Origin: Moniliella sp. 'wahieum'
Lineage: Eukaryota; Basidiomycota; Moniliellomycetes; Moniliellales; Moniliellaceae
Length of the DNA stretch: 64,000 nt
Direction: 5' to 3'
Assembly: GCA_003971905.1 (NCBI GenBank)
Contig: RSEE01000149.1
Span: 61,741 to 125,740, forward strand
Each line of letters opens with the position of its first letter. Position 1 is the stretch's first letter. Below are positions 1 through 64,000 of the stretch, piece after piece. The translations under genes were made by a program, and so were the position numbers. Under the pieces are notes generated by a model. It was given only the letters and a program-made list of their open reading frames with translations, did not search any database and had not been told where the DNA came from.

Positions 1-199
1 TGGTGACGAAAGACCAACAAAAATGCAAAAAGGAAAGACGAAAGCGAGAGATCACGGGCAGCTGTGCTTGCACAGCACAAAAACCAACGTCGTGGAGTCA
101 GGCTCAGGCGAGTAGAGAGACATACCATATCATAAGGAAACAGGTGCTGTACTAGCATGGACAGGTAAGTAGGGTAAGCAAAAGGACAGTGGAGTTAGG
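1..199. other. Spacer at left edge
   Basis: These bases lie downstream of the hydroxylase gene on the minus strand. I see no gene, RNA or repeat in them, only A/G-rich sequence that probably forms the 3' untranslated part of that locus. Confidence 0.4.
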
Positions 200-1799
200 C
201 TAGCGAGGAGAAGGTGGGCGCCGGGTGGGAAGACGGCCAAAGGGGCGGCCCACGGCGCCGGAAGAGGAAGCATCGCCAGAGGTAGGGGCACGGTGAGACG
301 GCCGCATGCCGCGGAAGGAGTAGGCAGACGAGACGGACGAGAGGGGAGAGGAGGAGAAGGGAAGCGCCGATTGTGATGAGGGGAGGGAAGGCGTCAATGT
401 CTCAGTCGACGAAGGGGCCTGAGCGGGGCGACAGATCAGCGGCGAGACGGACATGGACAAGATGGTGTCCAGGCGTCGCTCAGCCTGCGCCATGGTGGTG
501 GGCGAGACATAAGTGCCCATTACCCAGTCCACCCACGGACTGAGGCCCATCGAATAATTGAACGCCGCACTTGCTGGCCGGCACAGGTGTAAGGCTGGCA
601 GAGGAGGGCATGGGACGATCATGTGCAAAAAGGGCAGATCGGACCAGGACATGGCCGCCACACCCGCTCCCGCCGCCATAGCATTGAAGAATGCCGACTC
701 ATATACGTGGAGACCCAGGGCGGTGGACACCAAACAACACCCGAGGGCTTCGCGAATCAACAAGTCGAAGATGGAGGCGTACCCTGTTTCCCATGTGGTG
801 CGGATGGCGGACGTAGGAGATGGAGACTCGGGTAGAGAGGGGAGTGTGTAGACAAAGTTGGGATGAGAAGAGTGCTGATGGTTGGTGGGCTGGACGCTGT
901 ACTGGCATTGGAAGGGGGTTGAGACTGGGGTCGGGTTGCTAGGATCGGGAAAGGAGTGGTATCGCTCGTGGAAGGTGTCAAAGAGAAACGTGTTGGCATG
1001 CCACAGCCGGTGAATCAGGTACTGCCACACGTCCAGCAGCAGCCTGTCATGCCCATATCAAACGTCAGCAGACACTCAACAAACGTTTTGCAGCTGTATG
1101 CGATAGACACGCACCAGGCAAGAAGCATGCGCATAAGTGTAAGGTGCACTGGCGACGAGGTAGGCGAAGCAGAATCTGCCGCTGCCAAGCTATCGTGGTC
1201 GCAGCATGCGAGCTGGATCAGCGCCCGCAGCGCCTGGGTGACGACCACGCGTACCCACGCTCCTGACGATCTCATCGTCTTCGGCTGGCGTGGCGGGGAG
1301 ACGGCATGTGCCCGACCGGCCACATTTTGCTGGACGATAAACACGACAGCCCAGTAGACAGCCACAGGCGCAATGACGCAGATGGCTCGAGGTGCAAGCA
1401 TCGTCCAAGCAGTCAATGCCGGTGATGGTGGCGGTGGTGGTGCCTGTGGTGTGGCGGCTCGGGGGCATGTGGCCCTCCTCGACTAAGCGCATGCAGTGGT
1501 GACCGGCGAACCGCCTTCGAGCCAACACCTGCATCCGGCGCCACCAGCATGGCGCCAGTGTGTGGTGCACTAGGGTTAGCCCGACCTCGCCCTCAAGCTT
1601 CACCTGAACCTCAGGCAAGAGGGTTGGAAGGGTAACTGGGCCAGACGCAACAACACTGCCAAAGCCAAAGCAAACGCCAATGCCTGCGGGTGTCGCTTCC
1701 TCTTCATACGACCGCGTCGGTGTTCCAGGCGGCAGAAAAGGTGGGATGCGTTCCATAGGTAGGCGCTGCAGAGACGGCCATGCTGCCTTCTACCGCCAT
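200..1799 (-). CDS. Sur2-like membrane hydroxylase (fatty acid hydroxylase superfamily), divergent, frame-broken
   Basis: This is probably an integral-membrane di-iron hydroxylase of the family that contains sphinganine C4-hydroxylase (Sur2), which acts on long-chain bases in the ER. The support is the run LLLDVWQYLIHRLWH followed by FLFDTFHERYH (minus strand, about 1035-960), which matches the first two histidine boxes of the family. Upstream is a hydrophobic block, APRAICVIAPVAVYWAVVF (about 1395-1335), in the place where Sur2 proteins have a membrane segment. The ATG at 1799 (or 1781) is my choice of start. The reading frame changes near 1743 and again near 1043, where one more G in the coding strand joins GMTG to LLLDVW. 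The second box reads HERYH instead of HxxHH, and no clear third box follows. A long Pro/Ser insert lies between about 940 and 790. Activity and substrate are uncertain. Confidence 0.55.
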
Positions 1800-2010
1800 A
1801 TGGGATGCAGACCAGCCCTGGCAGGCTACGGGGAGCCTTCGGCAGGATTGGCGAGCACTTGACGCGGCCAGAGGCAAATAGCAAGATAGCAGAAAGTTCA
1901 ATACAGAGTTCAGATGAGAATCAATGCTGTGTACATGAAGATGAGCAAGGGGGCGGAGCAGGCTGGGTTGTGCGAGGCAGTGGTAGAAATAAGTCGAGTC
2001 TGGTTGCGGA

Positions 2011-3720
2011 TCAAAGATACTTCCCCCACCTTGCGCGGAGAACGAGGAGCAGAGCAGTAGCCGCCAAGGTGACCAGTCCGGCAAGGGAGAAAGAGGTGGT
2101 GTAGCAGCTGCGGCCCAGACGACAGATGGCGTCTTGGCCGGCCTTCGCATCGGAGACAGTGGCATAGAGCATACAGAAGGCAAAGGAACCCAACGCGCAG
2201 GCGTAGGACAGCAGCCCCCACGACCGGCCAAAGGTGGACAAGCCAAAGGCAGAGGCTACAGTAGAGGACACAAGTGTAAAGGTGGCCCCATATAGGAAGC
2301 CCACTGCCCCTGCAAGCACCATCAGACCACGTAGCGTTGTGAGCCCTACAGCAGCCAGCGCAAAACTTGCTCCCATTCCGCCGGTGGCCCACATGAGGAG
2401 GGTGACTCTGGATATGCGGAGGTTGCGGAAGTAGGTCTTCCACCTAGCAATGTACGTGACGGGGGGTTCGCTCTCCTCCACCGCCCGTGCCGGACTGACG
2501 GCATCGGCCGCGAGCCCCACAACAAAGCGAGAGAGAGTGTTGGTAATTGCGAGGCAAGAAATGGCACGGGAGCGCCAGCGCAGCTCGCCGCGCGCCACGT
2601 CAGGGACATCAGCAAAGTCACCGACGGCAGGGGTGGTGGTGATAGAGAGCAGCCACCATGGAGCCGGCATTGGACATTAGCATTTCCCCCACCCCGACAG
2701 CGGTGAGAAGGATGATGGCGAGGATCCAGACAGAGGGGGCTTTGGCAAAATCTGTTAGGGACTCGGAGTGAGGGGTGAGCATAGATGTAGAAGAACGGAT
2801 GCTCCATCCACTTGCGGCCGCCTGTTCCTCTCCGGTTTCGATGGCCTCCACGTCAACTGGCAACCCATGAGGCGCGATGACGGCAACGCTCGCTGACTCA
2901 TCGAGAGTGGGGACAGGCGCAGGCAAAAAGTGCGCTCGGTGGCGTGCTGATCGGCGGGCGGGGGCGGGCCTGGTGCGCTGCGGCCTGGGCGCGGGCCTGG
3001 TGTTGTTTGTGTCGCACTCCTTGGCCATGCACCTCGGTGGCCATCTGGTCGTCTACGGCGGGGGTAGCAAGGAATCCCCATGCACCCATGCCGTTGCATG
3101 CCGCAAGCAGTACTGCAAGGAAAGAGAGAAAGCGGGCAGAATCGAGGTCGCCTGTGTTGGGATCGACAAAAAGTATTCGCCCAGAGCAGTGAGAAACATG
3201 GAGCTCAAACTAAACAGTGTGAGGGGCAGCGCCAGCGCCAAGCCGGGATGCTTGGGCCAAACGCGAGTGGCAGCTGTCAAAGAACCAAAGTAGGATGCGC
3301 CAACGCCAGCACCGACCAGGGCAAAGCAGGCCCCGAGCCAGACAGTGGGACCAATGGAGAATGGGAGCGCCGCTGGGAGGTCGGCGCTGGCGGAGGAGCG
3401 CTGGGCCATGAGGCCGTACCCAATGCCAAACAAAAGGCACGCGCCCAGGCTAAGCGGGGCAGGACCATATGAGTCCGCTAATGCCCCCACGGCGGCGGCA
3501 CTGAGGTACTGCCCCAGAACGGCAGCTGACCAAAGAATGTTGGTCTGTTGAGGTCCAGCGCAAAGTCGGCCATGAGCGAGGGCCCAATGAGCGGGAAGCA
3601 GAACATGCTCCCAGCGGTCAGAGCATTGGTGGCGACACACACACCACTAGCGCGCGCCGGGCGCGGCTTTGCTGACGCCCAAGCGATCGCACGTCGTCGG
3701 CCATAGCGCAGAATCAAGTA
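2011..3720 (-). CDS. Mch1-like MFS transporter, frame-broken
   Basis: This is a major facilitator superfamily permease resembling the fungal monocarboxylate-transporter homologue Mch1, probably a vacuolar or plasma-membrane carrier whose substrate is not settled. The amino half (about 3660-3060) carries LTAGSMFCFPLIGPSLMADF and, after a frame change near 3540, SAAVLGQYLSAAAVGALADSYG, the usual MFS loop 2-3 pattern. A hydrophilic middle loop follows (3028-2800). The carboxyl half (2760-2011) has the repeated helices and the segment SVVGLAAD-like RFVVGLAADAV. At least three frame changes are needed (near 3540, 3050 and 2660). No ATG starts the amino end in the right frame. Coding sequence runs up to about 3750 and then meets the 20-bp minisatellite, so the true start is either disrupted or lies in another frame. 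It is followed on the same strand by the hydroxylase gene. Confidence 0.65.
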
Positions 3721-3744
3721 GAATGCGGGCGTGATAAGCTGGCC

Positions 3745-3990
3745 GTCCGTTTAATGAGCTTTTCGTCAACAAGTGAGCTTGCCGTCAATTGTTGAGCTGC
3801 CGTCAACTTGGTGAGCGTGCCGTCAACTTGGTGAGCGTGCCGTCAACTTGATGAGCGTGCCGTCAACTTGATGAGCTTGCCGTCAACTTGATGAGCTTTC
3901 CGTCACTTTGATGTGTTGTCCGTCGCGTCAGCTTGATGAACTCGCCGTCAGTTTGATGAGCTCGCCGTCAGCTTGATGAGCTTGCCGTCT
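3745..3990. repeat. 20-bp minisatellite, about 12 units
   Basis: The unit is close to CCGTCAACTTGATGAGCTTG. The central copies (about 3790-3900) are near-perfect, and the flanking copies drift (TTTTCGTCAAC, TTGCCGTCAATTG, TCGCCGTCAGTTTG). It adjoins the amino end of the Mch1-like gene on the minus strand and may sit in its 5' leader. Confidence 0.85.
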
Positions 3991-6900
3991 GGATTGACGT
4001 GGTGAGGCCTCAGCCTGAGGCCTAAGGGTGGCACTGGGATCTCTCCAGCATAGGAGGAAAAGAACAGTGGGACGATCAATTCCGCCCCCATTCGCGGGCA
4101 CGTGACGCATGACGTGCGTTTTGTTGAAGCTTGAAGCTTGAAGTTTGAAGCTTGAAGGAGCTTGAAGCTTCACAAGCTTGACATGCCGCAAACCGTTCTT
4201 AGAGTGACCGGTGACTGGTGACCGGTGATCAGGTGATGATGACTCGATGACTGGTGTCGTCCTCGAGATTATACACCTTTCTCACCGACATGGAACTCAA
4301 AACACCTAACGAAGTCCACGTCGGGCGCAGTGGGATGATCTATTAGCGCTGAGGCTCAGCCCACCACTCCCCGCCTGCGCTAGCGCTCAGCGCGCTGACC
4401 AGCCTCTCCGCTTTATCAGCCGCTACACTCGATGACATGTGATAATCATACTCCTGCGTCCATCCCATACCACTGGGTTAATCTCGATTTGTCTGCCTCA
4501 TTTTGTGGTTGCTTATACCTCCCTTCTTCACCCCCCCAGCTTCAAGCTTCAAGCTTCATGCATCATGCAGGCCACAGAAGTTGGGAGTACTGGACGTTGA
4601 ATTCAGTACTCAGCGAGCTTCACGTCAGGGGAATTACATTTGATCTTCTCCTTGCAATGCACCCCATTTTATCGCCCTTAGCATTCTGCTTCCCCCCTTA
4701 GAATCCTGCATCCCCCCTTTGGATGTATAAAGAGGAGCTGCTTTTTCTTTGCCCCCTACGTGAACGAAGCAGCTTCCTCTCTTTCCAATCTCTTTCCACC
4801 TCCCGACCGCCCCAACCTCTTCATTCTTTCGTCTCTTCCTCATCTTCATCATCACTGCCGGACCAATCGGCTCTTTCGACATCGCTCTTTCATATCACCA
4901 TCGCCTTTTGCTTGCCTTTTGCTTGGCTTTCGTTCGCCTTTCTATACGCCGCCCCAATCCAGATCAGCTTGCATCCCAGCTTGCATCTTGCTCATTGATA
5001 TCTTCGGCAACCAACGCTAGTCAACTTCCAGCGCGACCATACACAACAGTGACCGTAAGCCATGTGAATACGTTTGGTTGAAGTCAAATCCGTTGAACGC
5101 TATGAACAATGGACCCGAGCCAGTCAAGTTGAACGGTGAGGACGTTGAGGGTATTGTCTACTGACTTTGGCCTGTTGCCTGAAGCTTGAAGCTTGAAGCC
5201 TGAAGGCAGATTATTGATGGGGGGAAGAAGGTGGAAGAGGACTGCGGTCTACAAAGAGACATCCGAGCCGGAGCGAGCCACTAGTCACTGATCTCCCTAG
5301 GGGCGCTTGAGCCATTTCGGCAGAGAGTAAGCGGCTGCGTCAGGTCGAGCCGCCGCTGAGGGAGCTCAGCCGCTCAACACCAGGTAGGGCACGACGCTCG
5401 CTGAACGAGATGCGGCGATGAGATTGTGCGAGGAACAAAAAGAACGACGGTTTAATACGGCAAAATCGTCAAACGTACCAAATGATCTCGCTTGGGGGTT
5501 GCCATGTCGGCGTGTCAACTGCATGTCAACGGCGGGTGAAGTTGAGACGAGGGGGACACGCATGGCTGTGTGCGAAGAAGTATGTTTGGTCGGTTCCGGT
5601 TAGGCGGGAGAGCTGTGCAGAACGGTCTGTTTCCAGTTGCAGCCACGTATTTGATACCGGCGACGACAAACGGATTTAAAAAAATGATACGCCTGCGTAT
5701 ATATTTGACGGAGGCGACGACAAATGCAGACGCTGTGATCACCCATGCCAGCTGGGAGCGCTGTGCTGGCAGCATATGATGCGTGACATGTGCATGTGAG
5801 GGGCAGGGCGAGGTCTGAGAACACGTGGCGGCGCCTTTGTGCTTACTGGCCAGGTGCGGCTGGTTCAGCGTCTACCGCGCTCACACGGTCCAGAGGTCAG
5901 CATGACATGCGACATGCGACACATGTGACAGCCGCACGGGAATCTGTACCATACACCACCCATCACGCATCAGGCCACGCCTGGGGTGCTCTGGGAAGAT
6001 GCAGCAGTGCAGCAGCGGGCGGCTCAGAGGCAGCTGGCTGGGGCAGCTCGCGGGGTCTGAGGGGCGCAGGGGCAGTGTGGTGCCGACGGATTTCTTCTTT
6101 TTGCCTGGTGCACCACCACTGTCATTCGGTCCATCAAATCCAGGTGCGACGCGTTCGTTCCCCGACGCCTACACAGGTATTTTGGATGGCTTTCCTTGGC
6201 GCGTATGGGGGCTTTTTTCTTCGTCGCCGGATAAGATGGCAGATGCTTTGTCGTTGAACGGTGACCTCCGTGCCTTGAAGCTTGACCTCCATGGCATTCG
6301 GAGTGTAGCTCGGGACACTTTGCATGTGCTTGGTGTAAGACCAGGGACCGATTCTTGTCGTCTGAGAGGACCTGTACTTACAGCCGGTCTTTGCGCCTTT
6401 AGCGAGTAAGGACTAGTTACAGGCGGGAGACTGGGCACATGAAGCCTCAAGCTTAGAACGCCTCCGTGCCAATGGAGGGGGGGCAGCCCTTTTGGGTTTG
6501 ACTAGTTGATTGCCTCAAACCTAGGCCGCTCGGATCTTCGGTGGCGGCTGAGATCTGCCTGTCGAGCCTTTGTGCCTGAGGGGAATGGTTTAACGTTACG
6601 CGTTAACCGGAAAACCGGGAGCCAACTCCCGGTTAACGGTCACCGGTCACCGGTCATCTGACACATGCATCACACGCGGGGATCAGCCGATGGCTGATCG
6701 GCCCCAGGGCAGAGGGGCAGTGCACTGCTGGGTCCCGAAGGATGATTGGCCAGGATCAGCGATCACTGGTCAAGCTTCACGCTTCAAGTGTTTCTTTCCT
6801 CCACACGCAAGCGCCACAGGAGCGCCCCGTTGAAAAAGAGAGGCTACGGAAACGATGTGTTTCTGATCGGACGGGCATAGGGCCCGTGAGCCTTGGGTCG

Positions 6901-6995
6901 ATGGAACGACACGGCAACAGATAGCTCTCTCGCAGCAGACCGCCCGCATGGCACTATCCCATCCAGCAGCCAACATGGGAGCCAAAAGCCCCCCC
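3991..6995. other. Long intergenic region rich in short repeated words
   Basis: I find no supported gene here. It contains tandem AAGCTTG/CAAGCTT heptamers at 4125-4178, 4540-4562 and 5182-5206, GGTGACC-type words at 4209-4232 and 6638-6660, and GCTGAG/CTCAGC words near 4350-4400. Open frames at 5790-6257 and 5999-6409 lack family motifs, and their overlapping frames are all similarly long, as expected by chance in GC-rich DNA. Pyrimidine-rich stretches at 4730-4880 look like a promoter or leader, but no convincing coding sequence follows. Confidence 0.5.
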
Positions 6996-6996
6996 G

Positions 6997-7004
6997 TATA
7001 TAAA
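6997..7004 (+). promoter_or_regulatory. TATA box of the 7.1-kb MFS gene
   Basis: TATATAAA lies about 75 nt upstream of the CACCATGG start at 7078, the expected distance for a fungal core promoter with a short leader. Confidence 0.6.
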
Positions 7005-7077
7005 GCTCCCTCCCACCCGCGGTTGCAGCCCGCCTTTTCGCCCCCGCCCCTCCTGTCCGCTCCATCGCACGCCCACC

Positions 7078-8753
7078 ATGGCTGCCGCTGACGATGCCGT
7101 GCGCCCTGCGTCCATCGAGTCCGACCGCACCTCCTCCCCGATGAGGCCTTAAGCAGCTGAAGGATGAGAAGATTCCTGACCGCATGCCCCAGCCCACCAG
7201 CGACAATGCCGCCCTCGACCACGATGGTGAGCGCAGTTGGTCAGTCAGGAGACAGGGACCGATCGACAAGGAAGAGCAGGCCGACCAAAATGACCCTTTC
7301 CTCGTCGACTTTAGTCCTAACGACCGGCCAACCCCAAGAACTGGGCCACCAGCCGCAAGTGGTTTATCACCATGTTCACCTCGCTCTTGTGCTTCACGGT
7401 CGCCATTGGCTCTTCGATGCCCACCGGTGACCTGGACGGCGCAGCTAAGTACTTGCATGTCTCTAGTGAGGCCATCAACCTGTCGATTACCCTCTTTGTT
7501 TGCGGCTTTGGCTTTGGCCCCATGCTCTTTGCTTCGCTGTCGGAGATGATCGGACGGCAACCCGTATACCTGCTTTGTGGCTTCCTCTACTTTATCTTCA
7601 ACATGCAGTGTGCATTGGCCAAGAACATTGCCACCCTCCTGTCGGGGCGAATGATTGCTGGTCTCGCCGCTTCTGCCCCCATGACCAACGTGGGCGGGTC
7701 GTTGTCAGATGTGTGGAGGCCTGAGCAAAAGGGTGTTCCCATGGCCATGTTTTCGTCCGTAATCTTTGTCGGTCCAGCCGTCGGCCCATTGATCGGTGGC
7801 TACATCAAGACGGGCACCAACAGCCCCAAAGCGTGGCAGTACATCTACTGGACTCTGTTCGCATTTACGGGCATCATCTTCATTATCAGTCTCTTTGCAC
7901 CTGAGACCTTGGCTCCTGTTATCCTCAAGAAGCGCGCCAAGAAGCTGCGCAAGGACACGGGAGATGAACGCTATTCGACGGCCAATGAGCGTGTGGGCAA
8001 GCGTTCCACTAAGGAGATCGTGCAGACTTCTCTCCTCATCCCTCTACTCATGCTGGTCAGTGAGCCGATGCTCATCCTCTTCTCGGGCTATCTCTGCCTG
8101 GTCTATGGTACGTTTCCCTTTTCTTTCCACGATTGATTTTGTACTGATCCCTTCGCCTCAGCTCTGCTGTATCTTCTCTTCTTTGCCTTGCCTATCGTCT
8201 ACGCCGAGGGCCACGGCTTCAACGCCGGTGAGGTGGGTCTCATTTTCCTGGCGCTTGTGGTCGGAATTGTGCTGGCCAACATGTACGTGTACTTAGTACA
8301 CGAGCGGTGGTACCGCAACCGTGGGATGGAGCGTAAGAACACGCCAGAGGACCGTCTTCCCCTGATGATGGTCGGTGCGATCGTCCTGCCGCTGTCGATG
8401 TTCATTCTGGCGTGGACCAGCATGCCGCATGTGCACTGGGCTGGGTCGATGATTTCTCTCATCCCGATGGGCTTTGCCTTTGTCTGCATTTACATTTCCG
8501 CCAACGCGTACATTGTCGATGTCTACCGCGCCAGGCGGCCTCCGCCTTGGCTGCCAAGACCTTGGCCCGCTCCCTGTGTGGTGCGTCGGTTCCGTTGTTC
8601 AGCAACCAGATGTTCCACAAGATGCACAACCAGTGGGCGTTCTGTCTTATGGCCTTTGTCTGCTGCGCCATGGCCCCTATTCCTTTCATCTTCTTCCGGA
8701 TCGGCCCCTCGATCCGTGCTGCGTCTAAGTATGCGTCGTCGGACGACAGCTAA
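7078..8753 (+). CDS. MFS drug/polyamine-type transporter (DHA1-like), one intron, frame-broken
   Basis: This plasma-membrane proton antiporter belongs to the 12-helix DHA1 branch of fungal multidrug/polyamine transporters. Its hydrophilic amino tail leads into KNWATSRKWFITMFTSL, the family's entry to helix 1. Then come the loop motif LSEMIGRQPVYLLCGFLYF, the helix 4 motif SGRMIAGLAASAPMTNVGG, GPAVGPLIGGYI (helix 5) and PETLAPVILKKRAKKLRK before the central loop. A 54-nt intron (8108-8161, donor GTACGT, acceptor CTCAG) joins LVY to ALLYLLFFALPIVY. The start at 7078 has a CACCATGG context. Frames change near 7146, at 7332-7335 (a C4 run that should be C5 to give TPKNW) and at 8533 (an A missing, giving YRAKAASALAAKTLARS, the same motif as in the transporter at 22.3 kb). 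The corrected length is about 540 aa, normal for the family. Substrate cannot be assigned. Confidence 0.85.
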
Positions 8754-9191
8754 GAGTCAGTCCATGTGTTGGGCTATCGCTCGACGGTTCTGCTTCCTTG
8801 CTGTCATCTCCCCTTTCCGGCGTCACTTGCATCTACCCGCACTCCACCCCTTTTTCTAAGTCCACCTACCTATGCTTCATCATTCCCTCTTGCATGAGTG
8901 CACCATGCCTCCCAGCGATGAAGTCTATCCCGTGCACTCACGGGTTCATCCCGTCTATATCCCCCCCCCCCTGCACTGTACCCTATGGTTTCTCTGCATT
9001 CATCTTTGTTCCACGCATTATGTCTTCTACGCTTGACTACGGCTTATAACGCCTCTATGTAGTTGCTTCTTCTTGTGAACGTCGGGCTTACTCACTTATT
9101 GGACTTGAGCGTGATCCAGTGCTGCTCTTTACTGGAGTTTGCACGTATCCGTGGTGCTCTGTTTGCATATGACAGATGGCTGATTCGCAAA
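8754..9191. other. 3' spacer of the MFS gene
   Basis: This is pyrimidine-rich sequence with no gene that I can support. It precedes the 12-bp tandem array. Confidence 0.4.
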
Positions 9192-9313
9192 CGACATGGC
9201 ATGAACCACGGTACGAACCACGGTATAAGCCACGGTACGAACCACAGTATGAGCCACGGTACGAACCACGGTACGACCCATGGTACGAACCACTGTACGA
9301 ACCACGGTATGAA
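9192..9313. repeat. 12-bp tandem array (GGTACGAACCAC-like)
   Basis: About nine to ten units of a 12-nt word, GGTACGAACCAC with point variants (GGTATAAGCCAC, AGTATGAGCCAC, GGTACGACCCAT), run head to tail. The unit is partly self-complementary (GGT...ACC). It opens a frame reading NHGTNHG-like repeats on the plus strand, which I treat as a by-product of the array rather than a gene. Confidence 0.85.
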
Positions 9314-10199
9314 CTTGAGTCCTGCTTCTCCCGCCTTTTACGTGTTTCTCAATCAACACGCCCCCGTCCCACCCCCCTGATTATGTCTGTCAGTCCCGAA
9401 CCTGACCGTGGGTCTCTCGTCGAGTCTTCTCTTCTCAAATGATTTTCTTCGCCATGCCTTTCCTCCTGGGTTTCTTGGGGTTGTCGTTTGACCACAGCTA
9501 TAGCATATAGATACAAAATGACTATTACGCGGTGCCGTGCGATCCTTTGCGCATCATTATACTCGTTCGGTGCAGGACCTGGGGGTGTGAATCCAACTGG
9601 TTTTCTTCTGAGTGGGGCGCCTCTCTGTCGAAATCTCATGGGCGAGACCCTCTCTTCAGAAGACAAGGCTCCGTATATGCCCCGGATCGGGCAAGACTGA
9701 AATGCCTGCAGTCCGTGCACCTATAATAGAGGACAGGTTGGGAAGGCGACACAGACAGCAACGGCAGCCGGGGGTCAGACGACATTACTAGTTATTCGCC
9801 ACTTTTGTGCCAGAAAACGCAGGCTTGGGCCCTCCTTCGTCCTCTCCCAGAATCCCTCAACAAGATGATAGCCCCCTTGATCTGCCTCTCTGATTCATCG
9901 AAGTCCCCGGCCCTGGCCCATCACCAGGCCAAAGGAGACACAAGAGAAGCGTGTGGGCTTTTGGCCAGGCTCGAAAATTCTCGGCTTCCCCCTTGGGACT
10001 ATACGTGTGTGCAATGACGTTAATGACGCGTGGCACTATTAGAAGAGGAGTACCGTAGTAATGCTGTGGATGCTAATAGTGGTGGCTGAACGGTATGTTA
10101 CGCATACGAGGTCGGAGCCTGAGGGGCCTGGTGCACGTCGAGCCTCATACCCCCGTCTTATAGCATAGATAAGGTTCCAACAGACGTTCATAAAAAAAA
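9314..10199. other. Intergenic region without recognisable genes
   Basis: Short open frames occur on both strands (for example 9349-9720 minus and 9805-10017 plus), but none shows a family motif, an intron pattern or a good start context. Confidence 0.4.
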
Positions 10200-10284
10200 C
10201 TCTCCGACCGGGAATCGAACCCGGGTCTCGTCCGAACGTCCACAGCATGACAGGGACGTGTCATAGCCACTAAACTATCGGAGA
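10200..10284 (-). tRNA. tRNA-Asp(GTC) with a short intron
   Basis: On the minus strand the acceptor arm TCTCCGA pairs with TCGGAGA. The A box is TAGTTTAGTGG, the anticodon loop CTGTCAT carries GTC, and the T arm is CCGGG/CCCGG around TTCGATT. The anticodon stem CGTCC pairs with the second of two GGACG copies, so about 13 nt after position 37 form an intron. The intron itself contains a GGACG copy that could pair as a decoy. A run of eight T follows on the minus strand (10199-10192), an RNA polymerase III terminator. The discriminator base is G, as expected for Asp. Confidence 0.9.
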
Positions 10285-12035
10285 GTACATTTTCTGAAAT
10301 CATTGATCAATATCACCCTTTTACCACGTTGGAAAACGCTGAATGTGTTTGTCGGTCACTCAGTTGTCCTTTTAAACCCAGTGGGGAGCAAAACTTGCCA
10401 TTGGTTACACAACGATGATGTGCTCCCGGCCAAGTTAGCAAGTCGCGTAATAGCAAGAACGTTCATCCTCAGTGGTGCACGCTGAATAGCTGGCATTAAC
10501 CTGCGGGGGAAACAGAAAAGAGCAGGGTGAGCAGGATGCCCCCTTTTCCGTACTTGGTCTAAGTTTTTGTGGTCCTAGTCTAACAAACGGGAACGGCTCT
10601 TAACCGTCATCCACACTCTCCTTATACGTAGCATTAGTACTGACTGGATCTCAGGACAAGAACGGCTACGCGCTACACCTTCATCACAACTTGAACTTCA
10701 CTTGATGGTCATCAAGCGCAAAATCTCCGGCCTCTCTCGTACAAAATGTTTTTGTTGAAGTCTTCTGCACACACTCTTTTCTACCCGTCCGTACCTGCAG
10801 CGCTGTTTGATCAAACTGGTATGGACACCTTTAGTAGGCCCGGTTCTTGTTTGTGAGAGCTGTCTTCGTCTTGCTACACAATAGCCATCTCTGATATCGA
10901 TCTGACAAAATCAGATCATGCTGCTTCCCCCTGTGCATCCAATTGGCTTTTTTGAGGTGCGATTTGGGGCCCTCAACTGTTGGAGGGATCTATCAAGCTC
11001 CCCAAAAAACTCACAAGTAGCACGATCTCGTGAACGGCGCAGACTGTGGTACAACCAGAGGCCCATTAGACACGGTTTCTCTGCACAATGGGAGGTGCAC
11101 CAGGAAAGGTGGGACCCAAGCCATCATATATTGCATCACCAAAGTCTTAGTAGCTTATTACCAATAGAAAACAACATCGGCTCGTCCCCCATTAGAGATA
11201 GATAGATTCGTAGTGTATCCGACCTTTCTGAGGCTTCTGCAAACGCTTATTCAACGTATGATTACCAACGAGTATAGTAGTGAGAAATATATACAACAGG
11301 AGCGATGCCTGTCTGCTATACTCTGGTTAACGTCTATATAATACCCACACAATCGGCTTTTTCCTCTTCTCTTTGCCCCAATTCATGTCTTCCAACAAGA
11401 GTTATTTACGACTACTCGCTCTCTTTTGATCCCTGGAGCGCTCTTCGAGAGAAGGTCCACCTTTCAATCAGCCCGCTTGCTTTCCTTGTCCATCGAAGCT
11501 ATCTTCGGGCTTTCACGTCCGGGACCTCTAACAAGCAATCCAACCTATAATGTCAGACGCTGATGGAACACACACACAAACATATCCAATAGCTGAGCCT
11601 ATTGTAGCTATACGATTCCTTGACCGCTTTGTTTTTTCTTTGAGATGATGCGGTGCAGGCTGTCGCCCACAGGAAGCCAGCAACCCACAGTCACTAGAGT
11701 ACGTGCCCGCATGAACCTGCCCCGGGCGGTGCGATCCCTCCCACCTGGTGAAGGATGTGAGGAGCGAATTGAGTTGGCAGAACGCAAACACAACCCAATC
11801 TTTCTCAAGCAGGTTGTTGCAGAGGAGAACCGTATTGGCCGCAGATCACAGGGGAGAAGCTTGAGGAAGGGATGGGATCCAGTACATAAGGGTAGCCCAG
11901 GCACCAAAAGATTTCAAATTTCCGCTGGCTGCAGCTGGTGAATATTGAATGCGCTCGAAATGGCCAGTAGTAGATAGAACGCAGTCCCATTGCACCGAAC
12001 CGAATTTTTTCCCCTTCGGCAGTGTACAAGCAGTC
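10285..12035. other. Intergenic region without recognisable genes
   Basis: This 1.7-kb stretch is more AT-rich than its neighbours. Frames at 10918-11205, 11305-11550 and 11645-11941 have no recognisable domain. A TATA-like TCTATATAATA lies at 11332-11342 but leads to no convincing gene. Old transposon debris is possible but I cannot show it. Confidence 0.4.
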
Positions 12036-12045
12036 TATAAAAAAA
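12036..12045 (+). promoter_or_regulatory. TATA box of the FKBP gene
   Basis: TATAAAAAAA lies about 70 nt upstream of the ATG at 12107, matching the arrangement at the MFS gene at 7.1 kb. Confidence 0.6.
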
Positions 12046-12106
12046 CGATGCCAGCCCGCCTGCCCGTCGCTCCACCACCACACTACTACCCCACCCAAAA
12101 CCCACC

Positions 12107-13479
12107 ATGGCTGCACCTCCTGTTGAACTGTTTGCGATGCGCATTGAGCCGGGCGAGCCGGTTCCCGTTGACACGGAGCGTGACGTGGTGATCACCAACG
12201 TGTGCTTTGCTTCGGACGCCCCGGCCAAGGGCACGACGATTCTCAAGTTGCACCATGTCAAGGTCTCGGACGACTGGGACTCGGACGACGAGATCGACTC
12301 GGACGCCGACGACGATGACGAGGAGATGGAGGAGGCGCCTCAAAAGGCCCCTAAAGGCAAGAAGGGGAAGGCGGCTGAGCCTGAGTCTGAGTCTGAGGAC
12401 GACGATGACGAAGACGACCTGGAGGGTGAGGTGGAGGAGAAGGAGTATGCTGTCGCCCGTCTCACCGCCGGCCACACGGAGCAGGTGACGCTCAACCTCC
12501 AGATCTCGTCGGAGGAGTTGGTTGCGCTGAGTGTCGCCGGGGCCAAGCAGGCGGTGGACGTGATTGGCTCGTACCTTGCTCCCCCTCCTGGGTTTGACGA
12601 GGAGCCTTCGTCGGATGAGGAGATCACCTCGGATGAGGACAGCGAGGATGAGGGTGAGCTTTCTTCCGGAGACGACGACGACGACGAAGAGGTGGAGGAG
12701 GAGGAGGAGGATCTGGGGTCGATCCTCGAAGAGTTTTCCGACGCGGACAACGACACTGACGCCCTCTCGTTGCGTGCAGACTTGAAGCGCATCCTGGCCG
12801 GGGGCGATGTTTCGGATGAGGAGGATGCGTCGGGCCGGATCGAGGAGCTGAAGGAGCCTGAACCCGCCAAGACGACTGGGAAGCGTGCGCGCGCCCAGGA
12901 GGAGGACGGGGATGTGACCCACCCCGATTTGGCTGCGGCCGCGGAGGCCGAGGGCCTGGACCCTAACGCTCTCCAAGGGGCAGAGAAGCGGCTGAACAAG
13001 AAGCTGCGTGCGCAGAACGGGGAGGCGGCTGAGGCTCCCCAAGCTCCGGCCGAAAAGAAGGTTGAGAAGAAGGTTGAGAAGAAGGAGGAGAAGAAGGAGG
13101 AGAAGAAGCCCAAGAAGAGCGACAAGCCCGAGGAGGAATCCTCTTCCAAGCGCACGCTCGAGGGCGGCTTGGTTGTCGAGGACAAGAAGGTTGGCACCGG
13201 GCCGGTCGCCAAGAAGGGCGCGCGGATCTCGATGCGCTACGTGGGCAAGCTCACGTCGGGCAAGATTTTTGACCAGAACACGAGCGGCAAGCCGTTTGCC
13301 TTCCGCCTGGGTGCTGGGCAGGTGATCAAGGGCTGGGACGTTGGCGTGGCCGGGATGCGGGTTGGCGGCGAACGCCGCCTGACCATCCCGCCTGCGATGG
13401 GCTACGGCCGCAGCGGCGCGGGGCCGATCCCCGCGAACGCGACGCTGGTGTTGATGTGAAGCTGGTGGGGACCAAGTAA
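12107..13479 (+). CDS. Nucleolar FKBP-type peptidyl-prolyl isomerase (Fpr3/Fpr4-like)
   Basis: This is a nucleolar proline isomerase and histone-chaperone-type protein. The order is as in Fpr3/Fpr4. An amino nucleoplasmin-like fold (residues about 1-50, [20 protein letters not shown], and about 105-155, [16 protein letters not shown]) is interrupted by an Asp/Glu-rich insert. Long acidic tracts follow (about 165-245), then a Lys/Glu-rich basic region (about 300-345), and finally the FKBP domain (about 345-457) with [30 protein letters not shown] and [14 protein letters not shown]. The start has a CCCACCATGG context and there are no introns. As given, the frame meets TGA at 13457-13459. One extra T at 13451-13452 would give the family ending [11 protein letters not shown] and a stop at 13477-13479, so I take 13479 as the true end (about 457 aa). 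A long antisense open frame here reflects the acidic codon bias. Confidence 0.93.
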
Positions 13480-13529
13480 AAAGGATGCTGCATGTTTGCA
13501 AGTGAGACGGTTGCGTGAGGTTGCGTGCG

Positions 13530-13745
13530 AGATGGACGGACGGACGGACAGAAGACAGAAGACGAAGACAGAACTAGACAAAGACAGAAGACAAAGACAG
13601 AAGACGAAGACAGAAGACGAAGACAGAAGACAGAAGACAAAGACAGAAGACAGAAGACAGAAGACAACCTAACAGACAGACAACCTAACAGGGACAGACA
13701 CACTGACAGAGAGACAGACACTCTGACAGACATACCTACACACGG
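13530..13745. repeat. AGACAGAAGACAA-type simple repeat downstream of FKBP
   Basis: Short purine-rich words (ACAGAAGACAA, GAAGACAG, CTAACAGACAG) are repeated imperfectly over about 200 nt just after the FKBP stop. They occupy most of the 500-nt gap before the next gene. The frames they open are not coding candidates. Confidence 0.75.
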
Positions 13746-13980
13746 AAGAGGCGCTCCTACACACCATCGTCAGTGCTCGGCCCAAACGCATCGTTCGGTG
13801 GACCGTCGTTCAGACGTTCAGCATCCCACCCGCCAAAGAAGACCCACGTCACAGTGGCGCCGTGCCGCGCACGCCATGTGGTGCAAGACGGCGTGCTAGG
13901 GTTGCCACGTCGCCCCCCGCCGAATGCATTAATCCTTCCTGGCCCCGCCCGCCGCCTTCTGCCCAACCTGTTCCATCGCC

Positions 13981-16900
13981 ATGGTTACGGCCGCTGAGCT
14001 CGAGGCTGCGCACGCTGCCGCCGCGCATGCCCACGCTGACGCCGCCGTCAGCGCCCTGCTGTCGACCCCTTCCCGGCGCTGCCCGTCGTCGACCCCTTCC
14101 CTTCGCTCGGCGGACGCAGCGCCGGTGCTGTTGCCCGCCCCGCCCCCGCCCGCCCTGCCGCCGCTGCGCGTGCCGGCCCTGCCCAGGCGGCGGCCCCGCC
14201 GACGGCAGAAGACTTCCCCGCCCTCGGCGGCCCCGTGCGTGCGCCCGTCTGGACCGGAAGCGCCCCGTCATCCACCGCACCAAGCACACCACCACCCTTG
14301 TCCTTCCCACCACCCCGCCCTGGCGAGCAAGGTCCCGCAGGTGCTTGCCCGTCTGCGCGCCAAGTACGGTGGCCCTACCCACACGGCCAACACGGGTCTC
14401 GGTGCCCACGCCAATGCCGTGACGATCGAGGCGAGCACGACGCAGAAGCTGCAGACGACCACCTTTATTCTCCGCAGCGCTAGTGAGAAGGCTCTCGCGG
14501 CTGCCAAGAAGGAGCTCAGCACCTCCTTGGCTCAGCACGTCGTCCTTTCCGTGCCCATCCCGGCCGGTCGGTGCGCATGTGATTGGCGCCAAGGGCAAGA
14601 CGCTCCGTGCTATTACCGATGCCACCGGAGTGAAGGTCAACATCCCCAAGGCACCTCGGATGCGCCTGTGCACGACGAGGACGATTGGGCCAACGCCGAG
14701 CAAATTGACGTGACGATCGAGGGCGATGAGATCAATGCGGGTGCTGCCCGCGACCAGATCCTTGCCCTGGTCGCAGAGCGCACCAGCAAGATCACTCAGC
14801 GCCTGACGGACATTGACCGTGTCTATTTCCCCTTCTTGGCCGGGCCCAAGAACAGCGGCACGGTTCAGCTCGAGTCCGACCCGAGCTGGGCAATGGCGAG
14901 ATCAAAGTTCGTATTCCTCCCCCTGCCGCTTCCTCCCGCCCAAAGAGGGTGCTTCCACGGGCGAGCGCGAGCGCGACCTTTCGCTTGTTGTGTCTGGTGA
15001 GCGGGATGCGGTGCGTGCAGCGCGTTGTCGCCCACATCCAACGCCAGGTGGCCGACATGAAGCGCACCTACAAGACATTGGCTCTGCAACTTCCCAAGCG
15101 TCAGCACCGTTTCCTCGTTGGTGAGAATGCGGCAGATGTTTGGCGCAGACGGGGTGCAGCATTGAAATTGCTCGGCTTCGGACAAGTCGGATGTGGTGAC
15201 GCTGCGTGGCCCGGCGGCCGCGCTGCCCGTCGGCCTGAGCGCGACGATTACCAAGGCCAATGCCGTTGCTGTGGAGAGCGCCGATTTGGCCGCCGGGGCC
15301 GATGCGGCGCATGCGGCCGTGCTGGCGCGCTGGCTGCGTACGGTCACCTTCCCAGCGCCGAGGGCGTTCAGGTTTTCCTCCCCCGCGAAGGCAGTACCGA
15401 GGTGGAAATTACCGGTGCCGATGCTGAGGCTGTAGCCAAGGTGCGCGCCGAGGTGGAGCAACTGGTGCTTACGCACCCGCCCAGCACTGTGGGACGCTTG
15501 ACCATTGATCCCCTTTTGTACCGCCACATCATTGGCAAGAAGGCGTCCAACCTTAAGAAGTACGAGGCGCAGCATGTCAATGTTCTCTTCCCTCCTGAGG
15601 CGAACGCGCTCGAGGCCGACGACCCTGCGGCATCGGAGGTGGTGCTTGTTTACACCACGCCCGCTGGGGGCTCGCCGAGCGATGCGGCAGCTGCCCTTGC
15701 ATCGGTGCAGGAACAGCGAGGCTACGGCGGCCACGGTGGCGGACATGGAGTCTTTGACTCTGCGTGTGCCTGCCAAGCTGCATCGCGCCATCCTCGGCCC
15801 GAACGGGACCACGCTCAATGCCTGATTGGCGAAGAGAAGGCCGTGGCTGTCACGCTTGGCTCGACGGGTAAGAAGAGTGTGGCGGAGGATGAGATGAGAT
15901 GTGGTGCGTGGGCCGTCGACGGAAGCCCACCGCGTCGCTGAGGCCATCAAGAAGCTGGCTGAAGAGGCGGAGCAAGATGCCATCGTCAATGGGTTCCAGG
16001 CCACGTTGCAGGTGGAGGCAGCCTATGTCCCTCACCTGATCGGGAAGAACGGTGCGGCAATCAGCAAGCTGCGTGACGAGTTGGGCGTTAAGGTTGATGT
16101 GGGCGATGCCACCGAGGGTGCTGCGAAGAAGCGCCGGTGGGTGATCCTTACGGGCCGCAAGGAGAATGTCGGGGAGGCAGAGCGGCGACTGCGTGCACAG
16201 ATGGAGCGTCTGGAGGGACGAGACGAGCATCACGCTCAAGGTGGACCCTTCGCTCCATGGCTCGCTGATTGGGCAGGGTGGCAAATACGTGACCCGCTTG
16301 CAAGAGAAGTACGCGGTCCGCATTATCTTCCCCGTCCTCGGCTGAGAAGAGAGGAGGAGGACAGCGGGAGGACAGCAAGCGCAAGCAAAAGGCCGACGAG
16401 GTGATCTCCGTGGTGGCAAGAAGGGCGTGGCTTCTGCCAAGGCCGAACTTCTTGAACTGGCTGCCTACGAAGCCGAGCACAACAATACTCTCACCCTTCC
16501 GGTTCCCCCGGCCGCTGTGGCGCGCATTCTGGGTCGTGCTGGCTCGAACATTGCCCAACTGCGGGAGGAGTCCGGGGCGCAGATTGACCTGGACCACGTG
16601 CGGGATGCAGAGCAGGGGAAGTCAAGATCCGTGGAACCAGGAGGCCATCGCCAAAGCACGCAAGGAAATCGAGAAGATCGTCGCAGAGGGGGCCAGGAGG
16701 TTACCTACAGTATGTGCTGCCTCCGTGCGTGTCATCGTGGCGTGTGAAACTGACACTTTGAATAGCCGTCGAGGTTCCTTCGACGTTGCACGGCCAGCTG
16801 ATTGGTGTCCGTGGCAGCGGGGTGCGGGACCTTGTGATCCGTGCCGGCGGGGACGAGAACTGGCAATGCAGTATGTCTCGTTCCCGCGCCGGGGGAGCGA

Positions 16901-17754
16901 AAAGTCGGACGAAGTGGTTGTGCGGCGCCGGCCGGAGTCGCAAGCAAGATCAAGGCCGCCGAGCTGGAGAAGGCCGCCGAGACAGCAGCTGCGCGCGCGC
17001 GAGGTGACGAAGGGTGTGCGTGTTCCTACTGGGCAGCACCGCAACCTCATTGGCCGTGGTGGCGGCAGCCGGCTGCGTGAGTTTGAAGCGGAGCACCATG
17101 TACGCGTGTTCTTCCCAGGCTCGAAGCTGTACGCCTCGGCGGGGGCCGGTGAATGCGTCGGATCTGGAGGGGGCTCCGGCCGAAGAAATTGTCAAGGTGC
17201 GTGGCTCGCCCGAAGCGGTGGAGGCGGCCGGCGCGGCGCTGAGCAAATCGGCTGCGCCTGGTGTGAGCAAGGAGATCCAGGTGCCCGCCGCGTTGTCGCG
17301 GCAGGTCGCCAGCCTCAAGCTGCTCCGCTCGCTCCGCTCGGACTCGAACGTGACCGTGGATCTGCCCAGGGAGGAGCGAGCAATGGTACGGCTGCACGGA
17401 TCGACGACGAGCCGGAGGTGGGCGAGCTGACGGTGTCGGAGGTGGACCTGACGACGACGGTGACCTGGACGCTGCACGGGAAGGACGAGGCGGCGCTGGA
17501 GCGGGCGGGGCGAAGTGGAGCTGGCGGTGGAGGAGGCGCGGGTGGGAGGCGCGTACCAGGGCACACTCGTGGTGCCGCCGAGCGCGGCGGGGATGGTGGT
17601 GGGGCGGCAGGGCCGGACGCTGAAGACGCTGGAGAGCGAGACGGGGGCGCGGATCACGGTTGCGCGCGAGGGGGGCGTGATCAGCCTGTCTGGCTCCGAG
17701 GAGGCCATCCGCGAGGCGGCGGAGCGGATCCAGGACATTGTGGAGCGCGACTAG
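13981..17754 (+). CDS. Vigilin/Scp160-like multi-KH RNA-binding protein, one intron, heavily frame-broken
   Basis: This is a large RNA-binding protein made of tandem KH domains, the family of yeast Scp160 and animal vigilin, which associates with polysomes and the ER. At least nine KH cores with the GxxG loop are visible in order: VIGAKGKTL (14590), IIGKKASNL (15520), ILGPNGTTL (15790), LIGKNGAAI (16040), LIGQGGKYV (16270), ILGRAGSNI (16530), LIGVRGSGV (16800), LIGRGGSRL (17050) and VVGRQGRTL (17600), with weaker ones between. A 56-nt intron (16710-16765, donor GTATGT, acceptor AATAG) joins EVTY to VEVPSTLHGQ. The ATG at 13981 follows CCATCGCC, and the end is VERD-stop at 17752-17754. The domains are spread over all three frames, with roughly a dozen switches. 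Since each KH core is well conserved, I read this as one intact gene in error-containing sequence. Corrected length would be about 1240 aa, near the family norm. Confidence 0.88.
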
Positions 17755-18126
17755 GCGTCGGCTCTGCCAAAACTGCCAAAATGTGCATGTGCCACCTATC
17801 GTCAATGGGTCATTTCGATGCAATCGTGGATGATGGGGGCGTGGATAGGTTGTGTCCCGCGTGCCTTAGACTCTCTTGACTGCTCTTCTCTGCAACACGG
17901 CCGGCGATGGCGCATGTCCATTGGGCTGCCGAGGCAGTGGCTGAGGGGGCGGCGCAGAGAAGCAGAGCGACACTTTGAGAGGCTAGTTCGGCAGCGATTA
18001 GATTCATGAATCCAGGTACCATCTACAGCCGAGAGCGAGTCGGCGGACCCAATGAACAGCCGAGAACGTTGCGCCCCTATTTTGCTGATTACGACAATAA
18101 TAGTACCAGTTCTGCGAGTAACAACT
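17755..18126. other. Spacer between the KH gene and the tRNA-like gene
   Basis: No gene or repeat is visible. It presumably holds the 3' end of the KH-protein transcript and the upstream flank of the tRNA-like gene. Confidence 0.4.
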
Positions 18127-18220
18127 GGTCGATTAGCTCAGTTGGTCATTGTATTAATACATCCACTTGTTCGGAGTGTTGGTAATGCCAAGGTCATGAG
18201 TTCAAGCCTCATATTGACCA
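18127..18220 (+). tRNA. tRNA-Ile(AAT)-like gene with a possible intron and an incomplete D arm
   Basis: The acceptor arm GGTCGAT pairs with ATTGACC, the A box is TTAGCTCAGTTGG, the T arm is ATGAG/CTCAT around TTCAAGC, and seven T follow at 18221. The 3' half (ATGCCAAGGTC) resembles tRNA-Ile, and TTAATA in the middle could hold an AAT anticodon followed by an intron of about 24 nt. However, the D stem GCTC lacks its partner and the 5' anticodon stem pairs poorly, so a few bases may be missing. Isotype is tentative, and a pseudogene is possible. Confidence 0.55.
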
Positions 18221-18227
18221 TTTTTTT

Positions 18228-19250
18228 GCTCTGATCAAATTATCGAACACCCCCCAAGACACCCAATGTCCCTTGGAGCCATCCACAGGCACCAGCGGCA
18301 AGCCTCCCCCCCGCCGTTCTCGCTCGTGGATGGCTCTGAGTAACCTCCTGCCATGCCGTGAGAGCGAATTTTCGCAGTGGAATGATGCTGAATATGTTGT
18401 GCGTTTTTAGAAAGTTTTTCCTCGTCCTCTCTCTCGCTCCCTTGCTAGTTACTGTCCATATGCTGAGTGTTTTTTGATGGCATGACTCACTACTAGTCTC
18501 TGCTTGTGCACCACTTCCTGCAGTCACCATCCGTCAGCGCCCGAGCCCCAGAGGCCTGGAGGGTATATAGTAGAGGATGGTTTGGGTAGAAAAAGAAAAG
18601 GCACAACTACAACAGTCGCCACACCTCCCGTTCCCCCCAGAAAAAACCCTTCCGCGACTATCGGTGTGCCCACTTATAGATATGAGAGGTACACCAGAGG
18701 CAATTGGCGTATTCAAAAGGCATCTTTTTTGAACCACAAGTCCCTCATGCACCATCCCGTATGCTTGGAGATATCGTCGATGACTTTGAGTTGCTGGAAG
18801 AACGATGAACGTGCCTAGTAGCTTGGCGTTCAAGCACCTATCTTTGATTAATAAAAGGACGCTTGAGGCTTGATTCGTGATGCATTGTGCCTGTGGCAAA
18901 CGATGAGACTCATCTCCGAGTCCCTCGATTGCTGCCTCAGCTAGACAACCCTGTATACAGTCGTGTGTCTGAAACGGGCACCGCGCTTGTGCCCACCTCA
19001 ATTGGCACCAAATGACACGAGGACGTTGATAACGACGAGCGTCGAGCGCTCTTGCGCAAAGTGCCCACTCTCCACAATGCCATCAGGCACTGGGTCGCCC
19101 ACGGCTGTCACATCAAAACCCCTAGAAGGACAAGCGACTTTTGTAAAGGAAATCTATGAGACGGAAACGAGAAACTATAATCAGTTGCGTTGGTCTAATC
19201 AAACAGACCCTCTGTGGCCTTTCTCGCTCTCCTTGCTTCTCTTCATCCAC
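18228..19250. other. Spacer upstream of the GT90 gene
   Basis: No supported gene is present. Small frames at 18504-18818 plus and 18534-19001 minus have no motif. The last 100 nt before 19251 are CT-rich and end in TCCACCATG, consistent with a promoter and leader for the glycosyltransferase. Confidence 0.4.
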
Positions 19251-21025
19251 CATGCTCGGCCTTGTTAGGCTTCTAGCCAAGGTCGGCCGCCGTCGAGAGG
19301 GCCATATGCGCCTCTTAAGTGAACCTGCCCATCTACTCCTTTCCCTTGGGTCACAGAGGGAGCCCCAGAAGGAGAACCTTCCAACGACGACCCCCAGCAA
19401 TCCCTCTACTCTTCCCACGACGATCCCCAGCAATCACTCTACTGGCCGGACCCGCACTCTACGGCGGGAACAGGTGCAAAGGCTGGCGCTGCCACTCCTG
19501 TTGAGCGTCTTTATCGCTACCTCACTCTTGCTTGCATGGAGCGGGATACTGAACCAACTGGCACGGGAAAAATATCCTAGTTTTAGCCCGCTTTACCGTG
19601 GCGAACGACAATGGGGCACGTCCCCCGTGGGCGAGTGGGACAGTGGACGAGGCGGGCTTCCGACGAACAAACAAGACCGGCACACCATGTCCCATGCAAC
19701 GTGTCAATGGGAGTTCCCTGCGCTCATGCCGCAGCTGGCGAGCAACACTCAGGCCTGGCTCGCCAAGGGGGGATTCAGTATGAGGATGTGCAACGGACCG
19801 CGGTCACGGTCAACAAGGAGGGAGATCGGTGGGGCGCAGCCCATCTGGTGCTATACCAAAACCGTTTGTACGTGCGGGGTCTTCAGGCAGGCTCCGACTC
19901 GCGCATCCTGGGTGTGCTGAGCCTGGTGTACCAGGCCATTGTCGCCAGCCCTCACACATTGCCGGACACGGAATGGGTGGTGAGCACGGCCGACAAAGAT
20001 GGTGCTGCTGCTGATGAACCGAGCGCGTGGGTGCTAGCCACCCCGACAGCCGACGCCCCAGACAAGGGACAATGGTTGGCGCCCGACTTTGGGTTTGCCG
20101 GATGGCCCGAGGCAGGCATCACGGGGATGGGAAACTACATGATGCTGGCAGACAACGTGACGGAACGCCATCCATGGGGTGGGCGACAAAGTCGAGCTTT
20201 CTGGCGTGGATATGCGAATTTGTATCCGGTGCGATTGGACCTTCTGGAGCGAGCACGGAGCGATACGTCGCACCGCCTCTTTGATTTGATGTAAAAGAGA
20301 CGTCATTCCATCCGACCCGGGCTTGCGCGGCCCATTCCATGCAAGAACATTGTGCGCACAAGTTTCTTATCCAGTCTGAAGGCAACTCGTATTCGGGACG
20401 AGGCAAGTACTTGCTCAGTTGCCGATCCGTTGTGATCGCCCATCCCCTCGAGTGGACCCAACACTTCCATCCTGCCTTGGTCCCCAACCCAGAATCCCCG
20501 GATCGCAATATCGTCCTCCCTGGCCCGTATTTTGAAGGGGTAGAGCAAACTCTGGATGAACTGCAAGAAAAGGATCAAGTGGCACAGAAGATTGCAGACA
20601 ATACCTATCGAACAATGCGACAGCGTACGCTCTCCCAATTTCCTCTTTGTTCCATCCCTCGTGATGTTCGTACTGACCATCGACAAAACAACACAGGCTA
20701 CCTAACCCCAGCTGCTACGAGCTGCTATGTGCGCGCCTTGATTGAGGCGTACGCGGCATCGCAAGTCTTAGAAACCTGGCCCGTCCGACCTACCACAATC
20801 TTGTCCAATTTTCCCCGGGGACCATACCCACGGCCTGGACCGGGCGCTGGTGTGGTACCGGGCGGAGGCCGCGGGAACCTCAGTCACTTGGCGCTGGAAG
20901 GGCAGGATATCGAGTATGTGACCTGGCTCTTGTCAGGCCAGCCTCAGTGGCCTCCGCCCCCTCTTCAAATCAAAGTTATTGAGGTACCTTTTGGCACGGT
21001 ATTGCGGTATTGTGAAAACACATGA
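19251..21025 (+). CDS. CAP10/KDEL-family glycosyltransferase (GT90-like), one intron, two frame breaks
   Basis: This is a type II membrane glycosyltransferase of the CAP10 family, which in basidiomycetes adds xylose or related sugars to glycans in the Golgi. The start at 19251 is in TCCACCATG context. A single membrane anchor sits at about residues 70-95 (LALPLLLSVFIATSLLLAWSG) after a Ser/Thr/Pro tail. The catalytic region shows RAFWRGYANLYPVR (the donor-binding WRG motif, about 20195-20235) and CAHKFLIQSEGNSYSGRGKY with SVVIAH (about 20350-20440). A 72-nt intron (20625-20696, donor GTACGC, acceptor ACACAG) joins MRQR to YLTPAATSCYVRALIEAY. The G6 run at 19767-19772 should be G7, and a G is missing near 20288 (giving LFDLDVKETSF); both restore one frame. 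The corrected length is about 567 aa. The precise sugar is not predictable. Confidence 0.8.
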
Positions 21026-21151
21026 CAACGAGGGTGGGGCACGACTTGCCCACAATTTGGGACATTGACTTCAACCGATGAATGAAAGCGAACGATCTTA
21101 ATCAAAAGATTTAAAAGTATTTTGGGTCTATTGTTTCAGATGTATCAACTT

Positions 21152-21240
21152 GGGCGGATAGCTCAGTAGTTGTAGAGCGCACGCTTCGCATTCAAGTTGG
21201 CGCCTGTGTGAGGTCTGGGGTTCGATTCCCTATTCGTCCA
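21152..21240 (+). tRNA. tRNA-Ala(CGC) with a 14-nt intron
   Basis: The acceptor arm GGGCGGA pairs with TTCGTCC, the D stem GCTC pairs with GAGC, and the anticodon loop TTCGCAT holds CGC. The anticodon stem CACGC pairs with GTGTG, placing a 14-nt intron (about 21191-21204) after position 37. The intron contains GGCGCC, which can pair with the anticodon, as is common in pre-tRNAs. The T arm TGGGG/CCCTA encloses TTCGATT. Seven T follow at 21241-21247 as a Pol III terminator. Confidence 0.9.
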
Positions 21241-21320
21241 TTTTTTTGCTCTGCATGTACGTGTTACCAGAGGACATGCGCGAAGTCTCGAACAGATGGA
21301 ATGGTAGCAAAGCGGTTGGG

Positions 21321-21379
21321 GGCGCCACATTGGTGTAGTGGCGCCGGTAGCCCAAGCCTGGATCTTCCCGGTTCATTCC
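21321..21379 (+). other. tRNA-like A and B box pair with a GGCGCCAC inverted repeat
   Basis: GGCGCCAC (21321-21328) and GTGGCGCC (21338-21345) form a perfect 8-bp hairpin. Within it lies TGGTGTAGTGG (21331-21341), the A box wording used by the tRNA-Pro of this window. GGTTCATTCC (21370-21379) resembles a B box. There is no acceptor stem. It may be a tRNA relic or the head of a tRNA-derived SINE. Confidence 0.35.
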
Positions 21380-21479
21380 TTTTCCAATATTCTCCTTCCT
21401 GGAGGGGAGGATATTCTCTAGCCTCTCCGTAGCTCTCATGTGCAATGGTGCTCTCGGGTCTTCTACAGTATTGCAATCC

Positions 21480-21960
21480 TTTCAACAAGGAGAATCCGAC
21501 ATTCCTGCATTAGTTGTTCCGATGCTGGCCTGTTTTTACTGATCATGGGGGGGATTTTAATGTCCACTGGCACGCGTTACCTATAGGGTACGGGACCAAA
21601 TGGCGAGAACCAGAGGGTCCTGATATCCTGGCGATCCCCCTGGTTCCTTAACCTTGGTGACGCTTCCAAGTAAACCCCGCAAGATGAACGGTTCGGTTTA
21701 GACGTAGCGTTTCCCCTGTCCCAGCCTTAAGCTCTGTCAATGACATATGGACGCAGAGTAGAGATGACAGAAATGCATATGATCTCATTGTTCGAAGTGA
21801 TCACATTGAACGTTGGTCCGATGAAGTTGTAAGCGTAGTTCGAGAAAACAAACGGCAGCTAAACATAAGGAGGCGCCTCTCAAGAACCTCTCACGGCGGC
21901 GGCAAGCGTCTTAAGCAAAGCTACAAACTAGGCCAATCGCTCAAGCAATTTCACACAACA
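21480..21960 (+). pseudogene. Decayed endonuclease fragment of a non-LTR retrotransposon
   Basis: Translation of about 21520-21640 gives DHGGDFNVHWHALPIG followed by KWREPEGPDILAIPL, the GDFN-H-x-W core and the downstream (D/E)xxGD-like segment of the endonuclease (EEP) domain used by fungal LINE elements. Farther on, RNAYDLIVRSDHIERWSDE (about 21770-21825) resembles the DL...SDH end of that domain. Stops and frame changes separate the pieces, and no reverse transcriptase is visible. This is a short relic, not an active gene. Confidence 0.5.
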
Positions 21961-22318
21961 ACTAATGGACCAAAGGACGGTATGATTATTCGAGTGGATA
22001 AAACACGGATGAACGGGGGAGTCCAGGGGGGAGGGAAGAAGTCGAGAAATTCACAAGAGATATGCTGAGAGAGACGGTTCCAGAAGCACAAGGGAATGGA
22101 GAGAGAGGTGTGTTCGGTGTGGCACCATCGACCCGATTTTAAAGGGAGGCCAAATAGTTCGAGCAAAGAGTGTCTTGTCTATATCGTGCCAGCTGACAGT
22201 GCATCCATCTGATACAACACGAAGAGCGTTTGCGGTGCGCATCCAGCACAGTCGCAAAAATTGTTCAGCGCGGCGAGTTGCACGAGGGAATGAAAATGGT
22301 TGAGAGAAAAGAGAGGGT
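21961..22318. other. Spacer downstream of the second MFS gene
   Basis: Nothing is recognisable apart from a purine-rich stretch. It contains the 3' flank of the minus-strand transporter. Confidence 0.4.
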
Positions 22319-24126
22319 TTAATCGGCATACTTGCTCTTGGCGCGGATCCGAGGCCCATACTTCCAAAAGACGAATGGAATGGGGATCATGATGGTGTTT
22401 ACACCAGCCAAAAGCAGCGAGGCGCCAACAGCACCGAGACCGTTGTACATTTGCACGCTGAATAGGGGGAAGGCGGCGGCAGAGGTACATCGGCAGAGTG
22501 CGTTGGCAGCCAAGGCCGAGGCGGCCTTGGAGCGCCATACTTCGCCCGTAAATGTAAAGACGGCAATGAAGACGAGAAGAATGCCGTATCCAAACGGAAT
22601 GAGGGAGATGATTGGGGTAACCCAGTGGACGTGTTTGAACGACGTCAAGCCGAACAAGTACAGCCCCAAAGTGGTCAGCACACCTCCCACCATGGCCATA
22701 GGAAGCCGCTTTTCTGGCTCGGCATGGCCCGTCTTGGCCACTGAGACGTCGTACCACTTTCTCCAGAGGGGCACGGTGGCAATGCACAGTAGCATTCCCA
22801 CGGTCAGTCCGACGAAGGAAAGTCCGCATTGCCACAGAAGGAAGCCATGTAGCCTCATCACATAAGGCACGCTTGCATCAAGAGATAGGTGACACCCAGG
22901 AGGAAGGAGCTCCAGACACAGAGACAGATCATCATGGGTTCCCTCAGCAACTGGGGTACGCGCCCTAAGAACAAACGGAGTGTCTGAACTTGGGTGCGGT
23001 CACCCCGGTCCAGTTCAGCTTGAGAAACCCAGCGGGGGTCCCGTGTTTCTTCCCTCAGCTTCTTGGCACGCCGGGTGAGAATGACGGATGCCAACGTCTC
23101 TGGGCAGAGGAACAAATTGGCGAGCCAGAGAACAGTGGCCCAGATGATGATGACGTAGAAGCTCCAGCGATAGTTGTTGGTAAAGTAATCGACAAACCCA
23201 AAGATAAGGGGGCCGAGAACGGGTCCAAGGAACGGCTGTGCTCAGAAATGGTGTTAGATGATGCATGGTTAAGCATGAAGAAAACGTACACCAGCAGAGA
23301 AGATAGCCATCGGCTCGAAGGATTGCGACGGAGGAAACATATCGTGCACACCCCCCGGCAACACTGAGGAAGGCCGACGTACATACGCCAGTCACAAATC
23401 GGAAGATGAAGAAGACGGCGGGATTGTTGGCGAAGCGACGGGAAAGTTGAACAAGATAAATCCACCAAAGAAATGATATAGATGTTACGGCGTCCGTGGA
23501 ACTGGACCAAATCTTAAAGTCAGCCACCATTTTCCCAAAATTCTCGGTCCCGGGCGAAAGAAAGCCAGGGAGAAAGAAGACATACCTCTGAGATCGGACC
23601 AATCACTGCTGGGCCTACTCCTAGTGCCAGGACAAAGAGACTGACAGCGAGGAGGGCAACCTCGTGAGGAACGTGAAAGTCCCGTTGGATATACTCGTAC
23701 CCGCTCGAGGCCATGGAGGAGCAAGTGGTGCCACAGACGGAGCAGCCAACCACAATCCCGATGATCATTGACCTCTTCCACAAGGCCACGATTTGGGGTT
23801 GTCAGGATCGTCGAGCGGGTCCAGTTGATCTGCACTCTCGAGGTCGGCATCGCCCCGCACGTTCCAGGTAACAATCTTCCATTGTGGCTCCAGTGGCTCT
23901 TCCTTCTCTGGAGTGGAGTCCAGATGGAACTTTTCCTTTGGAGATACGGTACCGGAGGTACCTTGGGGGGTGGACCAGCCGGAGACTTTGCCAGAAGGGA
24001 GGAAAGGGGTTGTAGTGCCACCCGTCAGGGGGGTGGCTACGCCGCTATTGTTGGCGTATGTGGGGGGCATGGGGGTGACATCGCCGCTCACGGTGGGAGG
24101 GGCGTGTCGCTTCCGCTAAAGGTACC
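22319..24126 (-). CDS. MFS drug/polyamine-type transporter (DHA1-like), two introns, frame-broken
   Basis: This is a second plasma-membrane proton antiporter of the DHA1 group, clearly related to the gene at 7.1 kb but not a recent copy. Its hydrophilic amino tail ends in DPDNPKSWALWKRS. Landmarks are VGPAVIGPISE at helix 2, FIFRFVTGVCTSAFLSVAGG at helix 4, PFLGPVLGPLIFGFV at helix 5, CPETLASVILTRRAKKLREET before the central loop and EVWRSKAASALAANALCR near helix 10. Intron 1 is 23502-23585 (donor GTATGT) and intron 2 is 23236-23289 (donor GTACGT, between SAG and PFLG). Single-base losses in homopolymers explain breaks near 23787 (SWALW), 23476 and 23451 (FILFNFPVAFANN) and 22870 (MQAVPYV). 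The start is uncertain: ATG at 24126 needs one frame change, while ATG at 24070 is in frame. The stop is at 22319. Corrected length is about 556 aa. Confidence 0.85.
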
Positions 24127-24380
24127 ATGATGAGGGCGGGAGAGAGGCAGCACTTGGCTGTTGGGGGAGAGGAGGGGAGGAACGAGGGGGGTTGCGGTGC
24201 TGGTGAGAATCGGCAAGGAGGTGGGCGATGGCGCCGCAAGTCTTCGTGGTCCGTCATGCGGATGGGGGCCCGCAGGGATGGAGGAGGCGAATGGGTGTGG
24301 TGTGGAGGGGGGGAGGGGCGAAAAGTAGCTCAGTGGGCGTAAGGTGCGGCAGCGGTGCGCGCAAATGGCGGTACTGGCAC

Positions 24381-24390
24381 ATATATATAC
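24381..24390 (-). promoter_or_regulatory. Possible TATA box of the second MFS gene
   Basis: On the minus strand the sequence GTATATATAT lies about 255 nt upstream of the ATG at 24126. The distance is longer than at the other genes in this window, so the assignment is tentative. Confidence 0.35.
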
Positions 24391-27303
24391 ACAAGGTCAA
24401 GATGGCGTGTGGTGTGGGCCCAGCAAGCTGGCGGAGGTGGAGTGTGTCAGATGCGGCGGCGGGGGTTTGAAATTTGACGCACGGCGGGCGTACGTCGCTT
24501 TCCACCCGCCGACCGTCGGAGCGTGATCTGATCTCAGCCGCACACGCCGCCAGCGCCCTGCGGCTGAGGCCTGATCGATCCCAGATAGCGTGCATTTGAG
24601 CCTTGGAGAGCTGGGAGCGGCTGAGTCAAATGCTTACAGGTCACACCTGCCCATACCCGCTGGATGCTTCGTGTCCAAGCGCGCGACCTTGGCGCTCTTA
24701 GATCTTACGCCCCCGCACACTGCCCGCCCGCTGTCCGCACGGAATGGCGTCGAGCGGTTGAATGTTGAACGGGACGTCGACCTCAGTGAACGGGGTGACC
24801 GGCCGGTGACCAGTTGAACGGTTGAACGTTAAACCGTTCCTTGAACATTTGACTCCAGGCCCCTTTCCCGGGTCTGCCCGCGCTGACGCCGGCTGGGCCC
24901 GAGCGCGGAACGATGGCAGAGTGGGCGGCTTTTTACCACCGCCAAAGGTCGCATGTTCGCAGATGGGGCGGTGATCGAGTGATCGCTCGATGCTCGGATC
25001 ACCGATCGATCACCGGCGAAGTCACCCTTCCCAGTTGCCCCAGCCTCCGTCGAACCACCCGCTAGTCTGCCTGCCCAAACCACCGCCAAATTTCTAAGTC
25101 CACCGATTCAACCGTCCAGCTGCAGGCCCAGCGGAGAAGGGCAGTGTGCATACCACCAGCTGATAACTTTGTGCTTGCCTTTCTGGGCCAACGGTATTTT
25201 TCCCTTTTTTTCGCCCTTAAATTTGTCCGCTCGGACCTGTTGCAGGGGTAATACGTTGCACTCCCTAGGATCGTACTATAGCGATGGTCTTCGGGCACTC
25301 ATGCGGCGTTAGCGGTGCCGCCGTACCAAAGTGCGATCATCGATATTGCATCGATCAAGATCCAATCAACATTCGGATGATCTCTCGATCATCGACGATG
25401 CATGGTGCCCGATGCGCGATAGTCGACAAAGGGTGCACAGGCTTGGCACAGTTCCCAATGTCAACGAATGATGCACAATGGATCTTGCTGATGATGTAAT
25501 GGCGAGTGCTGGTCTAAGAAATATAGGTCCGGGTAGTGTCCAAGATGCTCTTTTCAGCCAAGCTTCAAGCTTCAAGCTCCAAGGCTTCAAGCTTCAAGCT
25601 TCATTAATCGCTCCTTTCTCGCAGACTCACATGGCTCACTTCAAGCATCATCGTCATCGATCGTTCCACATATAATAGGAACGGCGATATCGGTCATCGC
25701 TGAATCTCATCTCCGTTTCGGTCTCCTGGTTTCCATCTCAGTCTCTCCTTTGGCGCCCAAATGGATCGATACCGACAAAGTTTCCCATCATCTATATCAC
25801 TAGCTCATCAACGTTCATATTCAATGTCATTAATCTCCGACGTCATTAGTTCAATGCACTCACTATAGAGCAGAACCCCACAGTAATAGCCTTCAGACTA
25901 CGCTGACGTAGACGAAGCAACCCAACGAAGAAAAGGGACAGATGCGGTCCAATTTCTCTCTAAAAAAAGACCTATATTCTATCCCAGAGAGTGCGTGTGG
26001 AGAGTTGTGTGATGTGTGTGAGTCATATAATATCCCTTAGCTGGCCGTATGGTCAAACAGTAACAGCCTAGAATGTACGTGCCTTTTCTTGGTCTTCTGC
26101 CCGTTCCCACAGATAGAGTTGTAGAGACCAGGCTGACCAATCCCCACATTTGTTTTCCCAGTACCTCCTGTCATGTAGCCTAGGGGCTATAAGCGAGGGA
26201 GAGACGAGGCCCTGTCAGATCTGGGCGACGGGGAATGGCAAGATACCGTTCGTCAGAAGAGGATACAGGAGGCATCAGATAATATAGGGAACAGAAACAA
26301 AAGGGAAGAAGGGAAGGCGAGTAGATACACAGGATGCAGAATTGGAAATTGTGGAGAGAGAGCTCAGTCAGGAGACATAATGTCTCGTCTCTAATGTTAG
26401 GATATCCCCGCCGACGGATCCTGAAAGCCGAAAGCTTTGTAGCTTGGTGCCCTCCGCAGGTATCAGCTCCCAGATCTCAGTTCTAAGTAGGCACAGCTCT
26501 CATACCCTTTTGTTTTGGGAGCCTTGGCTGCAGCGACCTCAGGTCTGGTACCTGACCACATTCTTCACGAATATCTTCCTACATGACAAAACGCGGATAA
26601 TATGGAACCCTCCTCTCACTTATAACCATTCTATTGGAGATGCTGGCCCTTCGGCTAAGGTCTTCTTTCTGTACTGGTAATTCACTTCTCCTATCATCTC
26701 TCTCCGTAGGTTAGAGCCCAGAGAAGAAGGGACGCTGTCCGAATTTCGACTGAAAAGAAAATAGAAGCAGGAGCCGCTCTCTGTCTGCATCGGAGCCGAT
26801 CGGACGAAATCACAGGTCTTGCCTTCACACAGTCCGAAATGAATGTCTGATTGTCAGGCCCACTCTTCAAAACCTTCAAGAAAAAAAGAGAAGAGTATGA
26901 TAACGGATCAAAAGAAGGCCATTAACCATTAACTGCATTAACCCTCACATCCGTCAGTATTCATTACAAGATGGCCAACGGATTCGGCTCGTCCACTGTT
27001 CCGTCGTCCACACCGGTTGACTGTCCATACCACCAACATATAACAATTCTACTAATCGTCCATGAAAATTGTATGCTCGATGTATGTCGGTGGCGGCGAT
27101 GGCTGTGGCGGCAGTTGGGACACAAAAACGCGGTCCTATACAGAATCTTTTCCCATTGAATCCATTGTGTTGTGCACAACTTTTCAGTAGTATAACGGAA
27201 ACCCGTTCCGCGCCAAGGTTGCTCTCGTCCAGCGTTTGCTGACAGCTCGCGCCCGCCAAAATTGGAATCCAATGCAGTTCCCAGTAATCCACGGGACCCT
27301 CTC
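24391..27303. other. Long intergenic region up to the retrotransposon
   Basis: No gene is supported. Repeated words stand out: TTGAACG/CGTTCAA and GGTGACC copies at 24755-24850, GATCGAT/ATCGATC clusters at 24970-25015 and 25335-25385, and TTCAAGC heptamers at 25558-25604. Between 25900 and 27300 the DNA is more AT-rich with no recognisable coding, RNA or solo LTR. The short frames at 26444-26680 and 26954-27292 have no known domain. Confidence 0.45.
25558..25604. repeat. TTCAAGC heptamer cluster
   Basis: AAGCTTCAAGCTTCAAGC is followed by a spacer (TCCAAGG) and a second CTTCAAGCTTCAAGCTTC block, giving about five copies of the heptamer. The same word recurs in spacers across the window. Confidence 0.8.
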
Positions 27304-27484
27304 TGTCACAGTCGGGGCTAAGGCGAGGGAGACCAGGATCGGACTAGGCCAAGGGGTGTAGCAATCGTTCGTGGGGAAGAAGCAAGAACAGAGGACATGG
27401 TGCGAAGTGGAAGGAACAGGGAAGGAGCGAGACGCTCGAGACGAAGAAATTGGAAATGGGAGCGAGATCAGCCAAACTATGACA
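27304..27484 (-). repeat. 3' LTR of the chromovirus
   Basis: This is the 181-bp copy at the downstream end of the element, identical to 32880-33060. CTCTC precedes it on the plus strand, and the polypurine tract adjoins its inner edge. Confidence 0.95.
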
Positions 27485-27494
27485 TTGCCCCCTT

Positions 27495-30400
27495 TCAGAC
27501 CTCATCTCCCGGGCGGCGACGGAGGCGAGAGAGGGCGAGTCGGCGGGCATGGAGACAGCTATCGGGGTAGAGGGCTTGGAAACGGACCACTGGCTCGGCG
27601 TCATGAGACATGTCCGCAGCGGGTACCCACTCCCGCTCGTGGACAGGATAGCCCCGGAAGTGAACAAAGTACTCAATGCGGCCACCACGACCCTTGCGGC
27701 GAGAGTCGAGGACATGTTCAACCTCGTGATGAACCGCACCATCATCAGCATACTCGGGGAGAGGGGCGGGGCTCAATCAAGCGGGCAGGGACCACGTCAC
27801 CAGGGGTGTAGGCTCGCAAGCGGGACACATGGAACACGTCATGGGGTGTAGGTAGTCGGGGAGGCGGACCTGGTATGCGGCGCGGCCCACGGCGCGGACA
27901 ATGGGAAAGGGGCCGAGGTAGCGATAGTCGAGGCCGTCAGAAGGCCGCTGGCTGGCCACATAGCCGTCCCGACGGACCAAGACAGGCTGGCCAGCAGTAA
28001 GGAAGCCGCCTCGGTGCGCTGCTGATCGGCATAATGCTTGTAGCGGTCTTGGGCCGCGGCGAGCGTGCGGCGGGCCACCGCCTGGGCCGAGCGCAAGTCC
28101 TCCAAATATGACGCAGCATCGGGCACGGGCGAAGTGGAGGGCTCCAACTCCCCCCGGGGAGTAACCATAGGTGAGGACAAAGGGGGACTGGTGGGTGCTC
28201 GAGTGGGAGGACGAGTTGTAGGCGAATTCGGCCGGGGAGGAGGTCGAACCAGTTGGACTGCTGCTCGTCGAGGTAGCAGCGGAGGTGCTGTTCGAGGATC
28301 TGGTTGAGTCGCTCAGTCTGGCCGTCCGTCTGGGGGTGGTACGCGGTGTGAGGCTCGACTTGATGCCCAAGTCGGCACACAAGGCTTGCCAGAAGTGGCT
28401 TGTGAAGGTCGGTCCCCGATCACTCACCAGATCCCGAGGAAGGCCATGGTAGCGAAAGACATGGTGTACAAACTGGCGTGCGAGCTGGGGCGCAGTGTCC
28501 GTCGTGTGGGCGGGAATGAAGTGACCATTTTGGTAAAACGATCCACCACCACCAGAATCGCGTCGTAACCATTGGATCGGGGAAGCTGGGTAATGTGGTC
28601 CATCGTCAAGTGGGTCCAGGGGCCTTGGGGAGGGGGAAGGGGCTGAAGGAGTCCCGGGTTGGTGCGAGGCGCTTTGGTCCGTTGACAGCGGTCGCACGAG
28701 CGCACGTAGGCCCACACGTCGGCTGACAGGGGGCCACCAATATTGAGCGCGGACACGGGCCAACGTCTTGTCGCGCCCTTCATGGCCCGCCTGCCGAGTC
28801 GTGGGCTTGGTGGAGAATGGTAGCACGGATCGCGGGTCGCTGGACGTAATAGACCTGGTTTCCGTGCCACAAAAAGCCGTCGCGGACCGTCAAAGCATGG
28901 GGGTGGGGTGGGCCGTAGCAGGGACCAACGAGGGTCACGAGGCACGAGTTGGCGGATGCGCTGTCGAATCTCGTCGGCAGACACTCGCCCCACCACCGGC
29001 GTAACGGGGTCCGCCGCCATGAGCTCGAGGGCGGCGGCAGAACGTTCGGACATGGGCTCCACCTACTTGAGGTGCCGCGTCAGCGGGCCGGGACCCCTCC
29101 GCGAGGTCGGGACGGCGCGACAACCCGTCGGCTGCACCATTCTTCTGCCCGGCACGGTACACCATAGCAAGGCGGTAGGGGACAGGGTCTGGCGCCATCG
29201 GCCCTGGCGGCGGTTCAACAGGCGGGGGGCGGAACGTAGCAATGGCCTCGTGGTCCGTAAGCACTTGGACAGTCTCAACACTTTCGACGTAATGGCGCCA
29301 CACCTCCACGGCGGCCACGATGGCCAGCACCTCCTTTTCGGACGTAGTATAGTTCAGCTCGGCCGCGGTGAACTTGCGAGAATGGAAGGCGACCGGCCGC
29401 CAACGACCGTGAACATCCTGCTGGGCGAGCACCGCACCAAGCGCCGCGTCCGACGCGTCAGTCTCGAGGCGAAGGGCGAGTGGGATCAAAGTGGCAGAGG
29501 AGGTGGGGCGAGGCAAAGACGCGCTTGAGCTCGGCAAATGCCGCTTCGCAGGCTGGGGTCCAAGAAAACCGCTGGTCCTTGCGTGTCAGGTCGGACAGGG
29601 GGGCTGAGATACGGGCAAAAGAACGGACGAAGTGACGGTAGTAGTTGGCGAAGCCGAGGAAGACTTGAACTTGGCGAGAGGTTCTGGGTGTTGGCCACGA
29701 CCGAATCGACTCAACCTTGGACGGGTCCATCCCGATCCCGTCAGGCGAAACGACGTAGCCCAGGTACTCGGTGCGGCGTGTGTGGAACTGACACTTGTCG
29801 GGATTGAGGTAGAACTTGGCCAGCTGCAGACGCCGGAGGACCTCGGCAACGTGGCGCGCGTGCTCCATCTCATTAGTCGAGAAGATGAGGATGTCGTCGA
29901 GGTATGCCAGTACCGAGACGTCGAGGAGGTCGCGGAGGAGGTCGTTCATCACAGCTTGGAAGGTGGCAGGGGTTGCAAAGGCCAAACGGCATAACAAGGG
30001 ATTCAAAGTGTCCGTACCGAGTGCGGAAGGCAGTCTTACTCTCGTCGCCTTCTCTCACCCGCAACAAGTTATACGCCCCACGGAGGTCAAGCTTGGTGAA
30101 GATGCGGGCCCTCGAGAGGCGGTCCAACGAGTCGCTAATCAGAGGCAGAGCCAACCGGTTCTTGATCGTAACCGAGTTGAGCGCACGATAGTCCACGCAC
30201 AGGCGCAACGAGCCGTCCTTCTTTTTGAAAAACAGGACGCCCGCGCCGAAGGGGACTTGGACGGACGGATGAACCCGGCAGCCAGGTTCTCCTTGAGCCA
30301 CTGGGACAAGGCCTGCATTTCGCCCGTCGACAAGGGGTAGAGGCGAGTGAAGGTGGGGGCGGCGCCGGGGACAAGGTCGATGGCGTGATCGGCGGCACGA

Positions 30401-30649
30401 TGGGCGGGGAGCGTCTTAGCCCCTGACTTGGAAAAGGCGCTAAGGAAGGAGTGGTAGCGGGGAGGGACTGTCTGGCGGACGTGCTCGAGGTACTCGGGTG
30501 TCAAACTCGTCGGGAAACATTGGCTCGGGACCGCCAGCGACCGCGACGGACGAGACGGCCAACTCGGGCTCAGGGGGAAAGGCGACGTTTACCATGGCCT
30601 CGGGTTCCTTGACCACCTCGAGCTCAAACTGCTCCAGAGAGAATGTCAA
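27495..30649 (-). CDS. pol: Retrotransposon pol: reverse transcriptase, RNase H, integrase, chromodomain (frame-broken)
   Basis: This is the second half of the element's polyprotein. Reverse transcriptase runs from about 30300 to 29500, with [30 protein letters not shown] and the catalytic YLDD at 29893-29904. RNase H follows with [18 protein letters not shown] (about 29470-29420) and [13 protein letters not shown]. Integrase has a zinc-binding part and the catalytic core: [20 protein letters not shown] with the first Asp (about 28600), [17 protein letters not shown] with the second (about 28410) and [17 protein letters not shown] with the Glu (about 28310). A chromodomain closes the protein (about 27710-27560), with [19 protein letters not shown] and EREWVPA. 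Chromodomains of this kind target insertion to marked chromatin. Frames switch near 29990, 29500, 28400, 28250 and 27800. The stop is at 27495. Confidence 0.92.
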
Positions 30650-32838
30650 TAGGCGGTCCAGACCGAGAAGGCAAGGAGGGACCCGGGCCAGAGGGCGCCG
30701 AGGAAGGGTGTGGGGGAGGCTGCGTACCGCGCGAAGGGGGGTGGGACGAAGTGGGCAAGGGAGGGGAGGAGGGACGGGCTGGGAGGGAACCGAGGAGGGA
30801 AAAGGAATCGAGTTGACAGAGGGGGGCGAGATGGGGTTAGGTGGGGAGGTGGACTTGGGCCGGGGCCCGGGCGAGTGCTGGTGCTGGTGCGTAGTCTTGG
30901 TCTTGGGCTGGTCTTGGTGCTTGGGCTGTCTTGGTGCTTGGGCTGGTCTTGGTGCTTGGGCTGGTCTTGGTGCTTGGGCTGGTCTTGGTGCTTGGGCTGG
31001 TTCTGGTGCTTGGGCTGGTCTTGGGGCTGAGGCCGGGGTACAGTCGTGGAAGGCATATGGTGATCACGGCACTGCACCTTATCAAAGTAAAGGGTGTGCG
31101 AGGGGTAGTCGGTGCTGGGGTTGTGAGTTTCCAGAAAAGGGAGACCGAGGATGAGGGGGTGATGGAGGGAAGTGAGGAAAAACTCCTCAGTTGAGACATG
31201 GGAGCCGATCACGACAGGCGCCTTCACCGCTTGGGTCACCAGACCCGAGGAAATGGGACGCCCGTCTACCACCCTGACGACCACGGGCGACGGCAGCGTG
31301 CGAGGAACCAGGCCATGCTGGCGGGCAAAACCATGGTCCATGAAAATACTGTTCGCACCAGAGTCGACCAAGGCGGTGACCGGGATCGGGGAAAGGGAGA
31401 CGGAGACGAGGGGCCAGGATGCAGATGGCGAGTAACGTGAAAGACCGAGAGGAGGGGGGACAGGGCCCCACTGCCCCTCAGACAGAATCAGCGGCGGGGC
31501 CGAGGAGGCGGCGGGAGACCTGGACGTGGGGCACTCGGCAATGAGGTGGTCACGGGAACCGCAGTAGAAGCACGCACCTTGAGCGCGGCGCTCGGTGCGC
31601 CGTGCCGCCGCTTCGGCGGTGGCGGTGGCTGCGCTGAGGTCCATGGGCTCGGCTTCGGGCGACGAGGGCCGAAACCAATGATTGCCGCCCGATCCCGGGG
31701 AGGTTGCGGTACCACGAGCGCCCAGCGATTGCGATTGGTCGATGTCAATGGCCGCTGTGCGCAGTTGTTCGAAACTGATCCGTCCAAAGTGAGCCGACTC
31801 GCCGCGGGAGGCGATTGCGTCACGCACCCGCGGCTTCAAGCCGTACAGAAAGTAATAGTAGCGGTCCTCATCCGACGCGTTGGGGTTCCAGCGACGTAGC
31901 AGAACCGTGAACGTAGCGGAATAGTCCGCTGCAGATCCTGTCTGCCGAAGACGACGAAACTCCTCAAACGCCTTCAGCGCCGGGTTGCGCTCGCCCACTG
32001 CTCCAGGAAAGCTGCGCGAAACGCAGGCCAAGACTGGAGGGCGGTGTGGTGCGCGCCTCCAGGGGAAGGGCCACCTCCGAGCCGAACTGCTCGACCCAAG
32101 TGAGGGCCTCTCCCTGCAGCAGGCCCATGAAGCGGTCGATCCATGCCGCCGCGCCCATATGCGTGAGGGCGACGCGCGCGTAAATCTCGAAGGAGGTGAC
32201 GACGTGCTGGGCCTGGACCGGTCACGAGAGTTGGGATTCGCACCAGACGACGGGCGGAAACGAACGGGCTCGAACATCTTAGGCTCTTCCGACACCGTGT
32301 TCGGGATGGCAGTCAGATCACCATAAGGCCCAGGGGCGGGAGCGGGGGCGGGGGCCGAGGACACCACGCCAGTTTGAGCCTCCCGTACCGAGGCGGCCAA
32401 CCGGGCCTCTTCCGCGGCAAGCGCCGCCTCCTCCCGCCGCTGACGGAGGCGGTGCTCACGGCGCTTCGCCTCTTGCTCATCCTCGAAAGCGCGGCGCTGG
32501 TCCTCCTGGGCTGCAAGGTAGGCCTGGTGTTCCCGGGCCTCCGTCAACAGAAGCTGGCGCATTCTGCGGGCCTCATCGACCCGGCGCTGAGCGGCCTCGA
32601 GGTCCAGGCCGGACAAGTCGGAGGCAGGCAATGTATACCCCGGGGGCGCGGGCGCAACAGACGGAGCTGCATGGGGGGGTTCAGAGGGCCCAGCCGGGTG
32701 GAACCACTCCGGGCCATCGTCGTCGAACGGAGCGTCAGAGGGGGGGTCGGACGGGGGTCGGATCGGGCCGCGCCGCGCGATGGGGTGCGGCGCGCTAGGG
32801 TTACTGGGGTCACGGGGGTTGTCGTGGATCGAGGACAT
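30646..32838 (-). CDS. gag: Retrotransposon gag and protease
   Basis: The capsid-type protein starts at an ATG at 32838 shortly after the primer site. It has a Pro-rich head, a long Glu/Arg/Ala helical segment (about residues 75-165), and the capsid core with AFEEFRRLRQTGSAADYSA and RYYYFLYGLKPRVRDAIAS. The core is partly read in another frame (about 32240-31960, with IDRFMGLLQGEALTWVEQF). A CCHC knuckle CFYCGSRDHLIAEC lies at 31530-31575. The aspartic protease active site VDSGANS is at 31351-31365, followed by LILGLPFLETHNP, the family's ILG motif. After the protease comes a repeated DQPKHQ linker (about 31025-30890). The frame as given ends at 30646, just before the reverse transcriptase. 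Confidence 0.9.
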   Translation of the reverse strand: MSSIHDNPRDPSNPSAPHPIARRGPIRPPSDPPSDAPFDDDGPEWFHPAGPSEPPHAAPSVAPAPPGYTLPASDLSGLDLEAAQRRVDEARRMRQLLLTEAREHQAYLAAQEDQRRAFEDEQEAKRREHRLRQRREEAALAAEEARLAASVREAQTGVVSSAPAPAPAPGPYGDLTAIPNTVSEEPKMFEPVRFRPSSGANPNSRDRSRPSTSSPPSRFTRASPSRIWARRHGSTASWACCRERPSLGSSSSARRWPFPWRRAPHRPPVLACVSRSFPGAVGERNPALKAFEEFRRLRQTGSAADYSATFTVLLRRWNPNASDEDRYYYFLYGLKPRVRDAIASRGESAHFGRISFEQLRTAAIDIDQSQSLGARGTATSPGSGGNHWFRPSSPEAEPMDLSAATATAEAAARRTERRAQGACFYCGSRDHLIAECPTSRSPAASSAPPLILSEGQWGPVPPPLGLSRYSPSASWPLVSVSLSPIPVTALVDSGANSIFMDHGFARQHGLVPRTLPSPVVVRVVDGRPISSGLVTQAVKAPVVIGSHVSTEEFFLTSLHHPLILGLPFLETHNPSTDYPSHTLYFDKVQCRDHHMPSTTVPRPQPQDQPKHQNQPKHQDQPKHQDQPKHQDQPKHQDSPSTKTSPRPRLRTSTSTRPGPGPSPPPHLTPSRPPLSTRFLFPPRFPPSPSLLPSLAHFVPPPFARYAASPTPFLGALWPGSLLAFSVWTAY
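30890..31025 (-). repeat. In-frame DQPKHQ-type coding repeat between protease and reverse transcriptase
   Basis: A unit of about 18 nt, reading CTTGGTGCTTGGGCTGGT on the plus strand, is repeated about six to seven times. On the coding strand it encodes QPKHQD repeats, a charged, unstructured linker inside the polyprotein. Confidence 0.8.
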
Positions 32839-32868
32839 GTCTGGTCGGGCTCGCCTGTTGACGGTTAG

Positions 32869-32877
32869 ACGAACGAT
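32869..32877 (-). promoter_or_regulatory. Probable self-priming primer-binding site of the retrotransposon
   Basis: On the element's sense strand, two bases after the end of the upstream LTR, stands ATCGTTCGT. The sense strand of the LTR contains the exact complement ACGAACGAT (32940-32948; second copy 27364-27372). No sequence matching a tRNA 3' end is present at this place. Elements of the Tf1/sushi group prime reverse transcription by folding the 5' end of their own RNA onto such a site. Confidence 0.6.
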
Positions 32878-32879
32878 AA

Positions 32880-33060
32880 TGTCACAGTCGGGGCTAAGGC
32901 GAGGGAGACCAGGATCGGACTAGGCCAAGGGGTGTAGCAATCGTTCGTGGGGAAGAAGCAAGAACAGAGGACATGGTGCGAAGTGGAAGGAACAGGGAAG
33001 GAGCGAGACGCTCGAGACGAAGAAATTGGAAATGGGAGCGAGATCAGCCAAACTATGACA
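32880..33060 (-). repeat. 5' LTR of the chromovirus
   Basis: This is the 181-bp copy at the upstream end of the minus-strand element, identical to 27304-27484. CTCTC follows it on the plus strand as the target duplication. Confidence 0.95.
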
Positions 33061-33065
33061 CTCTC

Positions 33066-34046
33066 CCTCCGTCATTCATTCCCAAACCGGGTTTTGCACG
33101 AGTAGATATGGACGAGTGTTGCATTGGTCGTGGGGGGGAATGACTAATCTTGAATGAGACCCCATCTTCAACCAGTTCTATATCCATTGACCAATGTTGT
33201 TTTGATGAGCATTCTTGGTGGCGTATATAGTACCATCGCATCTTCTTCTTCTTGACTAAAAAGGAGAATGGATCTCGAGCGTGTCTCTTTGCTCATCTCT
33301 CCCCCATGTGCACGCCTTCGGGGCGAAAGGACTGGTCATGTATCATCTTTTCAGGCTGTGTATACAAAAGCACAGAAGTTATCACATAACATTTGAAGGC
33401 CTAGCACCAGCATAACACGGGGATAGGCTGTGGGCCCCACATCCGTCTCTTCCAGGTTGCCCCAGTCCCCAGGCACAGTGTATGGAAGAGGAAACCATTC
33501 GAACATCTATTACATTTCGATTTATTGTGGGGCTACGGACTCGGCTCCTACAGCTCCCGTAACATCATCGATAACCCTCCCGTTTACGAATCTATATATC
33601 TTTCTTTTACGGAAAACAAATAGTATCCCTTTTAGACGTTCCGTGTGAATGGAGCAGCTCTCTTGGTGTAACTGCTAATAAGGGCTTCGCCTGGATCCAC
33701 ACGGTAGGGGTTCCGTGGCCATGCTACATGATGCATGATGCATGATATGCCTAGTGCCTGCTTCCTGAGACTGAAGAAACTTTTGCGGACTGGGATGGCA
33801 TCGGATTATGTTTGCAACCTATACCATCCCGCCAACGTCATGGATAACGTTCTATCTCTTCAAGCTTCATATATCATAGTCCTCCATGCTCTGCCGACAC
33901 TCAGACGGAGATAATGTGCGGTAGTAGGAGGGGCAGGACATCGGATCTCCATTACATTATGCGATGCCGAAAGAATGTGGGGCGCAGAGTTGTAAACCAG
34001 AACCCTACTTTGAGGTCAAAGACCCTATACGTCGTCCACGACTTGG
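33066..34046. other. Spacer right of the retrotransposon
   Basis: This is AT-richer DNA with no supported gene. ATGATGC-type words cluster at 33726-33750. The frames at 33430-33648 and 33914-34420 contain no family motif. Confidence 0.4.
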
Positions 34047-34340
34047 TAATTCTACTACAGAGGGACGGTTTAAGCGTTCTAGTTATGCCTGAGTTTCTCC
34101 ACGATCTATATATATCTACCGTATGTGGTCATTATATCACTAAATTATCCGGGACTCCCCCAGAGTCTGGAAGCTTAACGCTCAGTAATTCCACCAGAAG
34201 GGGACGGTTTAAGCGTTACGCGTCGTTGTTACAGATTATACCTGAGTTTGTCCACGGTCTATATATACCGTGTGTGGTCATTAATCATTATCTCAAAAGG
34301 AGCCGGGCTTCCCCCGGAGTCTGGAAGCTTGACGCTCCCA
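34047..34340. repeat. Two-copy diverged tandem duplication of about 139 bp
   Basis: Copy one (about 34047-34184) and copy two (about 34186-34340) share AATTC-ACCA/GAG, GGGACGGTTTAAGCGTT, a CTGAGTTT-TCCACG block, CTATATATA, GTGGTCATTA, CCGGAGTCTGGAAGCTT and ACGCTC in the same order. Spacing between equivalent points is 139 nt. A third partial start (AAGTCCACC) follows at about 34341. Confidence 0.8.
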
Positions 34341-34352
34341 TAAGTCCACCGC

Positions 34353-35338
34353 ACCCTTCACTCTCATCGCATAGTGCCTCTCACCGCACCTCTCATTGCC
34401 TCTCGTGTGACGCTGTTTGAGTTTGACACTCACTTTTGGTACAGCTTTCTTTTGGTTGGTCCCACAGATTGCTAGATACGCGACACATGGACCGCATCCA
34501 AGTGCCTCCCAATACGTTGAGAGATGCCCACCGGTGCATTATTGTGATACGCAGAACTGTATTGTGGGTCATATATATCCCGCGGCAGTGGTACTTACCG
34601 TTAACCCCTGGCACCATTGTTGACCACATTGACCGATTGATCCATTGACCACTCTGAGACCCTACCCAGATGCATGGCCTCCATCCAGTAAACCGTGTCT
34701 TTACCACAAGATGGGAGTGACTATCTTTTTGGCGCTGAGAGAACCGGAACCGACTGTCCTGGTCCGGGCTTATGGGTCAAGCGGGGGTGCCGACGAAGAA
34801 AGACGAAAATAAGATACGGAAATTCGGGAGGTCAGCATTTGCTGCCAAGTGTCCACCCACCCACAGACAAACAGCGGCCGTGCGAGGAAGCGGAAGGGCA
34901 GGATGGGTGTGGTCAAGAAGTTGCGGTGCTAAGCCTGCGATATCCTCATCGGGACACAGGTTGAAGGATATGGGTGCGCGCTTTCCACAATATAGCTGCT
35001 CCCCGCAATGCGCGCATTACTTTTCGAATTAGCCATCAACTACTTTTTGTGGAGCAAGTGGCGGTGTGCGTGGGAGAAGGCCCATGGTGAGTAATTTCCA
35101 CATGGTCAATGGGGCAGAGACAGAGAACCCGTGGGAGCCTGCGGGAGGACGGGGAGCCGGAGAACTTGGGCGTCTGTGGGCCAGCGAGGTTAGAGGACTG
35201 GAAATCTGGGCGCGCTGAGCGCTGAGCGCAGCCGCCACCTTGCTTTGTGCTCGCCCTTTGGCCCACAGCGGCGAGCGGGACGTGTGTGTGATGGGAGGCC
35301 ATCTCTCGAGCATAGCCGGACATGTATGTGATTGAAGG
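34353..35338. other. Spacer upstream of the bHLH gene
   Basis: No supported gene. A minus-strand frame at 35029-35553 has no domain and runs antisense into the bHLH gene. GCGCTGAGCGCTGAGCGC words occur near 35210-35230. Confidence 0.4.
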
Positions 35339-35350
35339 CTATATATATAT
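35339..35350 (+). promoter_or_regulatory. TATA box of the bHLH gene
   Basis: CTATATATATAT lies about 85 nt upstream of the ATG at 35426, which supports that ATG as the start. Confidence 0.55.
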
Positions 35351-35425
35351 GCTGCACCAAAGCAAGGCCTAATATGGATTGGAGATGTTCCTCCCCCCAG
35401 ACGCTTTGCCACCAGCAGACCACTC

Positions 35426-36698
35426 ATGGCCGACGAGAGCGGGAACGATCTGGGAGCTGCTGGGCTCGTCCTCCCTTTGAACAGAGGGCCCGGAGAGTCC
35501 GCGGGCCTCCTCGTTCTTCGACCTACTGGTGCCTCCAACAGCAGAAGAGGCAAGCGACCCGTATTTATTGGACTCGCTCGCCTCCATCATTCCGTACGAC
35601 AACATTTCCAGTCCCATCTTCCCAGCCCAAGGCTCTGTCGACTGGTCTGCCGCAGAGGCACTACCAGCTTTTTCAGTACAGTCCAGCCCGACGAAAGCCT
35701 GTTCTCTTGGCCCCAGACCCACGTTACGCCACAGCAACACTTCCCCCTCACCTCGGTACCCATCCATCCTGACCCACCCCTTTTGTTCTAGCCTATTTCC
35801 CGCTCCAAGACAAGCAGACTCTTTCCCACTAGAGTCACACTGGGCGCCCCCAGCGGCACCTGTGTTTCACCCTGGCTCCGACCCCGTCCCATTCCCAGGT
35901 GGGGACGAGTACACCTCATGTTTGCCTCAGGATCTGGTGTCGCCAAATGGCCGGCCGTCGCGGAAACGGGAAGCGATCACTTTCTGTCCGCAGGGGTGGA
36001 AACCGAGGCTCTACACCCCTCCTAACCGGAGACTGGTAGACGTGTCTCTTCTACCCGACAAAATTCTGGGGACATCAGCTGATGCTGCCCACGCCGCGGG
36101 GTACTGGATCGATTGGGAAAGTCGTGTGCAACCATCTGGCCCAATATGTACCCAGTACGTTACCGTTTCTTCCACCGCGGGGAACCGACCGACGGGCCAA
36201 GCACAATGCCTCGGAGCAAAAACGAAGGGCAACATTAAACGGGGCTATGACCTTTTGAGCCAGCTCGTCCCCGCCTCCGAGCCCAAGATGGCTCCCACCG
36301 TGTTTCCTGGTCCGAAGCATACATTTTGTCCCAAGGTGCGCCCCTTCCTTCCTAGCGAAGAACCGCCTGAACTAGAGTGTTGACCGGCGCTTGTGAAAGG
36401 ATTGGAATATATCCGGGAGCAAGTCGAGGCTCATGCCGCACTCTTGGCACGGCGCAGACTCTTACGCGTCGCGATTGCCCGAGCGGCGGGTGGGAGATTA
36501 CCCTTCCCTCGGACCCTCCGCTTACCCAACAAGTCTCTCAACCCCCCCTTTCTTGACTCTCATCATCTGTTGGAGGGGACTACGGCAGAATTCCCCTTCA
36601 CATACATACCTCTGTTGTCGACGGTCCTAATAGCTTTTCTTGACCGGATCTCTCGCTGGAGCTTTTCTCACAGTGAATGTATATGTCTACGGTATTGA
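35426..36698 (+). CDS. bHLH transcription factor, frame-broken
   Basis: This is a nuclear DNA-binding protein of the basic helix-loop-helix class. The basic region and helix 1 read HNASEQKRRA (about 36200-36230) and, in the next frame, NIKRGYDLLSQLVPASE. Restoring one A at 36231-36232 joins them. The H-x3-E-x3-R pattern of the basic region is the one that recognises CACGTG-type E boxes. Helix 2 and a zipper-like continuation are seen as LVKGLEYIREQVEAHAALLARR (about 36387-36450, quoted in part), in the same frame as helix 1 but after a TGA at 36381-36383. That stop and the long loop suggest either an undetected intron or further sequence errors. The amino part is Pro/Ser-rich with SFFDLLVPPTAEEASDPYLL (about 35515-35570), as in activation regions. 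Start and exact end are uncertain. INO4- or CBF1-like roles are possible but not shown. Confidence 0.7.
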
Positions 36699-36838
36699 GT
36701 AGGGTGCTCACCCGGCGTCTCCTGGCCATCGACCCATCGACTGGATCTAGCTAGAATTGCTGGGGTACATATCAGGAGACTGGGGAAGCATACCTAGGCC
36801 ATACGGCGGGATGGATGCATGGCAGATACTTTGGGTCT

Positions 36839-38472
36839 TCACTCATCGTCGTAGGAGAACTTGATCGAGTGGGAGCCTTGGTCGATCAAGCCACCGCGGT
36901 AAGAGCCCTTGCGGAACTTGTCCTTTTGCTTGGTGAACGACTTGCCGCGCGTGACGATCATCTGTTCCGACGCCTTGGCCCCCCAGTCCCCAGCACCGCT
37001 CTTGGCTGCGTACGAGTTATCCCTCAACCGATCGTCAAGGAACGTCACATCTTCCGCCTTGATCCGTGGAACCGGTTTGCCACCCAGAGCCTTTGGTTCG
37101 TCCCTCGCGCGGAGTCGAGGAGCTAGGCTGAAATTCTTGCTGCTTCCTTGGCGTTCTGCAGAGGACACATTCGCCGGAGATGCCTTCCGTTTCTGCCCAA
37201 TCACAGGAGCCGGCTCCTTGTCCGACGCGGAGCTGGAGCTGGAGGAACTAGAGCTAGAGGAGCTAGAGCTGGATGACTGGGCTGGAGCTGGACGAGTCCG
37301 AGTCCGAGTCCGAGTCTGTCTGAGTCAGACGAGTCGGAAGAGTCAGAAGAGTCGAAAGAGTCTGACGAGTCAGAAGAGTCGGAAGAGTCGGACGAGTCAG
37401 AAGAGTCGGACGAGCTCGAGTCGCTGTCCGAGCTGGAACTGGAGCCGGAGCTGTCCGAGTCCGAGTCCAGGAGAGTCCGAGGAAGAGTCGAAGAAGAATC
37501 GCTGTCCGAGCTGTCCGAGCTATCCGAGCTGGAGCTGCTTCCGCCGTTGCTGGCCTTGTCCTTCTCAGTCGAGACACTCTCCCCCGTCAGGGTGGCGGAG
37601 ACGGCAGACCCCTCGCTCCCTGGCGCACTAACGGGCTTCTCCTCTTCGTTATCCGAGTCGTCGTCCGAGTCGTTGTCCGAGTCTGAGGAGTCGCTATCCG
37701 ATGACGAGGACGAGGACGAAAGAAGAGAGGAAGATGAGTCACTGTCCGAGTCGGAGGAGCCCGAGGAGCTCGAACATGCTGTCCACCTTGGCGGCTACCT
37801 CTTCTCGTCTCCTTCTTCGCTGCCGGCTCATCTTCCGAATCAGAGTCCGACGAGTCACTGTCCGAATCCGAGTCAGAAGAGGACGAAGATGAGGACGAGT
37901 CACTGGCCGAATCCGAGGAGCTTGAGCTGTTGGCAGCTTGGGCAGGGGCCTCCTTCTCCTTCTCGTCCTCTGAGTCCGAGTCCGAGTCAGAATAGGAGAG
38001 GGAAGAGGAAGAGGAAGAGGAAGAGGAAGAGGACGAGTCGCTGTCCGAATCCGAGTCGGAGGACTCGAGTCATCGTCGCGGACGTTTGGGCGACGTGCCG
38101 CTCGGCTTCGGAGGGGGACTCATATCGGTCCCCCTCTCCATCATCTCACTCGAGGAAGAGGAGGAGGAGGAGGAAGCATCGCCCACCTGCTCTTCCACCG
38201 CGTCTTCCATCTCGACATCAGAGTCCGAGTCCGAGTCCGAGTCCGAGTCCGAGTCTGAGCTCGACGACGAATCCGAAGACGAGTCTGAGTCGGACGACGA
38301 ATCGGACGAATCGGACGAATCCGAGTCGGAGGTAGGCTTGGACTTGGTGAGCTTCGTGTTGGCTGGCGTGGCAGCTAGCAGTATGTGTTAGTCCGCACAC
38401 GAATTCAGTGAGGAAGGACGTACCCAATGCCTTGGTAGTGGAGGAGACCTTCTTGCCCACCTTGACAGCCAT
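36839..38472 (-). CDS. Srp40/Nopp140-like nucleolar phosphoprotein, one intron
   Basis: This nucleolar chaperone-like protein is associated with snoRNP assembly and Pol I transcription in the Srp40/NOLC1 family. The start is in ACCATGGC context at 38472 (MAVKVGKKVSSTTKAL). A 49-nt intron (38375-38423, donor GTACGT, acceptor CTAG) leads to ATPANTKLTKSKPTSDSD. The middle is long runs of Ser, Asp and Glu interrupted by Lys-rich parts, as typical for casein kinase 2 substrates of this family. The carboxyl domain (37140-36839) is the diagnostic Srp40 C-terminal domain: VTFLDDRLRDNSY, GDWGAKASEQMIVTRGKSF, RKGSYRGGLIDQGSHSIKF. The acidic repeats are read in shifting frames between about 37200 and 38300, so exact length (about 530 aa) is approximate. 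The gene lies 140 nt from the convergent bHLH gene. Confidence 0.9.
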
Positions 38473-39519
38473 GGTCGACTCGAAATGGTTTGAGAGGGGG
38501 TGGAAGAGAGGAGAGGGAAAGGGCAGCCAAACTATAAGCGCTTGAAAAAATGGAGGCTCGGTGCAACCGGTCGTGCGATAGCGCCAGCTGACGTAATCGG
38601 GGGTGACAGCCGCCGCCGGGGCAAAAGGGGAGGGCGAATGATTAATGACGCGCGACGCGTGACGCATGATGCATGACGCGCAGGACGAAGATGTCGCCGT
38701 TTCTGTGCTTTTCTTCATCCACACACGGCGCATACAATATCGCTCCGCCGTGGTGTAGGAGCAGAGGCCACGGCGGGCAAAGAAAGCTAGGCGGATAGTT
38801 AAAGAAGCGAGGGACGTAGGATAACCCACTCATGTCGCCAGCAGCGCGCAGCTAATCCTAGCTGCCGCAGTGGCTAACCAACACACAAACTTTTTATGTA
38901 GCCTTCCCTAGAGCGGCCTCGTAAGGGCGAAATATTTTCCCCTGCTGTTGTCCATTCTTTGGGTCGCGCCCCGTCTCTCACCATGGGGTATTACCGGCGA
39001 TCCTTGCTTGCTTCGAGTCGACCATTGAGATGCCAGCAGGCCTGCTATACTGGCACATACACAACAAGTGCATGTGACGCTAGTGATGGCATCACGGGGT
39101 GGCCCGTGCGTTTGGCCATCAAGGTCCTCTTCGTCGGCTCACAATGACTTTCAGCTTCAGGCCAAAAGGGATATCTCCGTGTGTTTCTCGCGTCTGGTTT
39201 CCAATATCTGCAACCGCAGGCAGGGTGGCGCCTAGTCTCGATGCCCGTGGAGGTGTCCGGCGGCTGGTCTAGAACACCCCCCACAACCACCTTAGGTGCA
39301 ATTGCATCGCCCTTGACGGCCATCAAGTCCAGGACTCCCAGCCCTCAACACCGCCGAGTGGCATCATACTATGAGATGCACTGAGATCTAACGTCTGAGC
39401 TGTGCAGATTGATGCGAAGAATAGATGTCGGTGGCATTTCTGATACGAGCGAATTACGAACAGAGAGGAACAGTAAGCGATGTTCCATAGGGGACGTCCG
39501 CAAGTGAGAGTGAGAGGAT
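38473..39519. other. Spacer between Srp40 and the ammonium transporter
   Basis: This is the upstream region of Srp40 and the 3' flank of the transporter. Words such as GACGCGTGACGC and ATGATGCATGACGC cluster at 38640-38680. No gene is supported. Confidence 0.4.
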
Positions 39520-41090
39520 CTACCCCCCAAGGGCGTCTAACAACCAAACATAATGCCCACTTTTAAGGAGAGGAGAAGAAGAAGAACTAGGATATAGACA
39601 GGATCGGGGTCCGAGGTTAGGCTTCCAGTGGAGGGACGTTGTCTTCTCGTACTCTTCGGGGGTACTATGGTGATCAACCGTGGGGGTGATGTCGTCGGGG
39701 GAGTGGGAGGCAATGCTGATGCCCGAATGGGGATCTTGCACATCCTCAGTGGCCATGGGTTGGTACATTGCCTCTTCCCCCACTTGGGCCAGGTCAATGC
39801 CCAGCAACTCATCCTCCTCTGTCACGCGGAAGTGACAATAGGGAATGCGATCAATCGCAAACAACAAAATCATGGTCACCACAAAACTCCAACCTACGCC
39901 GTAGCACGAGTCGGCGATTTGGTACCCGAGCTGGATGTAGTGGTGGTTGATCCACCCGCCCGGAATGGGGGTGGAGAGGTCAAAGGATGCCACGCGATTG
40001 TCGGCAAACAAGCCGGTCAGCACGTTGCCCACCACGCCGCCAATCGCATGCGCGGCAAAAATGTCAAGCGAATCGTCAATCTGAAGCAAAGACTTGATCC
40101 CCGTACCAAAGTTGCACGCCGTCGCACCTACCACGCCAAACACGAGACTGGACGGGGTGGAAACGTACCCGCTCGCAGGGGTGATGGCCACCAGGCCACT
40201 GATCACACCCGAGCAAAACCCCACCGCGGACCATTTGCGCTCCAACCGGTAGTCCCACAGCATCCACGTCACCCCGCCCACGGAAGCAGCTACAATGGTG
40301 ACCATTGAAGCCTGCACCGCACGCAGGTTGGCGCCCAAGGCCGAGCCGCCATTGAACCCGATCCAGCCCACCCAAAGAAAGACGGTACCGAGAACAACGT
40401 GGGAAACATTGTAGGGCCGATAGGCGAGGCGGTCCGTGCCGTATCCACTTCGTTTTCCCAGGAACATACTGATCGCCAGCGCACCGACGCCCGAGGTAGT
40501 ATGCACAGGCGTTCCACCGGCAAAGTCGAGCCCACCCATATTGTTGGACCAGCCCACGCCAACGTTCCAGGTAGCGTTGGCGATCGGGTTGTAGACAATG
40601 GTAGACCAGCAAAAGGCAAAGAGCAGCATGGGTCCTAGCCGTGCACGATCGGCAAAGGCCCCGCACGCAATGACGGGCGTGATGGCGGCAAACATGCCCT
40701 GGTACAGACAAAACAGCAGTTGGGGGATGGCGGTCGACCCCGACGAAGGTTGGAGATCGACATTGATCAAGCCAAAGTGTTTGAGGTCGCCAATGAAGCC
40801 GCTGCCAGTGGGGAGAAGGCGAGAGAAAAGCCCCAGAAGAACCACTCAAAGAAGACGACAGCCATTACCGCCACACTCATCCAGATCATCGACAGAGCAT
40901 TCTTGCGCCGCAGCAGACCGCCGTAAAAGTAGCCCAGACCGGGGATCATGAGCATGACGAGAGCCGAGGCGGTGATCATCCAGGCCAGGTCGCCTAGGTT
41001 GTACACCATCTCGGCTCCGTCGACCCAGAAGGAAATGTTGCCGTCGGGAGTGAGGCTTGCGTTGTAGGTGGCAGCGATGTTGGACCCCAT
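39520..41090 (-). CDS. Ammonium transporter (Mep/Amt family)
   Basis: This plasma-membrane channel-like transporter takes up ammonium; fungal members are induced by nitrogen limitation. From the ATG at 41090 the protein begins MGSNIAATYNASLTPDG and enters helix 1 with GDLAWMITASALVMLMIPGL, then FYGGLLRRKNALSMIWMS. The family signature DFAGGTPVHTTSGVGALAIS (about 40535-40475) carries the first pore histidine, and FAAHAIGGVVGNVLTG (about 40060-40010) the second, so the twin-His pore is intact. An acidic and Ser-rich cytoplasmic tail follows. A single frame break at the G4 run 40810-40813 (C4 on the coding strand, expected C5) joins GFSLAFSPTGSGFIGDLKHF, exactly as in fungal Mep proteins. The end at 39520 may be altered by another error because the last residues look atypical. 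Length is about 523 aa. Confidence 0.93.
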
Positions 41091-42531
41091 TGGGACGTGG
41101 GTGTTGGTGGCGGGGGAAGGAGAGGGGGAGAACGCCAAGGCCGGACGAAGATCAACGCTATGGATGCAAGAATGGGCTGCTGCCCAAACCAACTGATGGT
41201 ACTGAAGAGTCGCCGGAAGCCTGGCCAGCTCGACTGCTGCTGGGCGCCGTCGAGACACAAAGCTGGAGCGGGGGGTGGCAAGCGACATGCAGAAGGCGGG
41301 GAGACTGACCCTCTGCCTGCGTCCGAACGGACGGACGACGGGCGGGAGAGGTGGCGCGTGCGAAACTGCCTGGGCGGCAGCAGGCCAGGAGGCAGGATAT
41401 ACGTTTTGTATGTGGTGGCAGCCCATCCGTACGTTAGATAAGAGGCGCCCGCTTATCGATCCAGCACGCCTGTCTCACTCCCACCAGCAGTCGCCACCGG
41501 CCACACTGCCGCCGTGCCCCACCCGCCGACGCGCCGCCCGTCCCCCGTCCCGCATCCCCGTCCAACGTCCAACGCCATGTCCACCGTCCAACGCCAGTCA
41601 GGCCTCAGGGCACTGCACAGAGTTATATATACTGACAGAGCGCATTAGTATGAAATCCGTGGTGGGGGCAGAGAGGAGAGCCACGCCACCCCCCTTCGCT
41701 CTTCGGCAGGGCTCTACGCCGCTGGCGTTCCTATTCATCGATATCTGCCAAAGGTACAAGAACCGCAGCCGTCGCGGGTGTGATGCTTTTATACAGGGAC
41801 ACTTTTGTTGGTGTGTGGAGCACCGCACTTGGGGTTGGAGCTTCACATGCTCGTCACAGTCACATGTTACAGCCAACCTGATCGACCCCCTGGACACCAG
41901 AGACTTGTGACCGGGCGGTGACCGGCTGTGACCTGTGATGAAGAGGAAAACAATCATAAAAGCGAAACGTGATCACGGTGAGTTTCTTTTGAACGTTGAA
42001 CCAAGAATGAGATGGGGGTGCGGACGATCGGGCGAGCAACATGCTTCGACCCACGAACGAGGGGACGGGCGGTGCAGTTGAGGGAGGGGAGGCAGCTAGT
42101 CAGGCGTCATGCGCAGGCGGGTGACGTGGCGAGGGCGAGAAGGCCGGACTGCCGCGGTGCGGGCGGCAAGGGGTGGGGCGTGCGTGCGCTGTGACATGTG
42201 ACACGTGAGGGGAGGGCGAGGCGGGCGGGGCGGCGGGGCGGAAGGGGGCGGATTCCGCGCGGGCGCGTGTGTGGACACATGGGCGCATGGGCGCCAGAGC
42301 GTGGAGGGTTGCATGTTACACTAGTCAGCATTTCGCCTGCCCATCCATCCGCAAGGAGTAAGGAGCATCAGCCATCGGCATCCGCTCAGCCTCAGCCGCC
42401 ACCGCCTCGCTTCCACGTCCGTCCCCGCGGCCCTCCTCTCTGGCTGCGCTCACCTTCTCGCCGCCGCTGCTGCCTCTGCCGCCTCCGCCACTGCCTCCAC
42501 TCCCGCCGCCACTCCCGCCGCTGCCTCCGCC
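41091..42531. other. Shared upstream region of the ammonium transporter and PIP5 kinase genes
   Basis: This is the divergent promoter region of the two genes. It contains GATA motifs (41437-41457), a TATATAT (41624-41630), TGACCGGGCGGTGACCGG words near 41908-41925 and a pyrimidine/Pro-rich leader before 42532. Long frames here (42198-43196 and the minus-strand frames) are GC-rich shadows. Confidence 0.45.
41437..41457. promoter_or_regulatory. Paired GATA-factor sites upstream of the ammonium transporter
   Basis: GATAAG (41437-41442) and its inverted partner CTTATC (41452-41457) lie about 350 nt upstream of the transporter ATG. Fungal nitrogen regulators of the AreA/Nit2/Gln3 type bind GATAAG and control ammonium permeases, so this pair is a plausible nitrogen-response element. 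Confidence 0.5.
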
Positions 42532-45173
42532 ATGGGCTCGGCCAGCGCACCGGCCACCCCCGCCGGCCACCCGTCCCGCTTCCTTGGCCGCACCCCACCC
42601 CCACTGCCCACCACCGCCGCCCCCTCCCCGCCGCCCCCGCTCTCCTCTCTCGCCGGCATCTCCCCCGCCTGCTCCCCCAGCGCCGCAAGGGCTCCCATGC
42701 CGCCTCCCGCTCCCAGCCCGACCTTCTTCGCACCAGCCGCCCCGCCAGCTCCACCTCTCTCGACGACGACCCCCCACTCCGCCCAGCTCGCCCGCATCCA
42801 GCACACCCTCGCCGCCGACACCCAGCTGGTCCGTGTCCTGGACGATGCGACGGGCGAGGTGGTCGACCTGCAGCTGGACCGCTCCGAGGCCTACCCGCGC
42901 CTCGCCCCGCACGCTATCCGCCCCGCCTCGCCCTTCCGCATCCCCCCGCCCGAGGAGGAGCAGGCGGCCTGGATCCCGCGCCTCGACGTGCTCAGCCGCC
43001 TGCAGAAGCTGCGCGCCAGCAGTGCCACTCCGGCGGACGACTCGTGCGATCCCAGCTCACCGCCCAGCCAACCCGTCCAGCCCGCCGCCGCCGCAGAGGA
43101 GGAAACCGAGGAGTTGGTCCCACCGCCCCGCGCTCAGTCTGCGCCGTACAACCCCGTCCACCTGCCCAATCGCACCTCCACCTCCGACTCGGCTAGCACC
43201 ATTGCCCATGCCTCCTCCGCCTCGCCCAGTCTCCGGGCCAGCACTTCCTCCCTCTCTCTGCGCGCGCTCTCCTATCTGCGCCCCTTGGGCTGGAACCCGT
43301 TCCACCGCCGCATTTCAGGAGGCAGCTCCATCCCCACTTCCTTCTCCCGCTCCCGAACCTCCCTGGCAACCAGTGATCGTTCCCACCCTCCGACCCGCTC
43401 AACGGGGCGGCTGCCCAGTTGGTCGTCCAACCGCCTCCGGGCGCAAGCCAGGGCCGCCTGTCCCCTATTATTGGCTCGGCCAATCCTGTCTCGCCACCGC
43501 CGACGGTACATACCGGCGACGCCTCTTTTGACCAGGAAGCGAACGCTAATGCGCAGCGCATGTACCGTGCTCGACGTGGGCGGAAAGAAGAAGCGCGAGA
43601 TCCGCGGGGCAAGGGTCAACTGATCGATGCTGGGCATGCCAATTATGTGCTGATGTACCACATGCTGACGGGGATTCGCATTGCCGTATCCCGCGCACAG
43701 CACCGCCCCCGCGCCCCCGCTTGACCGAGAGCGATTTTCGCTCCCAGCATAAGTTTACCTTTGACATTGTGGGCAACGAGTTGGAGCCAGGAAGGGCGCA
43801 GTATGCGTTTGCGTTCAAGGATTATGCGGGCCCGATCTTTCGGTCGTTGCGGGAACACTTTAAGTTGGACACGGCGGATTATCTGTTGAGTTTGACAAGC
43901 AAGTACCTCCTCTCGGAGCTTGGATCACCAGGTAAGAGCGGGTCCTTCTTCTACTACTCGGGTGACTATCGATTCATCATCAAGACCATCCGCCGGGTGG
44001 AACATGCATTTCTACTTTCCATCTTACCTGCCTACCACGAGCATGTGGAGCACAACCCAAACACGCTGCTCAGCCGCTTTTATGGCCTGCACCGGGTCAA
44101 GCTCCCGGGCGGGAAAAAAGTGCATTTCGTCGTGATGAACAATCTCTTCCCCCCGCACATGGACATTCACGAGACGTACGACCTTAAGGGCTCCACTGCC
44201 GGGCGCGAATTCCCCGAAGAGACGCTCAAGGAAAAGAAAGGCGGGCCTGGGGCAATGGGGGTGGTGATGAAGGACTTGAACTGGTTACGACGTGGGCGCA
44301 AGATCCTTCTTCCCGAGGCCAAGCGCCAAGCGTTTGAGGCGCAACTGAGACGGGATGTGGCGCTGTTGTCACGTTACGGATCATGGACTATTCTCTGTTG
44401 ATTGGCATCCACGATTTGCAGCGGGGCAACAAGGAAAATCTACGTCAGGAAGGGTTGCACCTGTTCCAAGCGGATGCCCGCACGCCCACGACCGCGCTCC
44501 GGATGGCTGTGACACGGTCGGACCCCACCCCTCGCTGAGCTACACTGGAGCCGACCTGCGCCACACGACGTTCTACAGCGAAGAAGGCGGCACCCGGTCC
44601 GTCGGCGGCGGCGAGATCTACTTTATGGGGCTCATCGATCTCTTTACTTCGTACAACTCGATCAAACGTGGCGAGCACCTGTACAAGACGGTGACCACCC
44701 CAGATTCCACCTCCATCTCGGCATTGCCTCCGGCCGCGTACGCCCAACGTTTCCTCGCTTTCATCCTTACTGCCACCGACCCCCAGGCCGAATGGACACG
44801 GCCCCCTTCCTGGCCCTTGTTGCTACCCAGCTTCTCTGGAACACGCAGCACACCTCGCCTCCCCATGCTCTCCTCCCGTCAACCTACACCTACCATGTCC
44901 CTCGCTTCCCTCGCCTCCATCGCGCCCGCCAGGCATACCGATTCTTCCACGCCCACCCACTCCGATCGGGATCCCATTCCCACCTCCACCTCCAATCCCA
45001 ATTCCAACTCCAATCCCACTCTCGATCCCAATCCCCATCCCCATCCCCATCCCAACCCCGATTCCAATTCCCAGCCCAATTCCCAGCCCAATCAACTACC
45101 TACACCTACCGCGCGGCACACGCGACCTCGATCGCGATCGCTTGGCCCGGCCCGGTCGCTCTGGACAAGCTAG
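42532..45173 (+). CDS. Phosphatidylinositol-4-phosphate 5-kinase (Mss4-like), frame-broken
   Basis: This kinase makes PI(4,5)P2 at the plasma membrane. A Pro/Ser/Ala-rich amino region of about 330 residues precedes the conserved GHANYVLMYHMLTGIRIAVS (about 43635-43690), the segment that opens the Mss4 kinase region. The catalytic fold follows: GPIFRSLREHFKL, SGSFFYYSGDYRFIIKT, then VHFVVMNNLFPP, YDLKGSTAGRE with the DLKGS motif (about 44180), and MDYSLLIGIHDLQRG (about 44383-44425). The activation segment is seen as GGEIYFMGLIDLFTSYN and KRGEHLYKT (about 44607-44690). A Ser/Asn/Pro-rich tail ends at 45173, much of it CCAATC-type repeats. Breaks occur near 43430, 43720, 44375 and 44535. The start at 42532 has a GCCATGGG context, but an earlier start is possible. 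Confidence 0.9.
44990..45110 (+). repeat. CCCAAT/CCCCAT simple repeat in the PIP5 kinase tail
   Basis: Six-base words (TCCAAT, CCCCAT, CCCAAT) are repeated over about 120 nt and encode an Asn/Pro/His/Ser-rich tail. Confidence 0.7.
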
Positions 45174-48100
45174 TTCCCATCCCTTGCCCCTTGCTCCCTT
45201 GCCCCTTGTCCCTTCCTTGCCATCCATTTTTGTTGCTCGCCGGTGTGCGGCTCGGTACCAGCGGTACGCGGTACCGGGTTCGTTCGCACCGGCTCGGAAC
45301 CCCTTCTCTCCTTCTCTCCTTGCCCCTTTCCCACGAGTCGCGTGCTACGTGACATGGACATGTGATCATATGACATTTTTCATCTGAAAGTACGAGGCAC
45401 TAGGTACTTGGTTGCGCCTCAGGCCTCATGATCATCGTCCCCTCCCACCGACGGTGGGAGTGGGACGCACATATATACATCCATCCATCCATCCATCCAT
45501 ACAAGCTATTCTTCTGCATTGAGCATCCCCCCCCCCCTCCTACTGCTATTACTGGCTGGGCGGATGAGCGGGAAGGTGGTGGTGGCTAACCTAGAAATCT
45601 AGGTTTGCAGGTGCGCTGTCCGGGGTTCCAGATTTCTGGTGTAGGTCTCAATAAGGCCTTAGGACATGGGTGCACGGTAAAGTTCCAGCGACGCACAGGC
45701 CAAATCAATGAATTGATTGATTGAATCGCAGGCCTACTGCCCGGTGGGCGATGTGTGACCATGTGACCCCCCAATCGTGGATCTAGTACTAGCATCTGCT
45801 GCGGAGGCAAAGGCAAAGGCAATGGCAACAGGCCCGTTGCACCGACCCTGCGCCCCAGCCTGGACTGTGCGCTCGGACCGCCCGGCTCCTTCTCAAAGCG
45901 GAGGCGCCGTTGAACATTGCAAAACCCACCCCTGTGGCCTCCAGGTTGCAGTTTCAGTTGTGCGTTTCTCTCGCCACATGCCCTGGTCGACTGGCTGGCT
46001 AGCCGGCTGGGGCGGATAGCGGTTGCCGCTCAGGCTGAGCGCAGACGGAAACGCCGAGCCAATAGCGTTTGGCATTCCACGTTCCGCCAACCAGCTTCGC
46101 CCGACGGGTGTGTGCTTCGGAGAAGCCGTGCGGGGCGGCGCAGATGAAGTTACTCTGTGGCGGAGGAGGACGCTGCTTGCCACTTGGCTCTGAGCACTTG
46201 GCTCTGAGCACTTGGCTCTGGGCGTGTACCGTGTACCGCCACCACGTCTGAGTGAGACGTGGGTCGCGAAGAGAGACAAGGTGGTACTACCGTGCTACCG
46301 TGGCGACGGGACTGATGCAGCGTTGGTGGCATGGCATGGCAAGCTTTCGTTGAGTGGCTCACTTTGGTGACCGTACCTCGCTACGAGCCACCACAGATGG
46401 AAGGTCCGCTAGCTTCCTTACTCATACGTTCCTCCCCCTCCTCCTCTGCGACGAATGGAGAGACTGAGGGGGGAAGGCGAGCAGAGCAGTAGAAAGGTAT
46501 ACTCTTCTACCAGTGGGTTTATATCATGTTGCCAGAGCAGAGCCTTTGTCTCTCATATACAATCCCTTTGGCCTCCAGCCTTTGTCTCTTCCTCAAGACG
46601 AGCCTTTGTCTCCTTCCCCCTTTTTGGCCCCTTTCCCCAGCCTGCTCTTCGTACCTTAACAATATGGCCTCGATCGTACGTCCCTGTTCGCATCTCCTAT
46701 CTTATGCCGCGCCGACCTGGGCGAGGCAAAAGAGAAACGGAAGCTGACTGAACAGGTGCCTCATTTGCCTCACATCGCACACCGTATTCTCATTAGATCG
46801 ATTCGGTTTTCTGCCCTTCCTGTGGCACCTCTACCCCTTCTTCGGTATCTGGTGGACCATCCCATTGCTCCATTTGCTACAAATGCTTTGGTTCTGCGTA
46901 GCCTCTCCACCAGCTCGAAGCCCCCCCCCCCCACTGGTCACTAGTCACCGGTCATTAGCCATCCGGAACCAACAGCCCCAAGCCACGGATCTCACAAGTC
47001 GCACCGGTCTCAGGGTCTCTCACGAGCTACGTCGGGACGGCATGACAACGTCGGACGACCGAGATGGGGAGAACAAAGAGGCAACACGCAACAAAAAAAA
47101 AGATCCCAAAGGGTCTCTCTCTCAAGTCACTAGTCAGGGTTGCATATGGTTGTACTATATCATCTCTCTCTTCCTTGTTACGGATTTTGAAGGGGGTACA
47201 CGGCTGTTATACCCATTGCACGTTACCATGCCTGTGCTGTTACGCGTACAGTCACCATGCCCCCCCCCCTCTCCCTCTCCATCCTCATCTGTCCCGCGCG
47301 CGATTTGATGCGGTGGATCAATCTGGTGTATTGTTAGCAATGTACTCTAGTGGCCTTTGGAAGCAAGGCAAAGGAAGAGTGTACGTCTCGTGTATCCATA
47401 TCAGTTACCGTGATTCAGGCTGCTCGGACCGAACGATGAAACACTAAGTCAGTATATATATCAGGTTCGCTCATTCTCAGAGTGTGTGCGGTGTTTGCTC
47501 GTACCACTCACACTGGTTCCTACTAACACCCACAGGCCATAGACCAAGATGCGATTCTCCAGTAGTATCCACTGATCCGTCCCCCATGGACCCAACATGT
47601 TCGATCCAATGTGATTGTACGCAAAATATCGGGGCTTGTGGGAAACCCGAAGAGCGTCCAGAGAGAAGGACGATACGGCTTTGGGGCAAACCCCAATAGT
47701 CGGAGACTTTGGCAAGGGCAAGCTGAGATGCACGTGGGCCACGCCACTGGCCAGGGCGAGCATCACTGCAGATGGAGGCCTATATTCAAAAGATCAGATA
47801 CTGTTCCACGCCACACAATATATATGCTTCAAAGGAAAGGGATGCCAGACGACACAAAACAACCATGTCCTTCAGTAATTCTATAGCAGTCGACGCAGGT
47901 TGTGTGTTTGGACTATTACAGGCTCACCGACCCGTGCCAAGCCCGTGCGTATACGGACCACTGCCATGTCCATCGTTACACGCATTGTGATCTCGGTCCG
48001 CGTCATGTTGGATGAACAGTGAAAAGGTATATAAATCGGCCCGCTCGAGCCTTCTCTCTTCTCCCCCTACTAATAACACATCTTGTTTTCTGAGATCAGC

Positions 48101-48465
48101 CATATACGCACTGCACCATCTACTACTATTACATACGATTCCAGTTTCTTGACCGGCATTCAAGGTATCTATCCCCGTAGGGGGGAAAGATTAATGATGC
48201 AATGATGCCCACACACGCGGTCTTGGTCAGCCTGTGCGGCGTCGGCTTTAATTGGCAGCGGGCGCGGTCAGCGAGCCTTTTCGCTTGACCTTCAATATTG
48301 ACTCTCCCGGAGCTCATGGGCTGCTACCTGCCTGAATCTGGACGGGGTCCGACCGGTTTCTGTGGGTTGAGCACAAAACGAAGAGCCTACAACAGCGAAG
48401 ATGGTGTGGCGGCGATGATGGTGATGGGTTGGTTTCGTCACTGAGAAAAAGTGGGGTAAAAAAGT
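45174..48465. other. Long intergenic region with one weak candidate gene
   Basis: No recognisable protein family occurs in these 3.3 kb. CATC tetranucleotide repeats lie at 45478-45500, GGCTCTGAGCACTT words at 46185-46220, and four AGCCTTTGTCT copies at 46540-46615. The latter precede an ATG at 46664 followed by a GTACGT and, 80 nt later, an AACAG, which may be a small spliced gene. The rest shows nothing that I can support. Confidence 0.4.
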
Positions 48466-48551
48466 GGGGTACGCCCGGGATTGAACCGAGGACCTCTTCC
48501 AAGATGAGAATTGTACCCAAAGGAAGCATGATACCACTACACCACGTACCC
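48466..48551 (-). tRNA. tRNA-Pro(TGG) with a short intron
   Basis: On the minus strand the acceptor arm GGGTACG pairs with CGTACCC, the A box is TGGTGTAGTGG, and the anticodon loop TTTGGGT carries TGG. The anticodon stem CTTCC pairs with GGAAG after an intron of about 14 nt placed behind position 37. The T arm CTCGG/CCGGG encloses TTCAATC. The discriminator base is C. Downstream T runs on the minus strand (48463-48458 and 48450-48446) serve as terminators. Confidence 0.9.
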
Positions 48552-48830
48552 GACTGATGAGGGCGTTGCAGTAGTGTCTTTAGGCCTGTCTGTAGCACGT
48601 CAAATCAGAATGGTCTGTCGGAGGACACTTGCCCTCTTTGTCCTTCTTGTTTGTCTTTTGCGCCACGTATTCGCAATGCCCCGCATGGATGCGGTGCAGA
48701 TATCACCCATCGTAGTTCATATACATCACCCATCCCACGTGCCCTTCTCGGCCCCACACGACGCCGTGCGCCAAACCCGCAACAACGGGGGCACAACCCC
48801 TCAGGCCTCAACCCCCCCACCTTCCACACA

Positions 48831-49415
48831 ATGGCCACCCTCTGGATCATCAACAAAGCCGGCGGTCTGATCTACACGGGCGGCATGCGCAGCCGCACTT
48901 AAGCTCCAACGACGCGCTCGTGTTGGCCGGGACGTTGCATGGCGTGCATGCCATCACGGCGCGCTTGGCCCCTGCCGAAACCGAAGCAAGCGGGACGAGT
49001 GGGGACAAAGCGGATGCGACTTTGACTGCGGCGGCGGCGCGTCGCACGCGCACCCGCACGCGACCAGTAAGAGCTCCAGCACGAACACGGGCAGGGGCAT
49101 GAGTATGAGCGGAGAAGGCGGCATGACGCAACTTCAAGCGTCGGACTTTGATTTGACCTTCCTAGCTCCCTGTACGGGACTGAAATTCGTGCTTCTTACC
49201 CCGCGCCAAATGGGCGGGCAGGAGGAACTCGTCGTCCTACCCCCCGTCCAGCCACCGGCACCGACGTGTTGCAAGACTGTTACGAAGCGTATGCCGATAC
49301 CGTGATGCGCAACCCGTTCTATACCCCAGAGATGCCCATTCGCATCGAAGCGTTCGATCAGAGGATAACGACTATCTTGGGTTGTGACGGGGAAGCGTCA
49401 GGCCTCAGGGGTTAA
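48831..49415 (+). CDS. TRAPP complex core subunit TRAPPC4/Trs23-like, frame-broken
   Basis: This small longin-fold subunit of the TRAPP tethering complex acts in ER-Golgi and endosomal vesicle traffic. It begins MATLWIINKAGGLIY, matching the opening strand of TRAPPC4. After a frame change near 48898 come LSSNDALVLAGTLHGVHAIT (family: LTSNEKLMLASMFHSLFAI), then, after another change, DFDLTFLAPCTGLKFVLLT (family: CYQTLTGIKFVVL). The end is MRNPFYTPEMPIRIEAFDQ (49307-49363), the conserved TRAPPC4 terminus. The start at 48831 is in CACAATGGC context. The Ala/Thr/Arg-rich stretch at about 49000-49090 seems to be a lineage insert. As in yeast Trs23, the short interval between the first strand and LSSNDAL leaves no room for the extra domain present in animal TRAPPC4. 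Length would be about 195 aa. Confidence 0.85.
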
Positions 49416-49876
49416 GGGTTAAGGGTTAGGGGTTGTGCGCCGTGGCTGTTGTGGTGCCCCAATGCGGTTCGGCCCGCCTGTTCTCTTGCCCCTTGGGCCT
49501 TGGGCCATCAACGCTGCTCCGTGGTCTGGCACACCCTCTGTCCTACCGAGTCCCACCCCCTCCTCATTGCAATCCAATCCGTTGGCAAGAGGCCACTACA
49601 TACATAGGGAGGCAAGACCATCGGGCAGACCTGAGAGAAGGCGATGCTAGCCATTTTCCGGCACGCCGTCATGCGTCACTGCCAAGAGTACATAAAAGTG
49701 GGAGGATGCATCCAAGGGAAAGGGGAGGGAGAAAGAAGGGGATGAAGGGATAGGAAAGAGGGGGGGTGGCAGAGCCGCGAGCTCCCGGACAGAGACATCG
49801 AATGGTGTGTATGTGGGTAGGGGAAGGTGAAGTTGAGGGGGGGGAGGATCAAAAGTGGGACAAAATGGATCATGGA
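49416..49876. other. Spacer between convergent TRAPPC4 and DnaJ genes
   Basis: These are the 3' flanks of the two genes. GTTAAGGGTTAAGGGTTAGG at 49411-49430 looks telomere-like but is only about three units long. Nothing else is recognisable. Confidence 0.4.
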
Positions 49877-51086
49877 TCAAGATTGGGCGCACTGGACCTG
49901 CGGTCCCGCACCACCATCTTCGTCCTCGTCCATGTCAACGTCGCCGTTGGTCGCCCTGGCATTCCGTTCCCCCGTTCGTCCATTTTCTCCATGACGACAG
50001 GCTCGAGGTCAATGTCATTGCCCACCTTTTCCGGCGCAACACGAGGCGGCAGCGCCTTGTCCAAAAACGCAATCTTATCTTCCGGGATCGAGTCGGGAAA
50101 GGTGACCGATACGTTGACGTACAGGTCGCCCATCTCGTGGTGTCGGTACGAAGGCATGCCCTGCCCACGCAGCACCTTGGTCTCCCGGGTTTCACCACCT
50201 CCCCGCGCGGGATCTCAATTGCCAACGCGTGTCGTCCAGGTGGGGAATGTTGATCTGTCCACCACAAGGGCGGTGAGGAGGTCAATCTGCACATCGGTCA
50301 TGAGGTTCGTTCTTTCTCCGCTTGAAACGGGGGTGGGGCTTCTCTTCCACCACAATCACCACGTCGCCCGGGATGGTGTTAGGAGCTTGGTCTGCTTCCT
50401 CTTTGAAAGTGATCTGTTGACCATCTTCCATGCCCTTGTCGATTCGCACCTCGAGCACCTTACGCTCCTGCGTAACCTTTTTGCCATTGCACACCTTGCA
50501 CTTGTTCTTGGGGTCAATCTGCTCGCCTGTGCCTGACAGTCGGGGCAGGTCTGCTGCAGCTGTTGGATCATCGGGCCATCTGGCGCATGACAACTTGACT
50601 CCTTGTCCATGGCAGCCGGGGCAAGACTGGACCGCGCCTTCTTTGCCGCCCAGGCCATGGCAAGCATGGCAAATGACGTGCTTCTTGCAACGCCAGCTTG
50701 GTCGTTTTGCCATTGTACAATTCCTCGAGGGTGACCTTGACGCGATGCACCAAGTCTTTGCCCTTTCGTGGGCCTTGCGGCCGGCCTGATCCAGCACCAA
50801 ACATGCCGCCACGACCGCCAAGAGCTGGGAGAAGAGGTCGGAGGGGTCCATGCCGCCCATGCCGCCCGCCGTCCTTGAGACCCTCCTCGCCAAAGCGGTC
50901 GTAGAGGTCGCGCTTGTCGGGTCGGACAGGACGTCGTAGGCAGAGGTGCTCTTTGAACACCTCGGGTCACCGCCCTTGTCCGGGTGGGCAGAGAGGGCCT
51001 TTTTGCGGTAGGCCTTTTTGAGCTCGGCCTCGGACGCGCCGGGAGCGACACCGAGAATGTCGTACAGTTTGGTTTCCTTGGCCATG
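49877..51086 (-). CDS. Type I DnaJ/Hsp40 co-chaperone (Ydj1-like), prenylated
   Basis: This cytosolic Hsp70 co-chaperone stimulates Hsp70 ATPase and delivers substrates. The J domain opens MAKETKLYDILGVAPGASE and has the HPD motif in SAHPDKGGD (about residue 33). A short Gly/Phe region (GGMGGMDPSDLF) follows. The zinc-finger repeats are CHACHGLGGKEG, CPGCHGQGVKL, a third in another frame, and CKVCNGKKV. The client-binding part includes VLEVRIDKGMEDGQQITF and IPGDVVIVVEEKPHPRFKR, then YVNVSVTFPDSIPEDK. Read in the proper frame, the protein ends MDEDEDGGAGPQVQCAQS with the stop at 49877-49879. CAQS is a CaaX box, so farnesylation as in Ydj1 is expected. Frame breaks occur near 50940, 50850, 50690, 50530, 50310, 50220 and 49950. 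The start at 51086 has a CCATGGCC context. Confidence 0.92.
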
Positions 51087-51834
51087 GCGGGGCGGGTGGG
51101 TATACGGGGGGGTGGGGGTGGGCGTGCGGGAGAGGAAAACGCTGCGGCACAAGTAGTGTGGGCCGGGCGGAAGCGAGGGCTGCTGACCAAGACGGGCGGA
51201 GGATGGGCGCTGGGCGCAGGCAGCGGGATGTGCCTGCATGCTGCATGCGCCCGACACCCGCCGCTCGCCGCGAGGGGGTCCAGTGAGCATCACCCGTCCC
51301 ACTCGCCCGCAGCACGGCGAAGAGGCGACAGCCACGCGGCACAGCCCCCGTGCCCTCTTCCTCCCTGCCGCCACGGCTTCGGCCAGCTTCCAGCCGCCCA
51401 CGGCCGCCCCCACGGCCAGTGTTCCCCTGCCGCTGCCGCCATCGACCATCGACATTGTTTGTCACCTCCGGCCTCCCGGCCCCGAGTTTCAGCCACCAGA
51501 GTGGTCACGTGCGGCAATGCGCTCACATGCCCCCTCGGCGCCGCTGTTTCCGCTACGGAACCATGCCGATCCGGGAGCCCGCCAGGGCGTCTGATGCTCT
51601 CACCTGTTACCTGTCGCGTGGCATGTCGCGTGGCTCTCCTGCCCTTCCCCATGGCCGCCGCTCTCATTTCTCCCCTGGCCGGGAACCCTCGTCTACCTTC
51701 TCACGATCCCCTGATCTACCAACTCCAACCAGACATTTGCAGTGACTAGTGACGGCAGCACATGCCATGACATGCATATACACAGAACAATCAAACCCAT
51801 AGGAAACTTGCGACAAGACAAGGTGATTTATCGA
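51087..51834. other. Spacer between the DnaJ gene and the ABC transporter gene
   Basis: It holds the DnaJ promoter and the ABC transporter 3' flank. The frames here (for example 51018-51749 plus) are uniform GC-rich shadows with no motifs. I see nothing else. Confidence 0.4.
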
Positions 51835-56582
<4,748 letters not shown>

Positions 56583-56708
56583 CTCGCCGCTGGTCTTGCC
56601 TTCGGTGGGCGAAGGCGTCTTGAGGTCGAAGGCAGCGGTGCTAGCCGGGAGCGGTCGCGCGTGGGGGGGGCATCGGGCGGAGGGGTCGGAAGCGGATGCA
56701 TGCAGCAT

Positions 56709-58250
56709 CCTCGCAACGACCGTGGCAGGGGTAGATGATGGGAGTGGTGGGGCAGGAGAGTGTCGCCCACGATACAGAGGCGAGGTACTCGATACTAGGG
56801 CGAGCGCCGAGGTAGCTGCAATTGGAATCTGTGTCTGGGAGAGGTGGAAATTGGAAATGGGAAACCAACTAGGAACTCCAACTAGTCATTACTGCATGGG
56901 GCAACCACGCGGCAGCGGGTCGGAGGTAAGCAACACTGGCCCCGTGCCATCCAAGGCGAGCAGCGCCGAACCGAGAGCTACCGAGTGGGAAGGCAGCGTG
57001 CTAAAACTATAATACCCCGTTCGGGCCTCCACACCGCCTCGCAGTCTCGCAGCGTCCCCATTCTCGGAGTCTGTATCGCTCAGTGCAACTCACCCTCAGC
57101 AGCCTCAGCGCCCCAGCGCCTCAGCCACCTCCCACCATGTCCCAGCTCGTCTGCTGGGGGCTGGGGCGGGCCGGTCTAATGCATTAATCAGCGGTTACAT
57201 TGATGCGCCATGTGCTTGTCTACCAGGCTTCAGGAGCTTCAGGGCCTCAGGCTAGCTTCAGACTTCACGTCACCGGTTACCGTCGGACAGTCTCTGGGTG
57301 TGGCAAGAGAAGGACACACACCTCCTGTGGGCCCATCCCGCGTCCCCGCCACTCGCCACTCGCCACTCGCCTGAGGACTACTCCACGGGCATCAGTGCAC
57401 CAGCCATCATGCATCTGCATCAGCCCTGGGCGGGCGGAGGCGGGATAGTTTGGGGAGCGAGAAGGCGATTGAGAGAGTGGAGTGTCCCATGCCACAGGTG
57501 CTATCAGCACGCAGCGATCGTCGATGGTCGATGGCCCAGCCAGCGTCCCAGATCTCGAAACGCGCGCCTCCGCGGACGGAGATAAGGCCGACCAAGATAC
57601 GGGGCCACACCAAAGCCGAGACATGCCGCCACGTGGCGTCGGCCGCTTGGAAGGGATGCAGTTTTCAAACTTCAAGCTTCAAGCGGATCCCGGCAGCGAG
57701 GCTCGATCCCACCCCACACGTCGGCAGTGTCTCAGCAACCTCAGCGTCGCCCCGGCCAGTGGGCGCTGGGCCTCACTAGGTCACTAGAGCGCTTCAAAGC
57801 TTCAATATTCAATTCACTCAGATCGCTGATCTCGGAGCTTCAAGCTTCAGCGCCCTCAACGTCTCACACCCGCGTTTCACAATTTCACGCCTTACCACAT
57901 CATGCATCATGCATCACGCGTCCCACAATCCACATGCCGTTGCAAGTTGCAGCACGTGTCCATATCACGTGCTCTCCATCTCCCGCCCATGCTTTCTCCC
58001 ACCTGATCATCGCTGTACGCGCCGATCCAGCACTCAGCGGCTAAATGTCCACACGCAAGGAATGGATGCAGGTATGGTTGAGCAGCAGACAATCTAAAGA
58101 ATCAAGTGAAAAGGGGGCACAGGAGAACCAATACGCCACTGCGCCAATCCGCCCGTCCGATCAAGTACAGGGGCAACCAAGGCAGAACAACGTGGGAGGT
58201 TGATTCAGTCCAGCAAGCAACCTCCTCCGTCCAACTCGCGCCTTGTCCAT
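56709..58250. other. Spacer between the ABC transporter and PXMP4-like genes
   Basis: No gene is supported. CTTCAAG/AAGCTTC heptamers occur at 57666-57684 and 57836-57850, TCACCGGTTACC at 57268, ATGCATC words near 57898-57920 and CCACTCG repeats near 57350. The region is the probable ABC promoter plus the PXMP4 3' flank. Confidence 0.45.
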
Positions 58251-58988
58251 TTACGAGTTGTGCCACAACAGCGTTTTCAGCCCCTTCCACTTCTCCGCAT
58301 TGACGTACAAGTCTGTTGGCGCGTCAGTACCACATCATCTAATCTCTCCTCCATGCATAGGGCCAAGGAGAAAAGGGAGGGGGGGGGGGGGGGCAACGTA
58401 CAGTCCATCGACATGACCAGTCCATTCTGCATGTCTGCCTCCGCGCAAAAGTCCCACATAACCAAGGCCCAGGTCACCGCGGCAAACGTTGAACACCCGC
58501 GCGTCCGTAGGGATGGGCTTGGTCGCCGGCCAATCGGGAGCGACCTTAGCGCGAGGGAGGAAGGAGGAGACAATGCGAGCGGTGCAGTAGAGCACAATTT
58601 GCTCATTCACTGCATTCCGTTCCCCAAACACCACGTAGCCCCCCAACGCACCGGCCAACAAGGCCTCCAGTTGGTCTCCGCCACTCGCGCCGGTCAACGA
58701 AGGCGGCTTAGCGTACCGCCCACGCAGCGATCGCAGAAGGATCGTGGCGCCCTTGTAAGCGCAGCAAACTTGAGTATTGGTGGCATGTTGCCGTGTCGCG
58801 CGGTACACGAACCGCGCCCGGTCCTGCGCCGAGCCGCGGCCAAACAGGACGGACATGACGAGCGCATGAGGGAACCGGATCTTGGCCCCATACACCGCAC
58901 CATTGCGGGCTGCCTTGAGCACAGACAGGAGGCCGTGCAGCTCCGGGCGCAGGATGAGAGATGTCAGAGCAGCATTTGCATCAGACAT
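58251..58988 (-). CDS. Peroxisomal membrane protein PXMP4/PMP24-like
   Basis: This small integral peroxisomal membrane protein belongs to the Tim17/Tim22/Pmp24 group. The amino half from the ATG at 58988 has LLSVLKAARNGAVYGAKIRFPHALVMSVLF (quoted in part as RNGAVYGAKIRFPHALVMS), which is almost identical in pattern to animal PXMP4. Next come CAYKGATILLRSL and ALLAGALGGYVVFGERNAVN, and NEQIVLYCTARIV, all family landmarks. A frame change near 58487 leads to FAAVTWALVMWDFCAEADM. An 89-nt intron (58313-58401, donor GTACGT next to a long G run on the plus strand) joins MSMDY to LYVNAEKWKGLKTLLWHNS, the proper end, with the stop at 58251-58253. Length is about 216 aa, the same as the animal protein. 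Its transport role is not established in the family. Confidence 0.92.
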
Positions 58989-60036
58989 GGTATGGAGGGG
59001 GCAGACTGCCTAAGGTCGGGTCGGGAGAACGAGAGGTGGGGCGGGGAAGTCGGGCAGGCCGCCGGCCGAGTCTGCAAGCTCCAAGCTTTGCCCCTCGGGC
59101 GTCACGCGTCGCCCTGCTAGGCCGGGTGGGGCGTGTGTGGCCAGTGGTGGGCCTGTGTGGCCCCGGGCCGAGCATTGCAGGTGTGAAAGACGGCGCCATG
59201 AGGATTAGGTAATCGGGTGGATATGGAGCACTACTTACCGGTTGCCGGTTACTGATTGCCGGTTACATTTAGATTGGTTGCAACTGGCCCAGGCTGGCGC
59301 AGTGCGCTTCAGTGGTCACCGGTCACCGCACAGGGGCACTGCAGCCAGCCCTATAATAAGCGTAATGGTTGCCCCCTTCGTTGCTCCTGTCCTTCGCTCC
59401 CCCTTCCGGGTTGCGTCCGCCTTCGCTTGTGCTCCACTCACTACTTCCTTTCCGCTATGGTCTGATACTCAGATGAGTTTCCTGACGTTTTCCCTCCGCG
59501 CGTTGGGGGCCAAAACATAAGCGGAGGAAAAGTACAGTGGATCCAAAAGAAATAAGAAAACGAGAAGCCGACGGGAAGATCTCTGCAGGAAAATCACCGT
59601 CTGATCCACATAAGACGGGATGAGAACAACTAACTCGAATCGGAAGAGAGAGCAAGGCAAAGACAAGAATTGAAAAAACGCTCACTCGTTCCCTTAAAGC
59701 GAAATTGTTCTATGCACAGCAGATGCGGACTCTTTTTGCACTAAAAAAGAGGAAATGACAGTACTAGAGTCATAGGTTGGCTGTCTCGTACCCTTTTACA
59801 ATTTGCTCGTCTCGAGCGTCTCGCTCTTTTTCCCTATTCTTCCGCTTCACGCCAATGTCCTTTGCTGTTGTTTCTTCCCCACGAACAATTCCGACATTTT
59901 TGGCCTAGTCTTGGCTCTTGCCTCCCTCGCCTTCTCAGAGCCTCGACTGTGATAGGTAGTGTAAGCACTCTCCTCGCCAACAGTCTCTTTTACCCTATCC
60001 AGTCTGATAACACAGTCCACAATAAGACACTAAGAG
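58989..60036. other. Spacer right of the PXMP4-like gene
   Basis: No supported gene. GGTTGCCGGTTACTG words at 59238-59265 and GGTCACCGGTCACCG at 59316-59330 repeat motifs seen in other spacers. Short frames have no motifs. Confidence 0.4.
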
Positions 60037-60232
60037 AGATGAAATCCACATAAGGGCAGAGCAAGGCGATGAAATCCACAAGGACAGAGAACAAGGAAAG
60101 GAGAGATGAAATCCACAAAGACAGGGAAAAGGAAAGGAGAGATGAAATCCACATAAGGGCAGAGAAAAGGCGAAGAAATCCATATGGATGGGGAAAGAAA
60201 ACGAGCGATGAAATCCGCATGGGAACAGAACA
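60037..60232. repeat. Minisatellite, unit about 30-37 bp, six copies
   Basis: Each unit begins GATGAAATCCACA and continues with an A/G-rich part (AGGACAGAGAACAAGGAAAGG-like, variable). Copies start near 60038, 60069, 60105, 60142, 60172 (partial) and 60208. It lies at the 3' side of the coiled-coil gene and opens spurious frames on both strands. Confidence 0.85.
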
Positions 60233-60350
60233 CAAAGGAGCGAGAGAGGGCGCTGAGAAAGCCTAGGCGGAGCGACCAAAAAGAAACGAAAGTGGAAGAG
60301 ATAAAGGTAGGAAACAAGTAAAGACACATGGGGTGGAGGGGAGGCGTTGC

Positions 60351-62196
60351 CTACACGGCCGACCGCGTGGATACGATGATCGGTTCGGGATCCGGAATGG
60401 GATACTCGATGCCATCGAGGACGATGGTGCGAATGGGTGCCGAGTTGGCGACCAGCGGATGGCCGCGCCAGCTGGGTGGTGCGCAGGTGGGGTGTGAAGA
60501 CGATTGACGTCGAGAGAATTCTCGGCGGGGACCGATTCCGTCTCGGGAACGGGAAGCAGTGCCGGCGCAGTGGGGACCGCTTCGTGCTGACGGTCCTCCT
60601 GTTTTTCCGGTGGTTGCTTCGATCCATTCTCCACCTTGTTGGGCTTGGAGCTGGACGGCCCCGGTTTCTTGCTCCCCTTGTCCTCGGGTCCCTGTTGACC
60701 AGAAAGAAGAAGCAAGCGCGACGGCGCCTCCTGCGGACGGCCAAAGACAATGTCCGAACCAGGCATGTACTCGTACCCGGCCTTGTTGGCGTCGAGGAAA
60801 AAGTCCGGGTCGGCAGTCGCGGCGCCCTTGCGGAACTGGTCCCCATCGAGCAACCCAGTCCCTGCAGCGGCGGCTTGGCCTCGTCCACTTCCTTGCGCAC
60901 AGCTTGCATGTGCACCCGTAGCTGTCGCAACGTGCCTGTCTGTACGCTCGGCAACGGACGGGACGATCCATAGGTAAACGCCCGACGTCTCTACATCTTC
61001 CTCCAGTAACGCCGTGGGTGCCGGTACGCTGATCTGGGCAAGGCATTGACGCGCTTGGTCTTCGTCCCACTCCGTCTGCAGCGGGTAGGCACAAACGTGA
61101 CGGACAATGGCTGAGCGAACGGTGCGCAGTTCCTGACGCGCCTCGAGTGCAATGCGCTCGTATTTCTGGCTGCGTTCGCTGAGCTTTTGCTGTCGCATCA
61201 CCGACCGTTCTTTCTCCCGACTAACATGGTTGATGCACCACGTAGCCTGGGCAAAGGAGCACTCGAGGGTTTGGTGCAAACTGCCCTTGTGGTGCTCAGA
61301 AGCCCGTCGGGTGGGCAACTTGTGCAGCTCGACAATTGTCATTTCGGGCAAGGCAGCGACGCCAATGTTGGCCACACGAGCTTGGGCCATGATGGTAAAC
61401 AAGCGGCCGCTAAGAATCTTGGCCATCTGCAAAATAGGGGAGATGGTACGGGTCAATTCGTATTCGTGACCATTGAGGATCTCCTTGCCCGTGGGGATGC
61501 GCGACTTGATGCGAATGTCGACCGTCTTGGCAATCGCTTTGCGCACACAGGCCAGTAACTCCTGTGCGGTCTTTTTGGCCTTTTCAAGATATCCCATCCC
61601 GGCGCATGTGCTTCTCGCGCTCCGATTCAAACAGCAGTTTCTTGCTCAGGTCCGTCAAAGAGTCGAGCTGGAACTGGGCTTTCTTCTCGTGGGTGTGCCA
61701 AAGGCCTGCAATCTTCGTCGCGGGCAGAGGTTGGAAGAGCGTAGCATGGAACTGGTCCAGCTCTTGGACCACCTCACGGCGCTCCATGGCCAAGTGCTGG
61801 AGACGAGCCTTGTCCCGCTCTGCCTGCTCAATGTGTTGCAGCAGTTGCGCCAGACAAGCGCGGGCATCGGTCTCCCTCTGTCGAGCCCGGACCAGCTCCT
61901 GCTGTAGCTGCACCGCCCGACGTCTCTTGGCGCGCGAAAGACGCACAAGAGCGCGCTTGCCAAGGTGGGCGGTCAGTTCCTGGTGCTGCTGCTGGGACGA
62001 CTGGGCCGCGATACCCATAGCGCGCAGTTCCTTCACCTGCACACACAGCGACCGCGACTGGTATAGATCGCCTCGTCAGCCCGCTCCCACTTGGCATCCA
62101 ACACGCCAATGGCCTCAGCCGCGAGCTCAGCGTCTCATGTCGCGCGCGCCCGGCCGTAGCCAAGGCAAGAGCCGCGGTGGGGGCCAAGACGGACAT
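60351..62196 (-). CDS. Coiled-coil protein of unknown function
   Basis: I do not recognise the family with certainty. It begins MSVLAPTAALALATAGRAR at 62196. Residues about 60-190 form an Ala/Gln/Glu/Arg-rich helical region: ELTAHLGKRALVRLSRAKR, ARACLAQLLQHIEQAERDKA, REVVQELDQFHATLFQPLP. A second helical block follows with EKAKKTAQELLACVRKAIAK, ISPILQMAKILSGRLFTIMA and VMRQQKLSERSQKYERIALE. The carboxyl third is Pro/Ser/Lys-rich with GYEYMPGSDIVFGRP and ends TIVLDGIEYPIPDPEPIIV in a frame stopping at 60351. Frame changes occur near 62050, 61600, 60990, 60850 and 60455. The layout resembles basidiomycete hypothetical proteins with central coiled coils, but I assign no function. Confidence 0.65.
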
Positions 62197-63455
62197 GGCT
62201 CGTTGGTGGGGGGGGCGGGGTGGTGTGCGGAAAGCACACCCTTCCTGTTTTGCGTGCGCCCCCACGATATACGCCCCCCACAACCGCATACCGAACGAGT
62301 GGGGCTTGGCAAGTCAATCATGATAATCAATCTTCTTCAATCTGCAAGCTTCAAGCTTCCTTCATCGAATTGATCATCAGCATCACGCGCACGGGCGTGT
62401 GGGCGGCCAGGACCGCAGTGTGCGCACGGCCTGCTCCTTCACTTCCAAGGGTCTTTCTTTCCCCTCGTTCGTTCGCGCAGAACAACAGAACGAGGTGTGA
62501 CGAATGCTGAGTACACTGTGTATGCTGAGCTGGCCGTACTACAGAGGCGCAGAGGGCAGCGGAGCTAGAGAAGCGCATCAGTGTTCTACGGCCAGGGAAC
62601 TAGCCTCTCATCTGCGCACTCCGTTCAGTTGAACGTTGAACGTTGGGGCAGTGAGAAACTCAGCCCAGGCGCCAGGTGGAGCGAGGAGGCTGAGCGCGCT
62701 GAGGGCCTGGGGCTCGTTCGTACTCAGCGCCCTCAGGGCCTCAGCCTGTGAATGTCAAATGGTGAAGCTTGAAGGTGTTGCCTGTTGCCTGTGATATGTG
62801 ACGCCAACTGTGAGTCAGCGCAGCCCACGACAGCTCAGCTTGAACGTTCAACTTCTACCCGTGCACGCCTGAGCTCAGGCCGCTCAGGGCGCTCAGGCTC
62901 AGGTCCACTCTTGAAGCGATCCCGCACGGTAACCCTATCTCTTTTTCGGTAGGGTTTTGGGAGGGTCACCGGTCAGGCCGGTGAGGGATTAAACTGCGTG
63001 CTGGGGTAAATATAAATGCACCTCGGTTCTCAAGCTTCAAAAGTTTCAAGTCCCTTGTCCCGCCCGAAGACCGACCCCGTCCGACGTCGGTCCCATTGCA
63101 CCCCTTCCTCTCGCCCCAGGTCCCGACTCAGTATCCTGTCTCGTCCAATGATCGAAGTGATCGTTGAGCGGACTACCTGTCACCATGTCACCACAGACGG
63201 AGACGATCAAAGGGCCTCGACGATCGCCCCCCCGTTTAGAGGTTGCGTGACCCTAGTATGGAAGAGAAGCAAAGGTATATATGTTGGACACACCTCCGTT
63301 TTTCAAAAAAGATTTTTATTTTTATTGCTCTTCTTTCATCAAGAGAGGATGGGATGGATGAGAACAGAGTCTGAAACGGCATTCTCCTTCGCGGGACACG
63401 AAATCGAAACCAGAAGGAAGCCAAAACAAGGAGAAAATCCGAGAAACACGGAGAA
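62197..63455. other. Spacer with clustered repeated words
   Basis: This is the upstream region of the coiled-coil gene. AAGCTTCAAGCTTC lies at 62346-62359, GTTGAACGTTGAACGTT at 62628-62645, CTCAGGGC/GCTGAGGG words at 62690-62750 and 62870-62905, GGTCACCGGTCAGGCCGG at 62966-62983 and CAAGCTTCAAAAG at 63032. A TATA-like AAATATAAAT at 63006 precedes an ATG at 63016, but the frame there has no recognisable domain. Confidence 0.45.
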
Positions 63456-63620
63456 AGTGGGGGAAAGGGAAAGGGAAAGGGAAAGGGAAAGGGGAAAGGG
63501 AAAGGGAAAGGGAAAGGGAAAGAAAGGAAAGGGAAAGGAAAGGGAAAGGGAAGGGAAAGGGAAAGGGAAAGGGAAAGGGAAAGGGAAAGGGAAAGGGAAA
63601 AGAGAAAGGGAAAGGGAAAG
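63456..63620. repeat. GGGAAA hexanucleotide array
   Basis: About 25 units of GGGAAA with occasional variants (AGGAAA, GGGGAAA) run for 165 nt. The plus strand carries evenly spaced GGG tracts with AAA loops. Overlapping frames on both strands are repeat artefacts. Confidence 0.95.
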
Positions 63621-64000
63621 TAAGAAGAAGAATGGAGATTTTTTTGTGTTGGTTGTATTGATAGTGTGGATGATACCAAAGTTCTCTTATTTTTCTTCGT
63701 CCCACAAACGCGGGGGACCTTGTAATCGGAGGGGGGATATCTTCGCCTCCTCCCGATTGTGTGGTGTTGATCAAAATGGAAAAAGATAATGATAATGGAA
63801 GCTTTCAAGAGAGATAAGATGGGGTAGATCGTATCAATCATCTCATCATCGGGCACGAGAGATCCCCGTAATAATGCTTAGGATCTCGCTCTTGCCTTGT
63901 TGTGGTGATGAGTTGACAGAGACTGATCTCATCCCGTCTCATCTCGAATTTTGTCTTGTCGGATTTCAATATGTTTTCAATAGAGATGGGATGTGGATAC
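63621..64000. other. Right-edge sequence
   Basis: This AT-richer flank of the hexamer array shows no gene, RNA or mobile-element feature that I can support. GATCTCATCCCGTCTCATCTC words occur at 63925-63945. Confidence 0.4.

Follow-up and report, generated by a model that had tools for sequence, protein, structure and literature searches.

Minus-strand DNA of LTR elements starts just behind the 5′ LTR. Tf1 of Schizosaccharomyces pombe was the first element shown to prime its own reverse transcription (PMC4600332): the first 11 bases of its RNA pair with the primer-binding site (PBS) and are then cut off by RNase H (PMC7175516), and a structure of three RNA duplexes has been described around the Tf1 primer and PBS (PMC10085805). 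In the portions of these and related papers on which we draw, self-priming is described as common among Tf1/sushi elements (PMC10085805), has been proposed for Tj1 (PMC4600332) and for Cryptococcus Tcn1 (PMC7175516), is predicted for the Tcn1 and TAR lineages (PMC6317226), and is attributed to the fungal elements Maggy, Skippy, Boty, Grasshopper, Cft-1, and Afut1 (PMC6934838). Beyond Tf1, self-priming has mostly been implicated through word matches (PMC4600332, PMC6317226), and non-tRNA priming is discussed in PMC5006619, PMC2864245, PMC5445492, and PMC3601003.

Judged by its sequence, the minus-strand element at 27304–33060 of the window (the whole stretch of 64,000 nucleotides that was analyzed) is a chromovirus, or chromodomain Ty3/gypsy element, whose family we call A. 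An earlier note on this DNA had described it as a chromovirus with a self-priming PBS. The identity is borne out by Pfam searches, run separately on each broken frame, which recovered reverse transcriptase (RT), RNase H, and integrase in gypsy order, together with a C-terminal chromodomain. The 5′ LTR (32880–33060, reading TGTCATAG...CTGTGACA in the sense direction) and the 3′ LTR (27304–27484) are both 181 bp long and identical at 181/181 positions; they start with TG and end with CA, and the element lies between copies of a 5 bp target duplication, CTCTC, read directly at 27299–27303 (left) and 33061–33065 (right). An open frame for gag and protease (30646–32838) matches zf-CCHC, a zinc knuckle (0.0024), and gag-asp_proteas (1.5e-05), both under the curated cut-off, as well as the aspartyl protease family Asp_protease_2 (2.4e-05), over it. 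RT is in two pieces in different frames (29458–30415), each with an RVT_1 match, and is followed by an RNase H piece (28935–29585; RT_RNaseH, 8.6e-29). The integrase piece (27777–28889) matches Integrase_H2C2 above the cut-off, the integrase core rve below its curated cut-off, and SH3_Tf2-1 at 30.4 bits, just over the cut-off of 30. The chromodomain (27495–27776; Chromo, 1.4e-08, above cut-off) is followed by a putative polypurine tract, assigned from its position next to the 3′ LTR and read directly as AAAGGGGGCAA in the sense direction (27485–27495). All of these coding and priming features lie on the minus strand; the pol frames of this copy are broken, although its two LTRs do not differ. 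The genome (69.5 Mb in 223 contigs) holds at least 44 family A LTR matches, with 40 of 457 candidates scored, and 23 canonical family A PBS contexts at three or fewer mismatches, a count that is not de-duplicated.

Two repeat runs were also seen in the window. Within the element, an 18-base unit that codes for QPKHQD-like repeats in the sense direction is repeated in tandem (30875–31053), in the stretch separating the protease match from the first RT match. Outside the element, a long run of GAGTC/GTCCGAG-type repeats (37282–38283) could encode an acidic, serine-rich stretch.

Immediately behind the 5′ LTR, the sense strand reads TT (32879–32878), a spacer that is also 1–2 bases long in families B, D, and E described below, then ATCGTTCGT (32877–32869), the putative PBS, and then CTAACC. 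The exact complement that the earlier note had placed in the sense LTR, ACGAACGAT, is indeed there, at LTR positions 113–121 (32948–32940, minus strand), and would mark the RNA 5′ end and the start of R. The plus strand of the window has a single copy of ACGAACGAT (32869) and two of ATCGTTCGT (27364 and 32940), one per LTR. A nine-base match at this location had been called unlikely by chance. That judgment agrees with LTR shuffling, in which none of 5000 mononucleotide shuffles reached 9 nt at offsets 0–3, but 1 of the 1455 other downstream start positions in family A also carries a 9-nt complement to the LTR. Because nine bases are rare and not unique, it is the position of the match, not its length, that carries the argument.

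The check proposed in the earlier note, a comparison of the PBS word with the LTR word across related elements, was carried out. We chose 15 relatives from 75 RT matches and searched their flanks for LTR pairs; another relative, on C97, was left out, as the contig does not extend to its upstream stretch. An LTR pair was found for nine (on contigs C127, C37, C75, C46, C27, C22, C58, C154, and C2, the last with a rearranged 3′ LTR), and six had no clear pair (C24, C39, C45, C61, C52, and C84, for which there was just a weak match of 159 bases at 76%). All nine carry a complement of 9–14 nt at offset 1–2, and they fall into three families with three word pairs. Family B (C127, C27, C22, and C58; RT 77%–81% identical) has the same 9-nt pair as A, ATCGTTCGT/ACGAACGAT, and its LTR can be aligned with the A LTR in short blocks only, one of which is the word. 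Family D (C37, C2, and C154; LTR about 825 bp; RT 35%–36%) has the 10-nt pair AATGGAGGGT/ACCCTCCATT, and family E (C75 and C46; LTR 771 bp; RT 34%–42%) has the 14-nt pair ATGGTCGGCGGCTT/AAGCCGCCGACCAT. As in A, no shuffle out of 5000 reproduced the pair of B or E, and the chance for D, the weakest pair, was 0.0072; equal or longer complements were found at 0/382 other downstream positions in B, 0/834 in D, and 0/218 in E. Among the relatives compared, both partners of the word pair are thus kept or replaced in concert. The first base of the word is A in every family, and upstream of it lies either TATAAAA, starting 40 nt before the word (E), or a pyrimidine-rich stretch (A, B, and D).

A first search of the genome with the LTR revealed LTRs with a reversed partial LTR directly behind them. 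These fold-backs have the structure LTR-TT-ATCGTTCGT-GGGGAAGAAGC..., so that the PBS runs into the reverse complement of U3 and not into gag, and their outer end is the first base of the LTR. Junction patterns matched 15 sites for family A and 6 for family B, and 16 sites were left after we excluded four from A (C18, C92, and C132, which are LTR copies minus one A, and C30, where a reversed LTR fragment stands by itself) and one from B (C17:693667, the sequence of which was not inspected). Three pairs of sites (C145/C190, C7/C40, and C20/C159) have the same flanks, and the 16 sites represent 13 distinct loci, 10 in family A (C145, C36, C38, C16, C39, C5, C50, C58, C7, and C44, which has a short arm) and 3 in family B (C6, C73, and C20). 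The constancy of the joint is partly a matter of construction, because both junction patterns contained the word. In a broader LTR search, with a query that included the PBS word and with 40 of 457 candidates scored, all four close inverted pairs among the 44 matches listed were joined at the word (C190, C145, C36, and C16, the first two representing one event). Older fold-backs are less exact: C7/C40 have extra bases between the LTR end and the word, and the word is mutated in C44, C50, and C58. In both copies, the family B fold-back of C20/C159 (L092, L093) is located where a family-D-like LTR (89% identical) ends, and was apparently carried along with this surrounding sequence.

Exact 5 bp target repeats (GGCCT, GTCGT, CTCCG, CCCCC, and GACAC) flank the fold-backs at 5 of the 13 loci. 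The other eight lack an exact repeat; C39 (GTTT, off by one T) and C16 (3/5) are near misses, and the remaining six, which are old or truncated, have no recognizable target repeat abutting the unit, the left arm being shortened in C58 and C20. Two fold-backs have a variant common to both arms. In C73 it is a one-T deletion, present in none of nine other B words matched in a sampled part of the genome (two of these nine are the arms of C6). In C39 it is a one-C deletion that is also found in one other LTR (L012, at C37), which points to a common parent and not to copying between arms. Variants of this kind, which change the length of a run by a single base, could have arisen as errors in the assembly.

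The self-priming reading of the earlier note gains support from three sides: the relatives, which keep or replace the word pair; the chromodomain with its accompanying SH3_Tf2-1 match; and the fold-backs joined at the word. The letters themselves show that the two words match exactly, where they lie, that relatives either keep the pair or replace both partners together, and that the fold-backs exist; on these grounds we consider it highly likely that this family primes itself. By analogy with Tf1, the RNA would start at the word, so that its beginning, ACGAACGAU, folds onto AUCGUUCGU just past the LTR and, once released by RNase H, primes minus-strand DNA. The Tf1 primer is reportedly retained, according to a paper from 2006. 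If it is retained here too, plus-strand strong-stop DNA would copy it and its 3′ end would read ATCGTTCGT. This end may fail to transfer to the minus strand and anneal instead to ACGAACGAT in its own R or in that of a second such molecule; extension through U3 to the 5′ end would then yield U3-R-U5-TT-PBS-rc(U3). If two strong-stop molecules primed each other, the result would be a linear duplex, with a bubble at its center and a U3 end on each side, that is plausibly a substrate for integrase. In a self-primed element, the primer copy is complementary to the strand's own R, which predicts the order, the joint, and the outer end of the fold-backs. We consider such a snap-back the likely origin of the fold-backs, and the explanation as a whole, self-primed reverse transcription with fold-backs as its snap-back products, very likely.

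Two other sources of the fold-backs were considered and rejected. Autointegration was rejected by reasoning, because the join is internal in the LTR (after position 112), with 9 nt of homology, and not at the LTR end. If a long RNA primer had been retained and read through, an identical sequence would have resulted only from an RNA starting precisely at LTR base 1, which we judged unlikely.

The alternative that survives best is that the fold-backs are a palindromic family that amplifies itself and is mobilized by integrase, or else rearrangements that took place after integration. Amplification would account for the near-identity of several young A fold-backs with the A LTR, and hence with each other, and for the three fold-backs that are present twice. 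The flanks of these three, however, are common over 0.6–2.2 kb, which indicates copied chromosome segments or haplotypes and not transposition. The structure also arose in both A and B, and the normal cycle should not copy a palindrome whose two ends are both U3. Rearrangement after integration is difficult to reconcile with the target repeats at the outer U3 ends, which indicate that the units at those five loci were made before they integrated. We therefore regard this alternative as unlikely, and prefer snap-back of strong-stop DNA as the source.

Searches for related structures gave three further results. The minus-strand counterpart (rc(U5)-PBS-gag side), which would form if the PBS end of the minus strand primed on reversed R, had no match in family A at three or fewer mismatches and is absent from the list of family A PBS contexts as well, and a search for family D fold-backs gave no matches. 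Family E has a single exact fold-back junction, at C106:2139-2169 (L096), which reads CGTCACA-TT-14-nt PBS-reversed U3; this rearranged locus, where a reversed LTR end precedes the junction and the left U3 arm is missing, may be a rearranged fold-back or a deleted LTR, and stands outside the 13. A full-length family A element at C48:440942-446706 (L020, L007) has an inverted 3′ LTR joined as PPT-AAA-reversed LTR; each of its LTRs has the same sequence as the window LTR, and the element is flanked by TACTC/TACCC. As a second aberrant product, it also fits the misuse of a strong-stop 3′ end.

A different objection would be that a tRNA or other cellular RNA primes the element and that the word in the LTR is coincidental. 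The one equal match elsewhere in family A leaves the lone 9-mer short of overwhelming, and in D and E the PBS region has a TGG, a feature of tRNA-type sites, three bases past the LTR. The first 15 nt after the family A LTR, however, do not contain TGG, and none of the 13 distinct 3′ ends of 40 tRNA genes from a sampled part of the genome fits the family A PBS by inspection. A pattern of T-arm and acceptor stem for the tRNA that D would need had 1 match (reversed control, 4), and that for E had 14 (reversed control, 5), an excess in favor of a tRNA for E; but none of the five matches tested with ARAGORN (1/1 for D and 4/14 for E) is a tRNA gene. Coincidence would moreover have to account for three distinct word pairs of up to 14 nt across four families, and we consider it highly improbable that a cellular RNA is the primer.

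During this survey we observed that tRNA-Ala(AGC) genes are repeated at dispersed places (L036–L065) and that some locus pairs are collinear, at 93%–98% over kilobases (e.g., L041/L050 and L037/L038), which suggests an assembly holding both haplotypes or segmental copies. Repeated equal scores had raised the suspicion of a tRNA-Ala SINE; this was rejected when the commonest shared stretch proved to be the tRNA gene itself.

In predicted folds of the R-U5-PBS RNA, the word pairs with the PBS at a probability of 0.59–1.0 in A, B, D, and E, and the resulting stem closes the R-U5 region in all four, as would be expected of a conserved RNA stem that serves packaging, dimerization, or translation control and has no priming role; yet the pair lies 1–2 bases past the LTR, at the place where minus-strand DNA begins, A has no tRNA-type site there, and the fold-backs suggest that the end of the PBS word served as a priming 3′ end, all of which leaves this reading a very slim chance.

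On balance, we lean toward the view that the fold-backs reflect a failure built into self-primed LTR retrotransposons in general, in which plus-strand strong-stop DNA would snap back and U3-R-U5-PBS-rc(U3) would integrate to form palindromic mini-elements, whose numbers would be similar in magnitude to those of full-length insertions. In family A, 10 distinct fold-back loci compare with the 23 canonical PBS sites, the latter not de-duplicated. If this is correct, a mode of priming is tied to a specific class of palindromic insertions, and the fold-backs are a purely genomic diagnostic of self-priming; as the scar is expected to need complementarity between PBS and R, it would allow self-priming to be tested from assemblies alone. 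The scar would also show that the primer copy is present on plus-strand DNA in vivo and that integrase can use two U3 ends, and in the host, hairpin DNA or double-stranded RNA would repeatedly arise from the fold-backs.

Among described systems, the window element most resembles Tf1 and the Tf1/sushi chromoviruses, as far as the portions of the sources used here describe them. It shares with them a PBS behind the LTR that is complementary to the presumed RNA start within the LTR, a chromodomain, and a match to the Tf2-1-type SH3 domain, and the A/B site lacks a tRNA-type TGG. The likeness lies in the word pair and the domains, and Tf1 pairs 11 bases with its PBS as against the 9-nt pair here; for Tf1 three RNA duplexes are described, whereas here the pairing of word and PBS alone is predicted. 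Fold-back insertions do not figure in the portions of PMC7175516 and PMC10085805 on which we draw, and the literature searched, seen in part and with subscription journals outside its scope, gave no account of integrated fold-backs joined at the PBS. Tj1 of S. japonicus is alike in having an upstream LTR region complementary to the PBS that is proposed as a self-primer, but it differs in host and sequence, and it is reported to be active (PMC4600332), whereas the window copy is frame-broken. Maggy, Skippy, Boty, Grasshopper, Cft-1, and Afut1 (PMC6934838) and Tcn1 (PMC7175516) are alike by description, in that they have no conventional PBS and self-priming is stated or proposed. For the window element, the probable self-priming mechanism is thus one already published for Tf1, Tj1, and other chromoviruses, and the new part is the fold-backs as a likely scar of that mechanism. 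Retroviral strong-stop DNA can snap back or prime itself in vitro. The fold-backs resemble this behavior in that strong-stop DNA would fold on itself and prime, but here the strand would be the plus strand, the priming would be by the PBS word, and the products are found integrated with target repeats.
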